Below the pieces are notes generated by a model. That model was not told the origin of the DNA and did no database searches. It saw only the letters and a program-made list of their open reading frames with translations. The translations under genes were made by a program, and so were the position numbers. Below are positions 1 to 28,556 of a stretch of DNA of 28,556 bases, piece after piece. Within the stretch, counting starts at the first letter, position 1. Each line of letters begins with the position of its first letter. This DNA is from a virus: positions 1-28,556 of IMG/VR virus record IMGVR_UViG_3300012228_000013; one strand, 5' to 3'.

Positions 1-531
1 ACACAACCAGCACCACCACCGTATGGAACTCCACAGAATCCATCATTCTCCCAACGTTATGGATTCCCAAACCCATTGCATGCACCCTCACCAGAACCAA
101 AGCCAGAACTCAAGAAAATACCAGTTCTACTACTAACCCGTTGTGGTTGCTCAAAGGAAATAGAAATAGATAAGATAATCCCAGAAATCCGTGTCATGCT
201 TATGGGAGATGTCTCTGGTTTCATGGTGGATGAAGTTGCAGGGGCAGACATTGCAGACTTTGACGTTGGCATTCGCACATTTCGGTATGAACACAAACGT
301 TCGAAAAGGATATATTCATACGAAGATTTAGAAGAGGAATTCAATATCAACGTAACCTCATATTCTGTAAGACACCTCCTTGATATGTTCCACGCAAAGG
401 GACTCAACGCAACGTTGGCAGCGGACGAACGTGCAATCGTTGTAGAAACACCTGTCTATGTGGAAATTGCACCAGAAAGGAAGAAGAAGAAAGATGTCAA
501 ACGGGGCGTGCAAACTAAGGCCAAGAGTTAG
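1..531 (+). CDS. Hypothetical phage protein, 5' end outside window
   Basis: The frame is open from the first base of the window, so the real start lies upstream; the TTG at 76 has no reason to be the start. The visible N-terminal part is rich in proline and looks disordered up to about residue 38. A compact part follows, beginning with the motif VLLLTRCGCSKEI, and the tail is strongly basic (KKKK near the end). I recall the LLTRCGC opening from small uncharacterised phage proteins but know no function for it. The two cysteines (CGC) could bind a metal, but no second pair is visible. The gene overlaps the next plus-strand gene by 38 nt, so the two are probably co-translated. They belong to a transcription unit pointing against the structural operon. 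Coding is well supported; the function is unknown. Confidence 0.75.
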   Translation, partial: TQPAPPPYGTPQNPSFSQRYGFPNPLHAPSPEPKPELKKIPVLLLTRCGCSKEIEIDKIIPEIRVMLMGDVSGFMVDEVAGADIADFDVGIRTFRYEHKRSKRIYSYEDLEEEFNINVTSYSVRHLLDMFHAKGLNATLAADERAIVVETPVYVEIAPERKKKKDVKRGVQTKAKS

Positions 532-769
532 GGCGGGATTGGTGTTTGAATTCTATTGTGAAAACTGCAAACATTGGGTGGATTTCATCAACCCGCGGGA
601 ATGCCCGCATAGACACGGAGGAGGTCGTGCATACAATGCAATGGCTGATGGCATTGTTGAAAATATAAAGGAGTTGGAATTGCAATTAGGCAACACGGTT
701 GATCTCACCGACGCCCGCTCGCGCCGCTCCGTCCTGCATCCTGGTATGCATCACGCAAATGTGACCTGA
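494..769 (+). CDS. Small zinc-ribbon-like protein (91 aa)
   Basis: I chose the ATG at 494 because it follows a purine-rich stretch (AGGAAGAAGAAGAAAG) inside the end of the preceding gene. The longer in-frame start at 458 has nothing comparable. Residues 22-41 hold C22, C25, C37, H39 and H41 in a CENC...CPHRH arrangement, which suits one structural zinc ion. A short acidic helix-like segment follows. Such small single-zinc proteins are common in phages and may bind nucleic acid or protein, but no specific role can be read here. The last 65 nt run head-on into the 3' end of the minus-strand gene ending at 705, so the tails of both proteins are encoded by the same DNA. The C-terminal residues (DARSRRSVLHPG) look unconstrained. 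Confidence 0.65.
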   Translation: MSNGACKLRPRVRAGLVFEFYCENCKHWVDFINPRECPHRHGGGRAYNAMADGIVENIKELELQLGNTVDLTDARSRRSVLHPGMHHANVT

Positions 770-1133
770 GATCCTCGTTAGTCCTACGTACTTCAGTTTT
801 CATCAACTCCAACTCTCCACGCATAGTTTCAATAAACGTGGAGAGTTTCAGTTCTACATTGGACAACTTCTCCATTTGCTTCTTATCTGAATCATTGACA
901 TTCCCTGACCACCAGACAAAGATGACGATCACGCCACCAATCAATGCAGTAATCAACCATTGTTGGAAGCTAGAGAAACGTGGTTCATCCTTGCCCGTTC
1001 CGTTAGTCTGTTTAGGTGCCAATTGATCCAATGCTCCTTTAAGGTCCCGAAATGGACAGCTATCCTCTTCCCGCCGCTTCCACTGGCGCCGTTCCTCCGC
1101 CTGTTGCTCGATCTCCTTCTTTGACTCCACCAT
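705..1133 (-). CDS. Membrane-anchored coiled-coil protein (142 aa)
   Basis: The ATG at 1133 is preferred because AAAAGAGG stands 6 nt before it; longer in-frame starts (TTG 1178, ATG 1160) lack a Shine-Dalgarno sequence. The N-terminal 30 residues are highly charged (EIEQQAEERRQWKRREED). One clear transmembrane segment follows at about residues 59-77 (WLITALIGGVIVIFVWW). The C-terminal half is a predicted coiled coil (VELKLSTFIETMRGELELM). This layout suits a protein tethered in the inner membrane, such as a spanin-like or holin-associated factor, but nothing decides between these. It is the last gene of the structural operon. Its start lies 74 nt inside the PurD-like gene and its 3' end overlaps the convergent plus-strand gene. 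The function is unknown. Confidence 0.65.
   Translation of the reverse strand: MVESKKEIEQQAEERRQWKRREEDSCPFRDLKGALDQLAPKQTNGTGKDEPRFSSFQQWLITALIGGVIVIFVWWSGNVNDSDKKQMEKLSNVELKLSTFIETMRGELELMKTEVRRTNEDLRSHLRDAYQDAGRSGASGRR
811..847 (+). terminator. Perfect 11-bp hairpin, candidate terminator for the plus-strand genes
   Basis: AACTCTCCACG (811-821) and CGTGGAGAGTT (837-847) are perfect inverted repeats around a 15-nt loop. The hairpin lies 42 nt after the stop of the last plus-strand gene and inside the coding part of the opposing gene. Read on the plus strand it ends in TTT and continues TCAGTTCT, a mediocre U-tract. On the minus strand nothing U-rich follows. It is most simply a weak terminator for the plus-strand transcripts, but chance within coding DNA cannot be excluded. 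Confidence 0.4.
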
Positions 1134-2247
1134 GCTGGACCTCTTTTTTCTGTACTCCATAGGAGAGGATTGGACCAATGGTTTTCAGGGCCACGCCGGC
1201 AATGTCAATTCTGAACTGCATCCCCAAGGTCAGGATGCTTGACATAGCCCGCAATGATCCAGCCTGTGCCTCTTTTATTGTCTCCGCCGTATGCACAGTG
1301 GCACCAATTTCACCATTGAAACTGGCAGGATAAAGCAACCCATTCTCCTCTCGCACGCCGGTTAATGCAACACCATGGTCAAGCCAATCCTTCAACGTGC
1401 CCAACGAATCAGTCCCCGGCTCTCTCGTTGCATGGGGATATGGTGGAACAGTTGCACGTACAGTGACTCCATAGTCAAAACTGCACTTCATTTGCTTCAC
1501 CATCCCCCGCATGGTATCCACAATCAAGCTCCCGAATTCCTGCTGCAACAACGCCATGAACACATACGTTGTATCAAAGCGGAATCCAGGGATATATCTA
1601 ATCACATTATCCCCATTCATATCCACGCTAATGGGGCCTTTGTAGTTCAACTTCTTCAACACCGGCTTGATGCGACCAAGGGATTTCTGAAATTGAATAG
1701 GCCGGAAGTTCTTGAATGCAAAGTACGTAGCGCCAGAACATTCAATCGCTGGCCCCACATTCCCTGCCATGAACGCATACTCCTGCACCGCGCCAAACAA
1801 TGGGTAAATGAAATCCTCCCCATTGAACCACCCTTCAATCACGCAGTCAATTCCATTTCCATCACGCACGCATTCAACTTCATACATCGAATTCAACATC
1901 TTGATGAAGTTCTCTTGCCCGCGTAGATTGTCCTGAAACAGCCCTGCGCCAAAGACTAGATATCCCATCTTCACCAATGTATCAGCCATTTCACCAAACC
2001 CGCCACCTGTGAAAATAATGATAGTATCTTTGGAACTGCAAGACTTAATCATCGCCATCGTTGCCTTGCCATGAAACCTTGTTGCTGCATTGTCCGTTTG
2101 CTCATTCGGCCCTTCGATCAACGGGACAAGCCCTTCCCCAATCCGGCAATAGTCAGCAGTCAAGAACGCAACAGCATGTCCTTCAGCCTTCAACCGCATC
2201 GCAATCGGCAACCCTTCACCGCGCCAGGATACGACTGTAAAACGCAT
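1060..2247 (-). CDS. PurD-like (GAR synthetase-fold) protein, probably catalytically degenerate
   Basis: The overall line-up follows phosphoribosylamine-glycine ligase. Residues 1-110 look like the N domain (MRFTVVSWRGEGLPIAMRL). Residues 134-170 match the 'VIEEFLDGEE...GPNTGGMG' stretch as VIEGWFNGEDF...GNVGPAIECSG. Residues 260-355 resemble the C domain, ending in GMQFRIDIAGVAL. Active PurD needs the ATP-grasp B subdomain, with its lysine and glycine-rich loop, between these parts; here residues 115-135 jump straight across. The usual metal-binding E-x-N-x-R-x-G-D-P-E reads RYIPGFRFDTTY. I infer a PurD fold that has lost ligase activity, perhaps used as a binding or structural protein. The start has a strong SD (GGGAGG, 5 nt). 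Other ATP-grasp families remain possible. The C-terminal 40 residues are unrelated to PurD and overlap the next gene. Confidence 0.6.
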   Translation of the reverse strand: MRFTVVSWRGEGLPIAMRLKAEGHAVAFLTADYCRIGEGLVPLIEGPNEQTDNAATRFHGKATMAMIKSCSSKDTIIIFTGGGFGEMADTLVKMGYLVFGAGLFQDNLRGQENFIKMLNSMYEVECVRDGNGIDCVIEGWFNGEDFIYPLFGAVQEYAFMAGNVGPAIECSGATYFAFKNFRPIQFQKSLGRIKPVLKKLNYKGPISVDMNGDNVIRYIPGFRFDTTYVFMALLQQEFGSLIVDTMRGMVKQMKCSFDYGVTVRATVPPYPHATREPGTDSLGTLKDWLDHGVALTGVREENGLLYPASFNGEIGATVHTAETIKEAQAGSLRAMSSILTLGMQFRIDIAGVALKTIGPILSYGVQKKEVQHGGVKEGDRATGGGTAPVEAAGRG

Positions 2248-2280
2248 GGAAGCCTCCCTTTCATTGAACTCTAAAACGCA

Positions 2281-2748
2281 TCAATCACCAGGAAAGAAAC
2301 GGTTAAAGAACTCAGCGTTTCGCAGGAACGGAGAACTGTTCAAATCCACCGATGGCCCCATTGTACGGAGGAATTGCTGCAACTGATTCCCTGCCGGCCT
2401 TGCCACTTCTTCGGTCAAATCATACGTTGTCGGATTCTGCCATGACATCGACGGAGTTGTCCTCCCTTCTGCTGGATTGCCCTTGTAAATGCCACTCCAC
2501 GGCCGTTCATTCGCTATCAATGAACCTGGCCCAGTTGGCGTCATAGGGCCACCACCACTCGGCCCCATGTTCAACAAGCGTTGCAAATCCTGCGGTACAT
2601 TCACTCGTGGCCCACGAAGCGGGCCAGTATTCAATCCCATTGCGTAATCCGTCGCACTCCATCTCGGCGCCTCCCGGCCGCGAAGCCTATGCATAAGCTG
2701 GTAAAGCAATGGAGCTTGAAACGACGGTTCCTCCATGTAGTCTTCCAT
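2281..2748 (-). CDS. Hypothetical virion-cluster protein (155 aa)
   Basis: No family is recognised. The protein is rich in proline, glycine and asparagine in its middle part (GPLRGPRVNVPQ, GPSGGGPMTPTGPG), with short helical ends (LLYQLMHRLRG and FLRNAEFFNRFF). It has no signal peptide, membrane segment or cysteine. The ATG follows TAGGAG at 6 nt, and that SD overlaps the stop of the preceding HExxH gene, so the two are translationally coupled. Its place behind the large internal virion protein suggests a minor virion or assembly protein. That rests on position only. Confidence 0.6.
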   Translation of the reverse strand: MEDYMEEPSFQAPLLYQLMHRLRGREAPRWSATDYAMGLNTGPLRGPRVNVPQDLQRLLNMGPSGGGPMTPTGPGSLIANERPWSGIYKGNPAEGRTTPSMSWQNPTTYDLTEEVARPAGNQLQQFLRTMGPSVDLNSSPFLRNAEFFNRFFPGD

Positions 2749-2757
2749 TGCAATCTC

Positions 2758-3573
2758 CTAGTCGCCTTGAAGGTAGTTCAACAATCCGAACGTACCAAGG
2801 GTCTGATCCATTGCATCTTCAAGCGTAGTTGCAGCTGCTTTCCGCCCATACTTGCTCAAGAGATGGCGCTCAGGGCCAGTTGCAGGAAGTGTCCCTTGCA
2901 TCATGCGGGCAAGGATTTCATGCACGCTGCTTGTAAGATCGCCTTGCTTATGCAAGAGATTGTTCAAGTGATTCTCTGCATAAGTATCGCCTGTGTCCTG
3001 TGTAACTTGAATCAATTCAGGATACCGTCGGCGGAAACTATTTTCTAGCATTCGCATTGTAGATGGCCGGAATTGTGATGTCCCGAAGTGGCTAGTTTCA
3101 TGAATTGCAGTTCCTACTGGATCAGGTGCAACGGGACTGATTATTGCATATGGCTTTGATCCAGTATTCATAATCCCACGAGAGGCTTTCCCTTCCTCCA
3201 GATTCCCCATCCAATTTTCTTTGACGAAATCCAACCATTCACCATGCTCCGTTGGTGCATGGAATGGAGCATTCGCCATTGCAGGAGTTGCATCTTGTAT
3301 CGGCCCTCTTGCCCGTGGTCCAATGGCATTTGCAGCTTTCCAGTATGTTGGATTTAGATGCTCCTTCGTTAATTCCAACAAACCTTTTGCCAATTGATTC
3401 TGTCCAATCAATTGACCCATCGGTGTAGTCAATGCATTTGTCCATTGATCCTTGAACGTTTTTCCAAACAAGAGATCCTGCAAGCGCCGAAACGTTGATG
3501 GTTCCGGCGCCATGACAGAACCTTTTTGATACAATTCTTCTTCCGGCGATCCATACTGCAATTGAACAGGCAT
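2758..3573 (-). CDS. Virion-cluster protein with HExxH metalloprotease-like motif (271 aa)
   Basis: Residues 158-162 read HETSH, the zinc-metallopeptidase HExxH signature, inside VGTAIHETSHFG. The preceding small and hydrophobic residues are typical of a gluzincin/metzincin active-site helix. No HxxGxxH third-ligand motif follows. The best candidate for a third ligand is the glutamate at 219 in SSVHEILARMM, about 60 residues further on. The N-terminal 150 residues are polar and lack a signal peptide, so the protein is made in the cytoplasm. It starts directly after the stop of the 1424-residue protein (TAGATG) with AAGGGG as SD. Known parallels are peptidase-like domains in phage ejection or polyvalent proteins. 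A role in maturing or being delivered with internal virion proteins is inference. HExxH can also occur by chance. Confidence 0.6.
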   Translation of the reverse strand: MPVQLQYGSPEEELYQKGSVMAPEPSTFRRLQDLLFGKTFKDQWTNALTTPMGQLIGQNQLAKGLLELTKEHLNPTYWKAANAIGPRARGPIQDATPAMANAPFHAPTEHGEWLDFVKENWMGNLEEGKASRGIMNTGSKPYAIISPVAPDPVGTAIHETSHFGTSQFRPSTMRMLENSFRRRYPELIQVTQDTGDTYAENHLNNLLHKQGDLTSSVHEILARMMQGTLPATGPERHLLSKYGRKAAATTLEDAMDQTLGTFGLLNYLQGD

Positions 3574-6500
3574 CTACATCCCCTTGTATGTCTTTTGGAT
3601 ATCCAAATACTTCTGCCTTGCAGTCTTGGGGACGGCCTTTATTTCAGTGAACTCTGGCTGCGACATGCGGAGCATCCGGCGCTTCAATCCAGTGACAAAT
3701 GAAGAACCGAAATCAATCCTATACTCCGCACGAGAACTTGCGTTATGCTTCTTCATATCCGCGAGAATCTCAGCCAAGGCATTTGTATCTTTCTCCAACA
3801 ACGCCTTCGCCATTTGATTCTCGAACTTTGAGCGAAGCTGGATATTGTAGTCCCGAAGCATTTGCTCTCCCGCTTCCCTGTCATATGCCCTTGACAGCTT
3901 TGCAGGGGTAAAGCCAATGCCACGAGCAGCGATGTCGGTCGCAGTTGCACCTGACACAACCGGTTCACCAGCGGGCGTCCTGAAGGCTTTCTGACGATCC
4001 AGCGCGGTTCTAGTTGCAACACTGGCTCCCTTGAATGCCTCTGGAATTACTTGCTCCAGGGCACGCCAAGGATCACCTTCCGCCGCAGCTATTGCCATCT
4101 TCGTTGGCCGAACGAGCATGAAATCTGGTAGCACTCCGCCAATGACTTTCGCCGCTCCTTCAACGGGATCGCTGAACATTTCACTTGGTACAACGTCCCC
4201 GTATCCAGCGGAACCGCTTAGATCAATTCCTTCATCCGGCCTGCCATAGAGAACACCAGCGCCATACGGCAATCCACGCAACGCCAACTCGCCAGCCTTT
4301 CCAAACTTTCCCCGCACTTCACCAGGGATATCAATCCCTGCATACCGTCGAGCTAGGTCAACCACCAGCTTTGCACCAGGTATTCCCATTGCACCTGCAA
4401 CAGCTCCCATCGTTGCAGCTCTGGTTGAAAACACCTTGAAAGCATTCAACGCCTCTGGCGTGACTGACTTGCTTTTGATAATTTCAGTTGCTACCGTTTT
4501 CAGATCCTCCTTGAACTTGCTCATCATATTGTACTGGAACAAACGGAACGTTCCAAGTGGCGCACCCCATGATGAACGAATGAACCGAGGACGATCTGCT
4601 TTGCTGTATTCCAGGTTAATGTCTCTCGTGAGTTGCTTGGCGAATTCATGCGCTTTCTGTCCAGCAATTCCTTTATCCGCTGCAATCCTCCGCCCTGCAA
4701 TATAGCTCGCCAATCGTAGCCGATCCTCCGCAGCACCGAAGAAGTATCCAGAAATATCAGATAACGTCTTGAATGCAGGAGCACGGCCACCGATCAATCC
4801 CATCATTTCCTGTACGTTGGGATTTCCAATCACCCCTTCATGCCGGGCCAGTTTAATCCCTGCCTGCACCGCTGGCGACAACCGTGATTCCTTGAACGAG
4901 TCCCGCATTGAACCAGCCCAAATGCCCAAAGCGTTCTTGGAATGTTTCTGCATTTCAGGCAGGCCAATTGTTCCATATCCAGTCAAGTTCACCAATGCAG
5001 ACGACATCTTCCCGCCAAGGTAGAAGTGAAACAATCCTTCCCGCAAGGCACCAAAGTCACCGGATGGATTATAAACATCATCCGTGTACTTCGTGCCAAT
5101 CGAGAACAATTCATGCCGTGGCTTCCAATTCGCCTGCACTTCCGCTAATTCAGCCGGCGTGAAATGGCGCCTGAAATTCACCGGTAATTGGTTCCACTTC
5201 GGCTGATTAACGAGCATATCCAACAACTTATTCGTGTCGTACTTGCTCTCCCGAACAGCAATGTAATGCGAAATGGAACGCAGGTAATCTGCCGTATTGC
5301 GGGCCAGGTCAGTAGAATATCCAGGCACTCCCTTTTGTTTCCGCAGATGTTGCACGAAGCGAGATGCGGAAACGCCAGACTGTGCAAGCAACTTCGCAAC
5401 ACCATACTGGGATGCCATCCAGTGTTGAGGCCCGAGTTGCTGTTGCAGCCACTGATCCACACGATGCAGACCAGCAAACGTGGTAACGTCGAATCCACGG
5501 AGCAGTTCTGGCGCTGTTTGTGCCAATTGACCAGCATTGGAAATCCGCTCCCCAGGACCAAGGTTTGATTGGATTTGCCCCTTTGTTGCTCTATGTGCAG
5601 CCTTGGATTCCTGTGTGTAATAGCCGGTTAGATTCCCCGCTTGATCCTCTACTGCAATGAAGTATTTCCCAAACCGTGAAAGTGGAGCGTAGCCTGGATG
5701 GTTCATCTGTGCGGTGGCCTGTGCTGCAACGGTTGGATTAATACCACTCATGACAAGCCCAGTTTCCAATCGCCGCAACGTGTTCTTCATCGTTTGCTGA
5801 TAGGCATTGTAACCATTGATTTCATCCGGCGTCAATCCTCGTGCCCGCAGTTGCGCTGGTGAATATTCAACCTTGGCAATGGTGCCATCGAAGATCGTCG
5901 TGTCCAATCGTGGAGAGCGGGCAGCGAAGTATGGCTGCAATCTCTCCATAGCCTGTGACGCGATACGATTCCGCTTATCCATGAACGCCAGGGATTCATT
6001 CACAATAGGCCGATACATCTTGAACTTCTCTCCCAGGATATGCGGTATCGTGAACCAACGATCAATCTTCTTGCTTCCATCATCAATCATCTTTGATGGA
6101 ATTTGCCCACCCGCCTTAAAATTCGCCATCCACTGAGCAGCATTGCGAGACTTGTTTCTAACCCAACGGCCAGCGCCAGCAGCAGCGAGTAAGCCACCAC
6201 CCACAGCAACCGCGCCAAGCAATGCTTTACCCGGATTGAATACGTGAGTTGATTCACTTGTTCCATCTTCCCCTGCCTCCGCGTATGTATCGAAGCCTTC
6301 CAACGAACCTGCAACAACGCCAGCGAGTCGTAATGCTCCAGGCTTTGCACTATTCACTAGATGATTCGACACCCGGCTCAACAGGCTATCAGCTTCTGCA
6401 CTTACCTTGTCTGCAATATGCGGTGACAATGGACGAGCAGCAGCAGCCACTTTCCGCAACCGAGCTACTTCATCCAATGTATCTTGCATGTCCTTTGCAA

Positions 6501-7848
6501 CGTTGAATTCCCCTCTGCTTGATGCCACACTTCCACGGTTATGGATAAGCAACTGATCCGCCACGGAAGAAACAATACGTTGAGAATCCTTCTTTTCTTT
6601 CGCGGCCATCCCTTCCAGCAATGCACTTTCTCGTTCACCCATTCCCAGTGTAGCACGGCCTTCATCTACCTCGCGGGTCAACTTCTTTGATCGCTGCATC
6701 CGAGACAATGCTTCATCTAACAAGGCAACAGTTGGCTGTACTTGCTCAGGGGCAGCAATTGCAACTAGCTCCTTTGTAACAGGGAATGCATATTGTGGTT
6801 CTGTTTGCGGTGCCTGTCCTTCAAACACTCTCCCCTGTCCTAAAGCCCTCTCCGGGGTGAGTGGTTGCAATCCTGGCCGTGGCCATACCTCAGATCCCAA
6901 TGGCGCAGCTGGCAATTCTGGACGTGGAGCGGGGAGTGCAATTGGGGGTGGAGGAGGATTCCCTGCCTCAATCGCCTGCATTGCAGATGGCTCCGGTCCC
7001 GCTTGCAACATCCCCGCTATTGTCTGTTGTGGTCTTGTTACAGTTGCCGGTAGTTCAACTTCGGGGATTCTGAAATTTGGCTCAGTTGGGATAACTGCCG
7101 GCACACCACCAACCTGCCGAGCAGGCAATCCGCTGAATGGTAGATTCTCTTTCGTCGGCCAATAGCTCCCTGGAATCTGGAACGGTTCCTGCGGCGTAGC
7201 GGTGGAACGAGGCACGTTATATGCACCAGGGTAATCCTGCATCGACGCACCGACACGAACCTGTCCTGGCAATGGAGCCTGTGGCCTGAACGCCCCACCA
7301 ACGCCACCAGCCAGCGTACCAAATCCACCACCAGCCAACATCCCAGGGAACACTCCAGGCCATCCAGCTTCTTGCCCACCCTGGATTGCACCAAGCAATG
7401 AACCTTCCGTTGCACCACGGATCACTGCACTTGTCAATGGCACAAGCTCTTGCCCGATGACTTTTCCTGTGATTGCCTCTCCCGCAGCACCAACCCGACC
7501 AAGCAATCGTGGACCAATGAGCGCGAGTCTTGCGGGCAATGATGTGGGATTCAACATTGAAGCTAGAACCTGTCCTGTTACATCGGTTCCAAGCTCCAAT
7601 GACTTCCGCAAGCCACTCTTCTCTTCCCGTGGTGTTGCACCAGGAACCTGTGGGCCAAGGCCCATTGTCAGATTACGGACCACATAATCAGCAATATCCG
7701 CCATCGTGCGGACACCAGCTTCCCGCAATGCACCACCACCATACTTCACATCCTTCTCCTCCTCCGTCATCATTGGATTGGCGTCAGGAGGTTCGATGCG
7801 AAATTGGAATCCCTGTTCTTCCTGTGGTTCGTTGATCTTGAATTCCAC
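3574..7848 (-). CDS. Giant internal virion (ejection-type) protein, 1424 aa
   Basis: This is the largest gene in the window. Residues 1-70 are acidic. Residues about 145-187 are glycine-rich and hydrophobic. Residues 195-360 are a proline-rich linker (PPPPPIALPAPRPELP). Residues 360-500 look helical. Residues 541-560 form a hydrophobic segment (ALLGAVAVGGGLLAAAGAG). The remainder is a long, mainly helical region containing EYSKADRPRFIRSSWG followed by FRLFQYNM, a pattern I associate with large polyvalent or internal virion proteins of podoviruses. No lysozyme or protease motif is evident. The start is GTG with TAGGAG upstream. A protein ejected into the host to help DNA entry is the likeliest role; a tape-measure-like role is less likely because no tail-tube genes are seen. 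Size and position support virion location, but the function is inferred. Confidence 0.65.
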   Translation of the reverse strand: MEFKINEPQEEQGFQFRIEPPDANPMMTEEEKDVKYGGGALREAGVRTMADIADYVVRNLTMGLGPQVPGATPREEKSGLRKSLELGTDVTGQVLASMLNPTSLPARLALIGPRLLGRVGAAGEAITGKVIGQELVPLTSAVIRGATEGSLLGAIQGGQEAGWPGVFPGMLAGGGFGTLAGGVGGAFRPQAPLPGQVRVGASMQDYPGAYNVPRSTATPQEPFQIPGSYWPTKENLPFSGLPARQVGGVPAVIPTEPNFRIPEVELPATVTRPQQTIAGMLQAGPEPSAMQAIEAGNPPPPPIALPAPRPELPAAPLGSEVWPRPGLQPLTPERALGQGRVFEGQAPQTEPQYAFPVTKELVAIAAPEQVQPTVALLDEALSRMQRSKKLTREVDEGRATLGMGERESALLEGMAAKEKKDSQRIVSSVADQLLIHNRGSVASSRGEFNVAKDMQDTLDEVARLRKVAAAARPLSPHIADKVSAEADSLLSRVSNHLVNSAKPGALRLAGVVAGSLEGFDTYAEAGEDGTSESTHVFNPGKALLGAVAVGGGLLAAAGAGRWVRNKSRNAAQWMANFKAGGQIPSKMIDDGSKKIDRWFTIPHILGEKFKMYRPIVNESLAFMDKRNRIASQAMERLQPYFAARSPRLDTTIFDGTIAKVEYSPAQLRARGLTPDEINGYNAYQQTMKNTLRRLETGLVMSGINPTVAAQATAQMNHPGYAPLSRFGKYFIAVEDQAGNLTGYYTQESKAAHRATKGQIQSNLGPGERISNAGQLAQTAPELLRGFDVTTFAGLHRVDQWLQQQLGPQHWMASQYGVAKLLAQSGVSASRFVQHLRKQKGVPGYSTDLARNTADYLRSISHYIAVRESKYDTNKLLDMLVNQPKWNQLPVNFRRHFTPAELAEVQANWKPRHELFSIGTKYTDDVYNPSGDFGALREGLFHFYLGGKMSSALVNLTGYGTIGLPEMQKHSKNALGIWAGSMRDSFKESRLSPAVQAGIKLARHEGVIGNPNVQEMMGLIGGRAPAFKTLSDISGYFFGAAEDRLRLASYIAGRRIAADKGIAGQKAHEFAKQLTRDINLEYSKADRPRFIRSSWGAPLGTFRLFQYNMMSKFKEDLKTVATEIIKSKSVTPEALNAFKVFSTRAATMGAVAGAMGIPGAKLVVDLARRYAGIDIPGEVRGKFGKAGELALRGLPYGAGVLYGRPDEGIDLSGSAGYGDVVPSEMFSDPVEGAAKVIGGVLPDFMLVRPTKMAIAAAEGDPWRALEQVIPEAFKGASVATRTALDRQKAFRTPAGEPVVSGATATDIAARGIGFTPAKLSRAYDREAGEQMLRDYNIQLRSKFENQMAKALLEKDTNALAEILADMKKHNASSRAEYRIDFGSSFVTGLKRRMLRMSQPEFTEIKAVPKTARQKYLDIQKTYKGM

Positions 7849-7859
7849 AGTTCAGTCTC

Positions 7860-8870
7860 CTATTGTGCGACCTTCCACCCCGTTCGCGTTTTGACGAAGT
7901 GGAGAGTTTGTCCACCCACGTCTGCGGTTGTCGTTGAACCAACAGTTGCAGAGCTGTGCTGTGAATTCAACTGTTTGGTCAACTGTTGGACAACTTGCTT
8001 ATCCCCACCAGGCTGGACTGGCCGAGGACCACCTTCAGCCGATGCACTTCTCCTCTGTTCCAATGCCTCAGCAATCAACTGCATCAGTTCGCTTCCCTGC
8101 GTAGCAGCATTGGGATCAAGCGGATTCCCTGCACCAGTTTGCAGGATCTGCATCAAGCGAGTCGTGAAATCATTCGCATTCTTCCCGCCCATCAAATCCG
8201 TGCGCTCGCCCGCATTCTCTAACACGCCCTTGTGATAATTGCCAGTTTCCAGCAACTTCCCCCAACCGAGCTTTGTAGCTTCCTTGACCTTCTCGCCTTT
8301 CTTCTCTTCAATATCCAGCTCATGCTGATACTTCGATGGAATCCCTGTATCACCATAGAACTGTGGAACACCGGCAGAAAGCAATGCAGCTAGCATTGCA
8401 TCACCAGGATTCATGCTCTCCAGAGCCTGTTGCAATGGAGTCTTTTTCCACACTTCCGTTCCAGCTCTTGCAGTCTGCTGGCCTTGCAAATCCAGTCCAG
8501 CCGAGGCATTCTTCAATGCCTTGGTCTTAGCTTCTTGGCGCAAACCAGAACGTTCCACGATCCCTGGAATGTTGAACTGCCCAGTGCCAACCTCCATCAT
8601 TTCATCTTCCACCGGCATGAAGCGTTGGCCTGTTTGCATGTAATGCTGCATGGGATTGATCTGGGCCAATTGCTCTGCTGGCGCACCTTGGGCAACTGCA
8701 TTCAGATACGCCAAGAACGAAGCCTGTTCCCGCCCCTCACGTTGCAATTGCTCTCGTTGAATCCTTGCAACATCTCCTGGCCCATACCCACCTGTTGCGT
8801 AGTCTATTGGTACAGACTGCACACCTTCAGTGGGATATCCACCAATCCGGCTTTGGCTGAAATCAAACAT
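7860..8870 (-). CDS. Hypothetical virion-associated protein (336 aa)
   Basis: No known domain is recognised. The sequence is hydrophilic and rich in Gln, Gly and Ala, with helical stretches (RIQREQLQREGREQASFLAYL near residue 40, ELMQLIAEALEQRR near residue 260). A low-complexity Ser/Thr linker leads to a short C-terminal beta-like end (TLHFVKTRTGWKVAQ). The start is firmly set by AAGGAGG eight nt upstream. Its position immediately before the 1424-residue protein, in the order seen for podovirus ejection proteins, suggests a partner internal virion protein. This is inference from context. Confidence 0.6.
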   Translation of the reverse strand: MFDFSQSRIGGYPTEGVQSVPIDYATGGYGPGDVARIQREQLQREGREQASFLAYLNAVAQGAPAEQLAQINPMQHYMQTGQRFMPVEDEMMEVGTGQFNIPGIVERSGLRQEAKTKALKNASAGLDLQGQQTARAGTEVWKKTPLQQALESMNPGDAMLAALLSAGVPQFYGDTGIPSKYQHELDIEEKKGEKVKEATKLGWGKLLETGNYHKGVLENAGERTDLMGGKNANDFTTRLMQILQTGAGNPLDPNAATQGSELMQLIAEALEQRRSASAEGGPRPVQPGGDKQVVQQLTKQLNSQHSSATVGSTTTADVGGQTLHFVKTRTGWKVAQ

Positions 8871-8882
8871 GGAACATCCTCC

Positions 8883-9485
8883 TTAATTCTCGCCCCACCA
8901 TTTGCGTGGGCCATAGTCAGTGTACGCATCAGCCGGCATTGGAGATCCATTACCCAATGAATACAAGCCAGCGCCAAAGCCGGGAGAACTCCATGCCTCA
9001 CCAGTTCCAGGAATCCTCGTTACACCAGACTGATATGGAGTTTCCCCATACGTATCCGCTGGAGCTATTGGCTGTGGCCCGGATGCAATTGCTTGCCCAA
9101 CCGGCGAAGGCTGACGTTGCTGTGACCACCAGCGAGCATTCTCTCGATCCATGTATGCATTTGCCGCTGGACTGTTCTGGCCCAGGCCATAATTGGAACC
9201 GATGAACGATTGTGAAAATTCCCCTGGTGCCTGTTGTGGTTGCTGCTGTGGAAATACGAATGCGCTTTGCGGCGGAGGCAATTGCTGTCCACCCTGCGCT
9301 TGTTGTGATCCAGCATTCGTTCTTCCACCACCTTGCATTAACTGCGCGAGCAACCCAAGCAACGCAGCGGAATTATCTTGCCCGCCACCACCATTTCCAG
9401 GGGCAACCGTTGGCTGCATTGCAGCTAGCCCTGTCGTTGGCTTCCGCAGGCTTTCATACGGATTGACTTGCACTCTTTCAGCCAC
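8883..9485 (-). CDS. Gln/Gly/Pro-rich hypothetical virion protein (200 aa)
   Basis: Residues 30-90 are low-complexity and dominated by Gly, Gln and Pro (GNGGGGQDNS, then LLGLLAQLMQGGG, then FPQQQPQQAPG). The remainder is Tyr/Gly/Pro-rich without secondary-structure signals. There are no cysteines, membrane segments or signal peptide. The start is GTG, chosen because AGGGGG precedes it by 5 nt, and it lies 9 nt after the previous gene. With its neighbours it forms a run of Gln-rich proteins between the nozzle candidate and the giant internal protein. A disordered internal virion component is plausible. No function can be assigned. Confidence 0.55.
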   Translation of the reverse strand: MAERVQVNPYESLRKPTTGLAAMQPTVAPGNGGGGQDNSAALLGLLAQLMQGGGRTNAGSQQAQGGQQLPPPQSAFVFPQQQPQQAPGEFSQSFIGSNYGLGQNSPAANAYMDRENARWWSQQRQPSPVGQAIASGPQPIAPADTYGETPYQSGVTRIPGTGEAWSSPGFGAGLYSLGNGSPMPADAYTDYGPRKWWGEN

Positions 9486-9494
9486 GGTGTCCCC

Positions 9495-9974
9495 CTATGC
9501 GTTCATCGTAGCGTTGAACTGATTCTGCTGCTGCATCAATTGCAACAGCTGCATCAGCGGAGACACCGACATACTGAACCGATTCTGGCCAGACTGGTTT
9601 GCAGCAACCTGTGCTGACTTTCGAGCCTGCTGGAATCCCTTCATCGTTTGATCTTCCTGGCTCGCATACTCAGAGGACAGGGTAGATCGCCCAAGGCCAC
9701 TGAAGCGATTCTTCAACGCACTCAGCGCATTATTCTGCTGTGTGTCCAGATCACCCAACGTTGCATTCAACATCGTCTGATCTGATTGTGGGCCTTGTTG
9801 CAGCAATTGTGCAAGGGCAGTCTGGAAATCATACCCTGGCAATGGGCTGCTTCCAGAAGCTCCATAAGTACCCCCTGCATCCAAACTCTTGCCATAACTC
9901 ATTGCTGCCGGCCCACTAATTCCAGCCTTCGCAGCACGAGCATCGAAATAACCACCTAATCCGCTGAATGACAT
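9495..9974 (-). CDS. Gln-rich helical virion protein (159 aa)
   Basis: The ATG at 9974 is chosen because a near-perfect GGAGGAG stands 4 nt before it; the longer frame from 10001 has no SD. The N-terminal third is Gly/Ser-rich. Residues 60-159 are helical and Gln-rich (DFQTALAQLLQQ, LDTQQNNALSALKNRFSG, LMQLLQLMQQQNQ), consistent with coiled-coil packing. The SD lies inside the last codons of the upstream gene, so translation is coupled. Small helical proteins at this place in podovirus gene orders are often internal core proteins, but I see no specific homology. Confidence 0.6.
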   Translation of the reverse strand: MSFSGLGGYFDARAAKAGISGPAAMSYGKSLDAGGTYGASGSSPLPGYDFQTALAQLLQQGPQSDQTMLNATLGDLDTQQNNALSALKNRFSGLGRSTLSSEYASQEDQTMKGFQQARKSAQVAANQSGQNRFSMSVSPLMQLLQLMQQQNQFNATMNA

Positions 9975-9975
9975 T

Positions 9976-10650
9976 TCACTCCTCCGTTGGTTCAGGACCA
10001 CATTGTGGGTAGTATGTTCTCATACATGCCTGGAACCTATCCCACATTGTTTCAATGCTTGCATGTCCACCAGTAGGGGGGCCTGGATCACCACCGATAT
10101 TCGGTCCATCGCAAACTTGCGCGTCCAACGGAAAGGCACTTGTGGGATAACGACAATGCGGATTTTCAAACCCATACGTAACGCATGCAACAGAGCCATC
10201 TAGTGTAAATAGTTCAACCTTAAATCCCTGGAACAAATCAGGAGAAAATCCCTGTCCAGACCAACCGAAGCCTTGGATGATGCGGAAACCAGAAAATGGC
10301 GCGTCACTAATGAAATTCGTGCTTCCTGCCCAGATATGAGTCCTTCCATCTTCCTTCCATGGATGTAGTCCCGGATATTCATTCAACACCCAACAGGCCG
10401 AAACAAGGCTTGCACCACTCATTAATTCCTTATCCTGATCCGGCCCTGTCGTATTTGTTGGATTCTTTGGTATGAACTTCGGTGCCGATCCACTAGGTGT
10501 CGTTCCACCACCACCGCCAATATTGATTGGATCAATTGGCAACGGACCTCCAGGTCCATCTACCGTTGGAATTGATACAATTGAACCAGCCAATATTGTA
10601 TCTTCAGTTTCATAGACAAACCGAAGATTATCGTACAACTGCTTACTCAA
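9976..10650 (-). CDS. Cysteine-bearing virion protein with Gly/Pro linkers (224 aa)
   Basis: I place the start at TTG 10650, in the string TTGAGTAA that also carries the stop of the upstream gene, with GGAG 7 nt before it. A GTG at 10704 would add 18 residues fully inside the upstream gene and lacks an SD. After a 45-residue N-terminal segment comes a Gly-rich linker (INIGGGGGTTPSGS), then an aromatic, beta-like domain (residues about 90-180) and a second linker (DGPNIGGDPGPPTGG). The C-terminal helix holds CMRTYYPQCGP. Six cysteines are spread over the second half, unusual for a cytoplasmic phage protein and possibly disulphide-forming outside the cell. A tail-associated role is plausible from position; the function is unknown and the start is uncertain. 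Confidence 0.6.
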   Translation of the reverse strand: MSKQLYDNLRFVYETEDTILAGSIVSIPTVDGPGGPLPIDPINIGGGGGTTPSGSAPKFIPKNPTNTTGPDQDKELMSGASLVSACWVLNEYPGLHPWKEDGRTHIWAGSTNFISDAPFSGFRIIQGFGWSGQGFSPDLFQGFKVELFTLDGSVACVTYGFENPHCRYPTSAFPLDAQVCDGPNIGGDPGPPTGGHASIETMWDRFQACMRTYYPQCGPEPTEE

Positions 10651-12076
10651 TGTCCTGCTCCATTGCAGCGATTTCAAATCCAATGAACTCCCATGCAGAT
10701 ACACCAGAGATCATTAGCTGAAATCCCCAACCCTGGTCAGTGGGCAAAACCAATGATGCCCGCACGACATCTCCGGTTGTATCCAAACTCACAACCTGAG
10801 AAATTCCTGCAATTGGGTTTGCTGCACCATCCCGATAGATGTATGGAGTCACTGTTGCACTACTCCCCGCTTGTGGCCGGAATAGCACAATGAACTTCTC
10901 TTGTGTCCCCCATGTCTTTGTTTTTCCAATTTCCCCATAAATCTTTGTCTTGAAATAACCGGTATATCCGACGCCTAAGTCCGTCGTTCCGCTGAACAAA
11001 TTCGCCAAGATACCATTCGTTTTTCCCACAAGCACCTTGTTCGGAGACTCATATCCTGAACAATACGCCGTAACGTCATGGATGGAAATACTACTGTCTG
11101 GAAGATAGAATTTCCATAATTGACCCATAACGTCCGTCGAGCTTGTTGGAATGAATAGGTATATTGTATGCTCGTTTGCAGACCATATGGCATGGGCGTA
11201 TTGCAAATACGCACCATATGAATTAACCATTGCCCTCCATGCGCGTTGTTTCGGTTCTGTCAATGGAGGGAATGTCACAGCGCCCAATGCATTTACCAGA
11301 TACGCCCCGCTGTAATGGACGAAAAAGATGCCATGTCCAATATTCACTAGCGCCCTTTTCGCCGTGTTGCCAATATCTCCTGAAACATAACGAGTCCGCC
11401 AAGTCCCTGGATCGAGCCCACGAACTTGATAAACCTCGTCCGCTGTGAAGATACATAGATCATCACCTAGCCCTGCGGCTAATCCTGTGATCGGTTGTCT
11501 GTTACCACCAATAGGCTCACTACCGCCACCGCCAGCAGATACAAAAGAAAGAGAAGCATGGGTGAAATCCGGATTAGACCAACCAAATCCATCAACTCCC
11601 AGAGACGTAGGTGCGACATATAATCTCCGATTCAACGGATGCATTGTTGCGTATTGAGGAATCCACCCCGTTGGTAGATTCATGTCTTTCCAAATGCCAT
11701 CAGCGGGATCACGCCATTTTGCACGATCAACACCAGTGAAGATGCAGGCAAAGCCAGGACCAGGAACAATCAACGGGAAAGAACTACCAGCCATCCCAGA
11801 ATACACCGCACTGGAATCATCCCACAAATATCCACTGCTAGTGAATTGCACTCGATGCCGTGTTCCATCGGGCCTTCTATATGCCCGCACAGCACGGATC
11901 GTTACACCACCTTCAACTAATGCCTCCTGCACTTCTCCGCCACGACGCTTGCATGGATGGGAATCAACATTCCTCCCCTCCACCCATTCAGCATCGTCAA
12001 TCTCTGTTGGAGCAACAGAATCTCGTTCCCCTAACCAATTAGCTGGTGTTACTTTGATTGTAGAAAGGGCTTCCAT
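10643..12076 (-). CDS. Probable beta-propeller tail protein (nozzle / P22 gp10-like)
   Basis: The ATG at 12076 shares bases with the stop of the upstream gene (TAATG) and has GGAG and AAGGA in front; an ATG at 12091 has no SD. The 477-residue protein is almost entirely beta strand, with repeated blade-like units such as YATMHPLNRRLYVAP, LGDDLCIFTADEVYQVRG, HGIFFVHYSGAYLVNALG and NEHTIYLFIPT. These resemble propeller blades in which residues alternate between 'is shown' and 'user' strands. The opening (ANWLGERDSVAPTEIDDAEWVEGRNVD) resembles starts of podovirus tail stabilisation or nozzle proteins that read out 'gene-to-network' tail assembly below the adaptor. Packaged-DNA stabilisation or tail nozzle is therefore the best call. 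A different propeller-bearing tail protein is the alternative. Confidence 0.55.
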   Translation of the reverse strand: MEALSTIKVTPANWLGERDSVAPTEIDDAEWVEGRNVDSHPCKRRGGEVQEALVEGGVTIRAVRAYRRPDGTRHRVQFTSSGYLWDDSSAVYSGMAGSSFPLIVPGPGFACIFTGVDRAKWRDPADGIWKDMNLPTGWIPQYATMHPLNRRLYVAPTSLGVDGFGWSNPDFTHASLSFVSAGGGGSEPIGGNRQPITGLAAGLGDDLCIFTADEVYQVRGLDPGTWRTRYVSGDIGNTAKRALVNIGHGIFFVHYSGAYLVNALGAVTFPPLTEPKQRAWRAMVNSYGAYLQYAHAIWSANEHTIYLFIPTSSTDVMGQLWKFYLPDSSISIHDVTAYCSGYESPNKVLVGKTNGILANLFSGTTDLGVGYTGYFKTKIYGEIGKTKTWGTQEKFIVLFRPQAGSSATVTPYIYRDGAANPIAGISQVVSLDTTGDVVRASLVLPTDQGWGFQLMISGVSAWEFIGFEIAAMEQDIE

Positions 12077-13356
12077 TATTCCTTGCTCCATGAGTCTGCT
12101 GGTGGAGATTCCTTAACCCAATCATCAGCAACTGGAGATTCCTTTGCCCACGTATCATCAGAGAATGTCTCTTTCGCCCATGCATCAAGGCGTGACGCGA
12201 AATCAGCCAATATTGTATCCAGATTGACTTGCTCTCTCGCCATTGCACCGAGGACATAATCAAACTGTGGATACAAATTCCTGTCTTTGATAGCTGTTGC
12301 AATTAATGAATCAAACGAAACCTGCTTTCGGATTGTCTCCCCCATTTCAAATTCCCACATAAGGAAATCTGGTGGGAATGCTTGATCTGCAAGAACTTCA
12401 TCCCTTATAATTTGTTTACAAGCCACGCTTGCAAGCAATGCATCCAATTGCACTGATTCACGAGCAGAATATCCAATCGCGTTATCGAAGATTTCAGAGT
12501 TCGCCTGGAATGCGAAATAGAAAAATGGGAGCAAATCAGTATTGCATTCATAACCAACAGTGAACCCTGTTGCTGTCAGAGTTTGCACCGCATAGCCAAT
12601 ATCGTTTATCCCATTCGCATAATGAAATGAATGATCTCCTGCTAATGAATTAGGCCGGATAATTGTAACACCAGTTGTCGTTGGATGAACAAGAACAACT
12701 TTCGGGAGGAATGGATCTCCCATTGCAACAGCCCGCCCGCTGAACACACCATTGCCAGTATAGGTCCCAAGGAATACATTTAATGGCTTTACTCGCAATG
12801 CGACATAATAGCAAACATTCCCCAAACCATTTAAGATAGCACCGGGACCACCGATGTTAAATCCATCCGAGTGAACGCCAGTGATATATCCTGCATTTGG
12901 AGCAAAACCGTAATGGAAACGGAACGTTGCATCGCCGCCAGGTATTGCTGACCAAAGATAACCAGTATCAACAGCAGCACTAACTATAACAATGATAAGA
13001 TCAGGTTGGAAACCCACGCCTACAATTGATTGACTTGGGTTGCCATTCCCAGTGAAAGTCCCCATCTTTGCATAGGTTAATTCTTCCGCAATAGCTAGAT
13101 AATGATGAACTTGCCCACTTGCATTCAGCCCTGCATTGGAACCAAGCGTGAACTTCCCTGTTCCTAACGTAATTCCCCCACTCGTCAGTCTCTCTGATCC
13201 TCCTGCATTTATTGCATGACCAGCAGTCATGGTTTTCATATGCTGCCAACAAAGTTGACCATGACGGAAAATGCAGACCCAAGCTGGATTGAACGTCAAA
13301 TTCACATCCAGTGTGCCTGCATTTCCCGTGTATGTTCCAGTCACAACTTCTGGCAT
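12076..13356 (-). CDS. Modular repeat virion protein with W-x-K-E tail (426 aa)
   Basis: Three kinds of internal repeat are visible. Residues 7-89, 99-189 and 197-283 are three copies of a roughly 90-residue beta module. They open with GTYTGN, GTFTGN and GTYTGN and close with YLAIA, YYVAL and FYFAF. Residues 298-310, 342-354 and 373-385 are helical repeats (ARESVQLDALLAS, IRKQVSFDSLIAT, AREQVNLDTILAD). Residues 391-426 hold four D-x-W-x-K-E repeats at about 9-10 residue spacing. GT(Y/F)TGN modules occur in phage surface and adsorption proteins, so a tail or head-surface role is likely. The gene starts in a TAATG overlap with the upstream gene and ends in another with the nozzle candidate. The function is inferred from architecture only. 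Confidence 0.65.
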   Translation of the reverse strand: MPEVVTGTYTGNAGTLDVNLTFNPAWVCIFRHGQLCWQHMKTMTAGHAINAGGSERLTSGGITLGTGKFTLGSNAGLNASGQVHHYLAIAEELTYAKMGTFTGNGNPSQSIVGVGFQPDLIIVIVSAAVDTGYLWSAIPGGDATFRFHYGFAPNAGYITGVHSDGFNIGGPGAILNGLGNVCYYVALRVKPLNVFLGTYTGNGVFSGRAVAMGDPFLPKVVLVHPTTTGVTIIRPNSLAGDHSFHYANGINDIGYAVQTLTATGFTVGYECNTDLLPFFYFAFQANSEIFDNAIGYSARESVQLDALLASVACKQIIRDEVLADQAFPPDFLMWEFEMGETIRKQVSFDSLIATAIKDRNLYPQFDYVLGAMAREQVNLDTILADFASRLDAWAKETFSDDTWAKESPVADDWVKESPPADSWSKE

Positions 13357-14108
13357 TACGCAGAAACTCCACTAATCCGAAGAGTGAAAGTATCGTCGAA
13401 TGGATCTTTGCCAATTGGCAACGCCATCTTCAACCAAATCCCTTGCGCGTGCGTGGCGGTGAACACGCCACTATTCGCAAACGATTTCTGTGCCGTGTCA
13501 AAGGAGAATCCAGCTGGTGCAACGCTTCGAACGTTCCCACCACCATTCGACGTTGTGCCATCTAGAACAGTCTCCATCGCAAACGTCCAAATGTTTTGTG
13601 GGTCCGAAGCGATTGCAAGAATGGCTCCAGTCAAAGCCAGTGTTGCATTGATGTTCTTTGCAAAGATCTTCTCATAATAGTTTTTGATCAACGACGGATC
13701 AGATATCGCATTGTAACACGGAATGCGACATTCGATCAACGTCGGTTCCATCGTCGCAATCGTCGTTCCACCACCCGACTTGCGGATCGTCACGGTGCCA
13801 GTAGTTCCTGCACTCTTCACGGCCTTGAGGAATATCTTCATTGTTGCCACAAACGCAACAACACCAACACCGCTGAGTGTTTTCACTTCTGACGTCAGCA
13901 CACCGTCATTTCCAATATAATAGATTGTAACGGTCTGCGTTGTATCAGCGGCAGAAGAAGAAAGCATTTCCAACGTCGTCGCCGTTCCAATTCGTGTGAA
14001 CGATGGCTTCTTCGTTGTATCCATCGCACCACCGATATTTGGTGTGACTTCATCGTTTGGCATCACGGCGCTGCCGTAAAAGAGAATGTCAGTTAATGCG
14101 AGTGGCAT
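13356..14108 (-). CDS. Probable virion structural protein (250 aa)
   Basis: The protein is largely beta, rich in Thr, Val, Ala and Gly, with no membrane segment. Residues 38-70 (TATTLEMLSSSAADTTQTVTIYY) and 80-120 look like strands of a tail or head-surface beta-sandwich, and the C-terminal part contains a second beta region ending in TLRISGVSA. The SD AGGAG is 7 nt from the ATG. The stop overlaps the start of the next gene (TAATG), so the two are made together and may interact. No family is firmly recognised. Location between the transglycosylase and the repeat protein, and its composition, argue for a particle component. Confidence 0.6.
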   Translation of the reverse strand: MPLALTDILFYGSAVMPNDEVTPNIGGAMDTTKKPSFTRIGTATTLEMLSSSAADTTQTVTIYYIGNDGVLTSEVKTLSGVGVVAFVATMKIFLKAVKSAGTTGTVTIRKSGGGTTIATMEPTLIECRIPCYNAISDPSLIKNYYEKIFAKNINATLALTGAILAIASDPQNIWTFAMETVLDGTTSNGGGNVRSVAPAGFSFDTAQKSFANSGVFTATHAQGIWLKMALPIGKDPFDDTFTLRISGVSA

Positions 14109-14119
14109 TTCAATTCTCC

Positions 14120-14542
14120 TTATTTACGCAAATAGTTACGTGTTTCTCGCGGTAGTGCTTGTCTCCAATCACTACCATATTGCGAGAGCAAGCGAGACAA
14201 TCTTGTCGGCCCTGCATTGTACGCAGCTAATGCGTAGTCAGGATGACCGAAACGCTGGAGCAATTCAGATAGATAACGAGTGCCAAGGGAGATATTGAGG
14301 AAAGGATCAGTTTGTGCATCCTGCACATCCTGACCATATGATTGGATCAATTGTGGCATTAACTGCATATGCCCCAATGCGCCGGCACGGCTGACCTTAT
14401 CAGGCCCACCGCCTTCAATGCGAAGTACTCTTCCAATCAAGGACGCCGGAACATCATGTTCCTCCGACGCGGCCATGATTGCATCAGCGAGAGATTCTTT
14501 CTTTCTCTGCTGACCGCCCAGATATGTATCTGGCATTTGCAT
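14120..14542 (-). CDS. Lytic transglycosylase, SLT/GH23 fold (140 aa)
   Basis: It carries the GH23 signature. The catalytic glutamate is E43 in LRIEGGGPDKVSRAGALG, followed by GHMQLMP at residues 57-63, an ISLGTRYLSELLQRFG helix at 84-99 and AYNAGP at 107-112. Enzymes of this family cut the MurNAc-GlcNAc bond of peptidoglycan with formation of a 1,6-anhydro ring. The first 15 residues are short and polar without a signal peptide. Together with a gene position among virion proteins, this favours a particle-borne enzyme that opens the cell wall for DNA entry, rather than the main lysis enzyme, although lysis cannot be excluded. An in-frame stop just upstream fixes the start at or after 14542. 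The SD is weak and is preceded by a hairpin and a broken zinc-finger frame. Confidence 0.85.
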   Translation of the reverse strand: MQMPDTYLGGQQRKKESLADAIMAASEEHDVPASLIGRVLRIEGGGPDKVSRAGALGHMQLMPQLIQSYGQDVQDAQTDPFLNISLGTRYLSELLQRFGHPDYALAAYNAGPTRLSRLLSQYGSDWRQALPRETRNYLRK

Positions 14543-14648
14543 CGACTTCTAACCTTTGCCTTTCACACTGAAGGCATCGCAGCTTGTATCAGCCACCGTT
14601 CCATATCTTAGTCAGTGGCTTCTTATGTATCTTGCAACAAAGAATCAT
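14484..14648 (-). pseudogene. Zinc-finger small protein frame interrupted by one TGA
   Basis: The gap between adaptor and transglycosylase holds a 54-codon frame beginning at ATG 14648, which overlaps the adaptor stop as ATGA. Codons 1-19 read MILCCKIHKKPLTKIWNGG, codon 20 is TGA (14589-14591), and codons 21 on read YKLRCLQCERQRLEVDANAR, ending at a TGA at 14484. Across the stop the pattern C5-x2-H8 ... C25-x2-C28 with a GG-x-Y turn looks like a small zinc-binding protein of a type common in phages. A single substitution would restore it. It may be a recent pseudogene, a readthrough case or a sequencing error; other genes here end in TGA, so recoding genome-wide is unlikely. The last 59 nt overlap the transglycosylase in another frame, and there is no SD beyond coupling. 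Confidence 0.4.
14557..14576 (-). promoter_or_regulatory. Small mRNA hairpin before the transglycosylase start
   Basis: TGCCTT and AAGGCA (6 bp) enclose an 8-nt loop. In the minus-strand mRNA the hairpin ends 14 nt before the transglycosylase ATG, with AAAGG directly behind it. It is the weakest of four hairpins found just before ribosome binding sites in this operon and also lies inside the interrupted zinc-finger frame, so it may be incidental. Confidence 0.25.
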
Positions 14649-15325
14649 TGCACAGCCGCGATGAATGGGTTTTTCCAATATTCAGTTGGGATGATCCCTG
14701 AATTCCTGCGATATGGTTGAAGCGTGATTCTGTCATCGCTGGAATCTTTGTCATCTTGTTCCATCTTTTTCAGGTATCCACCGAACACTTCAGCCAATGC
14801 CTTGGCTTTTTCTTGCTCCCTTAAATGCAGATATGCAGCAGCCCGCAGTCCATAACGCAAGCAATTCAGCCAACGATCTGGAATGACTGGCGTGTCACCA
14901 TCCACCAATGCCGGCGGATTGTAGGTATATATCAGATTCATCACATAGCTGTTTGATTGCGGTGGTGCAGCTATGAGAATGTTATTGTCGTAGACTGTGA
15001 AATCAGTAGGAATTCCATTCGGGATAGATTCAAGCCGAGGATAACGGCCAACGAAATCCGCCAAAGCCATTTCATGCAACTTTGGCGAATCAGAACTACC
15101 GGTATTGACGAACAAGACATGCAACTTCCGGAAATCAATTGGAAGTCCGTATTTATAAATTCCAACCCCGCAGGCTCTTGTTGCCCTTGTTGTGATGAAT
15201 GCCCAATCTGTGTATGACAAGACAGTTTGATAAACTTCATCAAACCATATCCTTGCCTGCACCACCAGATCAGTCCTTCCAACTTCAGTAAGAACCGAAT
15301 TGATGATCTCCAATTTCGTGGCCAC
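14645..15325 (-). CDS. Head-tail adaptor protein (SU10 / P22 gp4-like, 226 aa)
   Basis: The opening LEIINSVLTEVGRTDLVVQA, then WFDEVYQTVLSYTDWAFITTRAT, is the usual start of podovirus head-completion adaptors: a short helical domain followed by 'W-x-F/W' before a beta segment. A central part follows (YGLPIDFRKLHVLF, then FVGRYPRLESIPNGIPTDFTVYD) and a long C-terminal helical region (WLNCLRYGLRAAAYLHLREQEKAKALAEVFGGYLKKM). Such proteins form a ring of twelve under the portal and connect it to the tail nozzle after packaging. The start is GTG with AGGGAG in front. A 12-bp hairpin precedes that SD. Location after portal, scaffold and capsid genes agrees with the role. Confidence 0.75.
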   Translation of the reverse strand: MATKLEIINSVLTEVGRTDLVVQARIWFDEVYQTVLSYTDWAFITTRATRACGVGIYKYGLPIDFRKLHVLFVNTGSSDSPKLHEMALADFVGRYPRLESIPNGIPTDFTVYDNNILIAAPPQSNSYVMNLIYTYNPPALVDGDTPVIPDRWLNCLRYGLRAAAYLHLREQEKAKALAEVFGGYLKKMEQDDKDSSDDRITLQPYRRNSGIIPTEYWKNPFIAAVQ

Positions 15326-15337
15326 TTCAATCTCCCT

Positions 15338-15373
15338 GGAGTGGGGAGGCCATCAATTGCACCTCCCCACTCC
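15338..15373 (-). promoter_or_regulatory. Perfect 12-bp hairpin between decoration and adaptor genes
   Basis: GGAGTGGGGAGG (15338-15349) pairs perfectly with CCTCCCCACTCC (15362-15373) around a 12-nt loop that itself holds the palindrome CAATTG. It fills most of the 68-nt gap. In the mRNA it is followed at once by AGGGAG, the SD of the adaptor, and not by a U-tract. It is therefore not a classical terminator on either strand. It is better read as an mRNA-stabilising, processing or attenuation element between a highly expressed head gene and a low-copy adaptor gene. Confidence 0.6.
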
Positions 15374-15393
15374 CCTGCGAGGAACGTGTGATG

Positions 15394-16134
15394 CTAGATC
15401 AGGTCCAGCATCACCACCGCCTTGCGCCGAACGGTATCGGACGCAAGGGTCTGCAACGCCGTGGCAACGACAACATCATTGATGTCATCCGTCACCGAAG
15501 CATTGTTTGCAACAGTGGCGAGCGGGAGAAGAAGTGCAGCTCCCGCAGCCAACCGATCCCCTTCTGCCACCGCCGTACCCGCTGCAACCATGTCAGCTGA
15601 TTGATAGATCCCTTTCGTCTGGACCCATCCGCTGTATCCATCAGCGATGTCAGCCACAGGAATGCCAGCGGTACGCTTTCCCGCTTTTGCCGCAGCCGCA
15701 AGCAACGTCCACCGCTTGATGAATCCCACGGTGTCTGTGTTTGCAATTGCAGCAGTCAAAGCAGGGAAGAAATCAACCCGCAACGCAGTCACTCCCGTCA
15801 CGTAGCTGATTTCACCTTCTGGCGCTGCACCAGCAGCACCGCCATCGTCGATGACATGGATGATGTCACCAACTGCAACCTTAGCGGTGACGAACGAACC
15901 AGACGCGCGAGTTGCATGCAGGGTGCTCCCCGCATTTGCAGTGATCGCGCCGATGATCCCGCCATCGTACATCGTCAGAGCATCGGCCACCAAAGCACCG
16001 CCGCTCTTGTTCTGCACATAGCGGAACCACCGCTCACCGAATTTGTCATCATGCTCGACACGCAACGTGCCGAACTGATGCTTTGGAACAAGCGACGTTT
16101 CGGTGAGTTGATCCATGAACACGGACTTTAGCAT
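15394..16134 (-). CDS. Probable capsid decoration / head protein (246 aa)
   Basis: The gene directly follows the major capsid gene. Its N-terminal half reads FGERWFRYVQNKSGGALVADALTMYDGG, a pattern I associate with head decoration or minor head proteins. A beta-rich region follows, with a hydrophilic loop (VIDDGGAAGAAPEGEISYVTG). The C-terminal half is rich in Ala, Val and Thr (ADMVAAGTAVAEGDRLAAGAALLLPLA) and resembles beta-sandwich surface proteins. There are no membrane segments or cysteines. The SD GGGGAG is 7 nt from the ATG, and a small GNRA-loop hairpin lies before it. A strong 12-bp hairpin follows the stop. Codon use is more GC-rich at third positions than in the fibre genes, fitting high expression. 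The exact head role is not proven. Confidence 0.6.
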   Translation of the reverse strand: MLKSVFMDQLTETSLVPKHQFGTLRVEHDDKFGERWFRYVQNKSGGALVADALTMYDGGIIGAITANAGSTLHATRASGSFVTAKVAVGDIIHVIDDGGAAGAAPEGEISYVTGVTALRVDFFPALTAAIANTDTVGFIKRWTLLAAAAKAGKRTAGIPVADIADGYSGWVQTKGIYQSADMVAAGTAVAEGDRLAAGAALLLPLATVANNASVTDDINDVVVATALQTLASDTVRRKAVVMLDLI

Positions 16135-16156
16135 TTGAGTTCTCCCCTCATGCTAT

Positions 16157-16170
16157 GCCCATCTCTGGGC
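16157..16170 (-). promoter_or_regulatory. 5-bp hairpin with GAGA (GNRA) loop after the capsid gene
   Basis: In the mRNA GCCCA-GAGA-TGGGC forms a 5-bp, GC-rich stem closed by a GNRA-type tetraloop. It lies in the 59-nt gap between the capsid stop and the decoration gene, about 12 nt before the SD GGGGAG. It is short, but the tetraloop and the recurring position before an SD make it worth recording. Confidence 0.35.
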
Positions 16171-16193
16171 TGTTGACGCGGATCGTTATTGCA

Positions 16194-17162
16194 CTACGCG
16201 ATAACGATGTCCGCCAGGACTCCCTGCATCCGGCTGTTGGTGATAGTCAGGTTGCCCTTCGTCACAACCTGTGCAACGCGGTCCAACTGGTTCGGAATGG
16301 GCTTCCAGTCGGTCATCATGAAATCGGCATTGGTGTCAATGACCAATTCCAGATACCGCTCGTTAAGCATGTACGCGGTAAGCGCAGGACACGATGGGCT
16401 GAACGTGAGAGCGCATCCCTTGTACTGCAACGCCTCGAAGCCCGCATCGCCCATGCGAGGATCATAGATCCGCATGAACGTGGTGAGTCCAGCCTCATAC
16501 CACTCATACACCGCGCTGTGCGTGAGGATGAGCGTTGGATGGTCATTGCCGATGGAGCACTGGTTGTAGAGAATCCGGAAGTTGAATGCTACCGGATTGT
16601 CACCAGTGGGAAGTGCGGTAACAGACCATGTACGAAGCTGGTTCTGCCACCACAAAGCAGAGGAACGGTCAATACCACCAACCGTTCCTACCGTTGGCGT
16701 CTTGCTGACGAGATTGAGCAACCCGTCAAAATCCAAGGCGCCATTGCCCGAGCCATCTCCAAAGAGCATGGACTCGAACTTGTCCACCATGGAAAGTTCC
16801 AGGTTCTTCAACTTCGCCTGCGCCAGCGACATGATCTGGTTTTTCCCGACGTTGGTGGTATCGTCGGAGAACAACCGGACCACGCTGCCTGCAATGTACT
16901 TGTAGTTGAACTGCGCGGTGGTCAGCGGATCAGTATTGCCAATGTTCACAGTGCCCCCAGGACCCAGGGATTGCACCGTGTTGTTCTTGGCGTACATGAT
17001 CGGTTGACCGATCCACCGGGCGCCAGTCTCACGCCGCACACGTTCCTTGCTGTAAAGCCAGTACCAGAACGGTGTGGCGTTGAAGATGGCATCAATTGCC
17101 TTTGGGCGCATGATGTTCCAGGTGGTGGTGTAGAGACTGTCCAATTGCTCAGTCAGAGTCAT
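16194..17162 (-). CDS. Major capsid protein, HK97 fold (322 aa)
   Basis: Position after a portal and a scaffold-like gene, length, and sequence character identify the coat protein. The N-terminal arm is helical (LTEQLDSLYTTTWNIMRPKAIDAIF). Residues 40-65 carry E-loop-like strands (ETGARWIGQPIMYAKNNTVQ). A long spine-like helix follows at about residues 108-135 (KNQIMSLAQAKLKNLELSMVDKFESMLFGDG). The A-domain includes NDHPTLILTHSAVYEWYEAG and the end reads IPNQLDRVAQVVTKGNLTITNSRMQGVLADI. This resembles capsid proteins of podoviruses whose subunits carry no protease-cleaved delta domain, with a separate scaffold. No protease gene is present nearby. SD AAAGGG precedes the ATG, and only 3 nt separate it from the scaffold gene. 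Confidence 0.85.
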   Translation of the reverse strand: MTLTEQLDSLYTTTWNIMRPKAIDAIFNATPFWYWLYSKERVRRETGARWIGQPIMYAKNNTVQSLGPGGTVNIGNTDPLTTAQFNYKYIAGSVVRLFSDDTTNVGKNQIMSLAQAKLKNLELSMVDKFESMLFGDGSGNGALDFDGLLNLVSKTPTVGTVGGIDRSSALWWQNQLRTWSVTALPTGDNPVAFNFRILYNQCSIGNDHPTLILTHSAVYEWYEAGLTTFMRIYDPRMGDAGFEALQYKGCALTFSPSCPALTAYMLNERYLELVIDTNADFMMTDWKPIPNQLDRVAQVVTKGNLTITNSRMQGVLADIVIA

Positions 17163-17165
17163 GGC

Positions 17166-17846
17166 TTAGCCCTTTCCGAAAACCTTGTCAAACACTAACC
17201 CGGCAGCGTCACCATAGGTTTTTGGGGTTTTCCCTTTATTCTCCCCCAAAATATCCGCAGGCCCGCTACCCAACTCAGATGGCGTAGGTCGTACTGCGTT
17301 ACTGCTCCGGCGAGGTCGTTCAGCGTTTACCTTCTTCAACTCTTTTCCCGACGCTTTTTCAAGTCCTATTGCAAGCAGGTACAACGAGGACGCATCCAAT
17401 TGCGGGTACGCAGACGAGAGCTTCACCATTGCGTCCTGGTAATCCCAGAAGTCCTCGAATTGCTGCTCTGCTTCCCGCAACTGATCCTTCAGTGAAACCT
17501 TGGTTGTCTCCGCACGCATGGGATCAACCAGTTTCTTCACTTCTCCAAGGATGGTAGTGACCATGTACTTCGCCAGACCTTCATTGTCCATGTTCTCGAA
17601 GTCTGGCTTTCCTTCCTTCGCCGGCTCTCCACCCTTGTCGTCCGGGCTGTCACCCTTTGCAACAGCCTTGAGGAATGATGGATCGGTGAGCAATGACTCA
17701 AGCGATCCAATCTTCTTCCCCATATCAGCAACCTGAGTTCCAAGCGTCTGATTGTCCTTGAGCAGTTTCTCCACCTGCTCCGGGCTCAAATTCTTCTGCT
17801 CTCCATCCACCACTTCTTCTTTGCCAGTTTTCGGATCAATCGCCAT
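17166..17846 (-). CDS. Scaffolding protein (226 aa)
   Basis: Highly charged, helical and proline-poor in the middle, the protein sits directly before the capsid gene, the classic place for a scaffold. Residues 20-60 are a coiled coil (PEQVEKLLKDNQTLGTQVADMGKKIGSLESLL). An acidic linker follows, then helices (LAKYMVTTILGEVKKLVDPMRAETTKVSLKDQLREAEQQFEDFWDYQ is one continuous helical region at about 92-140). The basic end (KKVNAERPRRSSNAVRPTP) could bind the inner coat surface. Scaffolds guide procapsid assembly and leave before or during packaging. No protease motif is seen, so exit without cleavage is expected. The SD is AGGAG. Confidence 0.75.
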   Translation of the reverse strand: MAIDPKTGKEEVVDGEQKNLSPEQVEKLLKDNQTLGTQVADMGKKIGSLESLLTDPSFLKAVAKGDSPDDKGGEPAKEGKPDFENMDNEGLAKYMVTTILGEVKKLVDPMRAETTKVSLKDQLREAEQQFEDFWDYQDAMVKLSSAYPQLDASSLYLLAIGLEKASGKELKKVNAERPRRSSNAVRPTPSELGSGPADILGENKGKTPKTYGDAAGLVFDKVFGKG

Positions 17847-17859
17847 TTGAAGTTCTCCT

Positions 17860-18105
17860 TTAGCTCGCTAGCTCGTTGACCAATCCACGCTTTTTCAACT
17901 CACGCTTGTACTGGCTCCATGAAGTGATTTCCACTGGTGTATGCCCCAAATGCGGGTGCATGATTGGCTTGAACGTGTAAGCGTTCACCATTGGAATCCA
18001 CTCCAACTTCCCACCGCATTCACATGGCTTGAACGAAGACAAGTTCTTTGCGATGACTTCGCGCACTTTGTTGCACGTGTCACACTTCGCGTCATACCTG
18101 GGCAT
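17860..18105 (-). CDS. FmdB-type zinc-ribbon protein (81 aa)
   Basis: MPRYDAKCDTC opens a zinc ribbon with knuckles C8-x2-C11 and C28-x-C30-GG (KPCECGGKLEWIPM). This is the pattern of the FmdB/CxxC_CXXC regulatory-protein family, small ribbons often found next to phage portal and capsid genes. The remainder is a basic tail (SQYKRELKKRGL). The start lies 14 nt inside the portal gene with AAGGA in front, so the two are coupled. In phages the role of such ribbons is not established; nucleic-acid binding during packaging or late transcription are possibilities, not evidence. Confidence 0.7.
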   Translation of the reverse strand: MPRYDAKCDTCNKVREVIAKNLSSFKPCECGGKLEWIPMVNAYTFKPIMHPHLGHTPVEITSWSQYKRELKKRGLVNELAS

Positions 18106-19954
18106 TGTTCGGTCCTTGCTGCAATAGCTGTGTCATTGGACCCATTGCACTGGCTCCATCGCCACCGCCATTGCCACCCTGCCCACCCATTGCAAGCAGC
18201 GCGGCTAACTGTCCTGGCATTGCACTTTGTGGAGGAAGCAGTAGTTCTTCCGTTGGCACAGTCCGCATGGAATCGAGGAACGTTCGATAAAGCACTTGTT
18301 GGTTTATTGCGGGATCACTCCGGAAAACTTTGAATATCTCGATTGCCTCCTCTCTTTCCTGCTGCTGCGTTGCCGGGATCGTTGAATCCGTCGCAATTTC
18401 AATTTCGTAATCATCCTTCAACGCCGTTCCAACAAATGGAACGTTCCCGATCCCAGTTACTTCCACGAACCGTTCATTGTCCCAGAACGCGAAGATCATT
18501 GGATTGATCTTTGTTCTGAATGATTCACTGATAAGATCTGCCATCAAATCCCGACGCTCATCCCCACGGAGCATCAGGTTCTGTTGAACGATCTTCGCCT
18601 CTGTTGCAGTTCGTCGAGAGGCTTCAAACTCGCCCATGGAATTTCGGGAATATCCAATGATCTCCCGGATATCATCCCGGAGAACATCAGATATATTGAA
18701 CAATTCCCGGGACATTGTAGGATTTAGGACATGGGCTGCCTGGTTCGGAGGTCCATCAACAAGGATGACAGGACCAACTTTACCTTCTGCGATTTGCTTT
18801 GCTTGATCCGGGCTGACAACGTTCTTGTCAAGTAGGATCTTGATAAGCATGATCTTCTTATGATCCAGCTCAATGGATCGCGTCTCGTTGTATTCCTTGG
18901 CAAGTGGCAGCAGCACCTGTGCATCGCTCACCCCCCAGAAGTCCTCCCCATCATCATTGAACTGCATGATGGAAACAGGGAGACGGAACGGCATGTTATG
19001 CTGGTCATAACGCATGAAATCTTCACCGCCCGCATCAGTGAACGCCATGACTACCCCATTACGAGCATCCCAGACTTCATAATACATCAAATACTCGTCA
19101 GTCTGGGAACCTTCTTCTTTGCGTTCATTGGGTGATACAACAGCGCCACCACCAGAATCTCCCGCTGTGGCGCCATCAGATTTCGGCCCCGCCAATGCAC
19201 CAGGCCCCGGACGCCAATTGCTGCTTAGTTCCTTCGTTACCTTCTTGCTATAGATCGGATCAGCTTTCACATCATCCAATGGCCGGCGAACGCGGAATGC
19301 ACACCATGGAGCTTCATGGATGTTCTTCGTTCCCCATGGAACTAGAAAATCCTCCGGCGCACAACGCAACGCCCATGGTGTATCTGGCTGGATCAATTCA
19401 TGGTAGGAATACTTCTTCAAGTCCTCGTCAATTTTGAGGAGCGAAGTATCACTATCCAGATTCACGCCAGATTCCGCCAACAGTTTCTCAGCCTGTGCAT
19501 CAACTTGATCATCCAATGGCTCATCATTCTTCGGCTTGTCAGGGAACTCTGTGCCGATGGAATGATATCCATGTTTGAGGATGAAGAGATTGAAACGATA
19601 TGCATCCAATATCCCAAGTTTGTATTGCCCCTTGAGATAGTTCTGCCTGATTATCATGGAATCAATGGCAGCAACTGTCCGTGCCTTGATTCTGGATGAT
19701 GGCGATGAAGCCCGTCCAGGTGCAACGCGGGCACTGATTGATGGACTCTTGAAATATAATTGCGGAATCATCGACCGGCCAATGGCGAAGATCATATTCA
19801 CGTTCACGCCATCCAACGGCCGTCTATTGAGATAATATTCCCTGATTTCCCGCCATTGCTGCAACCGACTGTTGTAATCGAGATATTGCTCCGCCTTCTT
19901 TAGCCGATCCCGCCATGTTGCTAACAGCGCCGTTCGCCTAACCCGTGTTGCCAT
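18092..19954 (-). CDS. Portal protein, P22/SU10-like (620 aa)
   Basis: Length and sequence fit podovirus portals, which form the dodecameric DNA gate at one capsid vertex. The N-terminal region has the helical LKKAEQYLDYNSRLQQWREIREYYLNR stretch. VNMIFAIGRSMIPQLYFKSPSI follows, the common 'N...IPxLYFxxP' portal motif. Wing-like strands follow (PWALRCAPEDFLVPWGTKNI). Residues about 345-420 include the long stem helix region (VLLPLAKEYNETRSIELDHKKIMLIKIL). The crown-like part contains SRNSMGEFEASRRTATEAKIVQQNLMLR, a typical portal 'ERRTATE' motif. The last 40 residues are Gly/Gln-rich. A hairpin precedes the SD GAGG. The gene follows small genes rather than the terminase directly, an uncommon arrangement. 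Confidence 0.88.
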   Translation of the reverse strand: MATRVRRTALLATWRDRLKKAEQYLDYNSRLQQWREIREYYLNRRPLDGVNVNMIFAIGRSMIPQLYFKSPSISARVAPGRASSPSSRIKARTVAAIDSMIIRQNYLKGQYKLGILDAYRFNLFILKHGYHSIGTEFPDKPKNDEPLDDQVDAQAEKLLAESGVNLDSDTSLLKIDEDLKKYSYHELIQPDTPWALRCAPEDFLVPWGTKNIHEAPWCAFRVRRPLDDVKADPIYSKKVTKELSSNWRPGPGALAGPKSDGATAGDSGGGAVVSPNERKEEGSQTDEYLMYYEVWDARNGVVMAFTDAGGEDFMRYDQHNMPFRLPVSIMQFNDDGEDFWGVSDAQVLLPLAKEYNETRSIELDHKKIMLIKILLDKNVVSPDQAKQIAEGKVGPVILVDGPPNQAAHVLNPTMSRELFNISDVLRDDIREIIGYSRNSMGEFEASRRTATEAKIVQQNLMLRGDERRDLMADLISESFRTKINPMIFAFWDNERFVEVTGIGNVPFVGTALKDDYEIEIATDSTIPATQQQEREEAIEIFKVFRSDPAINQQVLYRTFLDSMRTVPTEELLLPPQSAMPGQLAALLAMGGQGGNGGGDGASAMGPMTQLLQQGPNNAQV

Positions 19955-19971
19955 TTTATCCTCGCTGTGAA

Positions 19972-19998
19972 GGGATGGGGTTTGCAGTCCCCCATCCC
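19972..19998 (-). promoter_or_regulatory. Hairpin before the portal start
   Basis: GGGATGGGG (19972-19980) pairs with CCCCATCCC (19990-19998) around a 9-nt loop. CTGT at 19965 can extend the stem with ACAG at 19999-20002 across a small bulge. It occupies the 56-nt gap between the last small gene and the portal. In the mRNA it is followed after about ten bases by GAGG, the portal SD, and by no U-tract. A stabilising, processing or attenuating element is likelier than a terminator. Confidence 0.5.
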
Positions 19999-20010
19999 AC
20001 AGTGGCCAGG

Positions 20011-20142
20011 TTACTTCCGATTCGGGTCCGGATGCTTCACCGCTGATGCAGGAGCCTGTGTTGACACCTGCTTGGGCACGCCATCCCCGGATTCCCGATC
20101 CTTTGGACCTTCAATGGGGCCACTGAACTTTGTCGAAGGCAT
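20011..20142 (-). CDS. Small proline/charged protein (43 aa)
   Basis: The ATG at 20142 follows GGGAGGGAAG, an excellent SD, and starts one base after the stop of the preceding small gene. The 43 residues (MPSTKFSGPIEGPKDRESG at the start, HPDPNRK at the end) are polar, rich in Pro, Lys and Gly and probably disordered. No cysteines or hydrophobic segments are present. It belongs to a tight row of four tiny genes before the portal. The gene is supported by SD and spacing; no function is visible. Confidence 0.6.
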   Translation of the reverse strand: MPSTKFSGPIEGPKDRESGDGVPKQVSTQAPASAVKHPDPNRK

Positions 20143-20143
20143 T

Positions 20144-20314
20144 TCACTTCCCTCCCTTCATCTTGGATTTCATTGCCGCAATGCCACGCGCAATGCCCTT
20201 TTGCACTGGCGCAGGTTCCAAGGGCTTGTACGTCTTTGGTCCTACAACTGGTCCCTTCTCAATCAAGGAACCAACGGACTTGCCCTTTCCGTCTTTCTTC
20301 ATGAATCTAGGCAT
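20144..20314 (-). CDS. Small highly basic protein (56 aa)
   Basis: The start at 20314 follows GGAGG at 6 nt and overlaps the end of the 48-residue gene. Roughly a quarter of the residues are Lys or Arg, clustered at both ends (MPRFMKKDGKGK and MKSKMKGGK), with a Pro-rich middle (KGPVVGPKTYKPLEPAP). The composition fits binding to DNA, RNA or an acidic partner. A longer frame to 20383 exists but has no SD. The function is unknown. Confidence 0.6.
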   Translation of the reverse strand: MPRFMKKDGKGKSVGSLIEKGPVVGPKTYKPLEPAPVQKGIARGIAAMKSKMKGGK

Positions 20315-20453
20315 TGGGAACCTCCGATTTTGCAGGCTTCTGTGAATCCTGGCCGGCTTTCTTCTCCGCTTCCAGCACTTCAACTCGCTCAGCCATTTGC
20401 CAGAGCTGAATTACCATTGCACCGATGTTCTGTTGCAACTTCATGTTATCCAT
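20307..20453 (-). CDS. Small coiled-coil protein (48 aa)
   Basis: The ATG at 20453 has GGAGGAATC in front, one of the best SDs in the operon, and the frame of 48 codons ends in TAG at 20307, overlapping the next start by 8 nt. The sequence starts MDNMKLQQNIGAMVIQLWQM and continues with AERVEVLEAEKKAG. It is a single amphipathic helix of about 35 residues with heptad-like hydrophobics, then a polar Ser/Pro/Lys tail. Such mini coiled coils can be assembly cofactors, but nothing specific is known here. Confidence 0.6.
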   Translation of the reverse strand: MDNMKLQQNIGAMVIQLWQMAERVEVLEAEKKAGQDSQKPAKSEVPNA

Positions 20454-20464
20454 GATTCCTCCGG

Positions 20465-20686
20465 CTACGTTACGTCAATGATTGGTGGTTGTGGCAAGGC
20501 CGCAATAGCCTGCCTGTGTTCATACTCCTTCACCGTGCGCTTGAGAATTCCAGTGATCCAATCCTTCGCTTCCTGGGCGGTGGCAGGAGTCACAGCTCCA
20601 CCAATGCCACCATGAATGGCATTACCGAGAGCTGCAAGAATTCTCTGTGCATCCTCGGCGGAATATGTGAGCGTTAAACTTGGCAT
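20465..20686 (-). CDS. Conserved small phage protein near fibre genes (73 aa)
   Basis: The start follows AGGAGG perfectly. The layout is a beta-like opening with an AEDAQRILAALGNAI helix, then TAQEAKDWITGILKRTVKEYEHRQA and a short hydrophobic end. I recognise the 'AEAKxxIxxxIKxxVxxYEHQxA' style helix from small proteins that sit beside tail genes in many phages, but their role is not known to me. It lies 9 nt after the collagen-like gene. Confidence 0.65.
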   Translation of the reverse strand: MPSLTLTYSAEDAQRILAALGNAIHGGIGGAVTPATAQEAKDWITGILKRTVKEYEHRQAIAALPQPPIIDVT

Positions 20687-20695
20687 GGAAACCTC

Positions 20696-21301
20696 CTATG
20701 CAACCATTGCAGCAGTTCTACCAGCTTCATAGAGATTCGTGCCATCACTGATCCAGTGAATGACAAATACACGCCCGCTAGTTGTGCCAGTTGCAAGTGT
20801 TCCAACAGGCTTGAAGCCGGAACCGAATGTGATTGTCCGACTCGTTGTCCCTGTTGTTAGAATGATTATATGACACACAGTTCCAGCGGCTGGAACTGTT
20901 GTTGTGAATGTCGCTGATGCAGTTGGTGTAACCTTCTTCGTCGCAGTTGTAGCCAACTCCATTGCTGTCGTGCCATTCGCAAGCAATGTATAAGATGGAG
21001 CATTGTTCCCCGGAGAACCTTGAATGCCTTGTGAACCAGCAGCTCCATCATTCCCTGCTGGACCTTGAATGCCTTGTATCCCTTGCCCACCAGTTGCACC
21101 AGGCTCCCCTTGCAATCCCTGCTCACCTGGAGGCCCAGGATCACCAGGAGGCCCCGGTGGACCTGGAGTTCCTCCAACAGACAGTTCGCCAACCTTTGTC
21201 CATGTTCCAGCAGTATGGCAAAGATAGATTCCTGCATTCACTCCATGCAGAATGCCAAGGTCATTGACACTTGGATTTGGCGGCAAGGTATCATAAGACA
21301 T
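20696..21301 (-). CDS. Collagen-like tail fibre protein (201 aa)
   Basis: Residues 44-100 are 19 uninterrupted Gly-X-Y triplets (GTPGPPGPPGDPGPPG at their start), enough for a stable trimeric collagen helix. The N-terminal 40 residues include GIYLCHTAGTWTKVGEL, a short beta motif seen in fibre-type proteins that may act as attachment or trimerisation part. The C-terminal 95 residues are Thr-rich beta (ATFTTTVPAAGTVCHIIILT), ending in IHWISDGTNLYEAGR, a typical fibre tip or stalk end. Phage collagens lack hydroxyproline and rely on trimerising ends. The ATG overlaps the stop of the larger fibre (TAATG), so the two are probably made together and may form one appendage. Confidence 0.8.
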   Translation of the reverse strand: MSYDTLPPNPSVNDLGILHGVNAGIYLCHTAGTWTKVGELSVGGTPGPPGPPGDPGPPGEQGLQGEPGATGGQGIQGIQGPAGNDGAAGSQGIQGSPGNNAPSYTLLANGTTAMELATTATKKVTPTASATFTTTVPAAGTVCHIIILTTGTTSRTITFGSGFKPVGTLATGTTSGRVFVIHWISDGTNLYEAGRTAAMVA

Positions 21302-23229
21302 TATGACATAATCCCATTTGCAACGAGCGCAGCACGGATTGCGACGACAAGAGCATGGAGTGATGACATATTGCTACCAGTATCCAAGCCATTCGCTCCA
21401 GCTCCATAAGCATTCAATGCACCACCGCTTGCAGCAGGAGTTTGTGGTGTGGAGTTGTTACAGGCAAAAGCACCAACGGATTTGACTGTTCCATCAACGA
21501 GAAAATTGTTATCCCCTGGATCACTGGTTCCACCGACATGAAAACCGCAATTGGTGGAAATGGGTCCACTAATATGAAGCTGCAAAAGATCAACCACTGC
21601 ACCACTATGGCCAAGGAACAAATCTCCAGCATTCTGATAAATTTGCCCTTCTGATCCAGTGGAATAGAAAGACAATGTAGGACTGACATCACCAGTTGAA
21701 GGTGTGCCGATTCTAATCTTTCCACCAGCAACTTGGAAAAGTTCGGTTTGTGCAATTGTGCCAATTCCTACGAGTCCTGTTGCTGTCATGTTGAACTTTG
21801 CATCAACAAGTAGATAAGTAGGTGCGATACTAAAACTGAGACTCTGACTACCGTCATTATACAATGTACCAATATACCAGTCAGTTGCACCAGCGTATGT
21901 ACCAAATTTAACCACCGATCCTCGTGCATCGCTGGATCGAAGCAAGTTTAGAATACTAAATCCACCACTAGCGGATGTTGCAAGAGATAAAGCTGCATCA
22001 GCGACCGAAGAAAACATGTCAAGCAAAACTGCTGGTGCAATTGTTCCAATACCAACATTTCCACCGCGTGGGTTTAGTGTTAGTGGGAATGCATTCGCAT
22101 TCGATGCATTATGCATCTGTATCCAAGCGCCCCACGGGTCTGCATCTGCAAAACCAAAATCAAGAAATGAATCATATGAAGGAATTGAAAATCGGGCAAC
22201 TCCTTTAGTTTGTGCGCCTGTCGTTATTGCAATCGGATATCCAACCATTCCAGTTGATCCTGCAATATCTACAGTCTGCACAGGATCAGCTATTCCAATG
22301 CCAAGTTTCCCTTCCATATAAACGTGGCCGTCAGCATAAAAAATTACTCGATTTGCACTATTGGTAAAGAAATTTACTGCGTTATTGACGTTATTATTAT
22401 ATATATACCATACATTCGTTCCATCTTTGTCAAAACGAATTCCAGCATTTCCATCTACTCCACTATCAACAGTCAGATATGTATGCGTACCACTTTTCAA
22501 GTGTAAAAGGCTTTGTGGGTTATCTGTTCCAATGCCGATAGGACCAACAAATTCAGTTACACCACCAACATTGAAAGATACAATTTCCGCGCCACCAGAA
22601 CCACCGAAGATCGCAACAACTGCATCACCTACTGTATCATCTTTATTCCAGAAATAAGCAGTACGTCCAATGCTTTCAATTGCAAGTTTCGTTGCAATTG
22701 GATTGACTGTTCCAATTCCCACGCTTCCATTATCTTTGAAGATAAATAATGGTTGGTTTGCAGAATTATAAAAGATAATATCTTTACCAGTGACAAGATT
22801 CTGGATAAAGAAATTTCCCCCCGTTCCACCAAGAGAAACTTCAGCTCCACTATGCGCAATTTTTGTCAATCCCAATGTTGCAGCATAGGAAGCAACAGGA
22901 GCTACCCCAATCCCAACTTCTCCTGTCGGTGCAATGATAATTGATCCACCAGAAGCATTCGTCGCCAAGCGCAATCCATGCGCACCGAAGGTTCCTATCC
23001 AATAGTCCAATGTCCCTGATGAATAACTATACAGGCCAAGACTCGCCCCAGATAATGAATTTAGGGTTAACCCATACCCACCGGCAGGATGCCCAATAAC
23101 CAATGGGCCTGTCATTGCTCTTGAGCCATCGACCAATACATATCCTGCCAAAGCCGCAGCTAAATCTTCTGGGGACACTCCGCCACCAGCAGATGAAATT
23201 TGCGCTTGGGCAAGACCAATGTTACTCAT
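21301..23229 (-). CDS. Tail fibre protein with GIGxxxP repeats (642 aa)
   Basis: The start ATG 23229 overlaps the previous stop (ATGA) with AAAAGG upstream; a frame extending to 23271 has no SD. The N-terminal part (VSPEDLAAALAGYVLVDGSRAMTGPLVIG) is the familiar 'LxxYVLxDGSRAMTGxL' fibre motif. About six repeats follow, of the type GIGT-xx-P-xxxL separated by 70-110 residues (GIGVAP, GIGTVNP, GIGTDNP, GIGIADP, GIGTIAP, GIGTIAQ). These are typical of trimeric fibre shafts with 'identity-mark' beta strands. The end, MSSLHALVVAIRAALVANGIMS, is a common fibre C-terminus. I see no peptidase S74 chaperone (no Ser-Lys dyad region with EAL helices). Host recognition is the expected role. Confidence 0.8.
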   Translation of the reverse strand: MSNIGLAQAQISSAGGGVSPEDLAAALAGYVLVDGSRAMTGPLVIGHPAGGYGLTLNSLSGASLGLYSYSSGTLDYWIGTFGAHGLRLATNASGGSIIIAPTGEVGIGVAPVASYAATLGLTKIAHSGAEVSLGGTGGNFFIQNLVTGKDIIFYNSANQPLFIFKDNGSVGIGTVNPIATKLAIESIGRTAYFWNKDDTVGDAVVAIFGGSGGAEIVSFNVGGVTEFVGPIGIGTDNPQSLLHLKSGTHTYLTVDSGVDGNAGIRFDKDGTNVWYIYNNNVNNAVNFFTNSANRVIFYADGHVYMEGKLGIGIADPVQTVDIAGSTGMVGYPIAITTGAQTKGVARFSIPSYDSFLDFGFADADPWGAWIQMHNASNANAFPLTLNPRGGNVGIGTIAPAVLLDMFSSVADAALSLATSASGGFSILNLLRSSDARGSVVKFGTYAGATDWYIGTLYNDGSQSLSFSIAPTYLLVDAKFNMTATGLVGIGTIAQTELFQVAGGKIRIGTPSTGDVSPTLSFYSTGSEGQIYQNAGDLFLGHSGAVVDLLQLHISGPISTNCGFHVGGTSDPGDNNFLVDGTVKSVGAFACNNSTPQTPAASGGALNAYGAGANGLDTGSNMSSLHALVVAIRAALVANGIMS

Positions 23230-23615
23230 TGCAATGACCTTTTGAACCACTGAACGAAGCGATCCCACCAACTAGCCGGCTTCCTGTATGCAGATTGGCC
23301 CAGGGGATCTTTCCATATATATGGCAAGCCATAATAGATTTCAAAGATTTTCAAGAATTGCAAGGGAACGTTCTTGGCCGTTAGTTTGTTGTATTCGAAT
23401 TCCCACCATTCATGTTCATGGATTTTGATTTGAATATCCCCACTCACAGCTTCGCCAAGGATCTTGATTACATGATCCAAGTTCAACTTGCTATGGTCTT
23501 TTGCGGGAATGGATAGACAGGACAACGGAGTCGCTAATGGAACTAACGACACATGCGGGAAGGGATAACGGATCGCCGCAAGCATTGCACGAAAAACATC
23601 TTGCATATCTTTCAT
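23226..23615 (-). CDS. Hypothetical protein upstream of the tail fibre (129 aa)
   Basis: Both ends overlap neighbours by ATGA, so it is tightly coupled in translation. The protein has a cysteine (LSCLSIP), an EHEWWEFEY stretch and a Trp-rich end (PASWWDRFVQWFKRS) that could form an amphipathic helix. No family is recognised. The IHEHEWWEFE segment has two His and several acidic residues but no recognised metal motif. Position suggests a fibre-assembly or tail-related role only. Confidence 0.6.
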   Translation of the reverse strand: MKDMQDVFRAMLAAIRYPFPHVSLVPLATPLSCLSIPAKDHSKLNLDHVIKILGEAVSGDIQIKIHEHEWWEFEYNKLTAKNVPLQFLKIFEIYYGLPYIWKDPLGQSAYRKPASWWDRFVQWFKRSLQ

Positions 23616-23884
23616 GCCAATAACCCTATCACTTCTGCCGGCCCCGTTCCTTCACTTGCCCGAAGCCAACCACATTTGTCCGTTGCGAATTTAGAAATAT
23701 TCCAGGAGAACGAACCACCGGCTTTTATTGTATGAAATGTGGCTGCATTCTCCTTAGTACGGAATTGCATTGATTCGTCAGCCCTATTCTGCACGATCAC
23801 AGTTTTCACAGGACCAACGAATATGATCTCTGTGTCTGCAATCGTCGATAGCGTGAGATTCAGGATCTCTTCTTGTGCTATCAT
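23612..23884 (-). CDS. Small beta-rich protein (90 aa)
   Basis: The sequence alternates hydrophobic and polar residues over its whole length (ILNLTLSTIADTEIIFVGPVKTVIVQNRA) and ends in a Gly-rich strand region (LRASEGTGPAEVIGLLA), consistent with a small beta-sandwich. The motif TFHTIKAGGSFSWNI resembles 'xTIxAGxxxxW' segments of small phage surface proteins. SD is GGAGAG. The stop overlaps the next start (ATGA). A small tail or head-surface protein is plausible. Confidence 0.6.
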   Translation of the reverse strand: MIAQEEILNLTLSTIADTEIIFVGPVKTVIVQNRADESMQFRTKENAATFHTIKAGGSFSWNISKFATDKCGWLRASEGTGPAEVIGLLA

Positions 23885-23933
23885 TGGTGATCTCTCCAGT
23901 ATTCATACCAACAACGGAGCCAAGCAATGACTT

Positions 23934-24311
23934 TTACGGTGTCACGCCAAGCTGGCTTGGGTCCACAGCCTGGGGTAAAGGGTAGCCGATTTCCCCTTTG
24001 TTGGTATATCCACTGTATTGCACGCTAGTAGGATCATTGGCAAATTTCAAGTTCCACGCCCGCACCCTGTAACAGTAGTAGTTTCCTGCGGCCGTTGTAG
24101 CGTCCAGATACGTTTTGATGTTCTGTCCAACATCACCGATCTTCGTGAACGCATCCGGTGCAGTACAACGTGCAACCATCCGCTCGATCTGGAAACCGCT
24201 TTCGTTGTTTGAGTTGTCCAGCCAATCCAGCGTAGCTGCAACTCCCTGCGTGGCGAACAGCAGCCACATGGCGAAGAACAGGACAACCAACAGCACAATC
24301 CGCGCAATCAT
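23934..24311 (-). CDS. Secreted fibronectin-type-III protein (125 aa)
   Basis: The ATG at 24311 has AAAAAGGA 6 nt upstream and yields a clean signal peptide: basic start (MIAR), hydrophobic core (IVLLVVLFFAMWLLFA) and a VAA-like cleavage site near residue 26. The following domain reads LDWLDNSNNESGFQIER, then FTKIGDVGQNIKTYLDA and NYYCYRVRAWN, the hallmark of FN3 (W-x-D-N-S-x-N-E, Y-x-D, Y-x-C/Y-R-V-R-A-x-N). Two cysteines (in ARCTAPDAF and YYCYRV) could pair outside the cytoplasm. Phage FN3 domains are usually part of virion proteins without signal peptides, so export is unusual. An uncleaved membrane anchor is the alternative. It might act at the cell surface, but the role is unknown. Confidence 0.7.
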   Translation of the reverse strand: MIARIVLLVVLFFAMWLLFATQGVAATLDWLDNSNNESGFQIERMVARCTAPDAFTKIGDVGQNIKTYLDATTAAGNYYCYRVRAWNLKFANDPTSVQYSGYTNKGEIGYPLPQAVDPSQLGVTP

Positions 24312-24376
24312 GTGCAATCCTTTTTCTGGCACTTCACACCGCCTTTCTACGCATTGAAGGTTTACAGCTAGTGGCC

Positions 24377-24526
24377 TCACGGTCTGGATTTGCTGAATTC
24401 GATCCACATCAGGATGCATCCAACGACCATCAAGATCGCCCCGGCCATTGGGGCTTGCTTGAAGTTCGTTGCGAGGGGGAGAGCTACCCAAATGGTAATT
24501 CCTGTCCACATCAACAGAGTTCCCAT
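24377..24526 (-). CDS. Two-transmembrane holin-like protein (49 aa)
   Basis: This short gene starts at ATG 24526 behind AGGGGGTCGCA, a strong SD, and begins shortly after the lipoprotein stop. The 49 residues are two hydrophobic helices joined by a short charged turn: MGTLLMWTGITIWVALPLAT, then NFKQAPMAG, then AILMVVGCILMWIEF and a basic tail (SKSRP). That topology, size and position among a lipoprotein, a secreted protein and phage late genes suggests a class II-like holin that opens the inner membrane at lysis. Any small phage membrane protein would look alike, so this stays a candidate. Confidence 0.55.
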   Translation of the reverse strand: MGTLLMWTGITIWVALPLATNFKQAPMAGAILMVVGCILMWIEFSKSRP

Positions 24527-24535
24527 TGCGACCCC

Positions 24536-24805
24536 CTATTCAGGTCTAAGGATTGACCGTGCAGCGTCCGGGATTGCTTCAAGACATTCTTTGTAATTCG
24601 GTGCTTTTGCACCATAGGCGCCGACGTAAAGCATACTAACGTCAGCGTAGGGGCGGGAGTTTCCACGCATGTAGAAACAGCCGTTGGCATTGAGTTCTTT
24701 TGTTTGTATCGCCCACTCTTGCATGCTCGTTGCTTGATATGAAGTTGCCATTGTGCAACCAACGAAGGATAGACAGATCAATGCAAGGATCAAGAACTTC
24801 ATCAT
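24536..24805 (-). CDS. Outer-membrane-type lipoprotein (89 aa)
   Basis: The start at 24805 overlaps the terminase stop as ATGATGA and follows AAAGGA. The N-terminus MMKFLILALICLSFVGC is a lipoprotein signal with a lipobox-like FVGC (Phe at -3 is less usual). The mature part is hydrophilic with a second pair of cysteines (in NANGCFYMRG and NYKECLEAI) that may form a disulphide, suggesting export to the periplasm. Phage lipoproteins of this size act as outer spanins or superinfection-exclusion factors. No inner spanin partner lies beside it, although the two-TM and coiled-coil membrane proteins elsewhere could play that part. The function is uncertain. Confidence 0.65.
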   Translation of the reverse strand: MMKFLILALICLSFVGCTMATSYQATSMQEWAIQTKELNANGCFYMRGNSRPYADVSMLYVGAYGAKAPNYKECLEAIPDAARSILRPE

Positions 24806-26454
24806 GCACGTCCTTTCAATGGTGGGGCTATTTTCAGCAATTCCTCCAATGTCATTTCCCGCGGTCCGCTTTGATTCCATATCCACGGTGATTTTGGGTT
24901 CCTGCTTGCATTCCCCTTGCGCTCCAATTCTTCCATGATGGATTCCAGGGAGAATGGATCATTGATCGTTGTTTCAGTTCTTGTTGGATACTTTGCCATT
25001 TGCACAGCATAGGCAAGAGCATCCAGAAGGTCATAGTGTTCAATGGCTGGAAACCACGCTAGTTCTTTTATCAAATCCTTATATTCCCGCTTGATAAAGA
25101 TCCTACCGCTAGCGAATACCGGTTGCAAGATCCCACTCACCCGCGCGCTCTTCTTCTGTGTCGTTATTGGCTTCAGCTCTTGTACGTTGAAACTGATATT
25201 GTACTTCCTCATTGCTTCCCGTAATGGATAAGTGAGGATTTTCTGGAACGCAACGAATTCAATTCCAACCCGGCTTTTCCACACCATATGCTGCCGGATG
25301 ATCTCCTCTATCAATTCGTCCGTTCCAAGATTAGCTTTTCGTGCCTCAAGCACATATATGTTGCGCTCCGCATCAGTGCCAACAGTTGCAATTGCTGAAA
25401 ACGAATCTCCACGGCCAGTAGCTGGATCGACAGCAGTAAAGCAACGGAGATGCAAAGGAGCAATTTCGTAGTACCTGTTCCAATCAGGGAGGAAGGATCT
25501 GGAATCTTCATGCGTTGGATTGTTGAGGTACTGGCACGAAAAAATGAACGGACCTTGATCCTCCAAGATTGCATTAAGATGATCCAAGGTGAATTCATCT
25601 TCCCCTAGTCCATTCGTTGGGAATATCGCTTTCCCATCTTCAATCGCTGATCGTACAATGCACTCATACGCAAATGGATTGCTGTTCCCCAAAGTCTGTT
25701 TGCTGGAATTGTCAAGGATATGTTGGATGAGGTCATTATGACTCCAGCGCGTCCCAATGATCGTATCAATACCCCGAGCTGGAGATACGAAAAGAGAATA
25801 TGAGTGCTTGTGGAAATCAACAACTTTCTGCATTTGCTCTGGATAGAGGATGTGATCTTCATTAACGAGGTCATCCTTTATCAGTTCATCATAGTGCCGG
25901 CTGACCGCGCTACCTCCAATTCCAATGCTCTCAATAGACGCCTCTGAATACGTCTTTGGACGGACAATTTCCATCTCCGTCGTATTCCACCGCACCTTCC
26001 CGAAATCCGGGATGAGTTCTGGAAAGAGCCATTGAAAGATCGCATTCTCTTCAAAGACACTCTGGATCTCTCGCAGGAACTTTGCAGCGTTAGTCGCCGT
26101 TGCACTTATAATAAGGATTCGTTGGTTCGGATCGTTCAGCAACTTCCACGTTGGGTACGCCTTCGTTGCCACTGTTGACTTGTAATGTCCCCGCGGCCAC
26201 ACAATCAACCGGCGGCGAATATCCTGGCGTTGGAGGGTCTGGCATAATGGCTTGTGCAGGTATCGTGTCATCTTGTCGTATCCAAGCACCGCCGTTGACA
26301 GGAAGAACAAGCTCTGCTTGCATCGTTGGCGCAGCATCAACCGCAACTTCTCCGCTTTCCCCGCATTCAGTCGTGACATCCCGTCCGTTATCATCTCCGG
26401 GGTCATTGAGTCTATCAGCGACTGCTTGTAGTAGGGATTGGTTGACGTGGCCAT
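24802..26454 (-). CDS. terL: Terminase large subunit (550 aa)
   Basis: The protein is the ATP-driven motor and nuclease of DNA packaging. The Walker A-like loop is WPRGHYKST at residues 86-94. Walker B is likely at SRHYDELIKDDLV (residues 185-197), with ISATATNAAKF (116-126) typical of the segment after the first ATPase motif. The coupling motif region is GTRWSHNDL. The nuclease part shows AVDPATGRGD with D343, then the end of the fold HYDLLDALAYAVQM (D475, D478). ATG 26454 is chosen for its SD AGGGAG at 5 nt; starts at 26484 and 26481 lack one. An in-frame stop at 26491-26493 prevents any further extension. The first 365 nt overlap the small-subunit gene in another frame. Confidence 0.93.
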   Translation of the reverse strand: MATSTNPYYKQSLIDSMTPEMITDGMSRLNAGKAEKLRLMLRQRCKQSLFFLSTAVLGYDKMTRYLHKPLCQTLQRQDIRRRLIVWPRGHYKSTVATKAYPTWKLLNDPNQRILIISATATNAAKFLREIQSVFEENAIFQWLFPELIPDFGKVRWNTTEMEIVRPKTYSEASIESIGIGGSAVSRHYDELIKDDLVNEDHILYPEQMQKVVDFHKHSYSLFVSPARGIDTIIGTRWSHNDLIQHILDNSSKQTLGNSNPFAYECIVRSAIEDGKAIFPTNGLGEDEFTLDHLNAILEDQGPFIFSCQYLNNPTHEDSRSFLPDWNRYYEIAPLHLRCFTAVDPATGRGDSFSAIATVGTDAERNIYVLEARKANLGTDELIEEIIRQHMVWKSRVGIEFVAFQKILTYPLREAMRKYNISFNVQELKPITTQKKSARVSGILQPVFASGRIFIKREYKDLIKELAWFPAIEHYDLLDALAYAVQMAKYPTRTETTINDPFSLESIMEELERKGNASRNPKSPWIWNQSGPREMTLEELLKIAPPLKGRA

Positions 26455-26983
26455 TGGATCTCCCTGCCGTTGGTGTAACATCATGCTCGGTCAAGCCATC
26501 TGCTGCAATATCTGCAATGAGCAACCGTTCCAGTCGCCCAAGGAACTTCTCATCAATAAGTATCGTTCGTTGCAATTTTTCAACCTTCTGAATGGGTGAA
26601 ATTCCATTCATCCCCAATCCACCCATGATCGCCTTCAACTTCACGCCTTCATTCTGGCTCTCCAACGCTATTTGCAACAAGCCATCAACCAGAAATGGCG
26701 AAGCAGACATTAAACGATCACGTGTAACTTCCACGTCCCGCTCCATGCCTTCACCGAATTGTTGAATTTCCAATTGTGCTTCAGGACTATTGAGGATCTT
26801 ATAAACGGAACCAGGACTCTTGTGGACAACCTTGGCTATGCGATACGGTGAGAACCCCTGCAAGAACAATGAAATCACAACTTCACGATCCCTTTTATTG
26901 ACAAGAGACCATGTTGGATTTTGATCCCAATCTCTACTGGAATCAATAACCGGCGGTGCTGGCAATGCTTCACTTCTTTCCAT
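26090..26983 (-). CDS. terS: Terminase small subunit with overprinted C-terminal tail (297 aa)
   Basis: Residues 30-66 contain a helix-turn-helix (REVVISLFLQGFSPYRIAKVVHKSPGSVYKIL) typical of small terminases that recognise viral DNA. Helical oligomerisation segments follow (FLVDGLLQIALESQNEGVKLKAIMGGLGM and VEKLQRTILIDEKFLGRLERLL, to about residue 160). From residue 177 to the end the gene lies entirely within the large-subunit gene in another frame. That tail is low-complexity, Gly/Pro/Asp-rich and ends TNPYYKCNGD. I prefer ATG 26983 (GGGGG at 4 nt) to the GTG 26986. The N-terminal two thirds have the usual small-terminase size (about 165-175 aa), so the tail may be dispensable. Confidence 0.85.
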   Translation of the reverse strand: MERSEALPAPPVIDSSRDWDQNPTWSLVNKRDREVVISLFLQGFSPYRIAKVVHKSPGSVYKILNSPEAQLEIQQFGEGMERDVEVTRDRLMSASPFLVDGLLQIALESQNEGVKLKAIMGGLGMNGISPIQKVEKLQRTILIDEKFLGRLERLLIADIAADGLTEHDVTPTAGRSNGHVNQSLLQAVADRLNDPGDDNGRDVTTECGESGEVAVDAAPTMQAELVLPVNGGAWIRQDDTIPAQAIMPDPPTPGYSPPVDCVAAGTLQVNSGNEGVPNVEVAERSEPTNPYYKCNGD

Positions 26984-27125
26984 CACACCCCCGGCTAACC
27001 ACGATAAACATTGGAGATTTCATTGTCACCGCAACAGCTCTCGGTGCAACATCGGGGCAAACCACGCCCCTCATAATTGCAGCCGTCATTCCTTTGAACC
27101 TCTCCATAATCTCTCGGTTCGACAT
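26970..27125 (-). CDS. First gene of the operon, unknown small protein (51 aa)
   Basis: The start at 27125 follows GGAG at 6 nt and lies about 45 nt downstream of the proposed transcription start, so it would be the first gene of the operon. The frame continues upstream to 27425 without a stop, but that part runs through the promoter and operator repeats and is unlikely to be translated. The 51 residues (MSNREIMERFKGMTAAIMRG, then VAVTMKSPMFIVVSRGCDGKK) have a short helix and a beta-like half with two cysteines. The end overlaps the small-terminase start by 14 nt. Real coding is likely from SD and coupling; the function is unknown. Confidence 0.5.
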   Translation of the reverse strand: MSNREIMERFKGMTAAIMRGVVCPDVAPRAVAVTMKSPMFIVVSRGCDGKK

Positions 27126-27177
27126 GGCCGTCTCCATCAATGCAAGAATGGCAATATCGGCCTGAACGGTCGGGGTA

Positions 27178-27205
27178 AATATAGCACAAAGCAAGGGGCT
27201 GTCAA
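27178..27205 (-). promoter_or_regulatory. Sigma70-type promoter of the structural operon
   Basis: On the minus strand TTGACA (27200-27205) is a perfect -35 box. After a 16-bp spacer comes TATATT (27178-27183), five of six matches to TATAAT. Transcription would begin near 27171, giving a 45-nt leader before the first start codon. The sequence upstream holds repeats that could bind a regulator. It is the only good promoter I found for the 26-kb operon, so the structural genes probably use host RNA polymerase. Confidence 0.75.
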
Positions 27206-27232
27206 GGGGTAAAGTGGAGAAAAAGGAAACTA

Positions 27233-27280
27233 TCATTCTATACTTCTTAGTCACTCTATACATTTCCCTAGAATGACTAA
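27233..27280 (-). repeat. Operator-like repeats upstream of the operon promoter
   Basis: TCATTCTATAC (27233-27243) and TCACTCTATAC (27251-27261) are 11-bp direct repeats with one mismatch and an 18-bp period. TAGAATGA (27269-27276) is the exact inverse of the first eight bases of the first repeat. TTAGTCA (27247-27253) has its inverse TGACTAA at 27274-27280. The set lies 28-75 bp upstream of the -35 box, a suitable place for an activator or for loop-forming repressor sites. The binding protein is not in the window. Confidence 0.5.
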
Positions 27281-27537
27281 AGTGTTTTGCAATGGCGCGG
27301 ATATTGGAGAGCCTATAGTAAGAGAGAGGGCATGGCCCTGGGGGGTGGGTGGTCCCTGCCGTGGCATTGGTGCGCCATTGAACTAGTACCATGTGCAATA
27401 GGCCACCATTGTAGTATGATATCAAGTGAAATGAAATTTCTCTGGTATGAAATGGATTTTTTCAGGGAAGGATCGAAACGATATCGCGGCGGCGTGCTAT
27501 GGTGACGAGCTACGTTAGCAGGATGGGGAAAAGGAAA

Positions 27538-27563
27538 GGGCCAGACGGTGGTTTGTCTGGCCC
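27538..27563 (-). terminator. Rho-independent terminator after the 135-aa gene
   Basis: On the minus strand GGGCCAGAC and GTCTGGCCC form a perfect 9-bp stem around an 8-nt loop. TTTCCTTTTCC follows at 27527-27537 as a U-rich tract. It lies 50 nt beyond the stop of the acidic protein gene and ends that transcript before the operon promoter. On the plus strand the following bases are less U-rich (CTTGTTA). Confidence 0.8.
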
Positions 27564-27572
27564 CTTGTTACG

Positions 27573-27603
27573 CTAGGTCAACAGCGGACCGACCTAGCTA
27601 GGT
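27573..27603. repeat. CTAGGT/ACCTAG cluster with 12-bp palindrome
   Basis: ACCTAGCTAGGT (27592-27603) is a perfect 12-bp palindrome, and CTAGGTC (27573-27579) is the inverse of GACCTAG (27591-27597). Three copies of the same six-base unit thus lie within 31 bp, between the stop of the acidic protein and the terminator. In RNA two alternative hairpins are possible (7 bp and 6 bp). A protein-binding site or part of the termination structure is possible. Confidence 0.4.
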
Positions 27604-27613
27604 TATTGGGGAC

Positions 27614-28021
27614 TTATTTCTTGGCGCCAGCCATGATGGACCGCGCAACCTCTTCCGTGCAACCGAATTGCGCCATCATGCCCTTGACCAGTTCGGGGAC
27701 GTCAAACTTGGCCTTGCCCGTTCGTGTCCCATGCGCCACGTGCAAGGAATTGCGCGCCGCTTGCAATGACAGGTTTTTGCCGTATGCATTGGCATACTGC
27801 AAAACGACATTTTCCTTGACTGTGCCATCGGGATTGTAAACGTTCATCGCTTTCGCGGCGGCGGCGTCGGTCTTGTAAATCTTGTAACTTCCCTTGCCCT
27901 GATACTTGACCACCTTGTCGTCGTCGCCCTTGATACCGACCTCTACATCCGTTTGAAATTCCGTGAAGTCCGGCGTGTCTTGCAGGATGGTATCCTCAGC
28001 CTTTTTCTCGTCGGTTGCCAT
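27614..28021 (-). CDS. Acidic hypothetical protein (135 aa)
   Basis: The N-terminal 35 residues are strongly acidic (MATDEKKAEDTILQDTPDF, GIKGDDDKVV). A compact part follows with YQGKGSYKIYKTDAAAAKAMNVY, a helix-rich stretch (ENVVLQYANAYGKNLSLQAARNSL) and a C-terminal helical end with one cysteine (LVKGMMAQFGCTEEVARSIMAGAKK). No signal peptide or membrane segment occurs. Third codon positions are more GC-rich than in the fibre genes, which suggests high expression or a different module origin. A good terminator follows. The SD (GCGAG) is weak. No family is recognised; an abundant soluble or DNA-associated protein is one possibility. Confidence 0.65.
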   Translation of the reverse strand: MATDEKKAEDTILQDTPDFTEFQTDVEVGIKGDDDKVVKYQGKGSYKIYKTDAAAAKAMNVYNPDGTVKENVVLQYANAYGKNLSLQAARNSLHVAHGTRTGKAKFDVPELVKGMMAQFGCTEEVARSIMAGAKK

Positions 28022-28138
28022 TGCAGTCTCGCTTTCGATTGTTACTGGTTGCTATTGGTTGACAGTGTTAGTGGATTCGCTCCGCTTTGCCGTTGCGTCT
28101 GTTCGCTTTCCTTTCTGGCCCTTGGCCCGTTCGGCGGT

Positions 28139-28360
28139 TTAGTTATCGTCCCAATCGGGATTGTAGTACAAGGGGCAATGGCAAAAGCAACAGGTCTTGT
28201 GCATTTCAGCGAAACTTTGCCGGATGGGGAAATATGGTTCGCTTGCTACAATGGTTTGAGCATTTCCGCATTCATGGTGCAAGAACCTATCACGCCTAGT
28301 TACCAGGATTCCCTTGCCGATGTAAAACCCGTGGCCGTTCCATATTCTAGGTCTTGCCAT
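28139..28360 (-). CDS. Small Cys/His protein, probable zinc binding (73 aa)
   Basis: ATG 28360 is chosen because GGGGGAAGGA stands directly upstream; a TTG at 28462 would add 34 residues without an SD. The sequence opens MARPRIWNGHGFYIGKG. Candidate ligands are H28, H29 and C31 (LHHEC) and C57, C58, C60, H61, C62 (CCFCHCPL), dense enough for one zinc or a small metal site. The end is Tyr/Asp-rich (YYNPDWDDN). It lies 117 nt before the acidic gene; that gap holds short tandem-like repeats only. The function is unknown. Confidence 0.55.
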   Translation of the reverse strand: MARPRIWNGHGFYIGKGILVTRRDRFLHHECGNAQTIVASEPYFPIRQSFAEMHKTCCFCHCPLYYNPDWDDN

Positions 28361-28469
28361 TCCTTCCCCCTTTCCCTGCCGGTTTCCCCCCTCGCCTTTA
28401 ATATGGTACGCCAGACCATTTTCCGCAAGGGGCCAGAGCCATTTATTTTCGCTTTTCGCCAATTATTTT

Positions 28470-28556
28470 TCAGCGTCCTGCCGGTTGCGTTTCCCTGACA
28501 TATTGGCTGGCGACGTTGACCGTTTGAAATTTGGAGGATTGCAATTTCTCAAAGGT
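28470..28556 (-). CDS. C-terminal fragment of a gene entering from the right edge
   Basis: The frame is open from the window end to a TGA at 28470 and encodes 28 residues (TFEKLQSSKFQTVNVASQYV, then a polar end). A second frame is also open over this stretch and ends at a TAA at 28463 (with a ...MSGKRNRQDAEK end), so which one is real cannot be decided from 87 nt. Nothing can be said about function. Confidence 0.25.
   Translation of the reverse strand, partial: TFEKLQSSKFQTVNVASQYVRETQPAGR

Follow-up and report, generated by a model that had tools for sequence, protein, structure and literature searches.

The genes for the small and large terminase subunits, terS and terL, overlap out of frame by 365 nt in the viral DNA analysed here, and the pattern of sequence conservation makes it very probable that this overlap is genuine dual coding, in which the same nucleotides would specify both the C-terminal tail of TerS and the first 121 residues of TerL. 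Because selection preserves both readings, neither chance nor sequencing error is likely to account for the arrangement. The window, that is, the whole stretch of DNA analysed, comprises positions 1 to 28,556 of record IMGVR_UViG_3300012228_000013, and both terminase genes lie on its minus strand. The features discussed below are as follows.

24802 to 26454, minus strand: terL, terminase large subunit, 550 amino acids (phrog_38; T7 DNA maturase B, 4bij)
26090 to 26986, minus strand: terS, terminase small subunit (phrog_2538; PaP3/NV1-type structures; AlphaFold2, AF2)
26090 to 26454, minus strand: very probable dual-coding overlap, TerS C-terminal tail (121 codons) and TerL residues 1-121
26090 to 26092, minus strand: terS stop codon TAA, inside the terL codons for ...SATATN; identical site in the relatives L004, L010 and L089
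26105 to 26122, minus strand: TNPYYK at the TerS end; identical peptide near the TerL N-terminus (26425 to 26442) in the other frame
26173 to 26196, minus strand: terL Walker A region PRGHYKST, part of the tail in the terS frame
26355 to 26454, minus strand: TerL N-terminal extension of about 33 codons over the terS end; absent or much shorter in the relatives L090, L092 and L093
26460 to 26465, minus strand: Shine-Dalgarno site AGGGAG, 5 nt before the terL ATG and within the terS frame
TerS C-terminal tail, minus strand: predicted translation ...TLQVNSGNEGVPNVEVAER

Profile matches bear out the identities given to the two genes in the original prediction. TerS, which is 298 residues long from GTG 26986 or 297 from ATG 26983, matches phrog_2538 over residues 36-137 (E 1.6e-5), and its core matches the PaP3/NV1-type TerS structures 6w7t (E 5e-7) and 7joq (E 2e-9); a match to HTH_23 fell below the cut-off. 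A helix-turn-helix and helical core at about residues 23-161 is followed by the tail. Ring assembly and binding of DNA at the packaging site, the functions of the family, are putative for this protein. TerL matches phrog_38 (E 6e-81) and resembles T7 DNA maturase B (4bij), with a Terminase_6C match just below the cut-off. It contains a Walker A motif, an acidic motif, a GTRW region and a C-terminal RNase H-like nuclease, and PRGHYKST, KDDLVNEDH, GTRW, D343 and D475/D478 are conserved in the TerL alignment (A4).

The predicted extent of the overlap was likewise confirmed, as were its limits: the terL frame is open only from 26490, and the terS frame is open throughout from GTG 26986 to its TAA, with the first position of each terS codon lying on the third position of a terL codon. 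The terS stop falls 106 nt beyond the start of the PR codons of Walker A. The same layout recurs in three relatives recovered from IMG/VR scans, contigs of different datasets that together with the window form group a (TerL identity to the window 89% for L004, 63% for L010 and 63% for L089). Their overlaps measure 365, 362 and 365 nt; terS proved free of internal stops when the three source records were searched by profile, and its stop lies at the same terL codons, those for SATATN, where ACT AA is read as C/GAC TAA or equivalent. An indel introduced in sequencing or assembly, or a single recent loss of a stop, could in principle have fused an out-of-frame tail to terS, and the original prediction had named both the indel and the relatives that would betray it, in which terS stops near residue 170. 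Relatives with a terS ending at about residue 165-170 do exist (L090, L092 and L093, in which a short terS ends at the terL start), but the long form is shared by four contigs with overlaps of 362-365 nt, a single stop site and a terS frame that is purged of stops and conserved. Since L004, L010 and L089 keep both the overlap and the stop site, an artefact of assembly is excluded, and an indel or one-off stop loss of any kind is vanishingly improbable.

In a wider survey of about 80 TerL relatives, a real terS reaching or nearly reaching Walker A was found in three places only, namely group a, a second clade with overlaps of 254 nt (L011), 293 nt (L015), 290 nt (L016) and 218 nt (L019), and L027, an AT-rich (30% GC) unrelated viral contig with a different TerS and a 284-nt overlap. 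At 2655-3227 of L027, TerS enters terL in the same relative frame, with 0 stops against about 6.6 expected. In most of the roughly 70 further relatives terS ends at or before the terL start, and most of the other surveyed terS genes end 125-500 nt before Walker A. In the TerL tree the window group has support of 100/100, and nearest to it lies L090 (99/94), whose TerS is of the canonical short form; the second clade stands apart from the window group and L027 is distant. This distribution fits either repeated gain of the overlap, or a single gain with several losses plus L027; the tree labels L087 as long-overlap even though its ORF is spurious, and the count of changes is too high by up to 1. 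The overlap ORFs of L084 and L087 were rejected as spurious, as they start inside or beside terL and have no likeness to TerS, and L091 was left out of the overlap comparison since its contig begins inside terL. All relatives came from viral contigs: two scans of genome contigs gave no relative, and tblastn of TerS against isolated phages gave no match. It is worth noting that the TerL of one surveyed sequence, ctLwi270 (MW202554.1, L007), looks split at about 4790-5460 by an insert resembling an intein or HINT domain, and that its annotation lists two terminase genes.

That the terS frame is coding is indicated, first of all, by its openness. When synonymous terL codons in the window overlap were resampled 5000 times with the codon usage of the rest of terL, 7.8 stops were expected on average in the terS frame, whereas none is present and no resample (0/5000) was stop-free; the other forward frame holds 11 stops. 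Across the four members of group a, 7.7-9.9 stops were expected and 0 observed (P < 2e-4 in each), and by the same resampling the second clade (P 0.0004-0.013) and L027 (P 0.0002) are also open beyond chance. Base composition points the same way. Codons ending in T account for 12 of 96 terL codons in the overlap versus 117 of 338 elsewhere (p 1.4e-5), and the depletion holds at codons where T cannot create a stop (p 0.00035); L004 and L010 show it to a like degree and L089 less strongly (p 0.0027), and none as strong was seen in 12 non-overlapping TerL genes or 8 other genes of the window. The third-position bases of terL in the overlap resemble those usual at the first position of a codon (G 0.46, T 0.10).

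Comparison between relatives indicates that both frames are under purifying selection, to a lesser degree in the second clade, and the pattern that would have spoken against dual coding, with only terL under selection, did not appear. The pairwise figures for group a come from four related sequences, so that pairs are not independent, and the resampling nulls are simple. Synonymous differences in terL are fewer inside the overlap in 6/6 group-a pairs and significantly so in 4 (for the window and L004, 27/96 inside versus 164/372 outside, p 0.003), the deficit not being significant for window/L089 and L004/L089; no such suppression was found in the second-clade pair L015/L016 (31/63 versus 151/301). 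For each of the six group-a pairs, identity in the TerS frame is higher than under a null model with the terL protein and its synonymous rate fixed (P 0.03 to <0.0004; for example 78/121 observed versus 55.7±5, and 45/119 versus 25.3±3.6), and the same is true of L015/L016 (P 0.005). In 8 of 9 sequences the tail has a greater net acidity than under a terL-imposed null that allows no stops (P 0.014 to <0.0003). Constraint on terL is visible in the same bases, with terS third positions differing at 12/122 sites in the overlap versus 79/177 outside it (p 2e-11). A tail that is translated as a neutral passenger, with selection acting on terL only, would suit its low complexity and predicted disorder, and much of the apparent conservation of the tail does follow from conserved terL residues. 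However, the 0 stops against about 8 expected, the shortage of T at third bases, a TerS-frame identity above its null and an acidity that likewise exceeds the null in separate lineages all speak for selection on the second protein, and we regard a neutral tail as very improbable.

Low synonymous change around Walker A could also reflect a constraint on the DNA or RNA itself, such as a pac or cos site or an mRNA structure, rather than a second protein, the more so as pac phages can have their TerS binding sites within or close to terS. Yet such a constraint leaves unexplained why one frame lacks stops over 121 codons and ends at a common stop, and why its base composition is that of a first codon position and its translation acidic; moreover, no Rfam family matches the window. 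There is thus only a slim chance that nucleotide-level constraint replaces dual coding here. An antisense ORF over the overlap (26151-26591, 146 residues) is not conserved, and the antisense frames carry stops in relatives. Outside the overlap, few synonymous changes separate the window from L004 at terL codons 157-193 (about 25876-25986) as well, with counts of 3/24 and 3/25 per 25 codons.

How far the overlap extends depends on where terL begins. The likely start is the ATG at 26454, with its Shine-Dalgarno site inside terS; another ATG in the terL frame, at 26484, lacks one. A later start, for example at M17, M21 or M40, would reduce the real overlap to about 250-320 nt, and would agree with the TerL proteins of L090, L092 and L093, which begin near window residues 20-33. 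Against it, Shine-Dalgarno-like sites precede the internal ATG in 3/3 group-a relatives and therefore in 4/4 of the group, N.YY is kept close to the beginning of TerL, and the first 20 codons change little at their second positions (2/20 versus 79/177, p=0.0018). We therefore consider a later start very unlikely and retain ATG 26454; even a start at M40 would leave an overlap of about 248 nt with Walker A still covered.

The relatives without the long overlap suggest how it may have originated. In L090, L092 and L093, TerS has nothing beyond the common core, its stop falling at about window residue 165-170, and the start of TerL is displaced some 20-33 residues downstream relative to that of the window; therefore, the TerS tail appears to be an addition over ancestral terL, and the first 30 or so TerL residues an addition over the terS end. 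The TerL start of the second clade falls inside a conserved TerS beta/helix segment. Our best reading is that the overlap arose by overprinting in both directions. Overprinting that gave terS a new tail, as originally proposed, is thus supported, but it describes one direction only, as the start of terL also overlies the end of terS. An ancestral TerS of about 165 residues would have ended beside an ancestral TerL; terS would have been extended in an alternative frame over the first 90 or so ancestral terL codons, Walker A included, and the terL start would have moved about 30 codons upstream, over the end of terS. In this way about 120-130 residues of disordered, acidic tail would have been added to the C-terminus of TerS.

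The tail, noted earlier for its low complexity, is predicted by AF2 to be disordered. In a TerS model from a shallow alignment (mean pLDDT 54), helices occupy residues 23-161 and a short helix residues 184-192, while pLDDT is below 50 at residues 199-285 and most of the last 12; TerL residues 1-11 also have low pLDDT. The tail is presumably made in infected cells. Ribosomes on terS would pass through the terL start, with both proteins translated across the overlap, and terL would be initiated from its own internal Shine-Dalgarno site, which is to be expected because 365 nt from the terS stop is too far for ordinary stop-start coupling. Each subunit of a TerS ring would then carry a long, flexible, acidic C-terminal arm.

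A role for this arm may be sought in the assembly of the TerS-TerL-DNA packaging motor, or in the regulation of TerL, and we propose this tentatively, because the overlap encodes the two segments that meet in P22 and lambda. In P22, TerS residues 140-162 bind TerL residues 1-58, so that the contacting segments, the TerS C-terminus and the TerL N-terminus, are those encoded by the window overlap, and in lambda the TerS C-terminus likewise binds TerL (PMC9611059). Contact between the TerS tail and the TerL N-terminus is, by analogy, a candidate interface in the window phage. PaP3, which supplies one of the nearest solved TerS structures, is a counter-example: its TerS tail is acidic too, yet dispensable for DNA binding and TerL association (PMC7672466). 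The peptide TNPYYK occurs as TerL residues 5-10 and as TerS residues 288-293 (counted from ATG 26983), encoded by different DNA in different frames; L010 has ANPYY at both places, and N.YY is kept at the TerS end and TerL start in 4/4 members of group a. With the terL protein taken as given, the chance of N.YY at the end of TerS is 0.014-0.052 per sequence, a coincidence noticed after the fact, and we treat the shared motif as a lead only. Less likely than not is the idea that the TerS tail and TerL N-terminus are interacting halves that are co-encoded, such that one mutation could alter both sides of the contact. Such an arrangement would have arisen more than once (the window clade, L011/L015/L016/L019 and L027), mostly with an acidic disordered tail and, in the window clade, also with N-x-Y-Y at both ends.

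Known systems offer partial parallels. The PaP3/NV1-type proteins, which share the TerS core, differ in that their solved chains are 152-157 residues long. We know of no such long terS-terL overlap in P22 or lambda. By gene numbering, terS (orf1) of PaP3 is not directly beside terL (orf3) (PMC7672466). Overprinted viral proteins are likewise new sequences placed over an existing gene and kept by selection, although the cases found are mostly from small RNA, ssDNA or reverse-transcribing viruses (PMC3744397). An out-of-frame overlap in a tailed phage is exemplified by lambda Rz1 inside Rz (PMC9409062). Those are lysis genes, one fully nested in the other, whereas the window has two packaging subunits overlapping tail to head over an ATPase active-site motif.

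Overprinting as such is known, TerS tails are known as the most variable part of the protein, and it is mostly in connection with very small genomes that long out-of-frame overlaps are discussed. The window belongs to a tailed phage that maintains 365 nt of overlap across the ATP-binding motif of the packaging motor, and lineages both related and unrelated to it do likewise. A literature search, with most subscription papers outside reach, found no report of terS-terL overprinting, or of a terS-terL overlap this long or over Walker A. The case would illustrate, in nature, how new protein sequence can emerge on top of the gene for an essential enzyme, and it suggests where some of the variable C-terminal tails of TerS may have come from. 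It is also a warning that one of two genes may be cut short by gene callers that restrict overlaps.

Elsewhere in the window, a 347-residue antisense ORF (16155-17198) spans the whole major head protein gene (16194-17162) and is probably an effect of codon composition. A 1424-residue protein is encoded at 3574-7848, the second half of which matches DarB-like antirestriction proteins and large phage protein families of unknown function.
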